From an uncultured Bacteroidota bacterium (GTDB taxonomy: Bacteria > Bacteroidota > Bacteroidia > B-17B0 > Aurantibacillaceae): DNA of 64,000 nt. A model generated the notes under the pieces. That model was not told the DNA's origin. It did no database searches and saw nothing but the letters and a program-made list of their open reading frames with translations. A program made the position numbers and the translations under genes. Position 1 is the stretch's first letter; the number at the start of each line of letters is the position of its first letter. Positions 1-64,000 of this stretch are shown here, piece after piece. The stretch is taken from NCBI GenBank assembly GCA_903834765.1, contig CAILKE010000022.1, positions 1 to 64,000 on the forward strand. The letters are read 5' to 3'.

Positions 1-53
1 AAACGTACCACTTGATATACCTGATCAAAAAAATCGTTGGTTATTTTTGCCAT
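1..53 (-). CDS. Partial unknown gene (N-terminus only)
   Basis: An ATG on the minus strand at 53 opens a frame that reads MAKITNDFLIRYIKWYV and runs off the window edge. It begins one base after the stop codon of the LuxE-type gene, so the two are probably co-transcribed. Seventeen codons are too few to assign a function. Confidence 0.5.
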   Translation of the reverse strand, partial: MAKITNDFFDQVYQVVR

Positions 54-54
54 A

Positions 55-1050
55 TTACTGTATCATTAAATTACAGCCTCTGATATCGCTATTATCAAAG
101 CGGCCGATGATTTCAAAATTATTATTATCATTGATTTTTCCCAGATCTTTGGTTTCTATAAATGAGCAAGAATTAATATTGGCTAAATCTATCACATTAA
201 TGCCACCTGTTTTTTTATTGAATTGGTAGGAAAAAGGATCATTAACATCTCTCACTAAAACTTTCATCCATGGCGGGCAAACAAATACACCGTCATTTTT
301 GGAATAAGCCTGTGATAATAATTCGGTCATACCATATTCGCTATGAATAGTTGATACCTTAAATTTTTCTTTTAAAATCTGGTGTAATTCTTCTTTCAAC
401 ATTTCAGGGCGCTTTCCTTTCATACCACCTGTTTCCATCACAATAAAATCATCGGTTAATGCAATTTTCAAATCCGCTAAATCAAGTAAAGCATAGGTCA
501 CACCTAGTAATAACGTTTTTTGGTTACGTTGTTTGAGCTTATTAATTTTTGCAACTAAATCAGTCATATTATCTAAATAAAAACCACTATCTGGATGTTT
601 GGATGAGGTAATGAGTTGATTAAACATATAAACCAACGAAGAACCTTCGCGCTGCAAATAATTAGGCAATAAGGCTAAAATACAGTAATCAGAAGGGTTT
701 CCATAAAACAATTCAAATCCTTTTTTAAATGATGATTCATATATAGAAACATCATTAACAAAGTGTTTAGATGTTATTTGTCCAGTTGTTCCACTGCTAG
801 TAAAGCAAACGGTATCCTGATGTATTGCTTGACAAACAACTTCTTGTGATTTAAAAAATGAAATAGGTAAACAAGGTATTTGAGTGAAATGATTAATCTC
901 ATTAGTATTTATAGGTAAAGTAGAAACATACCGATTGTATATTTCATTATTTTCATATTGAAAATGAAACACTTTTAATGCCATAGCATTAAATTCATTA
1001 TCTCCCTTTATGTTAAATAACTGATTGAGTATTTCTTTTTGATTGAACAA
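55..1050 (-). CDS. LuxE/PaaK-type acyl-activating enzyme
   Basis: A 331-residue protein of the acyl-protein synthetase (LuxE) family, related to adenylate-forming ligases such as PaaK. The P-loop-like SSGTTG motif is at residues 85-90, and a conserved SEYGMTELLSQAY stretch near residue 240 matches the family's second core motif. These enzymes activate a carboxylic acid as an acyl-adenylate and pass it to a carrier or protein thiol. No LuxC-type reductase is visible here, so bioluminescence-type aldehyde formation cannot be inferred. In Bacteroidota such stand-alone LuxE proteins are common and of unclear substrate. It is transcribed away from the lipoprotein gene at 1100 and abuts the next gene downstream. 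Confidence 0.8.
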   Translation of the reverse strand: MFNQKEILNQLFNIKGDNEFNAMALKVFHFQYENNEIYNRYVSTLPINTNEINHFTQIPCLPISFFKSQEVVCQAIHQDTVCFTSSGTTGQITSKHFVNDVSIYESSFKKGFELFYGNPSDYCILALLPNYLQREGSSLVYMFNQLITSSKHPDSGFYLDNMTDLVAKINKLKQRNQKTLLLGVTYALLDLADLKIALTDDFIVMETGGMKGKRPEMLKEELHQILKEKFKVSTIHSEYGMTELLSQAYSKNDGVFVCPPWMKVLVRDVNDPFSYQFNKKTGGINVIDLANINSCSFIETKDLGKINDNNNFEIIGRFDNSDIRGCNLMIQ

Positions 1051-1099
1051 GGCTATTGAAAATATTTTTTGTAAATTTAAACACTGTAATTGATTATCA

Positions 1100-1582
1100 A
1101 TGAAGAAATCTGTTTTAAATTATGTGTGCGTTGGAGCTTTGCTTTGCTTTGGAGTTTTTGCATGCGTAAAAAAAACAACTTATTCTACAACTCCTGAAAT
1201 ATCATTCAATTCATTTATACCTTATACAGGTGATTCAGCTGATATTGACATTAATTTTAAAGATGGAGATGGTGATATTGGTGTTAGCAGTAGCGATTCA
1301 ACTCGTACTATGTGGATAAATTATTATTACAAGGATACAATCACTCAAAAATACATCGCATTTTGTTACGGATGCGGAACAGATTCTCTAAAAACAAGCT
1401 ATGTTATTCGCGCTCCCAAAGATTCATACTTAGGAAAACCAATTAGTGGTGAAATTATCGTAAGATTGCAGCAATATAGACATAGTCGAAAAATAAAAAA
1501 CATAAAATACGTGGTGTATTTATATGATAAAGCTAAAAATAAAAGCAATGTTATAGAAACGCCAGAGATATTGGTTCCTTAA
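1100..1582 (+). CDS. Predicted lipoprotein of unknown function
   Basis: A 160-residue protein with a type II signal peptide: MKK, a hydrophobic stretch, then VFAC with the lipobox Cys at residue 22. The mature part starts with a Ser/Thr-rich segment and a DINFKDGDGDIG stretch that looks like an acidic Ca-binding-type turn, followed by probable beta strands. It should be anchored in the outer membrane or inner membrane by its lipid. It is divergent from the LuxE-type gene and 69 bp upstream of recF. I do not recognise a characterised family. Confidence 0.7.
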   Translation: MKKSVLNYVCVGALLCFGVFACVKKTTYSTTPEISFNSFIPYTGDSADIDINFKDGDGDIGVSSSDSTRTMWINYYYKDTITQKYIAFCYGCGTDSLKTSYVIRAPKDSYLGKPISGEIIVRLQQYRHSRKIKNIKYVVYLYDKAKNKSNVIETPEILVP

Positions 1583-1651
1583 CTATATTTCCTTCTACAA
1601 GTTAATAACACTTATTTAAATTTCCCATTTAGGTTTGTATCTTTACAATCC

Positions 1652-2758
1652 ATGATTTTAGAACGATTATCACTCCTCAATTTTAAAAATTACGATGAAG
1701 CTCAACTAGAGTTTTGTTCTAAATTTAATTGCTTTGTAGGTAATAACGGAATGGGGAAAACTAATTTACTAGATGCAATTCATTACTTATCATTTTGCAA
1801 AAGTTATTTTAATGCCGTTGATAGTCAAAACATCAAGCACAATTTGCCTTTTTTTGTAGTGCAGGGTTGGATAAATAAAACAGGGAATACAGAAGAAATT
1901 TATTGTGGTATAAAACGTGGTTTTAAAAAACAGTTTAAACATAATAAAAAAGAATACGAACGCTTATCCGAACATATTGGACTCTATCCTTTAGTAATGA
2001 TATCGCCATCTGATAGCGAGCTAATATGGGATGGCAGTGATGTGCGCCGAAAATTTATGGATAGCATCATTTCTCAGTACAATAAAAACTATTTAGAAAA
2101 ATTAATTGCCTTTACTCATATTTTACAACAACGTAACGCATTACTCAAACACTTTTACGAAAACAGAAGTTTTGATAGCATGTCGCTTGAAGTATGGGAC
2201 GATCAACTCATTGCTTATGGTGAAGAAATTATAACAATCAGAAAGAATTTCTTAAATGAATTTATTCCCTTGTTTAATAAAAACTACCAATTTATCAGTG
2301 GCACTAACGAAATTATTAGTTTAGAATATCAATCAACTTTAAAAAATAGGTTTTACAAAGATGTTTTATCTGAAAGTTTATCCAGAGACAGAGCCATTCA
2401 ATATACTACAGTAGGGCCACACCGCGATGATTTGGATTTTAGATTAGAATACAATAGCTTGAAGAAATTCGCTTCACAAGGACAACAAAAATCTTATTTA
2501 TTGGCACTTAAATTAGCACAATTTGAGTTTATTAAAGAAAAAAAACAAACAAAGCCTTTATTGCTTTTAGATGATATTTATGATAAATTAGATGAAACGC
2601 GTTTTAAAAAATTAATTGAATTGGTAAGTGGTGAACAGTTTGGACAAGTATTTATTACGGATACTCATCCTTTGAGAATTAAAGAAGTGTTAAAACAAAA
2701 TAAATCAGAATATGTTATTTATAAAGTAGAAGGAGGGGTAATAGAAAAACATGGCTAA
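1652..2758 (+). CDS. recF: DNA replication and repair protein RecF
   Basis: A 368-residue SMC-like ATPase that acts with RecO and RecR to load RecA at single-strand gaps. Walker A is GNNGMGKT at residues 30-37, the ABC-type signature is in FASQGQQKSYLLALKLA near residue 274, and Walker B is PLLLLDDIYDKLDE near residue 305. Length and motif spacing are normal for RecF. Its stop overlaps the following DUF721 gene by 8 bp, a pairing that is usual in Bacteroidota. Confidence 0.96.
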   Translation: MILERLSLLNFKNYDEAQLEFCSKFNCFVGNNGMGKTNLLDAIHYLSFCKSYFNAVDSQNIKHNLPFFVVQGWINKTGNTEEIYCGIKRGFKKQFKHNKKEYERLSEHIGLYPLVMISPSDSELIWDGSDVRRKFMDSIISQYNKNYLEKLIAFTHILQQRNALLKHFYENRSFDSMSLEVWDDQLIAYGEEIITIRKNFLNEFIPLFNKNYQFISGTNEIISLEYQSTLKNRFYKDVLSESLSRDRAIQYTTVGPHRDDLDFRLEYNSLKKFASQGQQKSYLLALKLAQFEFIKEKKQTKPLLLLDDIYDKLDETRFKKLIELVSGEQFGQVFITDTHPLRIKEVLKQNKSEYVIYKVEGGVIEKHG

Positions 2759-3044
2759 AAATTATAACCTCATAAAATTAGGCGATGCTATTGCTCAAAT
2801 TTTTAAAGAAGAAAAATTAGATGAGAAATATAGTGTTTTTGCTATTCGTAATGGATGGGAAGGTATTGTTGGGAAAACAATAGCGAAACATACATCGCAG
2901 ATAAATTATTTAAATGGATTATTGTATGTGTCTATTGACTCTCCAGTTGTGCGAAATGAATTATCTTATGCGAAAGATGACATCATTCAAAAAGTTAATC
3001 ATTTTTGTGGCAAAAAATTAGTGAAAGAATTAATATTGAAATAA
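2751..3044 (+). CDS. DUF721 (DciA-like) protein
   Basis: A 97-residue protein with the DUF721 pattern: an N-terminal helix (LGDAIAQIFKEEKL), the conserved tryptophan in NGWEGIVGKTIAKHT, and a strand-rich LYVSIDSPVVRNELSY part. DUF721 proteins include DciA, which loads the replicative helicase DnaB in bacteria that lack DnaC. Its overlap with recF fits a role in DNA replication or repair. The protein is near the short end of the family, so the helicase-loading role is inferred from homology only. Confidence 0.8.
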   Translation: MAKNYNLIKLGDAIAQIFKEEKLDEKYSVFAIRNGWEGIVGKTIAKHTSQINYLNGLLYVSIDSPVVRNELSYAKDDIIQKVNHFCGKKLVKELILK

Positions 3045-3051
3045 GAAAAAT

Positions 3052-4275
3052 ATGAAAGCGTTTAATGTACCTGAATTTTATAGAAGTCCTATTATCAGCA
3101 AAATAAAGCAATATCGTAAAATACAAGATCCTCGTAAAAAAGACAACTCTCCTACTCTACTCGATTTTGGCCCCATACAATTTTTAATTGCTCGGCATTT
3201 TGGATTTTGCTATGGTGTAGAAAATGCGATTGAAATTTCATTTAAAGCATTAGATGAAAATCCTGGTAAACGCGTGTTTCTATTAAGTCAAATGATCCAT
3301 AATCCCGATGTTAATAATGATTTAACTGATCGTGGTGTTCAATTTTTACAAGATACTAATGGCAATCAATTAATTTCATTTGACACATTGACAAGTGAGG
3401 ATGTAGTAATTATCCCTGCATTTGGTGCACCTTTAAACATTATTGACATTCTTGAAAAAAAACAAATTAAAACGGAAGCATATAATACAACTTGTCCTTT
3501 TGTAGAGCGCGTTTGGAAAAAATCTGAAACAATTGGTAAAGATAATTACACTATAATTATTCATGGTAAATACAATCATGAAGAAACGCGTTCTACTTTC
3601 TCAAGAAGCGATAAACATAGCAGAGCAATTATTGTAAGAGACATGGATGAGTCTAAATTATTAGCAGAATATATTTTAGGTGCTAAGCCTAAAGAACAAT
3701 TTAAAATTGATTTTAAAGATCGCTATTCTGAAAATTTAGATATTGAAAGAGATTTACAGCGCGTAGGAGTTATCAATCAAACAACCATGTTAGCCAGCGA
3801 AACACAGGCAATTGCAGATTTTTTTAAAAACATCATGGTTCAAAAATATGGTGCAACTGATATATTCAATCATTTTGCAGATACACGAGATACTTTATGT
3901 TATGCTACTAACGAAAATCAAGATGCGACCTACGGTTTGTTAGAAACTGAAGCCGATTTAGCAATTGTAGTTGGAGGTTTTAACAGCAGTAATACCTCGC
4001 ACTTAGTAGAATTGTGCGAAAGAAAATTCAAAACCTATTTTATTTCTTCCGAAAAAGAAATTATTGACGCAAACACAATTCATCATTTTGATTACCCAAA
4101 TAAAAAAAATCAAATCTCTCATTCTTTCTTGCCTAATAAAAGGCCAATTCGTATTATCTTAACGAGTGGCGCTTCCTGCCCAGATTCTATAATAGAAGGT
4201 GTTATTCATAAATTAAATAGCTTCTTTAAAGAAACAAAAACGGTTGAAGAAGCATTAAAACACTTATCTAATTAA
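3052..4275 (+). CDS. ispH: 4-hydroxy-3-methylbut-2-enyl diphosphate reductase
   Basis: The last enzyme of the non-mevalonate (MEP) isoprenoid pathway; it uses a [4Fe-4S] cluster to reduce HMBPP to IPP and DMAPP. Three cluster cysteines are visible in HFGFCYGVENA (Cys53), NTTCPFVERVW and SGASCPDSIIEG. At 407 residues it is the long form with about 40 extra N-terminal residues and an internal insertion, as seen in many Bacteroidota and in plants and cyanobacteria, rather than the roughly 315-residue enterobacterial form. It starts 7 bp after the DUF721 gene. Confidence 0.95.
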   Translation: MKAFNVPEFYRSPIISKIKQYRKIQDPRKKDNSPTLLDFGPIQFLIARHFGFCYGVENAIEISFKALDENPGKRVFLLSQMIHNPDVNNDLTDRGVQFLQDTNGNQLISFDTLTSEDVVIIPAFGAPLNIIDILEKKQIKTEAYNTTCPFVERVWKKSETIGKDNYTIIIHGKYNHEETRSTFSRSDKHSRAIIVRDMDESKLLAEYILGAKPKEQFKIDFKDRYSENLDIERDLQRVGVINQTTMLASETQAIADFFKNIMVQKYGATDIFNHFADTRDTLCYATNENQDATYGLLETEADLAIVVGGFNSSNTSHLVELCERKFKTYFISSEKEIIDANTIHHFDYPNKKNQISHSFLPNKRPIRIILTSGASCPDSIIEGVIHKLNSFFKETKTVEEALKHLSN

Positions 4276-4289
4276 TATTTATATATCTT

Positions 4290-5090
4290 ATGCACTTAAA
4301 CCTTACCAAACCACTTGCCTTTTTTGATTTAGAAACAACTGGTGTAAATGTTGGCTCTGACCGCATTGTAGAGATTTCTATTGTTCGAGTAAACATCGAC
4401 AACACAACAGACATCTTAACAAAAAAAGTTAATCCAACCATACCAATACCTATTTTCACTTCCAAAATACATGGAATATACGATAAAGATATAGCTGATT
4501 GTCCAACCTTTAAAGAGCTTGCTCCTCAATTAGCTCAGTTTTTAACCAATTGCGATTTAGCGGGTTTTAACTCTAACAAATTTGATGTACCTGTTTTAGT
4601 AGAAGAATTTTTAAGAGCTGATATTGATTTCGATTTAAAAAACAGAAAATTAATTGATGTCCAAAATATTTTTCATTTAATGGAGCCTCGTAATTTAACT
4701 GCTGCATACAAATTTTATTGCGGTAAACCATTGATCAATGCTCATTCTGCAGAGGCTGATACAATAGCAACTTACGAAATTTTTAAAGCACAATTAAAAC
4801 ATTACGAGCACACAGAGGTTGAGGATGATAAAGGAAATAAAACAATTCCTGTAAAAAATGATATGGCTGTATTAAGCACTTTGACGACTCGTTCCAAAAA
4901 TGCTGATTTAGCAGGGCGTATCATCTTTAATGAAAAAAATGAAGAAGTATTTAGTTTTGGAAAACATAAAGATAAAACGGTAAAAGAAGTTTTTGAAAAA
5001 GAACCTTCTTATTATAATTGGATGATGCAAGGCGATTTTCCGTTATACACCAAAAAAATAATTACTCAAATCAGACTCAGTATGAAATAG
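4290..5090 (+). CDS. DEDDh 3'-5' exonuclease (DNA pol III epsilon-like)
   Basis: A 266-residue protein with the exonuclease motifs in order: ExoI FFDLETTGV near residue 11, ExoII FNSNKFDVPVL near residue 93, and ExoIII NAHSAEADTIATYE, which has the His-x4-Asp of the DEDDh class. The last 50 residues (FSFGKHKDKTVKEVF to the end) match a DUF3820-like tail found in exonuclease X-type proteins. It could proofread for DNA polymerase III or trim DNA in repair; the tail favours the stand-alone repair role. It closely follows ispH. Confidence 0.87.
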   Translation: MHLNLTKPLAFFDLETTGVNVGSDRIVEISIVRVNIDNTTDILTKKVNPTIPIPIFTSKIHGIYDKDIADCPTFKELAPQLAQFLTNCDLAGFNSNKFDVPVLVEEFLRADIDFDLKNRKLIDVQNIFHLMEPRNLTAAYKFYCGKPLINAHSAEADTIATYEIFKAQLKHYEHTEVEDDKGNKTIPVKNDMAVLSTLTTRSKNADLAGRIIFNEKNEEVFSFGKHKDKTVKEVFEKEPSYYNWMMQGDFPLYTKKIITQIRLSMK

Positions 5091-5211
5091 CCACTAATAA
5101 AAGGGTTGTTGCAAACAATCACCTATGAAGATAAGGCGTATACCGTATGACAATTGAAAAAACAATAAATATCAACATGTGAAATAGACGTTATGTCTAA
5201 ATCCCTACCAA

Positions 5212-5778
5212 ATGCACGAATTAGAACCTTTTTATAATTGGCAACATCTATACATTGCTTCCGAAGACGAAGAGTCTCCATTTTACGGAACAGAGTATAG
5301 TGAGTTTGAGTTTAGTAAAACGGTTTACAATTACTACATACATCCTCAATGGGATGATATGGGTAGCGAGACCTTATACCTTAAAATTTTATTTGTTGAT
5401 TATGACGAACGTTACGCAATCATTGAATTAATTGGCGAATGGAACGATGCCATTAACAATGATATTATGTTATTAAAACGAGATATTGCAGATGAGTTGA
5501 TGTTTCATAACATTAATAAATACATTCTCATTGGCGAAAACGTATTAAACTTTCATTCATCAGATGATTCGTATTATGAAGAATGGTTTGAAGATATTGA
5601 AGATGGTTGGATTGCCTGCATTAACTTTAGAGATCATGTGTTAAAAGAATTTAAACAAGCTAGTCTTGATTATTATCTTATTTCTGGAGGAGAACTCAAC
5701 GACTTTGAATGGCGTAAATTCTCGCCTGGACAAGTGTTTGGCAACGTCTATAAAATTATCAGTAAGAGATTAGATTAA
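5212..5778 (+). CDS. Conserved hypothetical protein, acidic
   Basis: A 188-residue soluble protein with no signal peptide and no membrane segment. It is rich in Asp, Glu, Tyr and Trp (for example SSDDSYYEEWFEDIEDGW). Alternating hydrophobic patterns suggest an alpha/beta fold. I do not recognise the family. It converges with the gene ending at 5794, leaving only 15 bp between the stops. Confidence 0.7.
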   Translation: MHELEPFYNWQHLYIASEDEESPFYGTEYSEFEFSKTVYNYYIHPQWDDMGSETLYLKILFVDYDERYAIIELIGEWNDAINNDIMLLKRDIADELMFHNINKYILIGENVLNFHSSDDSYYEEWFEDIEDGWIACINFRDHVLKEFKQASLDYYLISGGELNDFEWRKFSPGQVFGNVYKIISKRLD

Positions 5779-5793
5779 TTTTTCTGCTATTTT

Positions 5794-6498
5794 CTAAACA
5801 TACAATTCATCGTCAGTTCCTGAACTAGCTCCATATCCCAAGCGCTTACCTATTCTTAAATTAATGCTACTTACTTTTTCTTGTATTTCGCCAACGGACA
5901 CTTGTTTTACCGAATCAAATGGAGGTGTAAATAAATCAAAAGAAATAACATAAATAATTAAGTCATTAATTACTTCTAATAATTGTTCTTTATTAATGGG
6001 CGAATCGGAAAACGATGAATACTTTGAGCCCAACATTCCCTTCGCTTCAATAAAAAAATGCATTTCTCTATTAATAAAAATACGGCAAACCAAATACCCT
6101 AAGTCTTCCGAACGGTTATATTTAAAGGAATCTGCTAAGAAATTATACACATTGATGATGCCACAATACGAATTATACTCATTCTGCTTCACATAACCTG
6201 TTTTATACATCACATGCGATTTATCAAACTGAAACACGTTGGTGTGCATAAAAAACTCAAGCATATCTCCAGCTACTTTTAACTGTGTCACATAGTTATT
6301 GGTTTCGGTTACCATAACTCCAATTCGCTTATCAATCACTTCCGTTTCTTGTTTTATATTTTCGGCTATCTCGCTAATTGCCTGCTTTAATAGATCAAAT
6401 GCAGCTACTGTGTTTTTAAACACATCTTGCTTCATCACCGATTTATCTTTTAGCAACTTTAATATTTGTTCTTTTTGACTCGTTAAATTAGCGCTCAT
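5794..6498 (-). CDS. Hypothetical protein with helical N-terminus
   Basis: A 234-residue protein. Residues 1-70 are predicted to be helical, possibly coiled coil (ILKLLKDKSV...LLKQAISEIAENIKQE). The middle part is a mixed alpha/beta region and the end is GASSGTDDELYV. There is no signal peptide. No family is recognised. The opposite-strand frame inside it is shorter and shows no protein-like character. Confidence 0.65.
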   Translation of the reverse strand: MSANLTSQKEQILKLLKDKSVMKQDVFKNTVAAFDLLKQAISEIAENIKQETEVIDKRIGVMVTETNNYVTQLKVAGDMLEFFMHTNVFQFDKSHVMYKTGYVKQNEYNSYCGIINVYNFLADSFKYNRSEDLGYLVCRIFINREMHFFIEAKGMLGSKYSSFSDSPINKEQLLEVINDLIIYVISFDLFTPPFDSVKQVSVGEIQEKVSSINLRIGKRLGYGASSGTDDELYV

Positions 6499-6624
6499 TT
6501 TTTAGTAATTAATTCACGAATTAAATGTATAAATAATAACAAGAGTTAACAAGCTGATTAGATATTTATACTTCTCTTCATAAGAACTAAAAAAACAGTA
6601 CCTTCGTGCAAATAACCATACAGA

Positions 6625-7464
6625 ATGATACAATTAGGAAAAACCAATACACTCACTATTTTAAGAAATACCCCGGTTGGTATGTATTTAGGCAACGAAG
6701 ATAATGAGGCTATATTGTTACCTAAGAAATTTATAGAACCCGAATTCGAAATTGGAGAAGCAATCGAAGTATTTGTTTATAAAGATTCTGAAGATAGACT
6801 AATAGCGACACGCTTGAAGCCTTATGTGGAAATTAATCATTTTGCTCATTTATTTGTGTCTGAAGCAACTGAATATGGTGCCTTTTTAGATTGGGGATTA
6901 GAAAAAGATTTATTTGTTCCATTTAAAGAACAAAAGCATAAAATGATAGAAGGTCAAGCCTATGTTGTTTATGTGTATTTAGATGAATTATCAGAACGAA
7001 TTGTAGCTTCGAGCAAAGTAAATAAATTTATCAGCAACGAAATTTTGCAAGTAGAACAAGGCCAAGAGGTTGATTTAATGGTATACGACCAATCACCGAT
7101 GGGTTTTAATTGCATCATCAACGGTATGCATAAAGGGTTGATATACAATAATGATATTTACAAAGACATCAGAGTTGGCGATGAATTGAAAGGCTTTATC
7201 AAAATGATTAGAGAAAATAATTTAATTGATTTAAGCTTACAAAATATTGGATTTAAACATGTGTTATCTTCCACAGATATTATATTAGAATACTTACGAG
7301 AAAATGGTGGTATTTTAAAACTCACTGATAAAAGCACTCCGGAAGAAATTGCCAAGAAATTCAATATGAGTAAATCCACTTTCAAAAAATCAATCGGCGT
7401 GTTGTATCGTCAACGAAAAGTTTTGATAAAAGAGGATGGCGTATATGAAATCCCTAACTCTTAA
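6625..7464 (+). CDS. CvfB-like S1 RNA-binding protein
   Basis: A 279-residue protein with the architecture of the CvfB/YitL family: three S1-like beta-barrel segments (one is EATEYGAFLDWGLEKDLFVPF near residue 80) and a C-terminal winged helix at about residues 225-279 (EEIAKKFNMSKSTFKKSIG, then LYRQRKVLI). CvfB in Staphylococcus binds RNA and affects virulence gene expression; the target here is unknown. The ATG at 6625 gives the expected family length. Confidence 0.85.
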   Translation: MIQLGKTNTLTILRNTPVGMYLGNEDNEAILLPKKFIEPEFEIGEAIEVFVYKDSEDRLIATRLKPYVEINHFAHLFVSEATEYGAFLDWGLEKDLFVPFKEQKHKMIEGQAYVVYVYLDELSERIVASSKVNKFISNEILQVEQGQEVDLMVYDQSPMGFNCIINGMHKGLIYNNDIYKDIRVGDELKGFIKMIRENNLIDLSLQNIGFKHVLSSTDIILEYLRENGGILKLTDKSTPEEIAKKFNMSKSTFKKSIGVLYRQRKVLIKEDGVYEIPNS

Positions 7465-7498
7465 AGAAAAGTGTAGGATTAAAATAAGAGAGATTAGA

Positions 7499-8782
7499 TT
7501 ATGATAATTTTAGCAAGGCTGCTCGTAAATTAGAAATCACATCTTTTACATCAGATATTTTACAGGTACCAACCGACATACGATACCATGGTGAGTTGTC
7601 GTCAGCACCAAATGCATAAAAGGGAACAACTGCTAATTTTGCTTCATCTAAAATATATTTCGTAATATCTTTTGTAGTTTTTAAAACACTACCATCAGAA
7701 GTTTTCATGCCATGTAAACCAAACTTGATTGTTAAGTAAATAGCAGCCTGAGGTGTAATTGCATCTACTTTAAAGCCCTCTGCCTTTAATGCTTGGAAAC
7801 CCTTATAAAAACCATCTAACCGAGCAATGATACTTGCTTTTTGTTTCACTATAAAATCGTCATACATCGTTAAATCACTTAAATACTTAGCTGTGGCCAT
7901 TTGTTCAGCTTTAGGAGCCCATGCACCAACATGAGTTAATATAGCTTTCATTTTATCAATGATCAATTTTGGTCCCATACTCCACCCAACTCTAACACCA
8001 GTTGCTGATAAAGATTTAGAAATCCCGTCAACAAAAACCGTGTAATTTTTCATTGCTGGACGAAGAGTTACAGGATTGTAATGTTGCACATTACCAAATG
8101 TCAAAGCCCAGTAAATTTGATCATACATTAAGTAAACAGGTTTTTCGTCAGGACCACGACGAGCGTTTTCCTCTAAAATCATATCACAAATTTCTTCTAA
8201 GCCTTCCTTGCTAAATACTGTCCCTGTTGGATTTTGAGGAGAACATAATGCCAATAAAGTAGCTTCTTTTATATATGGCTTAATATCAGCAGCTAAGGGC
8301 ATAAAGTTTTGTTCGGGTTTAGCCTCAATAACCACAGCCTTTGCTGAGTTAAGATAAGAATAATGATTGTTATTCCAAGATGGTACAGCAAAAATAACGG
8401 TATCATCTGCATCTACCAAAGCTTTGAAAATACTATAGATAACTGGCCGTGCACCACCTGCAATTAAAATTTCATCTGCTTTATAGTCTAATTGACCGCG
8501 TTCTTTTAATAAGTTAGATACAGCATTTCTTAGTTCAAGCATACCGTCAGCTGTAGGATAATTGGTTTGATCGTCAAAATAGGCATCAACAATCATTTGC
8601 TTTAATTCACTAGGAATGGGGAATTCCTTTGGATTAAAATCACCAATGGTCATATTATATATTTTTTCACCTTGTTTAATTTTTTCATTTACTTCGCCGG
8701 CAAGCTTGATGATTTCGGAACCAATAATGTTTTGGGCTAATTTGGATACTTTTAGTGATGGAGTTTGAGTGTTGGTAGTCAT
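7499..8782 (-). CDS. PLP-dependent class I/II aminotransferase
   Basis: A 427-residue fold-type I aminotransferase. The PLP lysine lies in VDGISKSLSATGVRVGW, the conserved CSPQNPTGTVFS carries the substrate-binding Asn, and YDQIYWALTFG the Asp/Tyr pair. It resembles aspartate or alanine aminotransferases, but the amino-acid substrate cannot be read from sequence. It is divergent from purH with 169 bp between the starts. Confidence 0.88.
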   Translation of the reverse strand: MTTNTQTPSLKVSKLAQNIIGSEIIKLAGEVNEKIKQGEKIYNMTIGDFNPKEFPIPSELKQMIVDAYFDDQTNYPTADGMLELRNAVSNLLKERGQLDYKADEILIAGGARPVIYSIFKALVDADDTVIFAVPSWNNNHYSYLNSAKAVVIEAKPEQNFMPLAADIKPYIKEATLLALCSPQNPTGTVFSKEGLEEICDMILEENARRGPDEKPVYLMYDQIYWALTFGNVQHYNPVTLRPAMKNYTVFVDGISKSLSATGVRVGWSMGPKLIIDKMKAILTHVGAWAPKAEQMATAKYLSDLTMYDDFIVKQKASIIARLDGFYKGFQALKAEGFKVDAITPQAAIYLTIKFGLHGMKTSDGSVLKTTKDITKYILDEAKLAVVPFYAFGADDNSPWYRMSVGTCKISDVKDVISNLRAALLKLS

Positions 8783-8928
8783 TACATGTAATTTTTTTGA
8801 AAAGTATATATAATCCTTATTACTGCAAAATAATAGTTACTAACAGAATTAGAAAAATTTTCTTAAAAATAGGTTTAGTAGATTTTTCAACACTTTTCAA
8901 CAAAGTACAAAAAGACTAAAGGAACAAT

Positions 8929-8936
8929 TAACTTTG
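8929..8936 (+). promoter_or_regulatory. Probable -7 promoter element of purH
   Basis: TAACTTTG matches the Bacteroidota -7 consensus TAnnTTTG exactly and lies 16 bp before the purH ATG. I see no clear TTTG -33 box at the standard distance, so this is a partial match. Confidence 0.45.
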
Positions 8937-8951
8937 TAGCTTATACATTTT

Positions 8952-10481
8952 ATGAGCAATTCAAAGAAAATAAAAAGCGCTTTAATCTCTGTTTTTTACA
9001 AAGATAATTTAGAACCGGTAATTAAAAGATTAAACGAACTTGGCATAACAATATACAGTACTGGCGGGACTCAAACCTTTATAGAAAATATTGGTTTACC
9101 AGTGGTGGCAGTAGAAAGTTTGACGTCTTTTCCTGAAATATTAGGTGGACGTGTTAAAACATTACACCCAAAAATTTTTGGTGGTATTTTAGGTCGTCGT
9201 GAATTAGAAAGTGATATTGCGCAAATGGAAGCACATGATATACCGAATATTGATTTAGTAATTGTAGACTTATATCCTTTTGAAGAAACACTTGCAAGCG
9301 GCTCTTCCGAGGAAGATATCATTGAAAAGATTGATATTGGAGGCATTTCATTGATTCGTGCAGCTGCTAAAAATTTTAATGATGTTGTTATCGTTTCTTC
9401 AAGAAATGATTATGCTTCACTATTAGAATTACTTAACAAAAAAAATGGTTCATCCGATTTATCAGATAGAAAAACATTTGCTACCAAAGCCTTTGCGATG
9501 AGCAGTCATTATGATTCAGCTATTTTTAATTACTTTAATACTACTGAACAATTACCAATCTTAAAACATAGTATCAACAATGGTTCAACATTGCGTTATG
9601 GTGAAAACCCTCATCAAAAAGGCGTTTTTTATGGTGATTTAGAAGCTATGTTTAATAAATTAAATGGCAAAGAATTATCTTATAATAATTTATTGGATGT
9701 TGATGCCGCTGTTAATCTAATTGCAGATTTTACAGTAGAACCAACCTTTGCTATTTTAAAACACAATAACGCTTGTGGAGTTGCTTCTCGTCCTACTATA
9801 TTTGAAGCCTATACAGATGCTTTAGCGGGAGATCCTGTTTCTGCTTTTGGAGGAATTTTGATTAGTAATACTGAAATAGATTTTGAAACTGCTGAAGCAA
9901 TTCATCAATTATTTTGTGAGGTAGTAATTGCACCTTCATATTCAGAAACAGCATTAACTTTATTAAAATCAAAAAACAATCGCATCATTTTAGTTCAAAA
10001 ACCAATTGCACTTCCAACTAAATTAATGCGTACCTTATTGAACGGGATTGTAGAGCAAGATAAAGATTCAGTAACAGAAACAAATGATAACCTTATAACA
10101 GTCACGACTGTTGCACCCACTGAAGCTCAATTAAAAGATTTATTATTTGCCAATAAATTAGCGAAACATACCAAATCGAATACCATTGTTATTGTAAAAA
10201 ACAATCAATTATTAGCAAGTGGTACAGGACAAACATCTCGCGTAGATGCTTTAAAACATGCTATCTCCAAGGCTTTAAGTTTTGGATTTGATTTAAAAGG
10301 TGCTGTAATGGCAAGTGATGCATTTTTTCCGTTTGCTGATTGTGTAGAAATTGCTCATAAAGTAGGCATTGATACTGTTATTCAACCAGGAGGGTCAATT
10401 AAAGATAAAGACAGTATTGAATATTGCAACGCTAAAGGTATGAGTATGGTATTTACAGGAACAAGACATTTTAAACACTAA
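8952..10481 (+). CDS. purH: Bifunctional AICAR formyltransferase/IMP cyclohydrolase
   Basis: A 509-residue enzyme that performs the last two steps of IMP synthesis. The N-terminal IMP cyclohydrolase (MGS-like) domain spans about residues 1-130 (STGGTQTFIE, GGRVKTLHPKIFGG). The AICAR transformylase domain follows, with RYGENPHQKGVFY, LKHNNACGVA (catalytic Lys-His) and DPVSAFGGI, and ends in a conserved PGGSIKDKDSIEYCN. Length is normal. It is 97 bp upstream of mreB. Confidence 0.96.
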   Translation: MSNSKKIKSALISVFYKDNLEPVIKRLNELGITIYSTGGTQTFIENIGLPVVAVESLTSFPEILGGRVKTLHPKIFGGILGRRELESDIAQMEAHDIPNIDLVIVDLYPFEETLASGSSEEDIIEKIDIGGISLIRAAAKNFNDVVIVSSRNDYASLLELLNKKNGSSDLSDRKTFATKAFAMSSHYDSAIFNYFNTTEQLPILKHSINNGSTLRYGENPHQKGVFYGDLEAMFNKLNGKELSYNNLLDVDAAVNLIADFTVEPTFAILKHNNACGVASRPTIFEAYTDALAGDPVSAFGGILISNTEIDFETAEAIHQLFCEVVIAPSYSETALTLLKSKNNRIILVQKPIALPTKLMRTLLNGIVEQDKDSVTETNDNLITVTTVAPTEAQLKDLLFANKLAKHTKSNTIVIVKNNQLLASGTGQTSRVDALKHAISKALSFGFDLKGAVMASDAFFPFADCVEIAHKVGIDTVIQPGGSIKDKDSIEYCNAKGMSMVFTGTRHFKH

Positions 10482-10535
10482 TTAAGATTGGTGATATTAA
10501 AAATCATTGAATAAAAGATTGAAACTAACAATTGA

Positions 10536-10570
10536 AACTTATAACTCATCATTCATAACTTATAACTCAT
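10536..10570 (+). repeat. Perfect 14-nt direct repeat, 21-bp period, before mreB
   Basis: AACTTATAACTCAT occurs at 10536-10549 and again at 10557-10570, so the two copies are exactly 21 bp apart, which is two helical turns. The second copy ends 8 bp before the mreB ATG. It may be a protein-binding site or a simple repeat; such ACTCATAAC text is often found between Bacteroidota genes. Confidence 0.7.
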
Positions 10571-10578
10571 AAATTTAT

Positions 10579-11601
10579 ATGTCATTTTTAGATTTTCTTA
10601 CCCAAGATATAGCCATCGATTTAGGTACAGCCAATACCATTATTATTCATAACGATAAAGTGGTAGTTGATCAACCCAGTATTGTAGCTGTAGATAGAAC
10701 AACTGGCAAAGTCATTGCTGTTGGTCGCCAAGCACAAATGATGCACGGCAAAACACACGAAAACATTAAAACCATTCGTCCTTTAAAAGACGGAGTAATT
10801 GCCGATTTCCAGGCTGCAGAAGAAATGATAAAAGGTATGATCAAAATGATTAATACAGGCAATCGTTTTTTCAAGCCATCCTTGCGTATGGTGATTTGTA
10901 TTCCAAGTGGTATCACGGAAGTTGAAAAACGTGCCGTAAGAGATAGCGCTGAGCATGCTGGAGCTAAAGAAGTTTACATGATACATGAACCGATGGCTGC
11001 TGCTATTGGAATGGGGATAGACGTAGAAGAACCTATGGGAAATATGATCATTGATATTGGAGGTGGTACTTCTGAAATTGCCGTTATTGCATTAGGAGGA
11101 ATTGTTTGTGATAAATCAACCCGAATTGCTGGCGATGACTTTAACGCAAATATTGAGGAATATATGCGTCGTCAACATAATATTTTAATTGGAGAGCGTA
11201 GTGCTGAGCAAGTAAAAATTGAAGTTGGTGCTGCTATGACAGAAATTGAAAACCCACCAGCAGATTATGCTGTTCAAGGTAGAGATTTAATGAGCGGTAT
11301 TCCTAAAGAAGTATTTGTAAGTTATGTGGAGATTGCTCACTGTTTAGATAAATCAATTTCAAAAATTGAAGAAGCAATTTTAAATGCCTTAGAAATGACT
11401 CCTCCTGAATTAGCTGCAGACATATACCGAACAGGTATTTACATGGCTGGTGGCGGTTCTTTATTAAGAGGCTTAGACAAACGTATTTCTCTTAAAACAA
11501 AATTACCCGTGCATGTATGCGAAGACCCATTAAGAGCAGTGGCTCGTGGCACTGGAATAGCACTGAAAAATGTACATAAATTCCCTTTCTTAATAAAATA
11601 A
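10579..11601 (+). CDS. mreB: Rod shape-determining protein MreB
   Basis: A 340-residue actin-like ATPase that organises lateral cell-wall synthesis. The actin-type phosphate-binding motif IAIDLGTANTIII is at the N-terminus, the second one MIIDIGGGTSEIAVI is near residue 155, and the adenosine motif MAGGGSLLRGLDKRI near residue 290. Length is normal. It is the first gene of a complete mreBCD-mrdA-rodA run. Confidence 0.97.
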   Translation: MSFLDFLTQDIAIDLGTANTIIIHNDKVVVDQPSIVAVDRTTGKVIAVGRQAQMMHGKTHENIKTIRPLKDGVIADFQAAEEMIKGMIKMINTGNRFFKPSLRMVICIPSGITEVEKRAVRDSAEHAGAKEVYMIHEPMAAAIGMGIDVEEPMGNMIIDIGGGTSEIAVIALGGIVCDKSTRIAGDDFNANIEEYMRRQHNILIGERSAEQVKIEVGAAMTEIENPPADYAVQGRDLMSGIPKEVFVSYVEIAHCLDKSISKIEEAILNALEMTPPELAADIYRTGIYMAGGGSLLRGLDKRISLKTKLPVHVCEDPLRAVARGTGIALKNVHKFPFLIK

Positions 11602-11608
11602 TTACTTA

Positions 11609-11649
11609 GCTATTGTAAAAATGAATACATCAATAATTCTTACAATAGC
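11609..11649 (+). promoter_or_regulatory. Hairpin between mreB and mreC
   Basis: GCTATTGTAA at 11609-11618 pairs perfectly with TTACAATAGC at 11640-11649 around a 21-nt loop. There is no T-run directly after it, so it does not look like a strong terminator. It could stabilise the mreB message or reduce read-through into mreC, which would fit the higher MreB demand. This role is inference. Confidence 0.45.
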
Positions 11650-11705
11650 ATTAAAGTTTTAATTATTTAAATACTCACCTAAAAAAGTTTGTATAAACCT
11701 TAATA

Positions 11706-12545
11706 ATGAAAAGTCTTTTAAATTTTATATATCGAAACAATTTCTTTTTTTCGTTTTTGATATTAGAATTTTTTTGTATCGTCATTTTAATAAAGAATAA
11801 TGGGTATCAAGGTTCCAGTTTATTTAATTCTGCTAATACTATCAGCGCTAATATTTATAAAACGTCTGCAAATGCCAAAGAATATTTGCTATTAAAAGAA
11901 GAAAATGATCGGCTAGCCGAACAAAATAATTTTTTATTAAACCGCCTAAAACTAGGCTACGCCGCTCTTCCTTTAAAGGTTTATAAAAAAAATGATACGC
12001 TTTATAAACAAGTTTATGAATTTATAAATGGCAAAGCCGTTAACAGTAGCGTAAATAAACGTAATAACTATTTAACACTAAATATTGGCGCTGAACAAGG
12101 TGTTGGAAACGATATGGCTGTTATTAATAGTAACGGCATCGTTGGTGTTATCAAAGATGTAAGTAAAAATTTTTCATCTGTTATGTCTGTTTTACATAAA
12201 GATACCCGCGTGAACTGCCAATTAAAAAAAGATGGTAGTAACGGCACTTTAATGTGGGATGGTGGCGATTATCAGTTTTGTAATTTATCAGGTATACCTA
12301 CACATGCTCGCATCAAAAAAGGAGATACTGTTATTACCAGCTCGTTATCAGGTATCTATCCAGAGGGTATAATGGTTGGTTTTGCTGATAGTTACGAACG
12401 TCGACAAAATGAATCCTTCTACACAGTGAAAGTAAGATTAAGTGTTGATTTCAAAAAAATAAATCATATTTCAGTAGTTAAAAATAATTATAAAACAGAA
12501 AAAGACAGTTTAGAACTTAAATCGCAAACTCAAAGTGATAAATGA
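11706..12545 (+). CDS. mreC: Rod shape-determining protein MreC
   Basis: A 279-residue periplasmic scaffold of the elongasome. It has one N-terminal membrane helix (about residues 10-30), a coiled-coil segment (about 55-80, LLKEENDRLAEQNNFLL) and the double beta-barrel part with the family motif NGIVGVIKDVSKNFSSVMSV. The C-terminus is a charged tail. It overlaps mreD by 11 bp. Confidence 0.93.
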   Translation: MKSLLNFIYRNNFFFSFLILEFFCIVILIKNNGYQGSSLFNSANTISANIYKTSANAKEYLLLKEENDRLAEQNNFLLNRLKLGYAALPLKVYKKNDTLYKQVYEFINGKAVNSSVNKRNNYLTLNIGAEQGVGNDMAVINSNGIVGVIKDVSKNFSSVMSVLHKDTRVNCQLKKDGSNGTLMWDGGDYQFCNLSGIPTHARIKKGDTVITSSLSGIYPEGIMVGFADSYERRQNESFYTVKVRLSVDFKKINHISVVKNNYKTEKDSLELKSQTQSDK

Positions 12546-13053
12546 AATAATTAAAAATACAATTCGATTTTTGGTATTAATACTTTTACAAGTATTGATT
12601 GTTCAGAATATACGGCTAGGTTCGTACATTATTTTATTTCCTTATATCTTATTCATCTTATTATTACCCTTTGAAACGCCCAAATTAGCAGTACTTCTGC
12701 TCGCTTTTGTAACCGGCCTAACTATTGATATGTTTTATGATACAGCAGGTATTCATGCTGCAGCCTGCACAATCATTGGTTTCTCTCGTTTTTATGTATT
12801 AAAATTATTAGCTCCGCGCGAAGGCTATGATTTGGGATTAACTCCAACAATAGATTCAATGGGTAATTTGTGGTTTGTGATGTATGCAGCCTCGCTCATT
12901 TTTATACACCATTTGTTTTTCTTTTATTTAGAAATATTCAGATTCAATGAATTTTTTAGGACCTTACTAAGGGTTAGTTTAAGTACTATAGGTACATTTA
13001 TATTTGTGTATGTTATTCAGTTTTTGTTTTACAAATCATCACAACATAAATAA
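12535..13053 (+). CDS. mreD: Rod shape-determining protein MreD
   Basis: A 172-residue inner-membrane protein with five or so hydrophobic segments and the MreD pattern FVTGLTIDMFYDTAGIHAAA. The start is GTG at 12535; no ATG in this frame lies near it, and the alternative downstream methionine would remove the first membrane segments. It overlaps mreC, and its TAA shares one base with the ATG of mrdA (TAATG), so the genes are probably translationally coupled. Confidence 0.9.
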   Translation: MINEIIKNTIRFLVLILLQVLIVQNIRLGSYIILFPYILFILLLPFETPKLAVLLLAFVTGLTIDMFYDTAGIHAAACTIIGFSRFYVLKLLAPREGYDLGLTPTIDSMGNLWFVMYAASLIFIHHLFFFYLEIFRFNEFFRTLLRVSLSTIGTFIFVYVIQFLFYKSSQHK

Positions 13054-14912
13054 TGAACTCTTCAGCTCATTTAGCAGATAGGAAATACATTGTCAGTGGC
13101 TTCTTTATAGTTGTTGTTATCATTTATATATCCCGTTTATTTTATTTACAAATTGTTGATGATCAATATAAATTAGACGCGCGTAATAATGCCTTTCGTT
13201 ATCGAACTGAATATCCAGTTAGAGGCTATATATACGACCGAAATGGAAAATTGATGGTATACAATGAACAATCGTACGACCTATTAGTAACTCCAAAAAT
13301 GGCTAAGGGCTGCGATACAGTTGCTCTTTGTAAAGTATTAGAAATTACCCGCGAAGATTTTATTCGCCGTATGAAAAAAGCATCACAAGCACCAAACTCT
13401 CCTCGCAAAGAAAGTATATTTGAGAAACAGCTTTCTCCAAAAGTATATGCAGCCTTACAAGAAAAGTTATACCGCTTTAAAGGCTTCGACTTGCAAGCGC
13501 GAACAGTTAGAAAATATCCTCGTCCTGTAGCAGCGCAATTATTAGGATACGTTGGCGAGGTAAGCAAAGATAAAGCGGCCAAAGATCCGTATTACAAAGA
13601 AGGTGATTACATTGGTATTAGTGGAATTGAACGTTCTTACGAAGAAGAGTTGCGTGGTAAAAAAGGAACTCAAATTGTGATGGTTGATGTTCACAACAAA
13701 ACCAAAGGACGTTACATGAATGGTATCTACGATACCTTGGCTATTCCTGGTAAAGCCTTGTTTAGTAGTATTGACATTGAATTGCAAGAGTATGGTGAAA
13801 AATTATTGAAAGGAAAAAAAGGTGCCATCGTGGCCATTGATCCTCAAACAGGAGAAATCATCTGCTTAATTTCAGGACCAGGATACGATCCTAATTTATT
13901 AGTTGGAGGTAAAGAACGCTCTCGGAATTTCACTAAATTATATTACGACAGCTTAAATTTGCCTTTATTTAATAGGGCTTTACAAGCCATGTATCCTCCA
14001 GGCTCAACCTTTAAACTTATTGACGCCTTGATAGCTCAACAAGATAATTTAATTTCTCGCTCAACGGTATTTCCTTGCCACGGAGGCTATCCACCAATGG
14101 GAGGACATCCTAAATGTCACGCGCACCCATCTACTGATTTACCTGGTTCTATTGCAACCTCCTGCAATTCTTATTACAGCTATGTGTTTAGAGAAATTAC
14201 AGATCAAAAAAAATATCCGAAGTTTGAAGATGGCTACAATCATTGGCGTGATGCCGTTCGTTCATTTGGACCAAATACCAAATTAGGAACTGATTTGCCC
14301 TTTGATAAACCAGGCAACGTGCCTTCGGTTGAATATTATAACAAGGTATTTGGAAAAAATCATTGGCGGAGTAATACCGTTGTTTCACTTGGTATTGGTC
14401 AAGCTGAATTAACGCTTGTTCCTTTGCAAATGGCCAATGTAGTGGCATCCATTGCCAATAGAGGTTTTTATTATACACCACATTGTATTTTGGGTATTGG
14501 AATAGAAAAAAAAATCGATAAAAAATACAAAGAGAAACATTATACATATGTTCAAAATCAGGTAGCTTATGATAATGTGCATGATGGTATGCAAAAATGT
14601 TTTGATGCAGGAACTGGATCTGCCTCAAAAATACCAGGTATTGTAGCTTGTGGTAAAACAGGTACTGCCGAAAATCCTCATGGGGATTCACATGCTGTAT
14701 TTTCTTGCTTTGCTCCTCGTTACAATCCAAAAATAGCTATTGTGTGTTTAGTCGAAAATGCTGGTTTTGGTGGCACGTGGAGTGCACCAATAGTTAGTTT
14801 AATGGTAGAAAAATATTTAACAGGTAAAGTCACTCGTCCAGAAATGGAAAAACGAATGATGGAAGCAGATTTAATTAATCGAAAAAATTTATTGGGCTCT
14901 GGCCATCATTAA
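13053..14912 (+). CDS. mrdA: Penicillin-binding protein 2
   Basis: A 619-residue class B transpeptidase that cross-links peptidoglycan with RodA in the elongasome. It has an N-terminal membrane helix (about 13-31), a pedestal domain, and a transpeptidase domain with PGSTFK (catalytic Ser318, Lys321), SCNSYY (SxN) and CGKTGTAEN (KTG). Order, spacing and operon position are typical. A long antisense frame inside it has no supporting features. Confidence 0.96.
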   Translation: MNSSAHLADRKYIVSGFFIVVVIIYISRLFYLQIVDDQYKLDARNNAFRYRTEYPVRGYIYDRNGKLMVYNEQSYDLLVTPKMAKGCDTVALCKVLEITREDFIRRMKKASQAPNSPRKESIFEKQLSPKVYAALQEKLYRFKGFDLQARTVRKYPRPVAAQLLGYVGEVSKDKAAKDPYYKEGDYIGISGIERSYEEELRGKKGTQIVMVDVHNKTKGRYMNGIYDTLAIPGKALFSSIDIELQEYGEKLLKGKKGAIVAIDPQTGEIICLISGPGYDPNLLVGGKERSRNFTKLYYDSLNLPLFNRALQAMYPPGSTFKLIDALIAQQDNLISRSTVFPCHGGYPPMGGHPKCHAHPSTDLPGSIATSCNSYYSYVFREITDQKKYPKFEDGYNHWRDAVRSFGPNTKLGTDLPFDKPGNVPSVEYYNKVFGKNHWRSNTVVSLGIGQAELTLVPLQMANVVASIANRGFYYTPHCILGIGIEKKIDKKYKEKHYTYVQNQVAYDNVHDGMQKCFDAGTGSASKIPGIVACGKTGTAENPHGDSHAVFSCFAPRYNPKIAIVCLVENAGFGGTWSAPIVSLMVEKYLTGKVTRPEMEKRMMEADLINRKNLLGSGHH

Positions 14913-14918
14913 CCTATC

Positions 14919-16223
14919 GTGAGAAAGCAAGAACATAGTTTATTTTATGGCATCGATCGTGTCACTGTTATTACTTATACATTGCTTGTATTAATGGGAT
15001 GGCTTAATATCTATGCTGCCGTTTACAACGAGGATCATCAAAATATTTTTGATACCACTCAAAAATATGGTAAGCAATTAATTTGGATCAGTAGTGCGGC
15101 TTTTATAGCTATTTTAATCTTAATTATAGATGCTGGCTTTTATACCATTTTTGCGTACTTCTTTTATGGCTTTATGTTATTAGCCTGTATCGCCGTTCCT
15201 TATTTGGGACGCGAAGTTAAGGGAAGTCGTTCATGGTTTAGGTTCGGTGATTTTGGGATTCAACCTGCGGAGTTCATGAAATTTGCCACCAATTTAGCTA
15301 TTGCCAAATTTTTAAGTAACGAAAACATAGAAGTCGAATCGAACCGTCGAAACCGCTTTTCAGATTTATTAAAAAATTATAAGAATACAATCATCGCTGC
15401 CTTAATGCTTGGTATTCCATTATTAATCATCAAATTATTACAAGACGAAACAGGCTTAGCAATCGTCTTTATAGCTTTTATAATCGTATTATACAGAGAA
15501 GGTTTATCTGTTAATTTTTTAATCTTTGGCTTATTTTCAGCACTCCTATTTGTTTTGTCATTAGTACTTGCCTCTCAAACATTAATAATTACTCTAGCTG
15601 TAATTGCACTATTTTCTTTCTTATTTATAAAACGTAGTCTTAAGCATTTAATAATAGTAAGTGTCATCTTTGCTTCAGCCAGTGGTGTTGTGCTTGGAAC
15701 TAACTATGTCTACAATCACTTAGAAGATCATCAACGAGTGCGTATTGATGTATTGTTAGGACGTGGCACTGTGGATCTTAAAAAAGAAGGCTATAATGTG
15801 AATCAAGCCAAAATAGCCATTGGTTCCGGTGGCTTCTTCGGAAAAGGCTATTTGCAAGGTACTCAAACCAAATACGATTTTGTACCAGAACAAGATACCG
15901 ATTTTATTTTTTGTACTGTTGGCGAAGAATGGGGATTTATAGGCACATCAACCGTTATTTTATTAGAATTATTTTTAATTATCAGAGTGGTATTTATGGC
16001 TGAACGCCAACGCTCCGATTTTAGCCGAATATATGGTTATGGTGTTGCCTCCGTCTTATTTTTTCATTTAGCAGTTAATGTTGGCATGACTATAGGCTTA
16101 ATGCCGGTGATTGGGATTCCCTTGCCGTTCTTTAGTTATGGAGGCTCTTCGCTTTGGTCCTTTACTATATTATTATTTATCTTTATCAAATTAGATGCAA
16201 ATAGATTGGTGATTTTGAGATAA
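14919..16223 (+). CDS. rodA: Peptidoglycan glycosyltransferase RodA (SEDS)
   Basis: A 434-residue SEDS-family polytopic membrane protein that polymerises glycan strands with PBP2. About ten hydrophobic segments are visible. Family motifs include KGSRSWFRFGDFGIQPAEFMK, GYLQGTQTKYDFVPEQDTDFIF (the conserved Asp region) and LPFFSYGGSS near the C-terminus. The start is GTG at 14919, six bases after the mrdA stop; the next in-frame methionine lies inside the first membrane segment, so GTG is preferred. Confidence 0.95.
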   Translation: MRKQEHSLFYGIDRVTVITYTLLVLMGWLNIYAAVYNEDHQNIFDTTQKYGKQLIWISSAAFIAILILIIDAGFYTIFAYFFYGFMLLACIAVPYLGREVKGSRSWFRFGDFGIQPAEFMKFATNLAIAKFLSNENIEVESNRRNRFSDLLKNYKNTIIAALMLGIPLLIIKLLQDETGLAIVFIAFIIVLYREGLSVNFLIFGLFSALLFVLSLVLASQTLIITLAVIALFSFLFIKRSLKHLIIVSVIFASASGVVLGTNYVYNHLEDHQRVRIDVLLGRGTVDLKKEGYNVNQAKIAIGSGGFFGKGYLQGTQTKYDFVPEQDTDFIFCTVGEEWGFIGTSTVILLELFLIIRVVFMAERQRSDFSRIYGYGVASVLFFHLAVNVGMTIGLMPVIGIPLPFFSYGGSSLWSFTILLFIFIKLDANRLVILR

Positions 16224-16247
16224 GACCACTTGAAAAAATATAGAGGA

Positions 16248-16598
16248 ATGGACACATTGATTAAAAAAATAAACGACATTTTAGCGAAAGAGAATTACAC
16301 ATTCAAACAATTGGCAGACCATTTGAACTTAACTGAACAAGATTTAGAATCAGGCTTAATGAATAAAACACTTGAAATTCGTCACTTAGAAGATATTTCC
16401 AAAACCTTAAGAGTGCCACTTTATAGCATTTTTAGAGAGGCCAATGCTAAAGTGAATTATACCGAAAAGCCTTATTTTATAAATAAACTCTGGAATGATA
16501 ACAAAGAATCCACTCCACAAAAATTAATGGAAGAAATAGAAATACTGAAAAAAGTATTAACTAATAAAGAAAATGAATTAAATAATATGTTGAAATAA
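16248..16598 (+). CDS. Small HTH-type DNA-binding protein
   Basis: A 116-residue protein with a helix-turn-helix of the lambda-repressor type at about residues 20-60 (YTFKQLADHLNLTEQDLESGL, then LEDISKTLRVPLYSIF) and a C-terminal helix that may be coiled coil (LMEEIEILKKVLTNKENEL). A TTG at 16230 would add six residues; the ATG at 16248 is the likelier start. It follows rodA directly and may be co-transcribed with the elongasome genes. Target unknown. Confidence 0.72.
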   Translation: MDTLIKKINDILAKENYTFKQLADHLNLTEQDLESGLMNKTLEIRHLEDISKTLRVPLYSIFREANAKVNYTEKPYFINKLWNDNKESTPQKLMEEIEILKKVLTNKENELNNMLK

Positions 16599-16600
16599 CA

Positions 16601-17617
16601 CTACATTTTTTTCAAAACATCAATCACTATTGCAAGCATATCATCCGTAAAATCCAAATGTGTAACAAAACGTATCGTTTGTTTACCAAAAGCTGCTAAC
16701 TTGATGTTATAAGGTTTCAAAGCCTCTTCAAAAGAAACAGCTGTATATTTATCGGTGAGATTAAAGATGATAATATTGGTATCTACCGGCAAAATGCTTT
16801 CTACATAAGGCATGCTGTTAAGAACGGCTTCTATTTGCTTAGCACGATGATGATCATCGCGTAAACGAGTGATGTTGTTATCTAAAGCATATATTCCGGC
16901 CGCCGCTAAAAAACCTGCTTGTCGCATACCACCTCCAAACACCTTACGCACTCGGCGAGCCTTTTTAATGAATGCTTTATTGCCGACTAATAATGAGCCT
17001 ACTGGAGCACCTAAACCTTTTGATAAACAAATTGATATGGAATCAAAATGTTTACCAATATCCTGTGATGTGTAATTAGATTCAACTAAGGCATTAAAAA
17101 TACGAGCACCATCTAAGTGCAAAGGCAAATGTTTTTGTTGACACAATTGTTTTATTTTTTTTATGTCGTCCAATTTGTAATAACTTCCCCCTGCTCTGTT
17201 AACTGTATTTTCAAGACAAACCAATGAAGTTTGAGATAACCAATCATAATCAGGATTTATGTGCTGTTCAATTTGTTCTGCAGTTATCCGTCCTCTATCA
17301 CCCTGAATTAATTTAGCTTGAACACCCGAATTAGAAGAAATTCCGCCTCCTTCATAATTATATATATGAGAATTGATATCACATATTAATTCGTTTCCAG
17401 GTTGCGTGTGACACTTTATCGCGATCTGATTGGTCATCGTCCCGCTAGGACAAAACAAGGCAGCTTCATGACCAAATAAAGCTGCTGACTTTACTTCCAA
17501 AGCATTAATTGTTGGATCTTCATTGAACACATCATCTCCAACTGGCGCAGCAAACATAGCGTCAAGCATTGCTTTATTAGGCTTTGTAACTGTATCACTT
17601 CTTAAATCAATTATCAT
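16601..17617 (-). CDS. GntG/LtaE-type PLP-dependent aldolase (threonine aldolase)
   Basis: A 338-residue fold-type I PLP enzyme. It begins with the family signature MIIDLRSDTVTKPNKAMLDA, and the PLP lysine lies in ISICLSKGLGAPVGS. The closest known activities are low-specificity L-threonine aldolase (threonine to glycine and acetaldehyde) and phenylserine aldolase. Its stop is 3 bp from that of the HTH gene on the other strand, and its 5' end overlaps the upstream glycosyltransferase gene by 11 bp. Confidence 0.88.
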   Translation of the reverse strand: MIIDLRSDTVTKPNKAMLDAMFAAPVGDDVFNEDPTINALEVKSAALFGHEAALFCPSGTMTNQIAIKCHTQPGNELICDINSHIYNYEGGGISSNSGVQAKLIQGDRGRITAEQIEQHINPDYDWLSQTSLVCLENTVNRAGGSYYKLDDIKKIKQLCQQKHLPLHLDGARIFNALVESNYTSQDIGKHFDSISICLSKGLGAPVGSLLVGNKAFIKKARRVRKVFGGGMRQAGFLAAAGIYALDNNITRLRDDHHRAKQIEAVLNSMPYVESILPVDTNIIIFNLTDKYTAVSFEEALKPYNIKLAAFGKQTIRFVTHLDFTDDMLAIVIDVLKKM

Positions 17618-19355
17618 ATTTTTTTATTTTTTCAGGTAAACGTACTAGAAACACATAGCCATTTTTTCGGTATAATTCTTTTAACATCGGGTAGTTTTTA
17701 TCAAGGTCTTTTTCAGTGCATTTAGCAACAAAACAAGCAGGTTGATAAATCTTTTTCCATAATAACCAACTCTTTAAAATATCGCCTGAGTTTGTTTCAG
17801 GATTCATATTATTTTCAATGAGCTCTTTTTGTTTTTGAAGTTTAAATTTAGGAAAATCAGGGTTTGTAAAAACATCATTAGTTAATTGCCCATAAAACAA
17901 TGTGCCATAACTTTTAAAATTTAAAGCCTCAATACCATACTGGCGCTGACCACACATTTTATAAAATTCAATAGCTGCATGTTGAGAGTACTGCTCTATT
18001 TTTGGCACGATGAACATAATCAAACTATAAATGGTTAATAAGGATGTGAAAAATAAACCAAAAATAAATCGATGTTTACCTTGTTTAATTTGATATAACC
18101 AATACAAGGTTGAGATTAAAAACACAACGCCTATAAGCCATTCGAAGCCATTCCAATATACATCTGCCTTGAAATTTTCAATAGCAAATTCATCACCTAT
18201 CAAGTGATGATCAAGGATGTATGATTTAAAAAAATGAATACATCCTACCAATATAAAAGCAACTCCCATTAAAACAGTAATTGATACGAACGAAAAATTC
18301 AACCATTTTTTCCATTGAAATTCTTTGGTTAATAATTTTTGAATAGAATAAGTTGCTAAGTAAGTGAGCGGAAAATAACATAAGGATGAGTAATGCACAA
18401 TTTTAGTTTGGACAATAGAAAACAAAATTAGCACTACCCAAAACAACGCTAACAACCAGCGTTTGGTATGCTTTTGAAAAGGTGTGTCATAAGTTGATCT
18501 CTTATGTGCTAAAATCAATAACAAAGAAGAAGGAAAGCAGCCAATCAATAGTACCACAAAATGATAGATAAATGGTCCGCCATGATCAGAATCTTCAGTG
18601 TTAAATAACCGAATTTGATAATCTATGAATTCCTTAATGACATGAGAATTGCCTTTTAAAACTTCAATCGCAAACCAACTTAAACCTGTTAGCAAAAACG
18701 ACATAAAAAATAAAGCAACAAATTTTGGAGATGATATTTTTTTAAATCGAGATAATACAAAAAACACAACCACTGTTAAGCCCACTAAAATTAATGCAGC
18801 CGGACCTTTAGTTAATAAAGCTAGTCCTAAAAAGAAACCAGCAAATAAAGCTGTTTTAAACCCAAAAGAACCAACAGGGTTATTGGTATGTTGAATCAAA
18901 AAATAAACAGAGGAAAAAATAAATAAATTGAACCAAGGATCGATGATACCACTTTTAAAAAACAAATGAGGCAATAACGTTGATGCGTATACAAAAGACC
19001 AAGTTAGACCGAACTTATAATCATTTAATTTTTTACCACAACGATATAATACTAATAATGTAATTACACCGCATAATGCATTAGGAAATCGTGCTGAAAA
19101 TTCGGATACGCCAAAAACATTCATAGATAAGGCTTGCAGCCAAATAAACAACGGTGGTTTTTCCCAAAATGGTTGAAAATATAATTGTACATCCGAATAA
19201 TTATGAGATACAACCATTTCGCGAGCGCACTCAGCAAAATTAATTTCATCCCAATCAAATAATGGCACATTACCTATAAACGGAATAAATAGCAACGATC
19301 CTAACAACACAATAAATGTGTATGCCTTCATATCACTATTTAATAATTTAAACAT
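17607..19355 (-). CDS. ArnT-like GT39 membrane glycosyltransferase
   Basis: A 582-residue GT-C fold protein with about 12 hydrophobic segments. The first periplasmic loop has the ArnT/PMT pattern DWDEINFAECAREM (catalytic acidic pair) followed by FWEKPPLFIWLQ. Such enzymes move a sugar from an undecaprenyl-phosphate carrier to lipid A or protein. Its neighbour is a PAP2 phosphatase, so a job in lipid A or lipid-carrier modification is plausible. A second start at codon 9 is possible; the first overlaps the PAP2 stop by 8 bp. Confidence 0.86.
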   Translation of the reverse strand: MFKLLNSDMKAYTFIVLLGSLLFIPFIGNVPLFDWDEINFAECAREMVVSHNYSDVQLYFQPFWEKPPLFIWLQALSMNVFGVSEFSARFPNALCGVITLLVLYRCGKKLNDYKFGLTWSFVYASTLLPHLFFKSGIIDPWFNLFIFSSVYFLIQHTNNPVGSFGFKTALFAGFFLGLALLTKGPAALILVGLTVVVFFVLSRFKKISSPKFVALFFMSFLLTGLSWFAIEVLKGNSHVIKEFIDYQIRLFNTEDSDHGGPFIYHFVVLLIGCFPSSLLLILAHKRSTYDTPFQKHTKRWLLALFWVVLILFSIVQTKIVHYSSLCYFPLTYLATYSIQKLLTKEFQWKKWLNFSFVSITVLMGVAFILVGCIHFFKSYILDHHLIGDEFAIENFKADVYWNGFEWLIGVVFLISTLYWLYQIKQGKHRFIFGLFFTSLLTIYSLIMFIVPKIEQYSQHAAIEFYKMCGQRQYGIEALNFKSYGTLFYGQLTNDVFTNPDFPKFKLQKQKELIENNMNPETNSGDILKSWLLWKKIYQPACFVAKCTEKDLDKNYPMLKELYRKNGYVFLVRLPEKIKKYDN

Positions 19356-20025
19356 CCTTATTTTCTTTAGAAATTAATTTTTGTATAGATGAATTAAATT
19401 TTTCGGAAAATTGTTTTTGGTAAAATACGATGTAAAAAAATAATGAAAAACTAAACCCAATAATAGACCCAATATAAATATCAATTAACCAATGTTGCGA
19501 AAGGTAGGTTCTACTATAAGCAGCAAGTATAGCCAATGCAAAAAACAAACATTTTAATAAATGATTTTTCGAGATAAATATCAAACTAAAAAAAACTGCA
19601 AAAGCAGAAGTTGCATGTCCACTTGGCAAAGAATTGTTTCCAGTATTCAGAAATACATCTTGCACTAATTTTAAGGGCTGATGCACAAAATATTGAAATA
19701 CAAATCCTGGTCGCCAAGAATCAATAAATACAACATTCTTCAATACCGTTGTTAATAAAGACGCAAACGAATACGCTAACAAAACATATATAGCTTTTTT
19801 GACATTATTAAATAATAATATAATCACTAAAAAAATAGCAAATAATCCATCGCCTAATTCAGTAATGTATTTAAAAAAAAGATCTGCAGATACATTTCCA
19901 ACAAAACCATTTATATATTGATGTATTTGTACTTTACCGTGATTCAATAAAATATCTGCCAAATAAGCCAATAACAAGAGATACAAGATGATGTAAACGG
20001 CGTTATGTTTTAAAAAAAACTTCAT
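19348..20025 (-). CDS. PAP2-family membrane phosphatase
   Basis: A 225-residue protein with about six membrane helices and all three PAP2 motifs: the lysine/RP motif in LKNVVFIDSWRPG, PSGHATSAF, and SRTYLSQHWLIDIYIGS. Members remove phosphate from undecaprenyl diphosphate, phosphatidate or lipid A. The overlap with the ArnT-like gene suggests a linked role in lipid A or carrier-lipid metabolism. The exact substrate is not readable. Confidence 0.88.
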   Translation of the reverse strand: MKFFLKHNAVYIILYLLLLAYLADILLNHGKVQIHQYINGFVGNVSADLFFKYITELGDGLFAIFLVIILLFNNVKKAIYVLLAYSFASLLTTVLKNVVFIDSWRPGFVFQYFVHQPLKLVQDVFLNTGNNSLPSGHATSAFAVFFSLIFISKNHLLKCLFFALAILAAYSRTYLSQHWLIDIYIGSIIGFSFSLFFYIVFYQKQFSEKFNSSIQKLISKENKDV

Positions 20026-20691
20026 CTATTTTTTTATCGAAGTTTCTTTACTTCTATCGGCGGACTGAATAGGAGGCTTCACCTTCACTTTTTTATCAAT
20101 AGGCTTATCACTAGCAATTACTTCGCAAGCTGTGATGATCATTTGTTTCTCAACTTTCATAAGACACTCAGTTGGTTGCACATATATTTTTTTCACAGTG
20201 CTGTCTGGTAATGTAAATGACATATCTGTTGCAAAGCTTTTTGGACCTTCAAATGTAAAGGGATCTTTAAAATGATCTTCCAAATGTATATCCTTAATGT
20301 GTATTTTTTTTCCTAAAATAACTGTATATAATTCAAAGATAGCTTTGGTAATTTTTATACTAATTTCATTCGACTCATTATCGTAGCCTATTTTTACATT
20401 GCCAGTAACTTGTGTGCTATATTTAAACGGACCTACAACAACTTTGGCATCGCAAGTAAAGTCGCTACTATCAGGTAATAAATTAATTTTAGGATTAACA
20501 ATAGTCCATGTATAGTGACCTTTAATTAACAAGACTTCAAATTCATTTTTTCCGCTTATTTCACCAATAGCTGAAAATACCTTATTAATGGTTTCCTCAT
20601 GTAATATAACAGAAAAATCGTTATACATTTTTTGGGAGAAAAAAGTTTTAGGAACTATAATTATACAAATCAAAAATAAAAATGTCTTCAT
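20026..20691 (-). CDS. Secreted protein of unknown function
   Basis: A 221-residue protein with an N-terminal signal peptide (MKTFLFLICIIIVPKTFFSQ) and a body of alternating strands (for example STQVTGNVKIGYDNESNEISIKI), then a basic, Lys-rich end. The pattern looks like a periplasmic beta-sandwich, perhaps lipid-binding. No known family is recognised. It sits immediately upstream of the PAP2 gene in the same direction. Confidence 0.65.
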   Translation of the reverse strand: MKTFLFLICIIIVPKTFFSQKMYNDFSVILHEETINKVFSAIGEISGKNEFEVLLIKGHYTWTIVNPKINLLPDSSDFTCDAKVVVGPFKYSTQVTGNVKIGYDNESNEISIKITKAIFELYTVILGKKIHIKDIHLEDHFKDPFTFEGPKSFATDMSFTLPDSTVKKIYVQPTECLMKVEKQMIITACEVIASDKPIDKKVKVKPPIQSADRSKETSIKK

Positions 20692-20768
20692 GTATGATGC
20701 CTTCTTTTATAAAAACTAAAAGTAATAATTTATTTAAATTTTGACAGTATAAATCCTAAAATCAGCCA

Positions 20769-21704
20769 CTATTTAGCAATAATTAGCTTCGTCGTTTTTT
20801 CAACACCATTAATAATACCCCGACAAATATAGATTCCATTTGTTAAATCGCTTAAATCAGTCGGTATGATGTATTTACCTTCGTATTGATTTTGTTGAGA
20901 CACGAGGCTTTTCACTAAAATTCCTTTGATATCAAACAAATCGATTTGCACATTTCCTCTCTTTACAACTTCATAATTGATAGTTATGTTTCCCGAAGTT
21001 GGGTTGGGATAAACTTGAAGAGAAAAATCAATTTCAGGTTGAATCACTTCCGATTTGGCCTGCTTATTAGATATTATGGAATCTATCTCCATAACATCTG
21101 GCTGCCTATAATAAACTGCACCTCCCAGTGTCATCTCCCTATCAACTTCAACAATAGATTCTCCCTTTACCATTACTTCCGAAATACTATCAATTACAGG
21201 TATTTCAATATAACTAATATCACCAGTGGTCTTACAAACAGAAACGTCCTCTGAAGTTATTGATGAAAGGGAATCTGCAACTTGAGGAAGCGGTAACATT
21301 TCCATACCTCCCAGCATTCGTATTTCTTCACTTCCTAACTCCGTTAATTTAATCTCACTTATTTTTTGATCATGTTCGTTGGTGCAACTGAATAAAAATG
21401 TGCCAAATACAATAAATAAGGCTAAAGCAAAAGCCCTTGTAGGAGAAAGATTTCTAGGCAAGGTATGAAAAGGAATAGTAAGTGCTAAAGGTCGATTAAT
21501 CTGAGTTTTCTTAAAGTGCCCACATACTTTTTCATCTTTTCTTTCCATCATCATCGTATGTATTTCTGAGTCTGTTTTGTTAGTAAAATCAATTACTGAT
21601 TTACTACAAGAATTACAAAATTTCCCATTTGCATCGGGCATCATGCTATTCCAGTCTTCGTTACAAGGTTCCGGAATGCTGATGATGTAGTTTAGAGGTT
21701 TCAT
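20769..21704 (-). CDS. Cys-cluster protein with internal membrane segment and T9SS sorting domain
   Basis: A 311-residue protein of three parts. Residues 1-70 hold a Cys cluster (EPCNEDWNSM, FCNSC, KVCGHF) typical of a Bacteroidota N-terminal domain that may bind metal. Residues about 90-107 form a hydrophobic stretch ending LFSCTNEH, which resembles a lipoprotein signal sequence. The end (VYPNPTSGNITINYEV to TTKLIIAK, about 235-311) is a type A T9SS C-terminal sorting domain. There is no ordinary N-terminal signal peptide, although T9SS cargo must cross the inner membrane through Sec. The function is unknown. Confidence 0.8.
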   Translation of the reverse strand: MKPLNYIISIPEPCNEDWNSMMPDANGKFCNSCSKSVIDFTNKTDSEIHTMMMERKDEKVCGHFKKTQINRPLALTIPFHTLPRNLSPTRAFALALFIVFGTFLFSCTNEHDQKISEIKLTELGSEEIRMLGGMEMLPLPQVADSLSSITSEDVSVCKTTGDISYIEIPVIDSISEVMVKGESIVEVDREMTLGGAVYYRQPDVMEIDSIISNKQAKSEVIQPEIDFSLQVYPNPTSGNITINYEVVKRGNVQIDLFDIKGILVKSLVSQQNQYEGKYIIPTDLSDLTNGIYICRGIINGVEKTTKLIIAK

Positions 21705-21803
21705 AAATAGTTATTGAATTAATGGTTTTGGATATAAGACGAACTTTTTCTTATTATTCCATAAAACTAAATCAATTGATACGTACTAAAAATTACTTTA
21801 TCA

Positions 21804-21840
21804 TAAGTGGTGGGAATTATTTTGTAAGTGGTAGGATAAT
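21804..21840 (-). promoter_or_regulatory. Two direct repeats 21 bp apart, possible regulator site
   Basis: TAAGTGGTGGGA at 21804 and TAAGTGGTAGGA at 21825 (plus-strand sequence) are imperfect direct repeats with a 21-bp period. They lie about 100-136 bp upstream of the T9SS-cargo gene starting at 21704. The spacing resembles sites of LytTR-type response regulators, which bind two direct repeats two turns apart. No such regulator is in the window. Confidence 0.4.
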
Positions 21841-21967
21841 AGCTGAATAATAAAAAGGGAGATACTTATTTCTGATTAAAAAACAAACAGAAGCATGTTA
21901 TTATTAAATTTACTGATAAAAAAAGATTGCTCAGATTGCAGATGTCAAAGCATATAATAACCAAGTA

Positions 21968-22462
21968 TTACTCCATCAACTTTTTTAAATGACTAAGAGT
22001 TGACTCATCTTCCCAATTGATATAACCTACTTTATCATAAACAATCTGGTTTTGGGTATTTACAAGGTAAACCGTTGGTATCGAAACAATACCAATTTCA
22101 TTAAATGGTTTGGTTAATTTCATAAATGTAAAGGGATATTGTTTATTATCTCTGAAAGATATAAGTTTTTCAATAGATTCATCCGTTATAGCAAGTATGG
22201 TTATATCAGCAAGTTTTTCGTTTTTTATTTTATTCAAAACATTCAATTCATCAATACAATTGGGACACCATGAAGCATAAAAACTAATAATTACTTTCTT
22301 TCCTTTCAAAGATTTAATATCGAATTTTTGTTCATTAGCATCTACAATCTCTAATTTAGAAATATCAATTTTAGGTGCTACATGGTATTTATTATAAAAA
22401 AACATGCCAATTAAAAAGGCAATAAAAAAGAAAAGCAGGGAATATATTCTTTTAGCACTCAT
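21968..22462 (-). CDS. TlpA-like thioredoxin-fold protein
   Basis: A 164-residue protein with one N-terminal membrane anchor (about residues 6-23) and a thioredoxin fold in the periplasm. The redox centre is SWCPNCIDEL (CxxC), and the cis-proline is in GIVSIPTVYLV. It probably reduces or exchanges disulfides, for example in cytochrome c maturation; the partner is unknown. It is divergent from mtgA. Confidence 0.87.
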   Translation of the reverse strand: MSAKRIYSLLFFFIAFLIGMFFYNKYHVAPKIDISKLEIVDANEQKFDIKSLKGKKVIISFYASWCPNCIDELNVLNKIKNEKLADITILAITDESIEKLISFRDNKQYPFTFMKLTKPFNEIGIVSIPTVYLVNTQNQIVYDKVGYINWEDESTLSHLKKLME

Positions 22463-22540
22463 GTTATGAAATAATTGTTGTTATTAAAAATTAAGGATGA
22501 TACAAACTTACTTTAAAATTTACAATAGTTTTACCATTCA

Positions 22541-23281
22541 ATGAAAAAAGTAATATTAAAACTATGGATTATTATATGGAAAACCAGTGTTGCGTTTTTT
22601 ATAATATCTATCCTGTCTGTTATCATTTATAGGTGGATACCTGTGCCTATTACACCATTAATGATCATCAGAGATGTTGAGCAATTAGCGGATGGCAAGG
22701 GAGTTATCATGAAACACGATTGGGTTCCTTTAGAGGATATATCTCCAAAGCTACAATTAGCAGTGGTTTGCAGTGAAGATCAAAATTATTTGAAACATTT
22801 TGGCTTTGATATTGGCGCCATCAAAAAAGCTATGGACGAAAATGAAAAAGGAAAACGTTTTAGAGGAGGAAGCACAATTACGCAACAAACAGCTAAAAAT
22901 GTGTTTTTATGGCAAGGCAGAAGTTATGTAAGAAAAGCCTTCGAAGCTTATTTTACATTATTAATAGAGCTATTTTGGAGTAAGGAACGTATTATGGAAG
23001 TATACTTAAATAGTATTGAAATGGGCAATGGTATTTATGGTGCTGAAGCTGCCGCTCAATTTTGGTTTCATAAATCAGCTAAAAAACTGAGTAAAGATGA
23101 AGCCTCTGCTATTGCAGCCATTCTACCAAATCCATTACGTTTAAAAGCTTCTCCGGCTAATGGCTATATCTCAAAACGGAAAGCTTGGATACAACAGCAA
23201 ATGAATTACTGGGGAAATCAATTAGATTATGACACTTATAACGATAAGGCTGATGAGCCTAAATCAAAGAAAAAGAAATAA
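22541..23281 (+). CDS. mtgA: Monofunctional peptidoglycan transglycosylase
   Basis: A 246-residue GT51 enzyme that polymerises lipid II. An N-terminal membrane helix (about 10-28) is followed by the GT51 motifs: SEDQNYLKHFGFD with the catalytic Glu, RGGSTITQQTAKN, and RIMEVYLNSIEMGNGIYGAE. No transpeptidase domain follows, so it is the monofunctional type. A Lys-rich tail ends the protein. A strong terminator lies between it and the convergent AsmA-like gene. Confidence 0.94.
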   Translation: MKKVILKLWIIIWKTSVAFFIISILSVIIYRWIPVPITPLMIIRDVEQLADGKGVIMKHDWVPLEDISPKLQLAVVCSEDQNYLKHFGFDIGAIKKAMDENEKGKRFRGGSTITQQTAKNVFLWQGRSYVRKAFEAYFTLLIELFWSKERIMEVYLNSIEMGNGIYGAEAAAQFWFHKSAKKLSKDEASAIAAILPNPLRLKASPANGYISKRKAWIQQQMNYWGNQLDYDTYNDKADEPKSKKKK

Positions 23282-23357
23282 AAGCAGAATTTAGATATGC
23301 TAAAAAAATAAAAATCTCGAAACAATTTAGGAATAAAAAAATCTAAGTGATAAAAAA

Positions 23358-23390
23358 ATACCCGTCAGATATTTAAAAACTGACGGGTAT
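23358..23390 (+). terminator. Bidirectional terminator between mtgA and the AsmA-like gene
   Basis: ATACCCGTCAG at 23358-23368 pairs with CTGACGGGTAT at 23380-23390 (11 bp, 11-nt loop). A T-run follows on the plus strand and an A-run precedes it, so it can stop transcription from both sides. Confidence 0.9.
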
Positions 23391-23410
23391 TTTTATTTAT
23401 ACTATTAAAT

Positions 23411-26233
23411 TTATTTTCCGGCTGCGGCTGCACTTTTAGCCTTTGCATCTTCTAATATTTTATTACAACGAACTTCAGATTCGTCTAACACTTTTTGTGC
23501 TTTTTTATCAACTTCTTTTTTTGCTAATTCAGCGGCTTTTTTAGCTGCGATTTTGGCAAAAGGATTACCTGCTTGCTCAACTAATTGGTCTGCTTGAGCA
23601 TATCCATCTGCTTTAAGTTTATCAACCATAGCTTGAGTTTCTGCTTTTATTTTATCAACTTGTGCTTGAGCGTCTGCCAATATTTTTTGAGCTTCTTCAT
23701 TCGCTTTATCTTTTACTGTATTTACTAATTGATCTTTAACTGTAGAAGAAGATCCATCATTTTTCATTCCAGTTTTAATAGTAGGTTTCATTACTGTACC
23801 ACCAAACCCAACATTTACTTTTATGTTTTTAGGCAAACTAATATTAGTTCCAACAGCAGAGCTTGCCTGGCCTAATAAACCAGATACCATCGAATTTGCT
23901 TGTGAACCAAACATTTCGGTAGGTACATCTAGTTTCCAATTATAGTCTATTGTTTGATCAAAGCCCATTGATCCAGTAATTTCAGCATCTATTTTATTTA
24001 CTTTTACTTTAACAGGATTACGTAAATTAACTCTACCATCTTTAAATTCGTAATCTGCAACAACGTTTTGTATGGTTAATGTTTTAAGTTGTTCTATTTT
24101 CAAAGCTTCTCCTAACTTCACAAAAGCAGGAAAACCACCAATACTAACACTACTTGTTTTAAATACACCATTGCCATGTAAGGAAGATAGAATAGGTTCC
24201 ATCTTAGTATCCAAATCTGCTTTAAAGTTTTCAAGAGTCGCAGTAAACATCCCTTGTGTGTATTTCCCTATAGGAGCCAATTTTTGAACAGTATTAAATG
24301 CAGTAAATGTTTTTTGAATATCAAAGTTATCTACTTTAAAGTTCATGCTAATGGTTGGCTTCTTAGGATTAGTTGTTTCGTAATAACCATTCATTAAAAC
24401 TGCGCCGCCAAGTGTATTCATTTTCAAATCAGTCATATCCACTTTTTTCTTACGAACCACTATATTTCCTGCCATATTATCTAATTGCAAATTATCATAT
24501 AATACTTTAGCAAAATTGGCATTTAATACAAAATCAATATTACCAGGAACTTCTGCTACACTCATCGCTGCTGTATCAGCTTTCACAGGAGCTGAAGTTG
24601 CTGTTCCAGATGGAGAAGCCATTAATTCATTAAGATTTAATAAGTTTGATTGCATATTAAAATTACCTGCAATTAATGAATCTTTGAAAATGTATTGCAT
24701 AAAATTATCAATCTTACCTTGAGCTTTAATATCTGATTTACCCATTAAGGCATCGAAAGCAGTTAACTCTACAAACTGATTGGTAAAGTTTAATTTCATC
24801 ACATTTAATAAAACTTCGTAAGGAAGAGTTGCTGTTTTATAATTCATTTTATCAACTTCTAAAGTGCCAGCTAATTTAAATTTATCATATTCTTTTCTAT
24901 CTAAACTGCTCATACGTCCTGCTGCGCTTATGTCAGCTTTAATGGTACCGCTCATCGCATCCCCTTTTTCTAAAGGAATAAATTCTTTAACAGATACCAA
25001 ATCTACAATACCTTTTACTTCTGCGCTTATTGCAGGATCACTAATTGGTGTTTTTACATGAGCCCACATATTAATTGGGTTTCCTGCCATATTTAAGTGA
25101 AATTTATTGACATCGATAACTGTAGCATCTAAATAATTCTGTTTATTTTCAACATGAACATCAATATTAATGTCGTTCACTGATTTTGGTAATGAAGGAT
25201 ATTTGAACATCGCATTAGCAATGGCTAAATTAAGTTCAAAAGATGGATACGTGTTTTTAGTGCTGTCTTTTTCACTATGCATAGTACCTTTAGCAAAACC
25301 ATCTAATTTTAATTTACCTTCCGTTTTTACATTTGCAAAGTCTTTAGAATATACACTTGGTATCAATGATAAAATAGATTTGAATTCGGTTTGTTTAGCT
25401 GCAAATTTCAAATCCATTCCAATATCTTCTTTTGGCATTTCAACAAAACCATCGAACGAAAATCCTAAGTCATTTAAACTTAATTCATTTTCTTTAAATG
25501 TAAATTTCATATTTGGCATATTCATATCAATATCTGCCTTAAAACCAAACTTCGCTTTAGTTAAATAACCCACTCCACCCGAATTAACTGTTGTTTCAGC
25601 TATTTCCAATAAATTACTTAAAACAAAATTATCTTGTGTAAAATCTCCACTTAAGGTATAATTTAAATCTTTTAATGTAGCACTCATATTCCCTTTCAAA
25701 TCAGTATAGGCAATATCAGAATGATTTATTTCTAATGATCTCAATTTCACATTAAACTTAGTTGCTTCTGATGAGGCAACTGCACTGGTTGTATCAGTGC
25801 TTGGTTTAGTAATGTCCCAATTAGCTTTTCCATCATGCATTACAATTGCATTAATTTTTGAATCATCAATTGTTACTGAATTAATTTGATATGGTCCACC
25901 ACTAATCACTGATTTGATATTTAAATCAAAAGACAATTGTTTGATATAAGCCAAGGTATCACCTGCAAAAGGTTCAACGTTAATTACACTTACATTTTGT
26001 ATTTTAAATCTAAAATCTGGAAATGAACTAAATAAAGTCAAATCAAAAGTTCCAAAATCCACTTTCGCATTTAAGTTTTCATTGGCTTGGTCTTTTACTA
26101 ATTGCACCAATTTGTCTTTAAAAATAAAAGGTGCAGCAATAACTGCAATAATTAATACAAGAAAAGTAATTCCTGTCCATTTTAAAATACGCTTAATTAT
26201 GCTTTTCTTTTTTTTTGGTTGGTCTGTGCTCAT
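23411..26233 (-). CDS. Large AsmA-like membrane protein with coiled-coil tail
   Basis: A 940-residue protein of the AsmA/TamB-like superfamily, thought to form a beta-groove that carries lipids between membranes. One N-terminal membrane helix (about 17-35) is followed by the AsmA start pattern (DKLVQLVKDQANENLNAKVDF, FSSFPDFRFKIQNVSV) and long strand-rich repeats. Residues about 830-940 are Ala/Lys/Glu-rich and look like a coiled coil (KILADAQAQVDKIKAETQ), which is not part of the usual family plan. It follows the PorE-like gene in the same direction. Confidence 0.85.
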   Translation of the reverse strand: MSTDQPKKKKSIIKRILKWTGITFLVLIIAVIAAPFIFKDKLVQLVKDQANENLNAKVDFGTFDLTLFSSFPDFRFKIQNVSVINVEPFAGDTLAYIKQLSFDLNIKSVISGGPYQINSVTIDDSKINAIVMHDGKANWDITKPSTDTTSAVASSEATKFNVKLRSLEINHSDIAYTDLKGNMSATLKDLNYTLSGDFTQDNFVLSNLLEIAETTVNSGGVGYLTKAKFGFKADIDMNMPNMKFTFKENELSLNDLGFSFDGFVEMPKEDIGMDLKFAAKQTEFKSILSLIPSVYSKDFANVKTEGKLKLDGFAKGTMHSEKDSTKNTYPSFELNLAIANAMFKYPSLPKSVNDINIDVHVENKQNYLDATVIDVNKFHLNMAGNPINMWAHVKTPISDPAISAEVKGIVDLVSVKEFIPLEKGDAMSGTIKADISAAGRMSSLDRKEYDKFKLAGTLEVDKMNYKTATLPYEVLLNVMKLNFTNQFVELTAFDALMGKSDIKAQGKIDNFMQYIFKDSLIAGNFNMQSNLLNLNELMASPSGTATSAPVKADTAAMSVAEVPGNIDFVLNANFAKVLYDNLQLDNMAGNIVVRKKKVDMTDLKMNTLGGAVLMNGYYETTNPKKPTISMNFKVDNFDIQKTFTAFNTVQKLAPIGKYTQGMFTATLENFKADLDTKMEPILSSLHGNGVFKTSSVSIGGFPAFVKLGEALKIEQLKTLTIQNVVADYEFKDGRVNLRNPVKVKVNKIDAEITGSMGFDQTIDYNWKLDVPTEMFGSQANSMVSGLLGQASSAVGTNISLPKNIKVNVGFGGTVMKPTIKTGMKNDGSSSTVKDQLVNTVKDKANEEAQKILADAQAQVDKIKAETQAMVDKLKADGYAQADQLVEQAGNPFAKIAAKKAAELAKKEVDKKAQKVLDESEVRCNKILEDAKAKSAAAAGK

Positions 26234-26323
26234 TTTTCGATTGATCTATTTGAAATTATTATAATTCGTGATTGCTAAAAGTAATTAGTTTTATTAAATG
26301 ATAGTAGAGTAGCATTAAAAAAA

Positions 26324-28474
26324 TTATTTACTTAAAATTTTAAATTCTGTCCTTCTATTTTCTTGTCTGCCAGCATCTGTATCGTTTGTTGCCACAGGAG
26401 CGGTCTCGCCATAACCTTTTGCTACTAATCTATCGGTTGATATACCTTTGTTAATTAAATACGTTACAACAGATTGAGATCTTGATTGAGATAATTTTTG
26501 ATTATAATCATCACTTCCTTTACTATCTGTATGGCTTCCTAATTCTATTTTTAAAGTAGAATTTTCAGTTAATAATTTTATTAATCGATCCAATTCATTG
26601 GCAGATTCAGAACGAATGGTAGCTTTATCAAAATCAAAGAAAATATTTTTTAAAACAATTGATTGACCAATTTCTATTTTCTTTAAATCAATGTTAATTT
26701 CAACTTCATGATAATCTGCACTAGCAGAAATATCAAAATTTTCGGAGTGGAATAAATAGCCATCACGCTTAACTACTAAACCATAATTTTTTCCAGAAGG
26801 AAGTGATACTAAATATTTACCACTAACACTATTAGATTTAAATGTAGCAATTACCTGATTAATAGTATTATCAACTAATTCAATAGACGCTTCTAGCGGC
26901 TCTTTTGTTTTATCATCTCTTATAATACCTTTTAAAACAGTTAATTTAGGACCGGAACTAATAATTTTTTCTGCTTTAAATTCACTCACCGGAGCAGCAA
27001 CTGAAGCCAATAAATTATCTTCATTCATCAACAAAGGATTTTTTTCTGGGCCTAAAAAAGTTATTCTATAAATATCTTTATCCCCATAACCTCCTTGTTT
27101 AGCAGATGCAAAATAACCGTGATGACCGCTTCCGCTGATAACAAAAAAAACATCATCATCAGGACCATTTATTGGGTAGCCTAAATTTTCAGGCTCACTC
27201 CATTTTCCATTTTCAAAAACAGATTTAAAAATATCAAAGCCACCCATTGTTTTATGTCCCTTAGAACTAAAATATATAGTTTTACCATCAGGGTGAATAA
27301 ATATTCCCTCCTCGGCATACTTCGTATTAATAACAGGCCCTAAATTTTCTGAAATACCCCATTCTCCTTTATCATCAAGGGTGGAAACATAAATATCTCT
27401 GTCTCCCAATCCCCCATCTTTATCACTTACAAAATAAAGTTTTTTTCCATCAGAGGATAAAGTAACAGAAGATTCATGTTTTTTTGAATTTATATTTTTA
27501 TTAAGTTTTTCGGGCTTAGACCAAGTTGTGCCTGATAGAGTACTTAAATAAATATCCCCTCCATCTTTTTCTTTATACTTATAAATAAACATCGATGTTC
27601 CATCTGCCGACAAGCCAGCTGTCGCATCGTGATCATCACTATTTACAATTGGACCTAAATTTTGTGATGATGTCCATAACCTTCCTTTTTTTAATGATAT
27701 GTAAGTATCTTCAAAATAGGCTCCATTTTGTTCATCAATTCTCCCACCTGTAGAATTATCCTGACAGGCTGTAAAAACCATCATAGACTCATCAGCTGTA
27801 ATAAATGCGCTATACTCCGGATATTTCGTATTAATATTATTTCCTAAATTATCTATAAAAATTCGTTGAGGATTAGCCATTTCATATTTACCAACCTTAC
27901 ATTCATTTATTTTTTTATTAGCTTCTTCTATAGCAATGGCATTAGCTTTTGCATCTAAATTCAACATATTTAAAAACAATTGATAATATTTAATTGCATC
28001 ATCCCATTTTAATTGAAATTGATATGCCCATCCTAAAAAATAAGTAAGATCATCTGAAATTTTTGGATTCAAATTATATGCTTTTTCCAAATATCTATAA
28101 CTTGCATCAGTTTGGGGGTTTAAATTAAAGTTAATAACACCTAACATGTAATTCAACTCGGCGTTATTGGGATTAAAATCCTGTGCTTTTATTAAAAAAG
28201 GTTGAGCTTGTTTAAAATAAATATCTCCAGCTCGCCTGTAATCATTTCTGCTGACAGGAAAAAATTTATGAGTATTTATATATTGATCCATAATAAAATC
28301 ATATTCTTTTTTTCCTAAATCAAAAGCTTCTTTCCCGTCATTAAAGTTGTTTCGGGCTTCTTTAAATAGATCTTTTTTATCTGGAAAATTACTTTTTTCA
28401 AAGTCGATATTTTGTGCAACGGCATTTATTCCCGTTAATAAAATCACAATAATAAATTTAACTAATGTATTCAT
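26324..28474 (-). CDS. PorE-like TPR/beta-propeller/OmpA protein
   Basis: A 716-residue exported protein: signal peptide, TPR-like helices (about 30-190), WD40/PD40-type propeller repeats (about 215-470, with recurrent DGKKLYFVSD and DGKTIYFSSKG strands), a carboxypeptidase regulatory-like domain (about 510-590, GIIRDDKTKEPLEASI) and a peptidoglycan-binding OmpA domain (about 605-716, FFDFDKATIRSESANELD, SHTDSKGSDDYN, RRTEFKI). This order matches PorE of the type IX secretion system. Several paralogues with this plan occur per genome, so assignment to the T9SS is likely but not proven. Confidence 0.83.
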   Translation of the reverse strand: MNTLVKFIIVILLTGINAVAQNIDFEKSNFPDKKDLFKEARNNFNDGKEAFDLGKKEYDFIMDQYINTHKFFPVSRNDYRRAGDIYFKQAQPFLIKAQDFNPNNAELNYMLGVINFNLNPQTDASYRYLEKAYNLNPKISDDLTYFLGWAYQFQLKWDDAIKYYQLFLNMLNLDAKANAIAIEEANKKINECKVGKYEMANPQRIFIDNLGNNINTKYPEYSAFITADESMMVFTACQDNSTGGRIDEQNGAYFEDTYISLKKGRLWTSSQNLGPIVNSDDHDATAGLSADGTSMFIYKYKEKDGGDIYLSTLSGTTWSKPEKLNKNINSKKHESSVTLSSDGKKLYFVSDKDGGLGDRDIYVSTLDDKGEWGISENLGPVINTKYAEEGIFIHPDGKTIYFSSKGHKTMGGFDIFKSVFENGKWSEPENLGYPINGPDDDVFFVISGSGHHGYFASAKQGGYGDKDIYRITFLGPEKNPLLMNEDNLLASVAAPVSEFKAEKIISSGPKLTVLKGIIRDDKTKEPLEASIELVDNTINQVIATFKSNSVSGKYLVSLPSGKNYGLVVKRDGYLFHSENFDISASADYHEVEINIDLKKIEIGQSIVLKNIFFDFDKATIRSESANELDRLIKLLTENSTLKIELGSHTDSKGSDDYNQKLSQSRSQSVVTYLINKGISTDRLVAKGYGETAPVATNDTDAGRQENRRTEFKILSK

Positions 28475-28536
28475 GTTTTTAGTGGTATCTTTTTTTAAAA
28501 ATTAAATATTTTTGAAATAAATGGTTAAAGTATTTT

Positions 28537-29589
28537 TTAATCACATAACCCTGCAGAATAGTTTTTACCTTCAGCAACACCTAATTCCACAGCTTTTTTC
28601 CAATCGGTACAAGCACCATCTTCATCATTTAGCATTTGTTTTGCAATACCTCTATTTAAATACGCTGCGCCACATTTAACATCAGCTTGAATCGCTTTAT
28701 TTGTCCAATCAATTGACGATTTATAATCTTTTTTCTTTATGTATACAGAAGCCATATTATTCATCGCTAAGATATAATCAGCCTTAAATCTTAGGGCAGT
28801 TGTAAAGTCAGAAATAGCACCGGTAAAATCATTAGTGTTTAATTTTGCAACACCTCTATTATTAAATGCCACATAGTAATCTGGTTTCAAACTGATTGCC
28901 GAATTATAAGATACGATAGCACCTAAGTTATCACCTTTAATACGTTTACAAGAACCTAAATTATTGTATGCGAAAAATAGTTTAGGATCTAACGCAACTG
29001 CTTTTTCGTAATCAGCAATAGCGCCAACTTCATCACCTAACATTTTTTTCGCAGAAGCTCTATCATTATAGGCATAAGCATAATCAGCTTTAGATGTTAT
29101 TGCATTGTTGTAATCTGAAATAGCTTCTTTATACTGTTCTGCTTCAAATTTTATTTGACCGCTTAGATAAAAAGCTTTACTGTACGACTCATCCATTAAT
29201 GTTACTTTATTTAAGTAAGCCAAACATGAATCAGCTTTTTTCATTGCATAAAAACTTTGAGCTTTACCAAAAAAAGCATCTAAATTCAATGACTTAATTT
29301 CTATCGATTTATTAAAATCCAAAATAGAGGCATCATAACCTTTATTTTCAAATCTCGCAAAACCTCTATTGGTATACGCCTTATCAAATGAAGGATTTAA
29401 AGAAATTGCTTTTGAGAAATTTTCAATTGCCCCGTTAAAATCTTTTTTAGTCATATACTCGAGACCAATATTATATGCGTTTTCAGCTTCTTGTTCGGGA
29501 GTTAAAGCTGTTTTTATTTTTACCGTATCTTGACCAAATGTATTTAAACACGTTAAACCAAAACAAATCAATAGTAGTTTATTCATCAT
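28537..29589 (-). CDS. TPR-repeat protein, exported
   Basis: A 350-residue protein with a short signal peptide (MMNKLLLICFGLTCLNTFGQ) and about eight tetratricopeptide repeats from residue 30 on, each with the GAI(S)DY/F...A(I)xLxP pattern, for example GAIADYEKAVALDPKLFFAY. TPR arrays mediate protein binding. It is 62 bp upstream of the PorE-like gene and could be its co-transcribed partner. The specific partner is unknown. Confidence 0.83.
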   Translation of the reverse strand: MMNKLLLICFGLTCLNTFGQDTVKIKTALTPEQEAENAYNIGLEYMTKKDFNGAIENFSKAISLNPSFDKAYTNRGFARFENKGYDASILDFNKSIEIKSLNLDAFFGKAQSFYAMKKADSCLAYLNKVTLMDESYSKAFYLSGQIKFEAEQYKEAISDYNNAITSKADYAYAYNDRASAKKMLGDEVGAIADYEKAVALDPKLFFAYNNLGSCKRIKGDNLGAIVSYNSAISLKPDYYVAFNNRGVAKLNTNDFTGAISDFTTALRFKADYILAMNNMASVYIKKKDYKSSIDWTNKAIQADVKCGAAYLNRGIAKQMLNDEDGACTDWKKAVELGVAEGKNYSAGLCD

Positions 29590-29659
29590 TATTAAATTAT
29601 AAAGCGATTAAAGATATGAAATTAAGACTTATTTAGAGAAATATTTTTATAGTACTTTA

Positions 29660-30376
29660 TTAAAAATTCACATAATAATCCTTCGTTAAGTCTATATATT
29701 CAGGCGTATACTGATGCCTCACTTCTTCTTCTATTACCAGCGTGTCCTCAGAAAATTCAGTTGCTTTAAATTCAAACTGCATTAAATGTCTTTTTGCATC
29801 TAGCTTATCTCTTCTTGATTTTACACGTAATAATTTAGAAAGATGAAGTCCTTTTTTTTCGGCCAACAAGGTGAATTTTTCAGCTTCTAACCTTGGAAGT
29901 ATTAAACAAAATTTGCCCTTTGCAGATAAAAGTTTTTTTACTCCATCTAATAAATCCTCAAATGGTAGTACATCGGCATGTCTTGCTTGTGAACGCTGTT
30001 CATCAGAAGATTTATATGACTGTTCAAAATACGGAGGATTCGTTATAATTAATTCAAACTTTTGAGTTTCTTGATTCGCAAAATTCTGCAGTGAAATGAG
30101 TTGAACATTTATATTATCTGTAAATTTACTAGACAATACGTTCTGTTTAGCTTGTATTACTGCATATTCATCTATATCAATTGCCTCTATTTTTGATGAA
30201 GTTTTTTGAGCCAACATCAAGGCAATAACGCCTGTGCCTGTGCCTATATCTAATATACGATTAGTATCATAGGGATTAACCCAAGAACCAAGTAAAACTG
30301 AATCTGTGCCAACTTTCATGGCACAAAGATCTTGTTTGATTGTGAACTGCTTAAAAGCGAAAGATGTACTTGGCAT
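29660..30376 (-). CDS. trmN6: tRNA1(Val) adenine-37 N6-methyltransferase
   Basis: A 238-residue SAM-dependent methyltransferase of the YfiC/TrmN6 family. The SAM-binding motif LDIGTGTGVIALMLAQ and the N6-adenine motif NPPYFE are present, and the start FKQFTIKQDLCAMKVGTDSVLLGSW is the family's conserved opening. A longer frame begins at 30418, but the ATG at 30376 fits the usual family start. It modifies A37 of tRNA1-Val. Confidence 0.88.
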   Translation of the reverse strand: MPSTSFAFKQFTIKQDLCAMKVGTDSVLLGSWVNPYDTNRILDIGTGTGVIALMLAQKTSSKIEAIDIDEYAVIQAKQNVLSSKFTDNINVQLISLQNFANQETQKFELIITNPPYFEQSYKSSDEQRSQARHADVLPFEDLLDGVKKLLSAKGKFCLILPRLEAEKFTLLAEKKGLHLSKLLRVKSRRDKLDAKRHLMQFEFKATEFSEDTLVIEEEVRHQYTPEYIDLTKDYYVNF

Positions 30377-30530
30377 AAACCAATAAAGTCGTTTTGAGTT
30401 GTATAAAGTTAAAAACAAATTTGAAATTGCAAAGTTTATTTTAATTGAAGGCTTAATTTTAGAGTTAACAAATAATTAATAGTTACTTGTTGTAATTTTT
30501 TTCTAATTAACAAAAAAATTGAATCTCTAT

Positions 30531-31979
30531 ATGAAACACTATTTTCTTACTTTATTTTTTGGCTTTTCGGTTAATTTATTAATCTCTCAATTGGATATAA
30601 CGGCTGTTATTGAGGGATATAAAAAAGATAAGGATTTGCAGCATGCTCAATATAGCTTTTGCATTATGGAGGCTTCTACAGGTAATATTTTAAAGGAATA
30701 TAATGCGGAAATTGCTCTAATACCTGCTAGCACAATGAAAATTATAACTACTTCGGCTGCATTAGGGATTTTGGGTAAAGACTTCACTTACAAAACAAAT
30801 TATAATGTATTATATAATTCTGACATTATTGAAAAAGCTACAGAAACAAAATTATATGTTGATGGCTCAGGTGATCCGTCCTTCAACTCTTCTTATTTTT
30901 ATAGTAGTGATTCTTTGTTTTTTTCACCACTCATTAATAAACTGATTTTGAAAAAAGTCAATAACATTACTTCGATTACTACTAATACAACTTACTTTGA
31001 TAACGTTATTCCTAATTCGTGGATTTGGGGCGATATTGGCAATTACTTTGGAGCAGGTGCTAATGGTTTTTCGTATAAAGACAATAAATTTTCCATTTAT
31101 TATAATAGTGGGGAAGTTAATTCTACTGCGATTGTAGAAAGTATTACTCCTAATTATTTTACAAATAAGATGTCTATACAATCTCAAGTAAAATCTTTTG
31201 GAACGGAAGATAATGCCATCGTTTTTGGTGATCCAAATTCATTTTCAAGAACAATAACCGGAAGTATTCCTCCTCATAAAATACATTACGAAGTAGAAGC
31301 TCAAATGCCCGAGCCTCATTTATTTTTCGAAAACGAATTAAAAAAAATCTTAGATAAATATGCGTTAATTTCAACAAACAAAAATGCTCCAACTATTATT
31401 AAAGAGGCTGATACAACGTTTAAAAAGCAATTAATATATACCCATGTTTCTCCAAAGCTCAGTAAAATCGTATATTTCACTAATACCAAAAGTAATAATC
31501 ATTATGCTGAAAGTCTCTTAAAAACTCTAGGTGCAATAAAATCAGGTAAACAAGGGACTACTGAAAATGGAATAGAAGCTATTACTAGTTTTTGGAAATC
31601 TAGAGGGGTTGATTTATCAGGACTTCACATGGAAGATGGAAGTGGCTTATCAAGAGCAAATACCATAACCACAAAAATACAAGCAACTGTATTATCAAAA
31701 ATATACAGAGATAGCTCCATGTATACTTCGTTTAATGCATCATTACCTATTGCTGGTAAAAATGGTAGTATGATTAATTTATGCAAAGGCACGTTTGCCG
31801 AAAACAATATGCGCGCTAAAACAGGCTATATTAATAGGGCTAGAGGCTATTGTGGTTATGTGAAAACAAAATCAGGCAAAGAATTAGCATTTTCTGTACT
31901 TTTTAATAACTATGATTGCTCTCCAAAAGACATGAAAATGAAAATAGAAAAATTATTAATTGCCTTGGTAGACTTGTAA
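30531..31979 (+). CDS. dacB: PBP4-type D-Ala-D-Ala carboxypeptidase/endopeptidase
   Basis: A 482-residue S13-family enzyme that trims and opens peptidoglycan cross-links. A signal peptide (to about residue 20) is followed by the S-x-x-K in LIPASTMKIITT, the S-x-N in TKSNNHYAES and the KTG in RAKTGYINRARGY. The ATG at 30531 is preferred over a TTG at 30519 because it gives a normal signal peptide start (MKHYFLTLFFG). It is followed by a terminator shared with the cytochrome oxidase genes. Confidence 0.92.
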   Translation: MKHYFLTLFFGFSVNLLISQLDITAVIEGYKKDKDLQHAQYSFCIMEASTGNILKEYNAEIALIPASTMKIITTSAALGILGKDFTYKTNYNVLYNSDIIEKATETKLYVDGSGDPSFNSSYFYSSDSLFFSPLINKLILKKVNNITSITTNTTYFDNVIPNSWIWGDIGNYFGAGANGFSYKDNKFSIYYNSGEVNSTAIVESITPNYFTNKMSIQSQVKSFGTEDNAIVFGDPNSFSRTITGSIPPHKIHYEVEAQMPEPHLFFENELKKILDKYALISTNKNAPTIIKEADTTFKKQLIYTHVSPKLSKIVYFTNTKSNNHYAESLLKTLGAIKSGKQGTTENGIEAITSFWKSRGVDLSGLHMEDGSGLSRANTITTKIQATVLSKIYRDSSMYTSFNASLPIAGKNGSMINLCKGTFAENNMRAKTGYINRARGYCGYVKTKSGKELAFSVLFNNYDCSPKDMKMKIEKLLIALVDL

Positions 31980-32020
31980 TAAAAAATTGATATTATATTC
32001 CTTACTTAAACTCAAAAAAA

Positions 32021-32044
32021 AATCCAAACATTTCTGTTTGGATT
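32021..32044 (+). terminator. Bidirectional terminator after dacB
   Basis: AATCCAAACA at 32021-32030 pairs with TGTTTGGATT at 32035-32044 around a 4-nt loop, with an A-run before and a T-run after. It separates the convergent dacB and cytochrome oxidase genes. Confidence 0.9.
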
Positions 32045-32065
32045 TTTTTTAATAAACTGTTTTTA

Positions 32066-32545
32066 TTAATGATGAGCTTCTTCGTGGTGTTCTTCACCAT
32101 GCGCTGCAGCTGCATCATGATGACCATGTCCTGATCTAAGTTGTTCTTGTTGCTGAATTAATAATGGATCAACACGAGTACGATTTATTGAGTGACCACT
32201 ATACACACCTTCATCTAAAATAATAAATATCGCATAAGCCATAAAAATAATATAAGGCATTAATACTACATATTTCATAAATTTAACTTCATGACCTAAG
32301 TGCATAAAAGCCATAACAATAAATCCTGCTTTTAATATAGTTAAACCAATAAATAATACTTTAATCCATAAAGTACCACTCCAACCATGACCTGGAGCCA
32401 TTGAACCTATTACTAATTCAAATATAGTGATTGCAAGCATTACCCAAAACACATTCCATAAAGTACGGCGTATTTTTTTTCCATCTTCTTCGCTGTGATG
32501 AGCTAAGTGCTCGTAAGAAGGGTATTCATCGTGAAATTCTGACAT
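32066..32545 (-). CDS. Cytochrome c oxidase subunit IV-like protein
   Basis: A 159-residue protein with three membrane segments (about 27-48, 58-80 and 88-108) and conserved HLGHEVKFMKYVV, as in the prokaryotic subunit IV (COX4_pro) family. A His-rich tail (HGHHDAAAAHGEEHHEE) follows. It probably helps assemble or stabilise the haem-copper oxidase. Last gene of the ctaB-coxIII-coxIII-IV run. Confidence 0.85.
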   Translation of the reverse strand: MSEFHDEYPSYEHLAHHSEEDGKKIRRTLWNVFWVMLAITIFELVIGSMAPGHGWSGTLWIKVLFIGLTILKAGFIVMAFMHLGHEVKFMKYVVLMPYIIFMAYAIFIILDEGVYSGHSINRTRVDPLLIQQQEQLRSGHGHHDAAAAHGEEHHEEAHH

Positions 32546-32592
32546 AATATTGAAATTTTAAATAGTGAATTTTAAATTGTTATAATTATTTT

Positions 32593-33318
32593 TTACAATA
32601 AGTAGAAGAAGGTAAATACAAATACCCACACTAAATCTACAAAGTGCCAGTATAAACCTACTTTTTCTACCATTTCATAATGACCACGTTTCTCATAAGT
32701 ACCTTTCAATACATTTAAGAAAATAATAAAATTAATAACAACTCCTGAAAATACGTGGAATCCGTGGAAACCAGTAATAAAAAAGAAATAATTAGCAAAT
32801 TGTGGAACACCATATTCGTTTACAGTCATATTAGCACCATAAACGGTTTCTTCTACATACGTGTGTAACTCTTGGCTCCATACATGACGAAGAGCTCCAG
32901 TATCTGTACCAACAATAAAATGATACCATTCCCAAGCTTGAGAACCAACAAACATTGCCCCACCTACTATAGTCCAAAACATCCAAAGAATAACTTTTTT
33001 CTTATCATTACGGTGACCAGCTTCAACTGCTAATACCATCGTAACTGAAGACATAATTAATATGAATGTCATTAAACCAACATAAGCCAAAGGTAAATGT
33101 TGTTCTACACCCGGAAAGTGTGTAAATACATTTTCGGCTTTAGGCCATACATCTGAATATTTGTGACGGATAAAACCATAAGACATTAGCAAACCACCAA
33201 AGGTTAATGCATCCGAAATAAGGAAAAACCACATCATCATTTTTCCGTAACTAACGCCAAGTGGCGATTGACCGCCATCCCAAGCGTGTTTTGAATCTAT
33301 TTCTGTACTGTGAGACAT
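32593..33318 (-). CDS. Cytochrome c oxidase subunit III (long copy)
   Basis: A 241-residue membrane protein with five hydrophobic segments and the subunit III pattern: WFFLISDALTFGGLL, FITGFHGFHVFSGVVINF and a C-terminal YWHFVDLVWVFVFTFFYLL. Subunit III supports proton pumping by the aa3-type oxidase core, whose subunits I and II are not in the window. It follows a second, shorter subunit III gene, a tandem arrangement that is common in Bacteroidota. Confidence 0.9.
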   Translation of the reverse strand: MSHSTEIDSKHAWDGGQSPLGVSYGKMMMWFFLISDALTFGGLLMSYGFIRHKYSDVWPKAENVFTHFPGVEQHLPLAYVGLMTFILIMSSVTMVLAVEAGHRNDKKKVILWMFWTIVGGAMFVGSQAWEWYHFIVGTDTGALRHVWSQELHTYVEETVYGANMTVNEYGVPQFANYFFFITGFHGFHVFSGVVINFIIFLNVLKGTYEKRGHYEMVEKVGLYWHFVDLVWVFVFTFFYLL

Positions 33319-33364
33319 ACTAAAAATTTATTATTAACTGTTTTTATGAAATTATGGTGCAAGT

Positions 33365-33964
33365 TTAACGAATATAATACAAAAATAAAAACAAATAGAC
33401 CCATAAAATATCGAGAAAATGCCAATAAATGGAACAAAGCTCCAAACCAAGCGTGTTTTCGGCATTATAGCGCTTTCTTAAAGATTTTAACAATGTAATT
33501 GTTAATGAAATTATTCCACCCGCTAAATGTGCCCAATGTGCAAAAACAAACAATATAAAAAATGAGCCTGAAGCATTGCTTTTTTTGCCGCCCATTACAA
33601 TGTCTTTGGAATATAACTCCATCCATCCCTGATATTGGCAGTATACAAACACAAAGCCTAATAAGAGTGTAATTAACAAACCGATAGTTACCTGAGTATA
33701 ATTATTTTTCTTAGCACTATTTAATGCATAAAACATCGTAATACTGCTTGTAATAATAACGGCTGTGCTTATTATAAAAATATTAGGGACATTAAAGATT
33801 AGCCAGTTACCATTGTCAGCTCTAACCACATAAGCACTTGTTAAACCTGCCCAAAACATTACCATACTAAATATACCAATCCATAATAGTGGCTTAGAAG
33901 CTTTATTTTGAGCTGCTTTTAATTCAGCTTTGTAGGTTGGACTTGCTTTTATTTTATCTTCCAT
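33365..33964 (-). CDS. Cytochrome c oxidase subunit III (short copy)
   Basis: A 199-residue haem-copper oxidase subunit III family protein with five hydrophobic segments and the typical end IYWHFLDILWVYLFLFLYYI; VFAHWAHLAGGIISLTI holds the conserved His. It is similar in plan to, but shorter than, the neighbouring 241-residue copy. The pair may form part of one oxidase or serve two. Confidence 0.88.
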   Translation of the reverse strand: MEDKIKASPTYKAELKAAQNKASKPLLWIGIFSMVMFWAGLTSAYVVRADNGNWLIFNVPNIFIISTAVIITSSITMFYALNSAKKNNYTQVTIGLLITLLLGFVFVYCQYQGWMELYSKDIVMGGKKSNASGSFFILFVFAHWAHLAGGIISLTITLLKSLRKRYNAENTLGLELCSIYWHFLDILWVYLFLFLYYIR

Positions 33965-33987
33965 AATCTATCGTATTAAAAAGTTAT

Positions 33988-34887
33988 TTATAATCTTGTC
34001 ATTAAAGCTATTTGAACAACTGGTAAGTATATAAATGAGCCGTACATTAATTTACGCGCGTCTTCAATAGTGCCAGATTTATATAAATTATAGGCTTGGT
34101 ATAAAAAAACAAAACCCATAGAACCTACAATAGTAGCTGATATCCATCCTGTATAGCTAAAAAAATAGGGCGCTAGTGCAATAGGAAATAAAGACATGGT
34201 ATAAACTAGTATTTGAGAACGAGAAGATTTATCCCTGCCTCCTTTGCTTGGTAGCATAAAAAATCCTGCACGCTGATAATCATCGTGGCTAACCCATGCT
34301 ATAGCCCAAAAATGAGGGAATTGCCAAAAAAATTGAATTAAAAATAACAATACTGCAAAAAAGGTGATGTGTCCGAAATCATTTGTTGCAGCCACAGCTC
34401 CTATAAGCGTAGGAAGAGCACCAGGAAATGCGCCTACAAATACCGAAAATGGCGTAACGCGTTTTAAAGGCGTGTAAACCAAAGCGTACAATATAATAGA
34501 TAAAAAACCAATAATGCCACTTAATGGGTTAGTATAAACCCATAACAAAATAGTACCAATAATACCAGAAATTCCGCAAAAAATATATGCTTCAAAATTA
34601 CTCAAATTACCTGTAGGTAAAGGTCTTAACCTCGTTCTATTCATTAATTTGTCTAATTCCTTTTCAATAATTTGATTAAACCCATTAGCTGATGCAGTAA
34701 TTAAAAAACCACCTACACAAATGGCAAACACCTGCTTCCAATTAAAAGTTTCGGCTACTGTAAAAAAAGTAATAATTGCTGAAAACACAACTAAGGCTGA
34801 TAACGTGAACTTGGTGAGCTTAAAAAACGATTTTACTTTACTGTAAGTAATCGTTTCTGGATTTAGGTTATTTAATTCGGGTTGCAA
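33988..34887 (-). CDS. ctaB: Heme O synthase (protoheme IX farnesyltransferase)
   Basis: A 299-residue UbiA-family prenyltransferase that adds a farnesyl chain to haem b for the oxidase. The Asp-rich motif region is NGFNQIIEKELDKLMNRTR with the conserved RTRLRPLPTG; the second conserved motif WVSHDDYQRAGFFMLP follows. About eight membrane segments. The start is TTG at 34887, since no ATG is found upstream in frame and the next methionine is far inside. It heads the oxidase gene run. Confidence 0.92.
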   Translation of the reverse strand: MQPELNNLNPETITYSKVKSFFKLTKFTLSALVVFSAIITFFTVAETFNWKQVFAICVGGFLITASANGFNQIIEKELDKLMNRTRLRPLPTGNLSNFEAYIFCGISGIIGTILLWVYTNPLSGIIGFLSIILYALVYTPLKRVTPFSVFVGAFPGALPTLIGAVAATNDFGHITFFAVLLFLIQFFWQFPHFWAIAWVSHDDYQRAGFFMLPSKGGRDKSSRSQILVYTMSLFPIALAPYFFSYTGWISATIVGSMGFVFLYQAYNLYKSGTIEDARKLMYGSFIYLPVVQIALMTRL

Positions 34888-34938
34888 AGCAGGGCAAATT
34901 TAAGTAAATAATTTACTAAAAGTTAAACTCTATTACTT

Positions 34939-34946
34939 TATATTTG
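34939..34946 (+). promoter_or_regulatory. Probable -7 element of the glutathione peroxidase gene
   Basis: TATATTTG matches TAnnTTTG. It lies 35 bp before the ATG at 34981. No perfect TTTG box is found at the standard distance upstream. Confidence 0.4.
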
Positions 34947-34980
34947 TTTAAATATCAACTAACTTTAATAATTTCAAACA

Positions 34981-35514
34981 ATGAAAAAAATAATCATTTT
35001 AGCATTAACTACAATAACTATGGCATTTACATCTTCAAACTCAAAATCACTGCACGAATTTAAAGCTAAAACGCTTGAAGGAAAAGAGTTTAATTTTGCT
35101 GATTTAAAAGGAAAAAAGGTATTAATTGTAAACACAGCATCAGAATGTGGTTACACGCCTCAGTATAAAGATTTGCAAGCCTTGTATGAAAAATACAATT
35201 CTAAAAACTTTGTAATTATTGGTTTCCCTTGCAATGATTTTGGCGGACAAGAGCCTGGGACTGAAAAAGAAATAAAATCTTTTTGTACTAAAAACTATGG
35301 TGTTACGTTTCAAATGATGGAAAAAGTAAGTATTGCTACAAGCCCTATTTATAAATGGTTAACGCACAAAACAGAAAATGGTGTTTTAGATGCAACAGTT
35401 AAATGGAACTTCAATAAATTTTTAATTGATGAAAAAGGACATTTAGCAAAATACTTGCCTTCATCGGTAAAACCTATGGATGCAGAAATTACTAATTGGA
35501 TTGAAGGAAAGTAA
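34981..35514 (+). CDS. Glutathione peroxidase-like protein
   Basis: A 177-residue thioredoxin-fold peroxidase with a signal peptide (about residues 1-20). The catalytic set is visible: Cys in NTASECGYTPQY, Gln in FPCNDFGGQEPG and Trp in VKWNFNKFLID. It has Cys in place of selenocysteine and probably uses thioredoxin rather than glutathione to reduce lipid or hydrogen peroxides in the periplasm. A terminator follows. Confidence 0.92.
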   Translation: MKKIIILALTTITMAFTSSNSKSLHEFKAKTLEGKEFNFADLKGKKVLIVNTASECGYTPQYKDLQALYEKYNSKNFVIIGFPCNDFGGQEPGTEKEIKSFCTKNYGVTFQMMEKVSIATSPIYKWLTHKTENGVLDATVKWNFNKFLIDEKGHLAKYLPSSVKPMDAEITNWIEGK

Positions 35515-35530
35515 TTTATCTATTTCTTTT

Positions 35531-35567
35531 ATAAACCCTCTGCAATTTTAATTTGTAGAGGGTTTAT
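35531..35567 (+). terminator. Terminator of the glutathione peroxidase gene
   Basis: ATAAACCCTCT at 35531-35541 pairs with AGAGGGTTTAT at 35557-35567, followed by a T-rich run. Confidence 0.87.
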
Positions 35568-35594
35568 TTTTTTAAAAGATTTGCGAATCGTCAT

Positions 35595-35693
35595 TTAAGA
35601 TTTTTCAACGATGGCGATTTCTTCCTCCGTTAAATCATATAGCTTGTAAACTAGTTGATCTATTTCTTTATTAATATTTCTGAGGGAAACCAA
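35595..35693 (-). pseudogene. C-terminal remnant of a type II/IIG restriction-modification enzyme
   Basis: The minus strand reads LVSLRNINKEIDQ, then LVYKLYDLTEEEIAIVE, and ends KS-stop; a TAG sits just upstream. The segment IDQLVYKLYDLTEEE is characteristic of the C-terminus of Eco57I/TaqI-class and PglX-like DNA methyltransferase or restriction proteins. Only about 33 codons remain, so the gene is a leftover of a deletion. This indicates that this stretch once carried a restriction-modification system. Confidence 0.68.
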
Positions 35694-35847
35694 CTAAAAA
35701 AAAGCTAAGATTAAAAAATTAAATAAAAAAGCTAAGGTCAATAATTTAAGAAACCAATACTTTGAAAAATGGCTTTTAAAGTATATTGGGGCTTAATGTC
35801 TAAGGATTTAGGTTATTGAGAGAAAATCCCACATAAAATATGCAAAA

Positions 35848-35897
35848 TTATATTATCGTAAAATACATTGAAATACGGTAATTATGTTACTTTTACT
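35848..35897 (+). repeat. Copy A of a duplicated 50-nt upstream region
   Basis: This sequence matches 37030-37079 with three mismatches in 50 bases, including 40 bases from GTAAAATACATTG to ACTTTTACT with a single difference. It lies just upstream of the gene at 35912. It probably acts as a promoter region for that gene. Confidence 0.85.
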
Positions 35898-35911
35898 ATA
35901 AAATCTATCTT

Positions 35912-36634
35912 ATGAAAAAAGTTATTTTAATTTCTTTGATTACATTATCGGTAATTGGGGTTTTTGTTTACTTCATTATTATTCCAAAGTATTTTTATGG
36001 GATTGAGGCATCAACAAAGAAATTTGTAAAATTTAGTACGAATGATAAATCAATTATTCCAGACGATATTTTTGTTTTTGATTACTATTTAAAAGCTATG
36101 GATTTCAATATTCCAATTATTGAGAATTGTGATTATTCAATTAATGAATTGTCAGCTAATAAATGGTTAGTTGAAATTAATGCAGAAGCTACTAATGGCT
36201 TTGGCGCTAAAATAAAAAAGAAATTCGGGTTAATATTCATAAAAGAATATGGGAATTATCGTGTATCAGATAGCTATGATTATTTAACATTTAACGATAA
36301 TAGAATTATTTTTAATGGAGATGAGTCGGATTTGGAAAAAATTAAAGCTATTAAAGATTTGAAATCTAATTTAGAAATTTTGGATTGGAGCTTTAAGTCC
36401 ACTTATAATGATGGGGTTGGAGGTAAAGGAATTATTAAAAACAATTCAAAATATCCTGTAAGATTTATAGAAGCAAATGTAAATTACTCCTATAAGAATA
36501 AAGAAACCGATTCTGACAAATTTTTTCTAATAGGTGGGGATGAGCTAAAGGCAGGGCAAATAAAAAGTTTTGAATGGTACACAACTCCTTGTAATAGATG
36601 CGGTACGGCTAATTTATCAATAGCTAATAAATAG
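35912..36634 (+). CDS. Membrane-anchored protein with FxLYD-like domain, unknown role
   Basis: A 240-residue protein with an N-terminal membrane helix (about 4-25), a middle alpha/beta part, and a C-terminal region (about 145-240, NNSKYPVRFIEANVNY...LKAGQIKSFEWYT) that resembles the FxLYD beta-sandwich domain. The C-terminal domain should be outside the inner membrane. It is in an accessory stretch next to a restriction remnant, and shares upstream and terminator sequences with the gene at 37101. Confidence 0.62.
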   Translation: MKKVILISLITLSVIGVFVYFIIIPKYFYGIEASTKKFVKFSTNDKSIIPDDIFVFDYYLKAMDFNIPIIENCDYSINELSANKWLVEINAEATNGFGAKIKKKFGLIFIKEYGNYRVSDSYDYLTFNDNRIIFNGDESDLEKIKAIKDLKSNLEILDWSFKSTYNDGVGGKGIIKNNSKYPVRFIEANVNYSYKNKETDSDKFFLIGGDELKAGQIKSFEWYTTPCNRCGTANLSIANK

Positions 36635-36654
36635 CTTAATTTTATTTAAAAGAC

Positions 36655-36682
36655 AAGCGGACTAAACACCCGCTTTTTTTAT
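36655..36682 (+). terminator. Terminator, copy A of a repeated 28-nt sequence
   Basis: AAGCGG pairs with CCGCTT around a short loop (ACTAAACAC), followed by a T-run. It differs by one base from 37472-37499. It ends the gene at 35912 and, read from the other strand, the Cys-rich pseudogene. Confidence 0.85.
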
Positions 36683-36924
36683 TTTTTACGTTTATTAACT
36701 ATGTTTTTTTTACCAGAGTGAATTGTTTTTTTTAATTGTGGTTTAGGTTTTTCACAAACACTACAACTCCCTCCTTCTTTAGAACAATGCTTACACCCAC
36801 TACAATTTTTGCAAGCATAACAAGTGCCATTTGGAGAACATCTACCTCCTTAGACATTATCAGTTTTATAAGACATAAAAAAGACACCTATTGCAACTAT
36901 TGTTATTATTATAAAGTATTTCAT
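36679..36924 (-). pseudogene. Small Cys-rich secreted protein split by an in-frame TAA
   Basis: The minus strand reads a signal-like start (MKYFIIITIVAIGVFFMSYKTDN), a V, a TAA stop at 36850-36852, and then continues in the same frame for 56 codons with nine cysteines in CSPNGTCYACKNCSGCKHCS and GGSCSVCE, followed by a basic tail. Cys-rich stretches of the form GGRC...C..C..C...C..C...G..C.VC are found in small Bacteroidota proteins, so the part after the stop is clearly coding in origin. One base change in the ancestor would explain the loss. UAA excludes ordinary selenocysteine recoding. Confidence 0.68.
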
Positions 36925-37029
36925 TTGTCTATTGATTTAGTGCTTACAAGTAAGTTATTTCGAATCTAATATAAATCCTTAATGAATTTGATTTTCATCA
37001 AATTTAAGCTAAATATTAATAGCCTCAAT

Positions 37030-37079
37030 TTATATTACTGTAAAATACATTGAAATACGATAATTATGTTACTTTTACT
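37030..37079 (+). repeat. Copy B of the duplicated 50-nt upstream region
   Basis: Matches 35848-35897 with three differences. It lies 22 bp upstream of the ATG at 37101 and probably acts as its promoter region. Confidence 0.85.
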
Positions 37080-37100
37080 TAATAATCTAAATAATAAATT

Positions 37101-37448
37101 ATGGCACTACCAAACCCAAAGAAAGAAGCTAGATGTAATTTCCCGATTGCTAAAGTTAAAGAAGTTGTAAAACAATTACCTAATCACACAAAGGTAGCGG
37201 TTCTTTCATTTGAAAGCGACCCAATGAATGTTTATAAATTCACTTGCAAGGGCAATGGAGTTTTTAACTTAGGTATGTTTCTAGATGTGGCACTTCATGA
37301 AGTAGGAGAAAACCACACGCTAGTTCAATTGGAGTGTAGGAGGTTGGTTGGTGCAATAGACACCGCAAACGAATTGCATGAGTGCACAGAATTTATGTTA
37401 GGAACATTTAGTTTGTTAGGTAAAGTAATAACTGGAGAGGCGAAATAA
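37101..37448 (+). CDS. Hypothetical protein (115 aa) in the tRNA-Asp accessory patch
   Basis: A 115-residue soluble protein with no signal peptide. It has an N-terminal basic region, a probable alpha/beta core (FNLGMFLDVALHEVGENHTLVQLECRRLVG) and Cys residues at several positions. I do not recognise a family. Its upstream region and terminator are near copies of those of the gene at 35912, although the two proteins are not alike. Confidence 0.6.
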   Translation: MALPNPKKEARCNFPIAKVKEVVKQLPNHTKVAVLSFESDPMNVYKFTCKGNGVFNLGMFLDVALHEVGENHTLVQLECRRLVGAIDTANELHECTEFMLGTFSLLGKVITGEAK

Positions 37449-37471
37449 AAAACTAACACTATAAAAAAGTT

Positions 37472-37499
37472 AAGCGGACTAAACACTCGCTTTTTTTAT
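37472..37499 (+). terminator. Terminator, copy B of the repeated 28-nt sequence
   Basis: AAGCGG...TCGCTT with the same loop as copy A and a T-run. One mismatch (C to T) relative to 36655-36682 shortens the stem by one pair. Confidence 0.82.
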
Positions 37500-37543
37500 G
37501 CCTTAAAACTAATAAGTGACAACCAAAACGACAACCAATAAAA

Positions 37544-37580
37544 AATCCCCTCTTAAAACCATTGATTTTAAAGGGGGATT
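37544..37580 (-). terminator. Terminator of tRNA-Asp
   Basis: AATCCCC with TCTTAAAA (from 37544) pairs with TTTTAAAG and GGGGATT (to 37580). On the minus strand it is followed by a T-run (plus-strand A-run at 37540-37545), 12 bp after the tRNA 3' end. Confidence 0.85.
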
Positions 37581-37592
37581 ATAATTTAATTG

Positions 37593-37666
37593 CGGTCTGG
37601 ACGGGACTCGAACCCGCGACCTCCGCCGTGACAGGGCGGCGCTCTAACCAGCTGAGCTACCAAACC
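37593..37666 (-). tRNA. tRNA-Asp (GTC)
   Basis: On the minus strand the sequence begins GGTTTGGTAGCTCAG and folds into a standard 74-nt cloverleaf. The acceptor stem GGTTTGG pairs with CCAGACC, the discriminator is G, the anticodon loop is CTGTCAC (anticodon GTC), and the T-loop is TTCGAGT. CCA is not encoded. The DNA on its 3' side (35.5-37.6 kb) is accessory, which fits a former integration site. Confidence 0.97.
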
Positions 37667-37693
37667 AACACCATCTCTTTCGATTTGGGATTG

Positions 37694-37723
37694 CAAATTT
37701 AAACATAATATTTAAACTGCAAA
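37694..37723 (-). promoter_or_regulatory. Promoter of tRNA-Asp
   Basis: On the minus strand TTTG (plus-strand 37720-37723) is followed after 18 bp by TAAATTTG (37694-37701), close to the Bacteroidota consensus TTTG-N19-TAnnTTTG. It lies 27 bp upstream of the tRNA. Confidence 0.65.
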
Positions 37724-38002
37724 ATTTTTTTCACATAAATGCGAAAAATATTTTTCAAATCTGCCTATTTTCTTTAAAACACAAATATTGAGAATTGAAA
37801 TATTCCTAAACGCTATGCCTCTCAATAAAAATCCTTAACATTATGATGCATATACAATTACTTCACATAACTTAAATACCTATTCAACAGCATAGATGAC
37901 CTTTTCACTCATTTAACATTTTTTAAATAAACGATGTTCTTAATTGATATTAAATTTGAGAGCATTAACTGCAAAAAAAAACTTATTTTTGGACTTACCT
38001 AT
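37724..38002. other. Intergenic stretch with no recognised feature
   Basis: The AT-rich DNA between the tRNA-Asp promoter and the signal-peptide start of the thioredoxin-like gene shows no RNA gene, clear promoter consensus or conserved reading frame. The in-frame codons before 38003 do not look coding. Confidence 0.5.
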
Positions 38003-39520
38003 ATGAAAAAAATATTATTCAGCTTTAGCTTGTTATCAATTATAACAGCAGCAACTGCCCAAAAGGGACATGACATTAAAATTAATTTTAAAAACTGTAA
38101 AGATACAGTCATGTATTTGGCCTTTTATCAATTTGATAAATCCTATTTAGCCGATACCTGTAAAAAAATTGTGAAAGGAAACGTCGTTTTCAAAGGGCCT
38201 AAAACATTAGAGCGCGGTGTGTACTATTTAGTTAGTCAAGAAAAGGCGCGTTATTTTGATTTCTTTGTAAGTGATGCTAACCAAAACATGGTAATGAGCA
38301 CAGACAATGAGGATATTGTAAAAAACTTAAAATCATCGTCACACAAAGAAAACGACGATTTTTTTAATTACATTAAATTCATTACTAATAAAAATAAAGA
38401 ATTTGGTGAAATTAGAAATCAAACAAAAGGCATGTCGGCAAAGGATTCAACAAAATTCATTAACGATAAAGCTAAAGTATTAAATGAATCGGTAATGGCT
38501 TTCGAGAAAACATTTTTAGAAACTCATAAGGGAACTTTAGTAGGTGACGTTATTAATTTGAAAATGGAAAAAGAAGCAACGGAAATTCCGAAAGCTTCAA
38601 ATGGCAGACCAGACAGCCTTTTCATTTATCATTATTATAAAAATCACTATTGGGATGGCGTTAACTTTCAGGATGATGGAATATTACGTACACCATTTTT
38701 TGCAGATAGAGTAAAGAAATATTTTAATAGCATAATTATTCAACATCCTGATAGCGTAAGTATAGAAATAGATCGTATGATGGCTAAAACTAAACAAGCT
38801 TCAGAAATGCATAAATTTTTATTAGCTTATTTTACACCAACTTACGAATCTTCAAAAGTAATGGGCTTTGATAAAGTGTTTGTACACATCATTGATACTT
38901 ACTTTAGAACTGGACAAGCGAAAGGAATTTATGAAGAAAAAACAATAGAAAAAATTAAAGAGCGTGGCGATATTTTAAAACCGTTATTACTTGGATCTCA
39001 AGCGCCAGAATTAATGATGGTTGATACTACTGGACATAAAGTAATGGTGAAAATGGGCTTTGATACAGTTAAAACAAGTGCAGGAGCAACCAATTTATAT
39101 TACAAATACACGCAAGAATTAATGCAAGCATACACAACTTTGTACAACACCAGAGCTGATTATTTAGTACTTGTATTTTGGGATGTAGATTGCGGACATT
39201 GTAAAACGGAAATTCCTAAATTATTAGAAGAATATCATGCTTTACAAAAAGAAAAATACGACATCAAAGTGTTTAGTGTTTATACACAACATGAATATGC
39301 TAAATACAAACAATATATTATTGATAATAAATTAGATTGGATTAATGTGTATGATGGCGTGCATGTCAATAATATTAAGGAAAAATATGACATCTACTCT
39401 ACTCCAGTCATTTACATGTTAGATAAAAACAAACGCATTAAAGCTAAGCGCATAGGTGTAGAGCAAGTTAAAGATATTATCAAGCAAATGGAGCGAGAAT
39501 ATAAATCAGAAAAAAAATAA
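38003..39520 (+). CDS. TlpA/DUF5106-type thiol-disulfide protein
   Basis: A 505-residue exported protein. The ATG at 38003 gives a clean signal peptide (MKKILFSFSLLSIITAATAQ); an upstream start at 37934 would add 23 residues that do not fit. The N-terminal part resembles the DUF4369-like domain, the middle is helical, and the C-terminus (about 330-505) is a thioredoxin fold with FWDVDCGHCKTEIP (CxxC) and a cis-Pro in YSTPVIYML. It probably acts on disulfides in the periplasm or outer membrane. Confidence 0.82.
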   Translation: MKKILFSFSLLSIITAATAQKGHDIKINFKNCKDTVMYLAFYQFDKSYLADTCKKIVKGNVVFKGPKTLERGVYYLVSQEKARYFDFFVSDANQNMVMSTDNEDIVKNLKSSSHKENDDFFNYIKFITNKNKEFGEIRNQTKGMSAKDSTKFINDKAKVLNESVMAFEKTFLETHKGTLVGDVINLKMEKEATEIPKASNGRPDSLFIYHYYKNHYWDGVNFQDDGILRTPFFADRVKKYFNSIIIQHPDSVSIEIDRMMAKTKQASEMHKFLLAYFTPTYESSKVMGFDKVFVHIIDTYFRTGQAKGIYEEKTIEKIKERGDILKPLLLGSQAPELMMVDTTGHKVMVKMGFDTVKTSAGATNLYYKYTQELMQAYTTLYNTRADYLVLVFWDVDCGHCKTEIPKLLEEYHALQKEKYDIKVFSVYTQHEYAKYKQYIIDNKLDWINVYDGVHVNNIKEKYDIYSTPVIYMLDKNKRIKAKRIGVEQVKDIIKQMEREYKSEKK

Positions 39521-39533
39521 TTTATAACTAATT

Positions 39534-39569
39534 AAAAGCCCCTTAATAATAGCCTATTAAGGGGCTTTT
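39534..39569 (+). terminator. Terminator of the thioredoxin-like gene
   Basis: AAAAGCCCCTTAATA at 39534-39548 pairs perfectly with TATTAAGGGGCTTTT at 39555-39569 around a 6-nt loop. Confidence 0.92.
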
Positions 39570-39667
39570 TATAAAATAAACCCTCAATTAGTTGAGTTAC
39601 CATTAACTTTTAAACAGTAGCATATTAATAGGCGCTGTTTTTTTATTTTTACATCAAACTAATAATC

Positions 39668-41047
39668 ATGTATCAAAAAATAAGCAATAACATTCTTGAA
39701 ACTATTGGCAACACACCATTGGTAAAAATAAATTCTATCACTAAAGATTTACCATGTACGGTATTAGCAAAAGTAGAAACTACTAATCCCGGTAACTCTA
39801 TTAAAGACCGTATGGCTCTTAAAATGATTGAGGATGCAGAAAAAGACGGACGTTTAAAACCAGGAGGAACAATTATTGAAGGTACGAGTGGTAATACAGG
39901 AATGGGCTTAGCTATTGCAGCTATCATCAAAGGATACAAATGTATTTTTACAACTACTGATAAACAAAGTAAAGAAAAGGTGGATGCGTTAAGAGCTTTT
40001 GGTGCAGATGTAATTGTTTGTCCAACTGATGTAGAGCCTGAAGATCCTAAATCATATTACTCGGTATCATCTCGTTTAGTAAGAGAAGTTCCTAATTCAT
40101 GGAAACCAAATCAATACGATAATTTATCGAACACAAAAGCGCATTATGAGCAAACTGGCCCTGAAATATGGGAACAAACAGAAGGTAAAATTACACACTT
40201 GGTTGTTGGTGTTGGTACTGGCGGAACTATCAGCGGTACTGGTAAATTTTTAAAAGAAAAAAATCCTAATATCAAAGTATTAGGAATTGATACGTATGGT
40301 TCTATTTTTAAAAAATTAAAAGAAACAGGTATCATCGATAAAAATGAGATCTATCCTTACATCACAGAAGGTATTGGTGAAGATTTTTTACCAGAAAATG
40401 TAGATATTAATCTAATTGATCATTTTGAAAAAGTAACAGATAGAGATGCTGCTATCATGACACGTCGTATTCCTCGCGAGGAAGGCATTTTCGCTGGTAA
40501 CAGTGCTGGTTCGGCCATGGCTGGATTAATGCAAATGAAAGATATGTTTAAACCTGGAGATGTAGTCGTTGTTATTTTTCATGACCACGGTACACGTTAT
40601 TTAGGTAAAATGTTTAATGATGATTGGATGCGCGATAGAGGTTTCTTAGAAATTAAAAAACCAAAAGCAATTGATTTAATTTCATCCCATAAAAACCAAA
40701 AATTATTAACGGTAGATTCTTCTGCTTCTGTTTCAGATGCTTTAGCAATTATGAATAAATATGGCATTTCGCAGATTCCCGTTAAAAATGGCGACCAATT
40801 TGTGGGGTCATTAAATGATTCATTCTTATTTTCGAAATTAATTGAAGATAGTTCTATTAAAACTAAAATTGTTTCGGAAGTAATGCAAGCGCCATTTCCT
40901 ATTGTAAGCGATCAAACATTAATGGAAGATATTTCTAAATTAATTACAAGAGAAAATAACGCTGTTTTAATGACTGATTTAGCGGGTACTACACATATCA
41001 TTACTAAACATGATTTAATACAAGGTATTTCTCAAATGAGCAATTAA
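39668..41047 (+). CDS. Cystathionine beta-synthase-type PLP enzyme with CBS domains
   Basis: A 459-residue protein: a fold-type II PLP domain (about 1-330) with the PLP lysine in GNSIKDRMALKM, the substrate loop GTSGNTGMGLA and the phosphate-binding GVGTGGTISGTG, followed by two CBS domains (about 335-459, VSDALAIMNKYGISQIPV and TLMEDISKLI). It joins serine or acetylserine with homocysteine or sulfide. The CBS pair may sense an adenosyl ligand. Cysteine synthase activity is an alternative. Confidence 0.9.
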   Translation: MYQKISNNILETIGNTPLVKINSITKDLPCTVLAKVETTNPGNSIKDRMALKMIEDAEKDGRLKPGGTIIEGTSGNTGMGLAIAAIIKGYKCIFTTTDKQSKEKVDALRAFGADVIVCPTDVEPEDPKSYYSVSSRLVREVPNSWKPNQYDNLSNTKAHYEQTGPEIWEQTEGKITHLVVGVGTGGTISGTGKFLKEKNPNIKVLGIDTYGSIFKKLKETGIIDKNEIYPYITEGIGEDFLPENVDINLIDHFEKVTDRDAAIMTRRIPREEGIFAGNSAGSAMAGLMQMKDMFKPGDVVVVIFHDHGTRYLGKMFNDDWMRDRGFLEIKKPKAIDLISSHKNQKLLTVDSSASVSDALAIMNKYGISQIPVKNGDQFVGSLNDSFLFSKLIEDSSIKTKIVSEVMQAPFPIVSDQTLMEDISKLITRENNAVLMTDLAGTTHIITKHDLIQGISQMSN

Positions 41048-41181
41048 CCATTTATCATCATCATTTTTCATCTCACAAAAATTAACAATTTTGTTCAGTG
41101 AAATAGTTGTATATTTATTTAAGTATACATCTACTAATAAATTTAATAGAAGTTTAAAAACAATATTAACACAAACTGCAT

Positions 41182-42780
41182 ATGAAAAAAATAATCATTC
41201 TTGCCTCTGTATGTTATGCGCTAACTGTTAGTGCACAATCTAAACGTCCTGATAACTGGTTTAACCTTGACGCGACTAACAATAATGTAAATGGCGTAAG
41301 CACTGAAAGAACCTATGAAGAATTATTGAAAGGAAAAAAATCAACAACTATTATCGTAGGTGTTTTAGATAGTGGTGTAGACTATTTTCATGAAGATTTG
41401 AAGGACATTATGTGGACTAATCCTAAAGAAATTGCAGGAAATGGTATTGATGATGATAAAAATGGATACATAGATGATATACATGGTTGGAACTTTATGG
41501 GTAATAAAGATGGAAAAAATGTTGAAAAGGATAATTTAGAATTAACCCGTGTATACAAAGATTTGAAAGCTAAATATGATGGAAAAACAGAAGAATCTTT
41601 AGCTACGAAAGCAGAGAAAAAAGAATTCAAATTTTGGTTATTAGTAAAAGCAGATTATGATAAAGAAGTAGCTGAAAATGAGGCTAGAGTTAATCAATAT
41701 AAATTTATAAGAGATGCTGTTGCTGGTGTTGTAGAAAAAATAAAAACTGAAAAAGGCATACAAACAGTAACTGGTGAAGATTTAAAAGCTTTTGAAACTA
41801 AAGATCCAAAAGAAAAGCAAGGCAAAATGATTGCTATGGCTCAAGCTGGCGCAGGCACAAGTCCTGATCAATTAATAGAAAAATTAAACGAAGCAATTGA
41901 GTCGATGGACGGCTCTCGATATGATGTGAATGCCGATACACGCAGTATAGTAGGTGATAATTATACTGATATGAACGAACGTTATTATGGAAATGCTGAT
42001 TGCAAAGGCCCAGGTTCATTGCATGGCACACATGTAGCAGGGATTATTGCTGCTACTCGTAAAAATAATATTGGAATGGATGGTATCGCTGACAATGTTC
42101 GTATTATGAGCGTTCGTTGTGTGCCTGATGGAGATGAGAGAGATAAAGACATTGCAAATGCCATTCGCTATGCAGTTGATAATGGAGCTAGTATTTTGAA
42201 TATGAGTTTCGGTAAAAAATACTCTCCAGGAAAAAAAGCGGTTGATGATGCAGTAAAATATGCCGAAAGTAAAGGTGTATTAATTATACATGCTGCAGGA
42301 AATGATGGAGAAAATATAGATGAAATCACTCACTTTCCATGTAAAAAATTTGAAGGAACTAAAAAGGAAGCATCTAATTTCGTAGATATCGGTGCATTAA
42401 GTTGGAAACCAGATGATGAAATTACTGCATCTTTCAGTAATTACGGTAAGAAAACAGTTGATTTATTTTCTCCGGGAGTTGATATTTATTCTACTCTTCC
42501 TGAAAACAAATATGGTGATTTAAGTGGTACAAGCATGGCTTGTCCTGTTGCTGCAGGTGTTGCAGCGGTTTTAAAATCTTATTATCCTGAATTAACAGCG
42601 GCACAATTAAAAAAGATTTTAATTAAATCGTCTATCAAAAAATATGAAGATAAAAAAGTAATTAAACCTGGAACCAAAGATGAGATGGTGAAATTTGATG
42701 AATTATCAAAAACTGCGGGTATCATTAATTTATACGAAGCAGTAAAAATGGCTCAGGGTATGGTAAAAGTAAAAGGATAA
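41182..42780 (+). CDS. Secreted subtilisin-like (S8) serine protease
   Basis: A 532-residue exported protease with signal peptide MKKIIILASVCYALTVSAQ. The catalytic triad is Asp63 (VGVLDSGVD), His281 (LHGTHVAGI) and Ser451 (SGTSMACPVAAGV); the oxyanion Asn is in IHAAGNDGE. About 140 extra residues, Lys/Glu-rich and likely helical, lie between the Asp and His, which is typical of this Bacteroidota subgroup. No T9SS C-terminal domain is visible, so it probably remains periplasmic. Confidence 0.92.
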   Translation: MKKIIILASVCYALTVSAQSKRPDNWFNLDATNNNVNGVSTERTYEELLKGKKSTTIIVGVLDSGVDYFHEDLKDIMWTNPKEIAGNGIDDDKNGYIDDIHGWNFMGNKDGKNVEKDNLELTRVYKDLKAKYDGKTEESLATKAEKKEFKFWLLVKADYDKEVAENEARVNQYKFIRDAVAGVVEKIKTEKGIQTVTGEDLKAFETKDPKEKQGKMIAMAQAGAGTSPDQLIEKLNEAIESMDGSRYDVNADTRSIVGDNYTDMNERYYGNADCKGPGSLHGTHVAGIIAATRKNNIGMDGIADNVRIMSVRCVPDGDERDKDIANAIRYAVDNGASILNMSFGKKYSPGKKAVDDAVKYAESKGVLIIHAAGNDGENIDEITHFPCKKFEGTKKEASNFVDIGALSWKPDDEITASFSNYGKKTVDLFSPGVDIYSTLPENKYGDLSGTSMACPVAAGVAAVLKSYYPELTAAQLKKILIKSSIKKYEDKKVIKPGTKDEMVKFDELSKTAGIINLYEAVKMAQGMVKVKG

Positions 42781-42803
42781 TATTTTTCAACCCTTAAAAA
42801 ATT

Positions 42804-42843
42804 AAGCCTGTTTAAATTTATGCAAATAAATTTAAACAGGCTT
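42804..42843 (+). terminator. Perfect 18-bp hairpin terminator that matches the MITE end
   Basis: AAGCCTGTTTAAATTTAT at 42804-42821, a GCAA tetraloop, and its exact complement at 42826-42843, followed by T-rich sequence. Seventeen bases (ATAAATTTAAACAGGCT) are identical to the right end of the MITE-like element at 61792-61953. It may be the collapsed remnant of such an element now used to stop transcription of the protease gene. Confidence 0.9.
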
Positions 42844-42908
42844 TTTAATTAAGCTATTTTTTTTATATTAGTGCGTTACAATTATATTAAAATTCAATTA
42901 GAATTTTT

Positions 42909-45338
42909 ATGGCCAAACAACAACAAGAAGAAAATAGAACAGCAAATTCAACCAATTTGTACGACTCTTATATTAAGGGTAAAGAGTTATATTATTTAAT
43001 CGGTATATTACTTACTGTTATTTATTTTGTCTTTAGCGATTTTATCATTCTAAAAAAAGTATATCTATTTAGAGATATTGGTAGCGATTCGTTAAACATC
43101 TATTTTCCATGGTTGGCAGGTACTTCAGATTATTTAAAAACGGAATCAAGTTTAGGTTGGTCTTTCTCTCAGGGAATGGGACAAAATTTATTTCCATTAT
43201 GGTTAGGTGATATTTTTTCTAACTTTCTGACTTATTTCGATAAAACCAAAATTCCATATGGCTTAGTATATATGGAAATTATAAAAATATTTTTAACAGG
43301 AATTATCTTCTTCAAATTCTTAAAGGAGTTAAAACTATCAAACTATTCAAGTTTATTATTTTCTTTTCTTTTTGCATTTTCAGGCTTTGTTATTTTAGGT
43401 GGATGCTGGACAATCTTCTCCTTAGAAGCTTTATATGCTGCGGTTATATTATATGGTTTCGAAAGATGGTTGAATTATAACAAATTTGCATGGTTAGTTA
43501 TTGGTATTACTTTAATGGCATTTCTACAACCATTCTTCTTATTCATGTACACTATTTTATTGGCAGCATACGCTATTGTGAGGTATCATGATGTAAATGG
43601 AAAAGATAATAAAGCATTTTTAATATTCGTTTTAAAAACTATTGGTTTAGCTTCAATTGGTGTTTTTATGAGTTCTTATCAATTGTTTGCTGATTTGTTA
43701 CAATACACTGAAAGTCCTCGCGTTGGAGGAGAAGCTAGTTTATTTGCTCGATTACAGCAACACGGCATGTTTGATCCTGCTGATGATGTGTTGAGATTTA
43801 CAACAGTATTTAGAAGTTTTGGAAGCGATATGTTGGGTACTGGTAATAATTTTAAAGGATGGCAAAATTATCTTGAAGCTCCGCTATTTTATTGTGGTAT
43901 TTTTTCACTAGTAACTTTTCCTCAATTTTTTAGTTCATTAAACAAACGTCAAAAATATTTTTATGGCATCCTTACGTTTGTATTTTGTTTGCCAATTATC
44001 TTTCCGTATTTCCGTTATGCATTTTGGGTATTTTCAGGAGATTACTTTAGAACATTTTCTTTAGTAATTATTTTCTTTATGGTTATGTTTTCTGCCAGAG
44101 CAATAAATTACATCGAACAGCAAGGAAAACTTAATAAAATTGTATTAGGTGTTACGGTGTTATTTCTTTTATTCTTGCTTTACACTCCTTCAGCTCAGTA
44201 TAAAGGAGCTATTAATACAAACTTGCGTTCTTTTGTTACATTTTTAATTTTCACTTATGCTGCTTTGTTAATTGGGTTAAGCCAAAAGACGTCAGTAAAA
44301 CATTTATCTAAAATTTTATTGTTAGTAGTATGTATTATTGAGGTAGCGTATATGTCAGGTATTACTGTTAATAAAAGAGATGTCGTAACTCAGAATGTTT
44401 TAAAAGAAAAAGTTGGTTATAATGATTATACGATAGAGGCTGTTAACTACTTAAAACAAAACGATAAGAGTTTTTATAGACTAAATAAGGATTATAGTTC
44501 AGGGTTAGCAATTCATTCTAGCATTAATGATGCAAAGGTGCAAGGCTATTATGGCACTCCATCTTATTTTTCATTCAATCAAAAAAATTATATTAAATTT
44601 TTAGGCGACTTAAATGTGATAGATGTGAAGGATGAAAATTCAACACGTTGGGCCAAAGGATTAGGCGAAAGGCCAATTTTATTTTCTTTAGCTAGTGGTA
44701 AATACTGGTTGTCGAAACGAACAGATAATGCTGTTGCAAATATGGGATTTGACTCCATAGCAAAATTTGGAGATGTAAAAGTATATAAAAATAAATTTGC
44801 TTTACCTTTTGGCTTCACATACAATAAAGCAATTGGAGAAGATGAATTTAAAAAACTATCTCCAACTCAAAAAGATTTTTCTATACTGAGAGCTTGTGTT
44901 ATTGGTAATGAAGATAAAACAACCTTTAGTTTGATTAAACCATTTATCATGACTGATACTCTTGCTCCTGCTACATTTGATAACTATCAAGTTTATGGTA
45001 ATGAATTGAAAAAAGATGAATTTAAAATTTCTAAGTTTTCAGAAAATCATATTATTGGAAATGTAAATACGGCAGATGCTAAGATTTTATTTTTCTCTAT
45101 TCCTTTTGATGAAGGCTGGAAAGCAACTTTAAACGGACAAGAAACTAAGTTGTATAGATTGAATTGCGGATTAACCGGCTTAATGACTCAAAAAGGAAGT
45201 AATTCGGTGGAATTAAAATTTACTCCTAGATTTAAAAAAATAGGAGCATTGGTTTCTTTAATATCATTATTAATGTTTTTAGGATTATTAGCTTTCAGTA
45301 TTTTTAGAAACAAATCCAAATCTAATATTCAGGTGTAA
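42909..45338 (+). CDS. YfhO-family membrane protein, probable GT-C glycosyltransferase
   Basis: An 809-residue protein with about 12 hydrophobic segments spread over residues 30-500, an extracytoplasmic part, and a last helix near 785. Early DIGSDSLNIYFPW and the sequence around it match the YfhO family. In Gram-positive bacteria YfhO takes sugar from an undecaprenyl carrier made by a GT2 enzyme (CsbB) and adds it to teichoic acid. A GT2 of that kind is encoded in this cluster at 50668. The acceptor here is unknown. Its stop overlaps the next ATG (TAATG). Confidence 0.8.
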   Translation: MAKQQQEENRTANSTNLYDSYIKGKELYYLIGILLTVIYFVFSDFIILKKVYLFRDIGSDSLNIYFPWLAGTSDYLKTESSLGWSFSQGMGQNLFPLWLGDIFSNFLTYFDKTKIPYGLVYMEIIKIFLTGIIFFKFLKELKLSNYSSLLFSFLFAFSGFVILGGCWTIFSLEALYAAVILYGFERWLNYNKFAWLVIGITLMAFLQPFFLFMYTILLAAYAIVRYHDVNGKDNKAFLIFVLKTIGLASIGVFMSSYQLFADLLQYTESPRVGGEASLFARLQQHGMFDPADDVLRFTTVFRSFGSDMLGTGNNFKGWQNYLEAPLFYCGIFSLVTFPQFFSSLNKRQKYFYGILTFVFCLPIIFPYFRYAFWVFSGDYFRTFSLVIIFFMVMFSARAINYIEQQGKLNKIVLGVTVLFLLFLLYTPSAQYKGAINTNLRSFVTFLIFTYAALLIGLSQKTSVKHLSKILLLVVCIIEVAYMSGITVNKRDVVTQNVLKEKVGYNDYTIEAVNYLKQNDKSFYRLNKDYSSGLAIHSSINDAKVQGYYGTPSYFSFNQKNYIKFLGDLNVIDVKDENSTRWAKGLGERPILFSLASGKYWLSKRTDNAVANMGFDSIAKFGDVKVYKNKFALPFGFTYNKAIGEDEFKKLSPTQKDFSILRACVIGNEDKTTFSLIKPFIMTDTLAPATFDNYQVYGNELKKDEFKISKFSENHIIGNVNTADAKILFFSIPFDEGWKATLNGQETKLYRLNCGLTGLMTQKGSNSVELKFTPRFKKIGALVSLISLLMFLGLLAFSIFRNKSKSNIQV

Positions 45339-46219
45339 TGAAAATATTAGTCACGGGTGGAAATGGCTTTATTGGCAAAAATATTAAAGAATCATATCTA
45401 GCAAAAAAATATACAATTGTTGCACCTTCTAGATTAGAGTTGGATTGTAGTGATGATAAAAGCGTAGAAGATTATTTCAAGAAGCATTCTTTTGATGTTG
45501 TTATTCATTCTGCGGCAAAAGCAGGACACCGAAATGCAACAGATACAAGTAATTTGTTTTTAACCAACTCACGTATGATGTTTAATTTATTGAAACATCA
45601 AGATAGTTGGGGGAAATTATTAAATATGGGTTCGGGTGCTATTTATGATATGCAAAACTATATTCCAAAAATGCCAGAAACTTATTATGGAACACATATT
45701 CCTAAAGATGAGCATGGATATAACAAATACATATTAGGGAAACTATTACCGAGTTTAAATCATGTGTATGATTTTAGAATATTTGGAATATTTGGTAAGT
45801 ACGAAGATTACGCTATTCGATTTATTTCAAATGCGATTTGTAAATCCATTTTTGATTTACCTATTACATTGCGTCAAAATAAAAAGTTCGATTATCTGTA
45901 TATTAATGATTTGATGCCTATTTTAGAGCATTTTATTGAACATAATCCTACAGAAAAAGCATTTAATATTACACCAAACTACTCAGTTGAATTATTAAAA
46001 ATTGCAGAATTGGTAAAAATGATTTCTCAAAAAGATATTGAGATTAAAATAGCACAAGAAGGATTAGGAATGGAATACAGCGGAGATAATACACTTTTAA
46101 ATAAAGAAATATCGTCCCTTCAATTTACTCCATTAGAAAAATCAATACAAGAATTATACGATTGGTATGAGACAAATAAAAGCAATTTAAATAAAGATTT
46201 ATTAACCAAGGATAAGTAG
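45338..46219 (+). CDS. NAD-dependent sugar epimerase/reductase (extended SDR)
   Basis: A 293-residue extended SDR with the Rossmann start VTGGNGFIGKNI, the Ser/Thr region MGSGAIYD and a catalytic YILGK (YxxxK). The C-terminus resembles GDP-fucose synthase- and dTDP-rhamnose reductase-like proteins. It probably reduces or epimerises a nucleotide sugar or sugar intermediate. It lies at the start of the unusual block and is 3 bp from the thiamine-enzyme gene. Confidence 0.83.
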   Translation: MKILVTGGNGFIGKNIKESYLAKKYTIVAPSRLELDCSDDKSVEDYFKKHSFDVVIHSAAKAGHRNATDTSNLFLTNSRMMFNLLKHQDSWGKLLNMGSGAIYDMQNYIPKMPETYYGTHIPKDEHGYNKYILGKLLPSLNHVYDFRIFGIFGKYEDYAIRFISNAICKSIFDLPITLRQNKKFDYLYINDLMPILEHFIEHNPTEKAFNITPNYSVELLKIAELVKMISQKDIEIKIAQEGLGMEYSGDNTLLNKEISSLQFTPLEKSIQELYDWYETNKSNLNKDLLTKDK

Positions 46220-46222
46220 AAT

Positions 46223-48028
46223 ATGATAAAGGTTTCTGATTTTATAGCAAAATATTTAAAAGATTATGGCGTTGAATATGTTTTTATGGTCACTGGTGGC
46301 GGCGCAATGCATTTAAATGACTCACTTGGTAAAGAGTTAAAATACATCTGCAATCATCACGAACAAGCCTGTGCTATTGCTGCTGAAGGATATGCGCGAA
46401 CAGCCAATCGTTTGGCAGTTGTTAATGTTACAACTGGTCCTGGCGGATTAAATGCTTTAAATGGTGTAATGGGACAATGGACAGACTCAGTTCCAGTTTT
46501 ATATTTATCTGGCCAAGTTAAATTCGAAACAACCATTCATGCTTGTCCAGAAGTGAAAGGATTACGTCAATTAGGAGATCAAGAAGTTGACATTATAAAA
46601 ATTGTATCTCCTATTACAAAGTTTGCATATATGATAACCGATGCAAAGGATATTAAATATTATTTGCAAAAAGCTATCTATGAAGCCACATCTGGTCGTC
46701 CTGGCCCTGTTTGGCTAGATATTCCAATGAACATTCAGGGCGCTTTAGTGAATGAGTTAGAATTAAAATCATTCGAAATTCCTAAAGTAACTGAAGTTTC
46801 AAAAGCTAATTTATCACACCAAATTAAATTAGTTGCTGAGAAATTAAAAACAGCTAAACGTCCCGTTATACTTGCTGGACATGGAGTTAGAATTTCAGAT
46901 GGTATTAATGAATTACATACTTTATTAAATAATTGTGATATTCCTGTTGTTACTACTTTTAACGGAATTGATAGCATAGATGATGATCATAAAAATTACA
47001 TTGGACGTTTTGGAACATTAGGAAACAGAGCTGGTAATTTTACCGTTCAAAACGCAGATGTCTTAATAACAATTGGAACAAGAAATAACATTCGTCAAGT
47101 AAGTTATAATTGGGAATTTTTCGCAAGAGAATCTTATAAAATTATTGTTGATATTGATGAAGCAGAATTATTAAAACCAACCGTTAATCCAGATTTAGCA
47201 GTATGTTCAGATGCTAAAGAGTTTATTATGTTATTAATTAATGAATTAAACACATCTATTTCTGGACAACATCAAGATTGGTTAAATTGGGCAAAGAATC
47301 GTAAAGATAAATATCCGAGTGTTTTACCAGAATATCATCATACCAAAGATGGAGTTCATCCATATGTTTTCATGGAATTATTAGGGAAGCAACTTCCTGA
47401 AAATTCTATATGTGTAACTGGCGATGGAACAGCATGCGTAGCGCCATTTCAAGCGATGCCAATCAAAAATAAAGCTCGTGTTTTTTGGAATAGTGGTTGT
47501 GCATCTATGGGTTATGATTTACCTGCGGCAATTGGAGCATGCGTAGCTAGCAATTTTCATGATGTAATTTGCTTAGCTGGAGATGGAAGTTTACAAATGA
47601 ATATTCAAGAGCTTCAAACTGTTATACACCATCAAATGCCTATTAAAATTATTTATTTAAATAACGATGGTTATGTATCAATAAAACAAACTCAAGATGG
47701 CTTCTTTGGAGGACATAGAGTTGGAAGCGATCCTAAATCAGGAGTAAGTTTTCCAAATATTTTAAAACTAGGAGATGCTTATGGATTTAAAACACATCAA
47801 ATTTCTTCTCATAAAAACCTAGATAAAGAAATTGAATATATATTATCTCAAGAAGGACCAATGATTTGTGAGGTAATTTTAACAAATGACTATAAATTTT
47901 TTCCAAAAGTTGCTTCTAAAAAATTAGATGATGGACGAATGATTTCTGCGCCTTTAGAGGATTTAGCGCCATTTTTAGACAGAGAAGAATTCAGATCTAA
48001 TCTATTTATAAAAGAATATTTAGGATAA
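46223..48028 (+). CDS. Thiamine diphosphate-dependent enzyme (acetolactate synthase-like)
   Basis: A 601-residue enzyme with the three-domain ThDP fold. The catalytic Glu is in CNHHEQACAIAAEGYAR, and TGPGGLNALNG with PVLYLSGQV follow. The ThDP-binding motif is GDGSLQMNIQELQTVI, ending in YLNNDGY. Housekeeping IlvB genes normally sit with ilvC, ilvD and ilvN; none are here. The neighbours (aldolase, SDR, sugar-phosphate cyclase, CDP-dideoxyhexose genes) favour a sugar-modifying role such as that of YerE, which couples pyruvate to a keto-dideoxy sugar. Substrates are not known. Confidence 0.85.
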   Translation: MIKVSDFIAKYLKDYGVEYVFMVTGGGAMHLNDSLGKELKYICNHHEQACAIAAEGYARTANRLAVVNVTTGPGGLNALNGVMGQWTDSVPVLYLSGQVKFETTIHACPEVKGLRQLGDQEVDIIKIVSPITKFAYMITDAKDIKYYLQKAIYEATSGRPGPVWLDIPMNIQGALVNELELKSFEIPKVTEVSKANLSHQIKLVAEKLKTAKRPVILAGHGVRISDGINELHTLLNNCDIPVVTTFNGIDSIDDDHKNYIGRFGTLGNRAGNFTVQNADVLITIGTRNNIRQVSYNWEFFARESYKIIVDIDEAELLKPTVNPDLAVCSDAKEFIMLLINELNTSISGQHQDWLNWAKNRKDKYPSVLPEYHHTKDGVHPYVFMELLGKQLPENSICVTGDGTACVAPFQAMPIKNKARVFWNSGCASMGYDLPAAIGACVASNFHDVICLAGDGSLQMNIQELQTVIHHQMPIKIIYLNNDGYVSIKQTQDGFFGGHRVGSDPKSGVSFPNILKLGDAYGFKTHQISSHKNLDKEIEYILSQEGPMICEVILTNDYKFFPKVASKKLDDGRMISAPLEDLAPFLDREEFRSNLFIKEYLG

Positions 48029-48102
48029 TTTTTTTTATATTAGGAATCGTATTATATTTAAAGTATCTAAAAATTAAAACTTAAAACATAAGAATAAAAT
48101 AT

Positions 48103-48924
48103 ATGAATAATTTAGAAAAGAAAATGGTTGACCAATTGAAAGATTTGAAAGAAAATCATCATGCAATTGGAATTAAAGCTGAGTTTGAAGCTGAAGGTAC
48201 ACGTTTAGAGGAAGCGCTTCGTTTAAAAGAAGTAATTACTAAAGCTGGTTTAGATTTAACTATTAAAATTGGCGGTTGTGAAGCCTTAAAAGATATGTAT
48301 GATTCCCGTTCTATAGGTGTTACTCGAATTGTAGGACCAATGATAGAAACAGCTTATGCTTTGAAGAAATTTTTATCATGTGCTAATCTGGCTTTCCCAG
48401 AAGACGAGCGAAAAGAAGTTGATTTCTTAATTAATGTGGAAACAATATCTACCGTTAAAAATTTTGATGAGATGTTGGCTTTACCAACAATCAATGAATT
48501 AAAAGGAATTGTCATTGGGCGTGTTGATATGACAGGCTCTTTGGGGTTAACACGTGAGCATATTAATTCTGATGAAATCGGTAAAATATGTACAGAAGTA
48601 TTAGCAAAGGCTAAGAAATTTAATGGAATGGAATGCGTTATAGGAGGTGGAGTTTCTGAGGCATCATTACCTTTTTTTGATCAATACACAAATGGTCATT
48701 TAGATAAATTTGAAACTCGTAAAGTATTATTTGATGCTAAGCAGGCAACATTAGCTAACGGCGGAGATAAAGGTATTTTAAAAGCTGTTGGTTTTGAATT
48801 ATTGTGGTTGAAAAACAAACGTAACTTCTATGGTATGATTTATAAAGAAGATGAAAATCGTATTGAAATGTTACAAAAACGTTACGATAAGTTGATTGAA
48901 CAAGCTGGTGGCAAATATGAATAA
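48103..48924 (+). CDS. HpcH/HpaI-type aldolase/citrate lyase-family protein
   Basis: A 273-residue TIM-barrel protein of the HpcH/HpaI/CitE family. Metal and substrate residues are in IKAEFEAEGTRLEE, INVETISTV and VIGRVDMTGSLGL. Members split or form carbon-carbon bonds with pyruvate or related keto acids. It follows the ThDP enzyme after 74 bp and overlaps the SDR by 8 bp, so the three probably act in one pathway. It is not obviously one of the aromatic-degradation enzymes. Confidence 0.82.
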   Translation: MNNLEKKMVDQLKDLKENHHAIGIKAEFEAEGTRLEEALRLKEVITKAGLDLTIKIGGCEALKDMYDSRSIGVTRIVGPMIETAYALKKFLSCANLAFPEDERKEVDFLINVETISTVKNFDEMLALPTINELKGIVIGRVDMTGSLGLTREHINSDEIGKICTEVLAKAKKFNGMECVIGGGVSEASLPFFDQYTNGHLDKFETRKVLFDAKQATLANGGDKGILKAVGFELLWLKNKRNFYGMIYKEDENRIEMLQKRYDKLIEQAGGKYE

Positions 48925-49582
48925 AACAGTTTTAATTACTGGTGCTAGTAGAGGAATTGGCAAGGCATGTGCAGAAGTATTTTCGAAGCATGGTTATACT
49001 GTTTATGCACCAAGTAGGAAAGAACTAGATTTATTATCCACTAAAAGTATCAAAGCTTATATTTCATCATTAAATCATCCTATTGATGTATTGATTAATA
49101 ATGCAGGTGTTAATCCATTGGCATATATTGGTGAAATCGATTTTGAAAATGCTCATCAGTTAATTGATACTAATTTTTGGGCACCTGTAATTCTAACAGA
49201 TTTATTGGCTCCAAAAATGAAAGAGCGTGGCTACGGTCGTATTGTGAATATTAGCTCTATTTGGAGCGGTGTAACAAAAGCTGGTCGTTCAATGTATGCT
49301 TCTTCAAAAGCAGCAATCAATGCATTCACAAGAACAGCAGCCGTAGAATATGCTAGTTCTAATGTATTAATTAATGCGGTCGCTCCTGGATATGTTAATA
49401 CCGAGTTGACTAAAATTAATAATACCCCAGAACAAATTGAGGTTATTAAATCTAATTTGCCCATTAATCGCTTGGCAGAGCCTTCAGAAATAGCTGAATT
49501 AATTTATTTTTTAGCATCCGAAAAAAATTCCTTTGTCACAGGTCAAACAATTTTTGCAGACGGAGGTTATAGTATTGTTTAA
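48917..49582 (+). CDS. Short-chain dehydrogenase/reductase (FabG-like)
   Basis: A 221-residue classical SDR: TGASRGIGKA cofactor motif, NNAG, the Ser in VNISSI, and YASSK (YxxxK). The ATG at 48917 is chosen over an upstream TTG because it starts just before the Rossmann motif; it overlaps the aldolase gene by 8 bp (ATGAATAA). In this setting it probably reduces a keto group made by the neighbouring enzymes rather than a fatty-acid intermediate. Confidence 0.86.
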   Translation: MNKTVLITGASRGIGKACAEVFSKHGYTVYAPSRKELDLLSTKSIKAYISSLNHPIDVLINNAGVNPLAYIGEIDFENAHQLIDTNFWAPVILTDLLAPKMKERGYGRIVNISSIWSGVTKAGRSMYASSKAAINAFTRTAAVEYASSNVLINAVAPGYVNTELTKINNTPEQIEVIKSNLPINRLAEPSEIAELIYFLASEKNSFVTGQTIFADGGYSIV

Positions 49583-49589
49583 AAAAATT

Positions 49590-50666
49590 ATGAGCCAAGT
49601 AAAAAATATACATTCAAGTATTCATAATTATGAAATTTATTTTGAAAATGATTTTTCATTTTTAAAACAACTTCTTGAAACTAAAGAAGCTGTTTTTATT
49701 ATTGATAAAAATATTTTTAATTTATATCAAACTCATTTTAGTTCTATTGCTAAATCTGAAAATGTATTAGTTTTAGATGCAATTGAAGAAAACAAGACTC
49801 TAGCAGCATCAGAAGTTATTTTTGATAAAGTGATTTCTTTAAAGCCTACAAAAAAAACAAAAATTATTTCTTTTGGTGGTGGTATTACGCAGGATGTTAG
49901 TGGCTTTGTGGCTTCGACTTTTTACAGGGGTTTAAATTGGATTTATGTGCCAACTACATTATTAGCTCAGGCTGATAGCTGTATGGGAAGTAAAACTTCT
50001 TTAAATTATAAATCTTATAAAAATATTTTAGGGACGTTTTATCCGCCACATCAAATTTATATTTGTCCTGAATATACTAATACACTCACAGAAGAAGATT
50101 TTTATAGTGGTATGGGAGAAGTTGTAAAACTTCATACAATGGGCGGAATTGAAACGTTAGATAAATTAATAACTCAGTTACCTAAAATACACCAAAGAGA
50201 TATCAATACTATTTTAAACGCAACTCAATCTTCTTTGGATATTAAGTGGACATACATGGATGGCGATGAATTTGATCAGGGCAAACGTAATTTATTAAAT
50301 TATGGTCATGAATTTGGTCACGCGATTGAAACAGCAACGCATTATAAAATTCCTCATGGTCAAGCTATAATTATAGGAATGATAATGGCTAATTATATTT
50401 CTTACACTAAACAAGTCATCACCAAACCAACCGTTGAGAAAATCGAAAATGTATTTATTCAATTATTAAAAACTGATGTCTCTGTATTGAAAACGGTTGC
50501 TTCAATTGATATTATTAGCCCTATGAAACAAGATAAAAAACGTATAGGAAATAAATTACCTTTAATTATGATGGATGAAAGTTATAATTTTATAAAAATA
50601 TTAGATTTGACAGAAGAAGAAGCTGTATTGGCTATCGATTACTTTAAAAACACATATTGTAAATAA
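49590..50666 (+). CDS. Sugar-phosphate cyclase (3-dehydroquinate synthase-like)
   Basis: A 358-residue protein of the DHQS superfamily: GGGITQDVSGFVAS (NAD-binding), PTTLLAQADSCMGSKT, GMGEVVKL with the metal-binding Glu, and RNLLNYGHEFGHAIE plus PHGQAI with the metal-binding His residues. The canonical AroB motif DSSVGGKTG is changed to DSCMGSKTS, and GLAEVIKYG to GMGEVVKLH. Other members make cyclitols, such as 2-deoxy-scyllo-inosose or 2-epi-5-epi-valiolone. The start at ATG 49590 replaces an upstream TTG that would overlap the SDR. A cyclitol role is inference. Confidence 0.84.
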   Translation: MSQVKNIHSSIHNYEIYFENDFSFLKQLLETKEAVFIIDKNIFNLYQTHFSSIAKSENVLVLDAIEENKTLAASEVIFDKVISLKPTKKTKIISFGGGITQDVSGFVASTFYRGLNWIYVPTTLLAQADSCMGSKTSLNYKSYKNILGTFYPPHQIYICPEYTNTLTEEDFYSGMGEVVKLHTMGGIETLDKLITQLPKIHQRDINTILNATQSSLDIKWTYMDGDEFDQGKRNLLNYGHEFGHAIETATHYKIPHGQAIIIGMIMANYISYTKQVITKPTVEKIENVFIQLLKTDVSVLKTVASIDIISPMKQDKKRIGNKLPLIMMDESYNFIKILDLTEEEAVLAIDYFKNTYCK

Positions 50667-50667
50667 A

Positions 50668-51612
50668 TTGGAAACACGAAAAAAACATATTTCAGTATTA
50701 ACAGCATGCTATAATGAGGAAGAAAATGTTGCATCTCTTGTAGTAGCCGTTGCAGAAGTATTTAAAAAAATGCCTCAATACACCTATGAGCATGTTTTTA
50801 TTGATAATAGTTCTGCAGATAAAACCGTTGCTATTTTGCGAGAAATTGCAAAAACTGATAAGAATGTTAAAGTGATTGTTAATGCTCGAAATTTTGGGCA
50901 TATTCGTTCCCCTTTTCATGGCTTGATTCAATGCAAGGGAGATGCCGTTATTTCATTAGTTGCTGATTTTCAAGATCCTCCTGAGATGATTGAAAAATTT
51001 TTATCTAAATGGGAAGAAGGTTTTAAAATTGTTATTGGTATAAAAAAAAGTAGTAAAGAAAATCCTTTGATGTTTGCAGTCAGAAAATTTTTTTATAACC
51101 TGTTAGCAAGCGCTTCTGGAAGTGATTCAACAATAAAAAACTTTACAGGTTTTGGGTTATATGACCAGCAATTTATTTCGGTGTTAAGAGATTTAGATGA
51201 CCCATATCCTTATTTTAGAGGTTTAGTTACCGAATTAGGTTTTGAGCGTTTTGAAATAAACTATACTCAGCCTGAGAGAGCAGGTGGTAAAACTAAAAAT
51301 AATTTTTTCACCTTGTATGATATGGCGATGCTAGGTTTTACAAATCATTCTAAATTGCCACTTCGACTGTCCGCATTTATAGGGTTCTTTTCTGCAATCA
51401 TTAGTTTATTAGTTGCCATTGGTTATTTAGTATATAAACTAATGTATTGGGATACTTTTCAAGCTGGAACAGCACCTATGGTAATAGGTGTATTTTTCTT
51501 TTCGTCTGTTCAATTATTTTTTATAGGAATAATAGGTGAGTATATTGGAGCGATACATACACAAGTACGCAAGAGACCTTTAGTAATTGAAAAAGAAAGA
51601 ATTAATTTTTAA
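50668..51612 (+). CDS. GtrB/CsbB-type GT2 glycosyltransferase
   Basis: A 314-residue inner-membrane glycosyltransferase: GT2 domain (about 1-225) with LTACYNEEENV, the DNSSADKT motif, and VADFQDPPEMI in place of DxD, then two C-terminal membrane helices. This plan is that of enzymes that link a sugar to undecaprenyl phosphate (GtrB, ArnC, CsbB). The start is TTG at 50668, two bases after the cyclase stop; no ATG lies nearby. It could supply the sugar used by the YfhO-like protein. Confidence 0.86.
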   Translation: METRKKHISVLTACYNEEENVASLVVAVAEVFKKMPQYTYEHVFIDNSSADKTVAILREIAKTDKNVKVIVNARNFGHIRSPFHGLIQCKGDAVISLVADFQDPPEMIEKFLSKWEEGFKIVIGIKKSSKENPLMFAVRKFFYNLLASASGSDSTIKNFTGFGLYDQQFISVLRDLDDPYPYFRGLVTELGFERFEINYTQPERAGGKTKNNFFTLYDMAMLGFTNHSKLPLRLSAFIGFFSAIISLLVAIGYLVYKLMYWDTFQAGTAPMVIGVFFFSSVQLFFIGIIGEYIGAIHTQVRKRPLVIEKERINF

Positions 51613-51634
51613 AAAAATAAAATTTATTATAGAT

Positions 51635-52405
51635 ATGAAAGTAGTTATTCTAGCAGGTGGATTAGGAACTCGAATTTCGGAGGAAACTGATACACGTCCA
51701 AAACCAATGGTAGAAATAGGAGGAAAACCTATTTTATGGCATATTATGAAAATATATAGCCATTATGGTTATAATGAATTTGTAGTATGTTTAGGCTATA
51801 AAGGTCATTTTATAAAAGAATATTTTTCGAATTTATTTTTACATCACTCTGATGTAACTTTTGATTTGGCTAATAATAAAATGGAAGTGCATAACTCAGA
51901 TACTGAAAAATGGAAAGTTACATTAGTTGATACTGGTAAAGATACATTAACCGGCGGACGTATCAAACGTATTGAAAAGTATGTAAATAACGAAACGTTT
52001 ATGTTAACCTATGGAGATGGTGTAAGTAATGTTGATATTCATGAATTATTAAAAACACATCAAGCTAATAAAAAATTAGCTACTGTTACAGCTGTTCAAC
52101 CAAGTGGTCGATTTGGGGCTTTAGGCATTAACGAACAAGGATTAGTTGAATCATTTTTTGAAAAACCGAAAGGAGATGGAAGTTGGATAAACGGAGGTTT
52201 TTTTGTTTGTGATCCTGGCGTTTTTAAATATATAGATGGAGATACAACTATATGGGAACAAGCTCCATTAGAAAACTTAGCAAAAGATAACCAATTAATG
52301 TCTTTTAAACATAGAGGATTCTGGAAACCAATGGATACATTAAAAGACAAACAAGATTTAAATGAATATTGGGAAAAGGGAAATGCTGAATGGAAAATTT
52401 GGTAA
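51635..52405 (+). CDS. rfbF: Glucose-1-phosphate cytidylyltransferase
   Basis: A 256-residue nucleotidyltransferase that makes CDP-glucose from CTP and glucose-1-phosphate, the first step to 3,6-dideoxyhexoses. Motifs are LAGGLGTRISEETDTRPKPM, YGDGVSNVDI (metal-binding Asp) and FFEKPKGDG with WINGGFFV. The ATG at 51635 is preferred over a TTG at 51587 because it starts right at the nucleotide-binding loop. Length is normal. Confidence 0.94.
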   Translation: MKVVILAGGLGTRISEETDTRPKPMVEIGGKPILWHIMKIYSHYGYNEFVVCLGYKGHFIKEYFSNLFLHHSDVTFDLANNKMEVHNSDTEKWKVTLVDTGKDTLTGGRIKRIEKYVNNETFMLTYGDGVSNVDIHELLKTHQANKKLATVTAVQPSGRFGALGINEQGLVESFFEKPKGDGSWINGGFFVCDPGVFKYIDGDTTIWEQAPLENLAKDNQLMSFKHRGFWKPMDTLKDKQDLNEYWEKGNAEWKIW

Positions 52406-52466
52406 TCAAAGTTTGCAACAGGCCTTTTTCAGTATAAAAAATAGATTGGTATAAGATAAATATACA

Positions 52467-54431
52467 ATGAAACAAAAAACTAATTCAAAAAATCAAATTG
52501 TATCAAATACTTCAAATTACACTGATAAAGATTTACAATTAAAATTAATTGTAAAAATTATTTTTTTTGGATTTATTGGAGCTGTTCTTTTTAATTTTAT
52601 TTACCAAGGAATTATTTTAAATAAACCATATCCACAAAACACCTTTTTGTTTTTACAAACAGATAGGTTTAATGATTTTTTTAATATGAGGGAATGGTGT
52701 AAAAATATGAACCCATATTTTGATCATACCTATTTAGGAAATAGTAACTATTTACCAATAGCAAATATTATTTTTTGGTTATTTTCATTAATACCAAAAA
52801 ACGTATCTTTAGTACTATTCGTTGGTTTATTTTCTGGATTAATAGGCTTGTTCACTTATATTAATTTGCCTAAAGCATTAGATAATGCGAATCGATTAAA
52901 ATATATAATTGTTATTTCATTTTTAAGTTATGCGTATTTATTTTGTTTGGATAGAGCTAATTTAGAACCATTTGTTGCTATTCCAATTATGGCATTTTTA
53001 TTTTTTTATGTAAAGAAACAACATCAATTAGCGATCTTATTTTTAGCAATAGCAGCAGCTACAAAAATTTATCCCGTTATTTTTGTGTTATTATATGTTG
53101 GAGATAAAAAATATAAAGAAGTGGCATTGACTGCTTTTTATACAATTATTTTAATATTAGTTCCATTATATTTTCAAAAAGGTGGCTTCGTTCAAAATTT
53201 AGATTTTATTTTAAATGGTTTCGAATTAGATTTAAATACTGCATCTTTTGTTGGGGCTTTTGATGATAAAGGAAATCAAATGATACAAGGATCGAGTTTA
53301 TTTTCTGTTTTAAAAATTATGAATATAAAATTGTCATTAGGCATAACTAATATGCTTACTAAATATTTTTTATTTGTAGCTTTATTTGCTCTTTTTACAG
53401 TATTGTATGTTGTTTTAGTTGAAAAGATATTGTGGCGCAAGGTTACTTTATTAACTTGTTTAATTATTATGTTACCTCATATATCATTTGATTATAAGTT
53501 TATTCATATTTTAGTTTGTTTGTATTTATTTATTAATGAGTCTAAATCCGAAATTGATTTAAAAATGAATTATAAAACGATAACCATTATTTTCGGTTTA
53601 CTACTAATTCCAAAATCTTATTTTTATTTTAATAAAATTATTACCACAACAACTGGACAAAGTGACGTGCCGATGGGAACATTATTTAATCCTTTAATAA
53701 TGCTTTACTTATGTTATTTAATTATTAAAGCGGGAATGAAACATTATGAGAAACAAAAAATTCAAGTTGAATTAAAAGAGCATTTCATAGCAATTAAAAA
53801 ATCGTTAGTATTTATTTTGCCAATATGTTTAATTATTATTCCATACTACACTTATTCAAAAGCAGCAAAAGCTAAATACGGTATTTATAAAAAACATTAT
53901 TTATTAGCAAAAGATTATTTGTCAAATAATAAAAAAAGTGAGGCTATTATTCAACTAGATAGTGCTTTTATGTGTAAACCTTATCAATTTCAATTACCAA
54001 TGCAAATTGCTAATATTTACAATGAAATAGGCAAAACTGATTCCGCAATTATTTATTTTAATAAAGTATTACAAATATTTCCACATTGTGCCGATGCCGA
54101 GAATGGTATTCTTTCGGTAGAAATTAATGGTAATAATACTAAAGGGATGGAAGCTTTGAATAATAAAAAATTTGATGAAGCCATTGTTCTTTTAAATAAA
54201 GCTTTATCTGCTTTTTCTAAATTACCTCCAAATCCTAATAATCAAGGCTTTTTAATTGGATTGCAATGTAATATGTGTGTTTGTTATATTAATTTACAAA
54301 ATTGGAACGAGGCTAAAAACGCTTTGAGTCAAATTGCCTCTATTGATCCAAATAATCAATTTTTAGTTACCAATATGCCTTATGTTACAAAAATGCTAGA
54401 AGATTCTAAAATCAATAATCTAAAGAAATAG
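52467..54431 (+). CDS. GT87-like membrane protein with C-terminal TPR
   Basis: A 654-residue protein: about 11 membrane segments (residues 30-470) with the DUF2029/GT-C pattern (early NPYFDHTYLGNSNYLP, then CLDRANLEPFVAIPIMAF), and a C-terminal 180 residues of TPR-like helices (KSEAIIQLDSAFMCKP, AIIYFNKVLQIFPHCADAE). GT87 mannosyltransferases use lipid-linked sugars. The TPR tail should face the periplasm and may hold partner or acceptor. Its exact role is unknown. Confidence 0.75.
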   Translation: MKQKTNSKNQIVSNTSNYTDKDLQLKLIVKIIFFGFIGAVLFNFIYQGIILNKPYPQNTFLFLQTDRFNDFFNMREWCKNMNPYFDHTYLGNSNYLPIANIIFWLFSLIPKNVSLVLFVGLFSGLIGLFTYINLPKALDNANRLKYIIVISFLSYAYLFCLDRANLEPFVAIPIMAFLFFYVKKQHQLAILFLAIAAATKIYPVIFVLLYVGDKKYKEVALTAFYTIILILVPLYFQKGGFVQNLDFILNGFELDLNTASFVGAFDDKGNQMIQGSSLFSVLKIMNIKLSLGITNMLTKYFLFVALFALFTVLYVVLVEKILWRKVTLLTCLIIMLPHISFDYKFIHILVCLYLFINESKSEIDLKMNYKTITIIFGLLLIPKSYFYFNKIITTTTGQSDVPMGTLFNPLIMLYLCYLIIKAGMKHYEKQKIQVELKEHFIAIKKSLVFILPICLIIIPYYTYSKAAKAKYGIYKKHYLLAKDYLSNNKKSEAIIQLDSAFMCKPYQFQLPMQIANIYNEIGKTDSAIIYFNKVLQIFPHCADAENGILSVEINGNNTKGMEALNNKKFDEAIVLLNKALSAFSKLPPNPNNQGFLIGLQCNMCVCYINLQNWNEAKNALSQIASIDPNNQFLVTNMPYVTKMLEDSKINNLKK

Positions 54432-54438
54432 TATTGAT

Positions 54439-55311
54439 ATGAATTTGAAGAAAGTATTAATAACAGGAGCAACTGGATTTTTAGGAAGCAGTTTGTTAAA
54501 GCAACTTCTAAAAGATGGATATGATATATCAATCTTGAAAAGAAGTACTTCTAATTTATTTAGATTAAAAGGCTTTGAACATCTTTTTTCTTCATATAAT
54601 ACAGATGAAATTTCTGTTGATGAATGTTTATCAATAGTAAAACCAAATGTTGTAATTCATTGTGCTACAGATTATGGTAGAAAAAATGTTGAACCTTCTT
54701 TTATTATTGATGCCAATTTGATATTGCCGTTAAAGTTGTTAGAACTTTGCAGGAAATATAATGTTCAATGTTTTATAAATACAGATACCTATTTAGATAA
54801 GGGAATTAATTATTATAGTTTGTCTAAAAAACAGTTTAGCGAATGGTTAAATACCTATTCAAAAGATCTAATTTGTGTAAATATTATTTTAGAACATTTT
54901 TATGGTCCTTTTGATGATAAAACAAAATTTGTTTCTTTTATTATTGATAAATTTATGAGTAATGATAAAGCAATCGATTTAACATTAGGAGAGCAAAAAC
55001 GCGATTTTATTTATGTAGATGACGTTGTAAATGCTTTTTTGTATGTAATTAAAAATATACCTAAAATGCAAAAAGGAATATATAATTTTGGAATAGGCAC
55101 AAATCAACAAATAAAAATTAAAGATTTAGTTCTATTAGCGAAAAAAGTATCGAAAAATACTCAAACGCAGCTAAACTTTGGAGCAATACCATATCGCATC
55201 AATGAAATTATGGATTCAGATATAAATACCACTGAAATTAGAAAATTAGGGTGGAAACCAGAATATTCTATCGAAGTAGGTTTGGAAAAAATGATTAATT
55301 TAGAAAAATAA
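54439..55311 (+). CDS. CDP-abequose/paratose synthase-like reductase
   Basis: A 290-residue extended SDR: TGATGFLGSS cofactor motif, HCATDYGR, NTDTYLDK and a catalytic YSLSK. Segments LEHFYGPFDDKTKF, GEQKRDFIYVDDVVNAF and FGAIPYRINEIM match the abequose synthase RfbJ and paratose synthase RfbS group, which reduce CDP-4-keto-3,6-dideoxyglucose. Which epimer it makes cannot be told from sequence; the downstream tyvelose-epimerase-like gene favours paratose. Confidence 0.78.
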   Translation: MNLKKVLITGATGFLGSSLLKQLLKDGYDISILKRSTSNLFRLKGFEHLFSSYNTDEISVDECLSIVKPNVVIHCATDYGRKNVEPSFIIDANLILPLKLLELCRKYNVQCFINTDTYLDKGINYYSLSKKQFSEWLNTYSKDLICVNIILEHFYGPFDDKTKFVSFIIDKFMSNDKAIDLTLGEQKRDFIYVDDVVNAFLYVIKNIPKMQKGIYNFGIGTNQQIKIKDLVLLAKKVSKNTQTQLNFGAIPYRINEIMDSDINTTEIRKLGWKPEYSIEVGLEKMINLEK

Positions 55312-55322
55312 TATATACCGAA

Positions 55323-56357
55323 ATGAAAATATTAATTACTGGAGGCTGTGGTTTTTTAGGAACTAATTTGGCAGAAAAAATATTGTCTGAAAATAAATCG
55401 GAACTTTTTATTATTGATAATTTGGTACGTTTAGGTAGCGAAACAAATTTGGCTTGGTTAAAAGAAAAAGGAAAAGGAAAATTTACTTTTTTTGAGCAAG
55501 ATGTTAGATTTGCTGATATAATTGATAAAACCATTGGTGATATTAAACCTGATGTAATTTTTCACTTGGCAGGTCAAGTTGCAATGACAACTTCAATCTC
55601 AAACCCAAGAAATGATTTTGAAATAAATGTTTTAGGTACTTTTAATATTTTAGAGTCTGTGAGAAAGCATAATCCAAATTGTACCATTGTTTATTCTTCA
55701 ACTAATAAAGTATATGGTGATTTAGAATGGACTCCTTATGAGGAAACTGAGAAACGGTATATTGCGACAGAATTTAAAAATGGATTTCCTGAAAACATAC
55801 AGTTAAGTTTTCATTCACCTTACGGTTGTTCAAAAGGAGCTGCTGATCAATACATGTTAGACTATCATCGTATTTTTGATTTAAAAACAGTAGTTTTTAG
55901 GCATTCATCCATGTATGGTGGCCGACAGTTTTCTACCTACGATCAAGGTTGGTTAGGTTGGTTTTGCCAAAAAGCACTTGAAACAAAAAATAATACATTA
56001 AAAGAACCATATACTATTTCAGGTAATGGTAAGCAAGTTCGAGATTTACTTCATAGTGAAGATATGATAAATCTTTACTTTGCAGCAGCTCAAAATATTG
56101 ATACAATTCAAGGTCAAGCATTTAATATTGGTGGTGGAATGAGCAATAGTTTATCATTATTAGAATTATTTGATGTTTTAGAAAATGAATTGGATGTGAA
56201 ATTGGAGTATCAAAAATTGCCATTTAGATCGAGTGATCAAAAAGTTTTTGTAGCTGATATTTCTAAATACTCAAAAGCAACTGGCTGGATACCTAATGTT
56301 GATAAAATTTCAGGAATTAAAAAAATGATTAATTGGGTTGCTGAAAATGGAAAATAA
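55323..56357 (+). CDS. rfbE: CDP-paratose 2-epimerase (CDP-tyvelose-type)
   Basis: A 344-residue extended SDR with TGGCGFLGTN, STNKVYGD and catalytic YGCSK. The long HSSMYGGRQFSTYDQGW stretch is a hallmark of RfbE, which converts CDP-paratose to CDP-tyvelose. It is 11 bp after the reductase gene and overlaps the next GT2 gene by 11 bp. Confidence 0.85.
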   Translation: MKILITGGCGFLGTNLAEKILSENKSELFIIDNLVRLGSETNLAWLKEKGKGKFTFFEQDVRFADIIDKTIGDIKPDVIFHLAGQVAMTTSISNPRNDFEINVLGTFNILESVRKHNPNCTIVYSSTNKVYGDLEWTPYEETEKRYIATEFKNGFPENIQLSFHSPYGCSKGAADQYMLDYHRIFDLKTVVFRHSSMYGGRQFSTYDQGWLGWFCQKALETKNNTLKEPYTISGNGKQVRDLLHSEDMINLYFAAAQNIDTIQGQAFNIGGGMSNSLSLLELFDVLENELDVKLEYQKLPFRSSDQKVFVADISKYSKATGWIPNVDKISGIKKMINWVAENGK

Positions 56358-57048
56358 AATAGACTTAAGTATTGTTATTCCTTCTTATTTAGAAGAAGAA
56401 AATTTAAGAATACTTTTACCACGAATCAATAAATCATTGTCTGATATAGGAATTTCAAACGAAATTTTAATTATAGACACTATAAACCCATTGGATAATA
56501 CGCAACTAGTTTGCGTAGATTTTAATAATGTGAAATATATTAATCGGGAGAATGGAAATAAGTATGGTGATGCAGTAAGAACAGGAATTAAATATGCAAT
56601 TGGTAATCGAATTTTATTTATGGATGCAGATGGTTCTCATTCACCTGAATTTATAGCAAATTTATATGAATTTCGTGAAGGTAACGACGTTGTCATTGCA
56701 TCAAGATTTGTTGAAGGTGGAGGCAGCGATAATAAAAAGATACTCATCCTTATGAGTTGGACAGTAAATTTTATTTATTCCGTATTATTTAACTTAAAAT
56801 GTAAAGATGTCTCAAATAGTTTTAAGTTATACAATGGCGAACTTATAAAATCTATTATTATTAATTGTGACAATTTTGATGTTGTAGAAGAAATTTTAAT
56901 TAAGCTCAAAAGAAATAAGAAAGATTTGAAACTGAAAGAAATTCCTTATATGTTCAAAGAAAGAATGTTTGGAAACACCAAACGAAATTTATTAGCTTTT
57001 GTGTTTTCATATATTTTCACCTTAATAAGATTAAAGTTTAGTAAATAA
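56347..57048 (+). CDS. DPM1-like GT2 glycosyltransferase
   Basis: A 233-residue GT2 protein with VIPSYLEEENL and the MDADGSHSPEFI metal-binding motif as in dolichol/polyprenyl-phosphate mannosyltransferases. Apart from one weak hydrophobic stretch near the end it has no membrane helices. The ATG at 56347 overlaps the rfbE stop by 11 bp; an upstream TTG is less likely. It probably builds a lipid-linked sugar or extends the glycan. Confidence 0.82.
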   Translation: MENKIDLSIVIPSYLEEENLRILLPRINKSLSDIGISNEILIIDTINPLDNTQLVCVDFNNVKYINRENGNKYGDAVRTGIKYAIGNRILFMDADGSHSPEFIANLYEFREGNDVVIASRFVEGGGSDNKKILILMSWTVNFIYSVLFNLKCKDVSNSFKLYNGELIKSIIINCDNFDVVEEILIKLKRNKKDLKLKEIPYMFKERMFGNTKRNLLAFVFSYIFTLIRLKFSK

Positions 57049-57049
57049 T

Positions 57050-58117
57050 ATGTTAGATTTATTCAATAATATATATCGCGATAAAAAAGTTCTTATTACT
57101 GGTCATACTGGTTTTAAAGGTTCATGGATGGCAATTTGGCTTAAAGAGTTGGGAGCTGAGGTGTATGGATACGCTTTGCCTCCCGTAACAAAAAAAGATA
57201 ATTTTGTTACTACGAATCTTTCCGAAAAAATAAATCATCAAGATGGAGATGTCAGAGATTTAGAGGAATTGAAAAACTATTTTGAAAAAGTACAGCCAGA
57301 TATTGCTTTTCATTTAGCAGCTCAACCCTTAGTAATTGATTCATATAACAATCCTCATTATAATTTTGAAACGAATTTAATGGGAACAGTTAATTTTTTT
57401 GAGGCAGTAAGAAATTGTCCATCTGTAAAAGTAGCGATCAATGTTACAACTGATAAATGCTATCAAAATAATGAATGGCTTTGGGGATATCGCGAAAATG
57501 ATGCCATGGGGGGAGATGATCCATATAGTGCATCAAAAGGCTGCTCAGAATTAATTACTAATTCATATATCAAATCTTTTTTTAGTAAAGAAAATACTGC
57601 GAATGTTGCATCTGGCAGAGCTGGAAATGTTATTGGTGGAGGAGATTGGGCAGACAATCGAATACTACCTGATATGTTAAGAGCTTATCAAAATCAAGAA
57701 GTTTCAAATATTAGAAATCCAAACTCAGTAAGACCTTGGCAATTTGTTTTAGAACCGTTATTTGGCTATATGAAATTAGGAGAAAAATTATGGGCTAATG
57801 GAAAATCATTTTCGGGCGGTTGGAATTTTGGACCAGCTGCTTTTGAAAATTATAGTGTTGGAGATGTTGTGAATGAAGTAAAAAAAATAATCCCAACTAT
57901 AAAAATTGATTCTCCTAATGCAACTGAAAAACTTCATGAAGCTGGTTTATTAAAATTAGACATTACTAAAGCAGTAAATTTATTGAATTGGAAACCTAAA
58001 TTAAACTTTGAAGAAACAATTCAATTTACCATTAACGGTTATTTAGACGAATTAGATCCACTAAACAATATATACGATTGTCGTGTTAAACAGATAGAGA
58101 GTTATTGTAGTAAATAG
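57050..58117 (+). CDS. rfbG: CDP-glucose 4,6-dehydratase
   Basis: A 355-residue extended SDR that converts CDP-glucose to CDP-4-keto-6-deoxyglucose. Motifs are ITGHTGFKGSWMAIWL, the Thr in NVTTDKCYQN and catalytic YSASK (DPYSASKGCSE). The ending with EKLHEAGLLKLDITKAVNLLNWKP is typical. It comes after rfbE and is separated from rfbH by a decayed insertion. Confidence 0.94.
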   Translation: MLDLFNNIYRDKKVLITGHTGFKGSWMAIWLKELGAEVYGYALPPVTKKDNFVTTNLSEKINHQDGDVRDLEELKNYFEKVQPDIAFHLAAQPLVIDSYNNPHYNFETNLMGTVNFFEAVRNCPSVKVAINVTTDKCYQNNEWLWGYRENDAMGGDDPYSASKGCSELITNSYIKSFFSKENTANVASGRAGNVIGGGDWADNRILPDMLRAYQNQEVSNIRNPNSVRPWQFVLEPLFGYMKLGEKLWANGKSFSGGWNFGPAAFENYSVGDVVNEVKKIIPTIKIDSPNATEKLHEAGLLKLDITKAVNLLNWKPKLNFEETIQFTINGYLDELDPLNNIYDCRVKQIESYCSK

Positions 58118-58123
58118 TGTTTT

Positions 58124-58142
58124 ACCATATAAGGCATATAAG
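58124..58142 (+). repeat. Left 19-bp inverted repeat around the GxxExxY remnant
   Basis: ACCATATAAGGCATATAAG is the reverse complement, with one mismatch, of 58443-58461. The pair encloses the GxxExxY pseudogene, which suggests a small cassette that moved as a unit. Confidence 0.7.
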
Positions 58143-58164
58143 ATATCTTGTGTAATTGATAAAT

Positions 58165-58380
58165 ATGAAAAGATTAACAAAAGTGAATATAAAAGAATTA
58201 ACTTATCAAATCAATGGAGCTGCAATTGAAGTTCATAAAAGACTTGAAGCTCAACTATAAACATATATGAAATTGCTTAATTATCCTCAAGGAATTTTAA
58301 TTAATTTTAATTGTAAAAATATTTTTAATGAAGGGCAAAAAACATACGTTAACGAATTATATAGATTGCTAAATGATTAA
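58165..58380 (+). pseudogene. Decayed GxxExxY (PDDEXK-like) gene
   Basis: The frame from ATG 58165 reads LTYQINGAAIEVHKRLEAQL, then TAA at 58258-58260, then continues in frame TYMKLLNYPQGILINFN...NELYRLLND to 58380. Intact GxxExxY proteins have a nuclease-like core between VHKRL and EAQLLTYMKLL. Here that core, with its signature, is gone in one in-frame deletion, and TTA of EAQLLTYM has changed to TAA. Only the two ends remain. Such genes often sit in Bacteroidota polysaccharide clusters. Confidence 0.82.
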
Positions 58381-58407
58381 TACAATTACCTTATTTGTTC
58401 TTAATAG

Positions 58408-58467
58408 ACTTATACGGTTCAAAATATAAAAAAAACAATAACCTTATATGACTTATATGGTTCAAAA
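58408..58467 (+). repeat. Tandem copies of the right repeat
   Basis: GACTTATACGGTTCAAAA at 58408-58425 and GACTTATATGGTTCAAAA at 58450-58467 are direct repeats 42 bp apart. The second one includes the right inverted repeat (58443-58461). The copies suggest local duplication or repeated insertion at this end. Confidence 0.7.
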
Positions 58468-58480
58468 ACAAAAAACAACT

Positions 58481-59788
58481 ATGTCAAAATTATTAGATAT
58501 TAAACATCAAATACACACTCTTATAAAAGAGTATCATGATGAAGCATTTAAACAAAAAGCATTTGAACCTGGAGAATCTGCAGTTCCTGTGAGTGGAAAA
58601 GTATTTGATCACACAGAATTAACTTACATTACTGATTCTGCTTTGGATGCTTGGTTTACAACAGGGAAATTTAACGCTGAATTCGAAAAAAAATTAGCAA
58701 AGTATATTAATGTAAAATCTTTACTAACCGTTAATTCTGGGTCGTCTGCCAATTTGGTCGCATTTTCAGCCCTAACTGCAAAGGAACTAGGCGACAAGGC
58801 CATTAAACCTGGTGATGAGGTAATAACCGTTGCCGCCTCTTTTCCTACAACCGTTAATCCTATTTTACAATATGGAGCTATACCAGTATTTTTAGATGTT
58901 ACCATTCCTCATTACGAAATTGATGTTACTCATTTAGAAGCTGCGCTTAGTGCAAAAACTAAAGCCGTTGTGATAGCTCATACCATGGGAAATGTATTTA
59001 ATTTAGATGTGATAACTGCATTTTGTGAGAAACATAATTTATGGTTAATGGAAGATTGTTGCGACGCATTAGGAGCCACTTACAAAGGTAAACATGTTGG
59101 AACCTTTGGAGATGTAGGAACATTAAGTTTTTACCCAGCACATCATATTACAATGGGAGAAGGCGGAGCCGTGTATACCTCAAATTCTAAACTAAAAAAA
59201 ATAATAGAATCTTTTAGGGATTGGGGACGTGATTGCTGGTGCGAACCAGGAAAAGATAACACATGTGGCTTACGTTTTTGTCAGCAATTAGGTGATTTAC
59301 CAATGGGTTATGATCATAAGTATATTTATTCTCGTCAAGGATTTAATTTAAAGATTACCGATATGCAAGCTGCACTAGGCTTAGCTCAATTAGAAAAATT
59401 AGATGAATTCATTAAAATAAGACGACATAATTTTAATTTATTAAAACAAGGCTTAGCTAAACATATTAATAAATTAATATTGCCAGAAGCTACTCCAAAT
59501 TCAGAGCCTTCTTGGTTTGGTTTTTTAATTACCGTTAAAAAAGATGCAGGTATCAGTCGAAACGACTTCGTTCAAAAATTAAACGATAAAAAAGTTGCTA
59601 CTCGATTATTATTTGCTGGTGATTTGCGTAAACAACCTTACTTCAAAGGAATTAATTACCGTGTTGTAGGAGATTTAACAAATACGGATATCATTGTAAA
59701 TGATACTTTTTGGATAGGCGTAACTCCTATGATTAATGATGAAATGATTACATATATGATTTCATGTTTTGATGAAATTTTAAGTTAA
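58481..59788 (+). CDS. rfbH: CDP-4-keto-6-deoxyglucose 3-dehydrase (E1)
   Basis: A 435-residue PMP-dependent, [2Fe-2S] enzyme that removes the C3 hydroxyl to give 3,6-dideoxy sugars. The usual PLP lysine is replaced by His in [13 protein letters not shown], as in the AscC/RfbH class, and cysteines in [24 protein letters not shown] fit the iron-sulfur site. The ATG at 58481 is chosen: earlier in-frame ATGs at 58448 and 58457 lie inside the right repeat of the adjacent cassette. The required reductase partner (RfbI/AscD, E3) is not in the window. Confidence 0.93.
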
Positions 59789-59820
59789 TACCGAATACCT
59801 TTACAAAAATAAAAGCACAA

Positions 59821-59853
59821 AAAAAGCGTTTAAGTATTCCTTAAACGCTTTTT
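59821..59853 (+). terminator. Terminator at the end of the glycan cluster
   Basis: AAAAAGCGTTTAAG at 59821-59834 pairs with CTTAAACGCTTTTT at 59840-59853 around a 5-nt loop. A/T runs on both sides allow it to serve the convergent gene at 59873 too. Confidence 0.92.
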
Positions 59854-59872
59854 TATTTTGACTAATAAAATG

Positions 59873-60643
59873 TTATGCTTTTACTACTTCACCTCCAATT
59901 AAGTTAGGATCAACCATAATTCTACCACAGTGTTCACATACTAATATTTTTTTGTTCATACGAATATCCAATTGTTTTTGAGGTGGAATCTTGTTAAAAC
60001 AACCTCCACAAGCATCACGCTCTACAGGCACTACTGCTAATCCATTACGAGTGTTTAAACGTACACGTTTGTATGCGTTCAATAATCGATCTTCAATTGC
60101 TGCAGATGCTTTAGATGATGCTGATAATAATTCTTTCTCTTCTTTTTCAGTTTCTGAAATGATTTCATCTAACTCAGATTTCTTCAATTTCAAGTCTTTT
60201 TTACGCTCAGAAAATTCTGTTTGAGATTTTTCAACGATTTCAGATTTAGATTCAATAGCGAATTTAGCTTCTTTCAAACGCTTTTCAGCCAATTGAATTT
60301 CTAAATTTTGAAATTCGATTTCCTTTGTAATGGCGTCATACTCACGATTATTACGAACTTTACCTTGTTGAGCTTCGTATTTTTTGATATTAGCCTTGTA
60401 ATCTTTTATTGACTGTGATTTTTCGTTAACTGATTCTTCTAAATCTTTTAACTCTTGAGAAAGGTTAGTTACACGAGTTTCTAAACCCGCAACGCTATCT
60501 TCTAAATCTTGGACTTCAAGAGGTAATTCGCCACGAACAGTACGAATACGATCTATTTTTGAATCGATAATTTGTAATTCATATAAATTACGAAGCTTTC
60601 CTTCGATTGAGGCGTCAATTTTTTCTTTGATTTTAGCGCACAT
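59873..60643 (-). CDS. Zinc-ribbon coiled-coil protein (DUF164-type)
   Basis: A 256-residue protein: a long coiled coil (about 15-195) followed by a C4 zinc ribbon (DACGGCFNKIP and LVCEHCGRIMV). This is the zf-RING_7/CT398-like family, which has been linked to secretion or to nucleic-acid contacts in different species. It begins 3 bp after the Nif3-like gene's stop, an association that is common in bacteria, so the two probably form an operon. Confidence 0.88.
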   Translation of the reverse strand: MCAKIKEKIDASIEGKLRNLYELQIIDSKIDRIRTVRGELPLEVQDLEDSVAGLETRVTNLSQELKDLEESVNEKSQSIKDYKANIKKYEAQQGKVRNNREYDAITKEIEFQNLEIQLAEKRLKEAKFAIESKSEIVEKSQTEFSERKKDLKLKKSELDEIISETEKEEKELLSASSKASAAIEDRLLNAYKRVRLNTRNGLAVVPVERDACGGCFNKIPPQKQLDIRMNKKILVCEHCGRIMVDPNLIGGEVVKA

Positions 60644-60646
60644 AGT

Positions 60647-61741
60647 TTAAAAATAATTAACCGGGTTAGTGTTTGTTTCTGTTAAACAAGTTGCGAAAGT
60701 AGGAAATTTTTTTGATATAATATCATAAAATATTTCAGGTGTAAACTGCTCCGTTTCATAATGCCCTATATCTGTAATTAAAATTTGATTTTCAGCATCA
60801 AAAAACTCATGATATTTAAAATCAGAACTAATATAAATGTCTGATTTTGAATTAATTGCATTCTTTAATAGAAAACTACCACTACCGCCACATAAAGCTA
60901 CTTTTTTAATCGGTTTATTTAAAAAAGAGGTATGTTTTAATGTTTTTAAACCGAATACTTGCTTTAAATTTTCCAAAAAAGCATTCTCAGACATGGGTTT
61001 TTCCAATTCACCAGTCATGCCTGAGCCAATATTTTGATATTGGTTTTCTAATTGGTAGATATCGTAGGCAATTTCTTCGTAAGGATGACTTTTTCTTAAA
61101 GCAGCTATTACATTTTGCAAATAGGCTTGCTCAAAAATTACTTCTAACCGTGCTTCGTTTTCTAAACTTAGTTCGCCTTTTTTTCCTGAAAATGGATTAG
61201 ATAAATCGTTAGGTTTAAAACTACCAACTCCTTCGTTCACAAAACTACATTGACTGTAATTACCAATATTACCAGCACCTGCATCGAATAAATCTTGACG
61301 AACCATGTCAAGATGAGACAGAGGAACAAAAGTTACTAATTTTTTTAACAGAGATTTTTTTGGTGCTAATATTTGCTGGTTGTTGAGGCCTAATTTATCC
61401 GCTATTTTTTTATTAACTCCTAATTTTACATTGTCTAAATTGGTATGACAGGCATAAATAGCAATGTTATGTTGAATTGCTTTAATAACTGTTCTTTCAA
61501 CATAATTAGATCCATTTAATTTTTTTAATCCTCCAAAAATAATAGGATGATGTGCAATAATTAAATTACATTTTTTACGTAACGCTTCATCAATAGTAGC
61601 TTCTACGCAATCTAAAGATAAAAGAGCACCTGTTATTTCTTGTTGTTTGTTTCCCACTAATAATCCACAATTATCGTAAGACTCTTGATAATCAAGGGGT
61701 GCAAAGCGTTCTATTTCGGTAATTAGAGTTTGTAATAGCAT
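60647..61741 (-). CDS. Nif3-like dinuclear metal-centre protein
   Basis: A 364-residue Nif3/YqfO-family protein; members form hexameric toroids with a two-metal site. Metal-binding residues are visible in LIIAHHPIIFGGLKK (HH), ACHTNLDNV and in the C-terminal ITDIGHYETEQ. The middle (about 125-235) is the YqfO-type insert domain. The molecular function is still debated; some members act in GTP cyclohydrolase-like chemistry. Start ATG 61741 is chosen over a TTG two codons earlier. Confidence 0.9.
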   Translation of the reverse strand: MLLQTLITEIERFAPLDYQESYDNCGLLVGNKQQEITGALLSLDCVEATIDEALRKKCNLIIAHHPIIFGGLKKLNGSNYVERTVIKAIQHNIAIYACHTNLDNVKLGVNKKIADKLGLNNQQILAPKKSLLKKLVTFVPLSHLDMVRQDLFDAGAGNIGNYSQCSFVNEGVGSFKPNDLSNPFSGKKGELSLENEARLEVIFEQAYLQNVIAALRKSHPYEEIAYDIYQLENQYQNIGSGMTGELEKPMSENAFLENLKQVFGLKTLKHTSFLNKPIKKVALCGGSGSFLLKNAINSKSDIYISSDFKYHEFFDAENQILITDIGHYETEQFTPEIFYDIISKKFPTFATCLTETNTNPVNYF

Positions 61742-61791
61742 ATACAAAAAGAGTAATTAATTATGACAATAAAAAATTAAAATGAATATTA

Positions 61792-61953
61792 AGAGCCTGT
61801 TTAAAATTTATCTAATAATTTTGTTATCCGTCTTTTTGGCTACAAATTCGTTAAATTTTTCGAGATAGTAGCCAACTATCTCTGCAAAATTTGCCTCTTT
61901 TCGCTCAAAAATACATTATAACAATTATTACAATATAAATTTAAACAGGCTCT
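61792..61953. mobile_element. MITE-like palindromic element, 162 bp
   Basis: The left end AGAGCCTGTTTAAAATTTAT (61792) and the right end ATAAATTTAAACAGGCTCT (to 61953) are inverted repeats with one extra A in the left copy. Imperfect pairing continues inwards, and the centre is the hairpin GAGATAGT-AGCCA-ACTATCTC. There is no room for a transposase, so it would move in trans. The flanks carry TTA/AAA, so a short AT-rich target duplication is possible but not certain. A related hairpin is at 42804-42843. Confidence 0.78.
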
Positions 61954-62581
61954 AAATTAAATTTAATTCATTTAACAGACTCTCTACCTCTTTTTCTTTT
62001 GGCAACAAATAGGCTTTAATGCCTGTTTTAAGAGCTCCTTGCACATGATGTGGTGTATCATCAATAAAGACTGTTTCGCTGGCATTTAATCCATTTTCAG
62101 CTAATACAAAATCAAATATTTCAACATCTGGTTTACGCATCTTCATACGACAAGAATAATATACTTTTTCGAAAAAAGGTTCTAAATTTTTATACTGCTG
62201 TGTTTCAAATAAAGTATTTTCAAATTCAGTGACATGCGTTTCGTTAGTGTTACTGAGTAAAAAAAGTCGAAAATGAGGTTTTAATTTTGTTAAAAGATTC
62301 AATCTATTACTCGGAAAATCAAGTAACATAGCATTCCATGCCTGTTTCAATTCACTTTCCGAGGCAGTTGATTGAGTTAGCATTTTTAATTCTTTAATAA
62401 AATCATTTTCTGATATTAAGCCCTTATCAAATAAATCGAATATAGTGCTTTGTTGTAATTGCGTATAAATGGCTTCAAAAGGCAGTTTGGAGAGTTTATT
62501 AAACTCTGAAATAGTTTTAGTTGTGTCTAAATTGATGATTACTCCTCCTAAATCAAAAATTATATTTTTTATTTTACTCAT
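61952..62581 (-). CDS. HAD-family phosphatase
   Basis: A 209-residue HAD subfamily IA hydrolase, near YihX-type sugar-phosphate phosphatases. Motif I is IIFDLGGVIINLD (nucleophile Asp), motif II LLLSNTNET, motif III the Lys in MRKPDVEIF and motif IV VFIDDTPHHV. The C-terminus is AYLLPKEKEVESLLNELNLI. Its TAG stop is made from the last two bases of the MITE-like element and the base beside it, so the insertion may have set or trimmed the C-terminus. Substrate unknown. Confidence 0.88.
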   Translation of the reverse strand: MSKIKNIIFDLGGVIINLDTTKTISEFNKLSKLPFEAIYTQLQQSTIFDLFDKGLISENDFIKELKMLTQSTASESELKQAWNAMLLDFPSNRLNLLTKLKPHFRLFLLSNTNETHVTEFENTLFETQQYKNLEPFFEKVYYSCRMKMRKPDVEIFDFVLAENGLNASETVFIDDTPHHVQGALKTGIKAYLLPKEKEVESLLNELNLI

Positions 62582-62585
62582 ATAT

Positions 62586-62616
62586 TTTGTTATTGTGATA
62601 CAAATATATATTTTTG
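62586..62616 (+). promoter_or_regulatory. Canonical Bacteroidota promoter of the CAT tRNA
   Basis: TTTG at 62586-62589, a 19-bp spacer and TATTTTTG at 62609-62616 match TTTG-N19-TAnnTTTG exactly. The tRNA begins 31 bp downstream. Confidence 0.82.
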
Positions 62617-62646
62617 CGCACTTAAATCTGAACTAGATTTCAGATT

Positions 62647-62720
62647 GGGCCTATAGCTCATTCGGTTAGAGCAACTGACTCATAATCAGTAGGTGCCTGG
62701 TTCGATTCCAGGTGGGCCCA
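62647..62720 (+). tRNA. tRNA with CAT anticodon (elongator Met or Ile2)
   Basis: A 74-nt cloverleaf: acceptor GGGCCTA pairs with TGGGCCC (one G-T), discriminator A, anticodon stem ACTGA/TCAGT with loop CTCATAA (anticodon CAT), and T-loop TTCGATT. CCA is not encoded. Elongator Met and lysidine-modified Ile2 share this anticodon; sequence alone does not settle it here. It lacks the mismatched acceptor end of initiator tRNA. Confidence 0.95.
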
Positions 62721-62729
62721 CAATAAGAG

Positions 62730-62760
62730 AAGCCTTTAAAATCTAGTGTTTTAAAGGCTT
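62730..62760 (+). terminator. Terminator of the CAT tRNA
   Basis: AAGCCTTTAAAA at 62730-62741 pairs with TTTTAAAGGCTT at 62749-62760 around a 7-nt loop, followed by a T-run. Confidence 0.9.
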
Positions 62761-62876
62761 TTTTGTTTTTTAGAGCTTTCCTTAACAAGTCAATTTTTGA
62801 GGATTTTGAGTCAAAAAAGGACTATTTACCGTGCGCAATCCGTGAACATAATTGCAACGGTGCCTAACCCAAAAAA

Positions 62877-63008
62877 ATAGCAACACTCAAATTAATCTTA
62901 GACACAAGAAGAGAAAACAATTATAATACCTACCCATTAGTATTTAGAATTTATGTACTAGACAGAACTAGAGACCTAGCTACAGGAATTAAAATTACAG
63001 AACAATAA
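62877..63008 (+). pseudogene. N-terminal remnant of a tyrosine recombinase (integrase)
   Basis: The frame reads IATLKLILDTRRENNYNTYP, then LVFRIYVLDRTRDLATGIKI, TEQ and a stop. The start of Bacteroidota phage-type integrases (MATxKxxLDTRR...YPxxxR) is clear, with ATG changed to ATA. Only the arm-binding domain start survives. It lies 157 bp past the 3' end of a tRNA gene, the usual place for such an integrase. Confidence 0.72.
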
Positions 63009-63080
63009 TTTAATTGTAAAAAAATAATTATTTGGTCACAATGCTGTCTATTCATATTCTTTATTTTTTGATTTGCGATA

Positions 63081-63088
63081 TATTTTTG
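63081..63088 (+). promoter_or_regulatory. Probable -7 element of the gene at 63118
   Basis: TATTTTTG matches TAnnTTTG, 29 bp before the ATG at 63118. No good TTTG box lies at the proper distance upstream. Confidence 0.4.
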
Positions 63089-63117
63089 TTTAAATAAAAT
63101 TCTAATTATTTATTGTA

Positions 63118-63552
63118 ATGAAAAACCACAACGGAGATATTATGAAGATTCATGTTATAAATTATCAGTTCGATAATTTATATAATAAGCTTTATGATAG
63201 TGATTGGCTTGAAGCAGAATTAATAATGATTATCTCTAAAAGAAAAATAAAAATCAACTTAGAATTTTTAATAATAGAAGAATTAGAAAGGATTTATTTT
63301 TGGCTTATTCAAATACTAAATAAAAATTATGCAGATAGTAAATTAGAATTTATTGATCCTAATTTAAAATTTAAAATAATGACTAGAAGTAAAATACCGG
63401 TATTAAAAATTATATATTATATGAATGATACTAAAATAGAATGTTGGGAATTAATAATTAACACAGCTAATATAAATAGCTTAGCAAATAAAATAAATAA
63501 AATAATTATTAATTATCCCTGCCGTTGCGGAAAAACTCATAATATAAATTAA
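63118..63552 (+). CDS. Orphan WapI-like immunity protein (tentative)
   Basis: A 144-residue protein, very AT-rich. The layout DSDWLEAELIMI, then IEELERIYFWLIQI and LEFIDPNLKFKI recalls WapI-family immunity proteins, which have NWL, an (E)L..I.WL helix and EFIEPNLxF. Such proteins neutralise a cognate toxin. No toxin is seen here. The end holds CRCGKTH, which could be a metal-binding or disordered tail. An ATG at 63142 preceded by GGAG is an alternative start. Confidence 0.6.
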   Translation: MKNHNGDIMKIHVINYQFDNLYNKLYDSDWLEAELIMIISKRKIKINLEFLIIEELERIYFWLIQILNKNYADSKLEFIDPNLKFKIMTRSKIPVLKIIYYMNDTKIECWELIINTANINSLANKINKIIINYPCRCGKTHNIN

Positions 63553-63561
63553 AATACAATT

Positions 63562-63921
63562 ATGGTAAACAAAATTTATTATTTCGTTGTTCCAAATTCA
63601 GTGGAGTATGATATGCAGATAATAATGGAAAAAGTGTTTACTTGCCCATTAAAATCTTCTGATATTGAATCAATTTGCTTCAATAAAAGTTACAAAAGAG
63701 AGGATTGTTTTTACACGTTTTTACCACAGTATAAAATTGAAATAATAATTAATAAGTTTAAAGCCCTAAAAGTTTTATTTGCCTATAAAAATATTACTGA
63801 AGAAGTATTAATGGGTGTTCAAAATAATAATACGAATTTTGTTAAAACCTTTTCGAATATAACGCATAAGCACTTATTGAATGTTTTTTTAAAAGTTAAT
63901 CAAACATCAATAATATTTTAA
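63562..63921 (+). CDS. Hypothetical protein (119 aa)
   Basis: A 119-residue soluble protein, nine bases after the immunity-like gene and in the same direction, so probably co-transcribed. It has no signal peptide or membrane segment and no known motif. Its AT-rich codon use matches its neighbour and fits accessory DNA. From 63922 to the window end nothing is recognised. Confidence 0.5.
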   Translation: MVNKIYYFVVPNSVEYDMQIIMEKVFTCPLKSSDIESICFNKSYKREDCFYTFLPQYKIEIIINKFKALKVLFAYKNITEEVLMGVQNNNTNFVKTFSNITHKHLLNVFLKVNQTSIIF

Positions 63922-64000
63922 GTACAACAAAAACATTTCGAATATCTAGGCCTTCAGAATTAGACCAATAAATTTTTGAAACAGATAAAGAATACTGAAA

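Follow-up and report, generated by a model that had tools for sequence, protein, structure and literature searches.

A block of genes shared by many bacterial groups, and analyzed here in a window of 64,000 nucleotides (the whole stretch of DNA studied, from contig CAILKE010000022.1 of an uncultured Bacteroidota bacterium), probably serves to make an unusual branched sugar of the cell surface. Within this block CYC, a relative of the shikimate-pathway enzyme AroB (3-dehydroquinate synthase), appears to take a phosphatase's place. What points most to function is the alternation of CYC and its partner SDR2 with HAD phosphatases in related clusters, which was not visible to the preliminary description of this DNA. 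The core of this reading, a branched sugar with an aldol-derived side chain in whose synthesis CYC acts as the phosphate-removing step, is considered likely.

Organization of the Gene Block

All genes lie on the forward strand in the order YfhO-type gene, SDR1, ThDP enzyme, ALD, SDR2, CYC and GT2, with RfbF, RfbG and RfbH downstream. The gene for the YfhO-type membrane protein (42909–45338; PF09586, 243.6 bits) is followed by SDR1 of the extended SDR/epimerase family (45338–46219; PF01370 (Epimerase), 84.4 bits), the YerE-like ThDP-dependent carboligase (46223–48028; TPP_enzyme_N, M and C), ALD, a divergent HpcH/HpaI-type pyruvate aldolase (48103–48924), the classical SDR termed SDR2 (48917–49582 with ATG at 48917; adh_short and adh_short_C2, the latter 156 bits when scanned from 48920), and the DHQS-like CYC (49590–50666; DHQ_synthase and DHQS_C). 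The gene set and order of the five-gene run from SDR1 to CYC are as first described, judged by ORF coordinates and family profiles. The tight packing also stands, but the several overlaps of 1–8 bp mentioned with it were slightly generous: there are two, of 1 bp (YfhO-type/SDR1) and 8 bp (ALD/SDR2), and the gaps are 3 bp (SDR1/ThDP), 74 bp (ThDP/ALD), 7 bp (SDR2/CYC) and 1 bp (CYC/GT2).

The surface-glycan setting is borne out by RfbF (glucose-1-phosphate cytidylyltransferase; 51635–52405; TIGR02623, 422 bits, cut-off 300), RfbG (CDP-glucose 4,6-dehydratase; 57050–58117; TIGR02622, 465 bits, cut-off 278) and RfbH (CDP-4-keto-6-deoxyglucose 3-dehydrase; 58448–59788; NF011936, 715 bits, cut-off 423), all above their curated cut-offs. 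GT2 (50668–51612; PF00535, 82.3 bits) is of the polyprenyl-phosphate (GtrB/DPMS-like) kind; its top NCBIfam match is PgfS at 178 bits, below the cut-off of 500, and elsewhere, as in L042, its relatives adjoin GtrA genes. The YfhO-type protein, presumably a GT-C glycosyltransferase, probably works with the block, and a YfhO-like gene also lies immediately 5′ of SDR1 in L056, L060, L062 and L063. The transcription unit may start upstream, before the YfhO-type gene; a stem resembling a terminator (18 pairs, 42804–42843) precedes that gene, found in a scan that gave five such sites where 4.1 (sd 1.9) were expected.

The ThDP Enzyme and Its Probable Sugar Acceptor

The ThDP enzyme is matched best, among solved structures, by 8rph (392 bits), with AHAS structures at 260 bits or less. 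A GDG motif is seen in its alignment, and 8rph, which we take to be JanthE, carries CDG; this motif is also given for JanthE in the available part of a review (PMC12247030). By sequence, the nearest relative of the block's enzyme is probably JanthE, a YerE-like carboligase. Against the acetolactate synthase (AHAS) equivalog it reaches 376.7 bits and fails the cut-off of 538.35, whereas a separate IlvB copy in the same genome (C65) scores 748.7, in agreement with the view that the block enzyme is not the genome's IlvB. Plasmid matches to it (40 listed of 60) are mostly acetolactate synthases of 29–33% identity.

The acceptor of YerE is CDP-4-keto-3,6-dideoxyglucose, and ErwE prefers 4-hydroxy-2-oxo acids, as far as the sections of the review at hand describe them (PMC12247030); the latter are the kind of product that a pyruvate aldolase makes. 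Since RfbF, RfbG and RfbH form a deoxy-ketosugar pathway whose product is this very YerE-type acceptor, a branched sugar, one of two products proposed at first, is well supported. More than 200 YerE-like enzymes are predicted, very few of which have a known sugar; in the accessible text of the same review the words "dehydroquinate" and "cyclase" occur 0 times (PMC12247030). The ThDP enzyme resembles the YerE/ErwE/JanthE group in its closeness to 8rph and in the acceptor genes within the window, but differs from it in its linkage to an aldolase and to a DHQS-family enzyme or a phosphatase.

CYC Is Distinct from AroB and from the Cyclitol Synthases Compared

CYC only just passes the cut-off of 400 for TIGR04425 (401.2 bits with hmmscan, 400.9 in the genome search), a family named "AroB-related putative sugar phosphate phospholyase" by NCBIfam; a literature search by this family name found no paper naming it. 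Block CYC proteins pass this cut-off in 16 of the 27 genomes that have one and score 369–399 in 10; the match in the remaining genome is a fragment. CYC fails the aroB equivalog (258.8 bits, cut-off 305), which a separate AroB copy in the same genome (C46) passes with 332.5 bits, and a second homologue is present in 26 of the 27 genomes. In a tree, 39 TIGR04425 rows split from 27 AroB-like rows with a support of 100/100. After AroB of E. coli and Leptospira was added together with DOIS and sedoheptulose-7-phosphate (S7P) cyclases, the 39 rows still fell on one side (support 100), and the AroB rows needed three changes.

The preliminary description had argued that CYC is not the genome's AroB; another aroB was indeed found, and CYC groups apart from true AroB. 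That a housekeeping AroB and acetolactate synthase lie by chance in a glycan cluster has only family-level similarity in its favor and, provided that the other copies are active, is scarcely credible, because both proteins fail curated cut-offs that copies elsewhere in the genome pass, CYC stands apart at 100/100 and nearly all block-CYC genomes hold the second homologue. Duplicates of AroB and IlvB were rejected on the same cut-offs, passing copies and separate CYC clade.

The active site tells more about the likely substrate. All 14 AroB active-site positions checked, for DAHP, metal and NAD (Aspergillus AroB numbering for R264, N268, K356, K250 and H275), are kept in 34 of 34 block CYC proteins, a set without the L058 fragment, and the AroB set compared comprised usable proteins from 27 of 29 loci; no table of active-site residues was found in the available passages of the AroB literature. 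R264, N268 and K356, all kept in CYC, are changed in one DOIS (L166: G, E and N) and in three S7P cyclases (L167–L169: E/K/S, D and A/V). K250 and H275 are also changed in the three S7P cyclases, and DOIS keeps K250. The fold is common to CYC and AroB (Z about 41), DOIS (38.5), EEVS (37.8) and DDGS (35.9), but CYC differs from the DOIS and S7P cyclases compared in having all three residues. An EEVS/DOIS-like synthase of a classical cyclitol, the other product proposed at first, was rejected for CYC on these residues, changed in all four references. Since CYC keeps AroB positions that the DOIS and S7P cyclases compared have lost, its substrate is probably, as far as residues can tell, a DAHP-like keto acid phosphate rather than the sugar phosphate from which a classical cyclitol would be made. 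The match speaks for likeness of substrate and not for identity of role: CYC shares with AroB the fold and the metal, NAD and substrate residues, but it forms its own clade below the aroB cut-off, is paired with SDR2, and is located with ALD and the ThDP enzyme or in other glycan clusters.

Among the plasmid matches listed (the 30 best and 60 spread over the ranking, of 115 records), none is a close relative of CYC; they are AroB, "DHQS family", DOIS and S7P-cyclase genes or unannotated sites, at 22–34% identity. Cys131 and Ser137 are invariant in block CYC, and the AroB proteins compared have Ser and Gly/Ala there.

The Aldolase and the Reductases

ALD could be the source of a DAHP-like keto acid phosphate for CYC. 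Its match to PF03328 (HpcH_HpaI) is weak (32.1 bits, cut-off 25), and its predicted model (pLDDT 95) has fold Z scores of 18–19 to SbnG, HpaI and HpcH, tied with pyruvate kinase. K55, E113 and D142 are invariant in 43 of 43 proteins; in an alignment placed by eye, E113 and D142 fit the presumed metal-binding Glu/Asp motif of HpcH/HpaI class II aldolases, and Lys55 stands where HpaI has Arg70, the role of which is likewise assumed. Both this lysine and the equal match to pyruvate kinase count against ALD as drawn in the pathway below. Three plasmid matches to ALD were found, none with the block (L051 and L052 checked).

SDR2 is present in 27/27 CYC loci and in 0/35 others (62 loci, before the tblastn additions given below). 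SDR1 lies no more than 6 kb from ALD in 23 of the 27 CYC loci and in 26 of the 35 without CYC; it was not found near four CYC loci, some of them close to contig ends, and in L078 an acyltransferase takes its place.

Recurrence of the Block and Alternation with HAD Phosphatases

ALD loci with a ThDP neighbor are spread over many phyla, often in clusters with RfbF, RfbG and RfbH. The proposal that the block keeps together elsewhere thus holds, co-occurrence being found widely, and the association of its genes is more than chance. From 102 confirmed ALD loci 80 were kept, and the comparison was made on 65 rows, which include the window as a CYC row and three loci found by tblastn (L066, L105, L109). 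Set aside were 11 loci that lack a same-strand ThDP enzyme in the 6 kb around ALD (L064, with SDR2 and CYC, among them), four too short to show the slot (L053, L055, L082, L107) and L127, a long branch with neither CYC nor HAD. Next to ALD and the ThDP enzyme, SDR2 and CYC alternate with an HAD phosphatase: 27 rows have only CYC, 30 only HAD, two both (L059, L101) and six neither (25, 28, 2 and 7 before the tblastn loci were added). The Fisher p is 2.6e-10, to be read with the rows not being independent and the pattern having been noticed in the same data that were counted.

Trees allow for this relatedness. In the ThDP tree, supported branches yield 11 independent pairs that differ in CYC; HAD differs the opposite way in 7.6 and the same way in 0.3 of them on average (median p 0.016). 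The ALD tree gives six pairs, with 4.3 against 0.1 (median p 0.125). The CYC label must change at least 6 times on supported branches of the ALD tree and at least 11 times on those of the ThDP tree, so that aldolases and ThDP enzymes that are nearly identical function alongside either CYC or HAD. In L077 and L078, DNA identity of about 85% extends to the final base of ALD and returns at most 10 bases from the start of the ThDP gene; between them lie HAD and an acyltransferase in one and SDR2 with CYC in the other.

TIGR04425 and SDR2 also occur at eight loci with neither ThDP enzyme nor ALD, so that further substrates are possible for CYC. The idea that a pyruvyl-condensing enzyme is found wherever TIGR04425 occurs was weakened here: a canonical HpcH aldolase is present in three of the eight (L155, L156, L157) and was not found at L154, L180, L181, L182 or L183, nor was there an HpcH match in the whole genome of L154. 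In L158 a NeuB-family synthase lies directly 3′ of CYC, with ThDP enzyme, SDR2 and RfbF/G/H present and no ALD found, an arrangement that favors the pathway proposed below.

These eight loci suggest that the pair can work alone, and the AroB-like residues of CYC would also suit the making of a free carbocyclic (quinate-like) acid from a DAHP-like substrate by CYC and SDR2, apart from the ThDP branch, the clustering being explained by both products ending in the same glycan. Such a route gives no reason for the alternation with HAD beside ALD and the ThDP enzyme and would deprive ALD of its donor-making role in CYC clusters, and it is judged improbable.

A Proposed Pathway and Ring Closure as Its Main Rival

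The preferred reading, the core with deoxygenation, is a pathway to a 4-C-branched 3,6-dideoxyhexose, and is thought somewhat more probable than all others together. The whole block would make this nucleotide-linked sugar and hand it to a lipid carrier. First, RfbF, RfbG and RfbH would form CDP-4-keto-3,6-dideoxyglucose, as their families indicate. Second, ALD may condense pyruvate with a tetrose 4-phosphate, proposed by likeness to DAHP alone (D-erythrose 4-phosphate would be the simplest), to a DAHP-like 3-deoxy-2-ulosonate 7-phosphate. Third, the phosphate would be removed, in the sister clusters apparently by the HAD phosphatase; because of the alternation with HAD, CYC and SDR2 are placed at this step, CYC through AroB chemistry (oxidation, beta-elimination of phosphate and re-reduction) and SDR2 by reducing the ketone left by CYC. 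Most likely the 2-keto acid would survive and the chain end become CH(OH)-CH3, a terminal deoxygenation to which we give slightly less than an even chance. Fourth, to judge from family and neighbors, the YerE-like enzyme would decarboxylate the keto acid and join the resulting acyl group to the CDP-ketosugar at C4. Fifth, SDR1 may reduce the new ketone from the ThDP step, and sixth, GT2 and the YfhO-type enzyme would attach the sugar. The product predicted for CYC clusters is caryophyllose or a stereoisomer, and for HAD-type clusters a terminally hydroxylated analogue.

AroB intermediates readily close a ring, so deoxygenation needs CYC to prevent closure, and NCBI calls the TIGR04425 family "cyclizing". 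The main rival, accordingly, is that CYC truly cyclizes and gives a sugar with a C-linked cyclohexane: ALD and the ThDP enzyme would first put a phosphorylated C6 acyl chain on C4 of CDP-4-keto-3,6-dideoxyglucose, CYC would then eliminate phosphate and close the chain on the acyl ketone, SDR2 would reduce the ring ketone, and HAD-type clusters would stop at the open chain. AroB-type chemistry does end in ring closure, with all AroB positions checked kept in CYC, and the ALD and ThDP trees are unsorted by type, as expected if CYC or HAD acts after both. However, K250 and R264, which presumably bind the DAHP carboxylate, are invariant in CYC although the ThDP product has lost that group, a pocket with AroB-matching residues would need to accommodate a CDP-sugar, and SDR1 is kept in most CYC loci although closure would consume its presumed ketone. 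Ring closure is therefore regarded as unlikely, even as carbocyclic glycan sugars exist, e.g., bradyrhizose, which the available part of its report describes as bicyclic, with genes unknown in 2016 (PMC4743980). The loci with both HAD and CYC or with neither, and those in which SDR1 is missing or replaced, weigh against the preferred pathway.

If deoxygenation is right, CYC and SDR2 would carry out a new reaction of the AroB superfamily, CH(OH)-CH2-OPO3 to CH(OH)-CH3 without a ring, by a pair exchangeable with phosphatases; this is put forward tentatively. Bacteria of many phyla would then switch a terminal CH3 for CH2OH by swapping one cassette, and a route to caryophyllose-type side chains would be explained. 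Should CYC close a ring after all, the block would lead to C-linked carbocyclic sugars. Exchange of the SDR2–CYC and HAD cassettes should alter the surface sugar, and TIGR04425, so far named only as putative, gains a functional hypothesis.

Comparison with Known Sugars and Pathways

YerE-type branched sugars are known already; YerE-like enzymes are now tied to a proposed donor pathway of an aldolase followed by phosphate removal, and the block suggests testable reactions for sugars of unknown origin. In caryophyllose of Mycobacterium marinum a 3,6-dideoxyhexose bears a 1,3,4,5-tetrahydroxyhexyl branch, according to passages of PMC5706390, and this 4-C branch ends in CH3, as predicted for CYC clusters. 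It is made with the YerE-like enzyme MMAR_2332 (PMC5706390; PMC12247030), and passages of four M. marinum papers name no dehydroquinate synthase or aldolase genes. Searches of the literature on the gene combination gave Francisella passages unrelated to the block, and those on Spirochaeta aurantia nothing of use.

The logic of the HAD-type clusters resembles that of KDO synthesis, in which pyruvyl condensation with a sugar phosphate is followed by phosphate removal by the HAD phosphatase KdsC. CYC clusters differ from it in that an AroB-family enzyme and SDR2 replace the phosphatase and the keto acid is thought to pass to the ThDP enzyme.

Gene run and separation from housekeeping enzymes

The five-gene run of the preliminary description, consisting of SDR1, a thiamine diphosphate (ThDP) enzyme, an HpcH/HpaI-type aldolase (ALD), SDR2 and a DHQS-like cyclase (CYC), is present as described in this genome of 3.6 Mb and 79 contigs, and extends both ways, to a YfhO-type gene upstream and to a GT2 gene, RfbF, RfbG and RfbH downstream. 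A terminator-like stem for both strands (42804-42843; near-perfect, 18 pairs, T-rich flanks) was also noted. In a genome of the same genus, a CYC 82% identical lies at a contig end and is followed by GT2, RfbF, RfbG and RfbH genes, the ALD portion being expected past the contig edge. SDR3, SDR4 and a GT2 gene (54439-57048) may form a paratose/tyvelose-like branch drawing on the same CDP-ketosugar; SDR3 and SDR4, partly with the GT2 gene, are found jointly again in five other loci (L067, L085, L094, L098 and L164).

The view that CYC is not AroB and the ThDP enzyme not IlvB was borne out. With 401.2 bits CYC just clears the TIGR04425 cut-off of 400, but its 258.8 bits with the aroB equivalog fall below the cut-off of 305, which a second DHQS of the genome passes with 332.5 bits; in a tree of 66 rows, 39 TIGR04425 proteins were split from 27 AroB-like proteins of related genomes with support of 100/100, CYC falling outside the AroB-like side. 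CYC was therefore rejected as the AroB of this genome, from which it is separate by sequence. The ThDP enzyme was likewise rejected as its acetolactate synthase, since it reaches 376.7 bits with that equivalog (cut-off 538.35) and a copy on contig C65 reaches 748.7. A second homologue with a lower score occurs in 26 of the 27 genomes bearing a block CYC, the exception being that of locus L070. Ten of these 27 genomes score 369-399 and so fall short of the 400-bit TIGR04425 cut-off, by which the family is under-called; one further case is a fragment.

Recurrence of the block

An alignment of eight ALD proteins was searched against genome contigs, and the best 80 of 102 confirmed relatives were kept. 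The co-occurrence looked for by the preliminary description was found: ALD-ThDP loci with CYC appear as a conserved block in Bacteroidota, Chlorobiota, Elusimicrobiota, Margulisiibacteriota, Melainabacteria, Wirthbacteria, Lentisphaerota, Myxococcota (a 'Deltaproteobacteria' record) and Campylobacterota, as judged from record titles. One record (L106, genome G517) is titled 'uncultured Acinetobacter'; the sample of its phylum also contains the L078 genome, whose title is Melainabacteria, and the title of L106 looks wrong. Few genomes in the three phyla sampled have TIGR04425 at an E value of 1e-90 or better: 11/395 in the window's phylum, 9/386 in that of G517 and 4/398 in that of a third genome, G516. 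ALD at 1e-10 was detected in 9/395 genomes of the window's phylum, including a weak match without the block (L049).

Outside the block, ALD relatives of 39-45% identity are carried by plasmids of Ilyobacter polytropus and Novosphingobium humi; the former adjoins an aconitase-like gene, a 2-hydroxyacid dehydrogenase and a 2-hydroxycarboxylate transporter, neighbours that suggest hydroxy-acid catabolism. A metallo-beta-lactamase-fold gene, distantly RNase Z-like, lies near RfbG in five Chlorobi and other clusters (L045, L046, L047, L116 and L121).

Alternation with HAD phosphatases

SDR2 and CYC alternate with HAD-type phosphatases. Near ALD and ThDP genes, 27 of 65 rows have CYC only, 30 HAD only, 2 both and 6 neither (Fisher p 2.6e-10, the rows being non-independent), while SDR2 is present in 27/27 CYC loci and 0/35 others. 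HAD was called, up to 6 kb away and on one strand with ALD, by a HAD motif or by similarity to any of six reference HADs, which by Pfam and NCBIfam are HAD-IIA (L045), HAD-IA related to Gph/PpaX (L072, L126) and HAD-IA related to phosphoglucomutase-like HADs (L128), the two of L060 being recognised by motif only; as background, 2/29 CYC loci have a HAD in reach. On mixture-model trees the CYC label needs 16 (ALD) and 17 (ThDP) changes against about 21 when shuffled, and is thus partly clustered; the minimum imposed by supported branches is 6 changes for ALD and 11 for ThDP, and a simpler model forced 8-10. Among pairs on independent supported branches, HAD was opposite in 7.6 and the same in 0.3 of 11 on the ThDP tree (median p 0.016), and opposite in 4.3 and the same in 0.1 of 6 on the ALD tree (median p 0.125).

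Cassette exchange is visible in DNA between loci L077 and L078, whose identity of about 85% stops at the last ALD base (10819 in both) and picks up within the first ThDP bases (12594 and 12520); the stretch in between carries HAD and acyltransferase genes (L077) or SDR2 and CYC (L078). The SDR1 place is taken by SDR1 in L077 and by an acyltransferase in L078.

Putative substrate and reactions

A phosphatase and an AroB-type phospholyase have in common that they release phosphate from a sugar-like phosphate. Since closely related ALD and ThDP enzymes work with either CYC or HAD, a phosphorylated aldol product is probable in CYC and HAD clusters alike. The substrate of AroB is DAHP, a 3-deoxy-2-ulosonate 7-phosphate, and a pyruvate aldolase acting with erythrose 4-phosphate would give a DAHP-like compound. 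The 14 positions of the AroB active site that were checked (Aspergillus numbering) are identical in 34/34 block CYCs and 27/27 AroB-like proteins. An annotated DOIS (n = 1) has D119, R264, N268 and K356 changed and K250 kept, and annotated sedoheptulose-7-phosphate cyclases (n = 3) have K250, R264, N268, H275 and K356 changed; R264, N268 and K356 are thus altered in both, whereas CYC keeps them. The CYC model (pLDDT 94) matches DHQS structures at fold Z of about 41, DOIS at 38.5 and EEVS at 37.8, a ranking that by itself says little.

ALD has a weak Pfam match, and searches by sequence against NCBIfam and PDB gave none; its confident model matches SbnG, HpaI and HpcH at Z 18-19, with pyruvate kinase tied, and ALD is accordingly classed as a divergent HpcH/HpaI-group member. 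Its probable metal ligands are invariant, but a Lys takes the place of the expected Arg. In one locus (L158), a search for ALD found no match; the gene directly downstream of CYC is of the NeuB family (PF03102, 121.9 bits), and the cluster also holds ThDP, SDR2 and RfbF/G/H. This single case supports a 3-deoxy-2-keto acid as the shared intermediate. No CMP-sugar synthetase was detected among the genes scanned near this CYC.

The nearest solved relative of the ThDP enzyme by sequence is 8rph (392 bits), followed by acetolactate synthases (at most 260); a GDG motif of the window's ThDP enzyme aligns with CDG in 8rph. According to a review (PMC12247030), JanthE is YerE-like with a CDG motif, YerE attaches a pyruvate-derived two-carbon unit to CDP-3,6-dideoxy-4-keto-D-glucose, and ErwE prefers 4-hydroxy-2-oxo acids. 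RfbF/G/H of the window should supply this acceptor.

From sequence we infer the reactions of the block and their order as follows. If CYC precedes the ThDP enzyme, the C2 ketone must survive, and therefore no ring would be formed on it; CYC and then SDR2 would yield a 3,7-dideoxy-2-keto acid, which ThDP ligation and reduction by SDR1 would convert to a 1,3,4,5-tetrahydroxyhexyl branch, the same as that given for caryophyllose (PMC5706390). If CYC instead acted after the ThDP enzyme, it could close a ring. Because CYC keeps carboxylate-type residues and SDR1 lies near 23 of 27 CYC genes, action of CYC before the ThDP enzyme, with no ring, is tentatively preferred, although cyclisation is what AroB chemistry favours.

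TIGR04425 and SDR2 outside the block

TIGR04425 adjoins SDR2 without ThDP and ALD in eight loci examined (L154-L157, L180-L183), where the pair may serve another sugar; every TIGR04425 locus in the phylum of G516 is of this kind. Their neighbours, identified partly by Pfam and otherwise by tblastn, include a GmhA-like SIS gene (7/8), a GFO/IDH/MocA gene (7/8), a CTP-transferase (7/8; the L183 copy is cut by the contig end), a 2-hydroxyacid dehydrogenase (6/8) and a canonical HpcH aldolase (3/8). L181 has none of these, and RfbF/G-like genes instead. K197 is replaced by His in all four proteins checked (L154-L157). A PF04199-type gene and another small gene are common to L154, L156 and L157.
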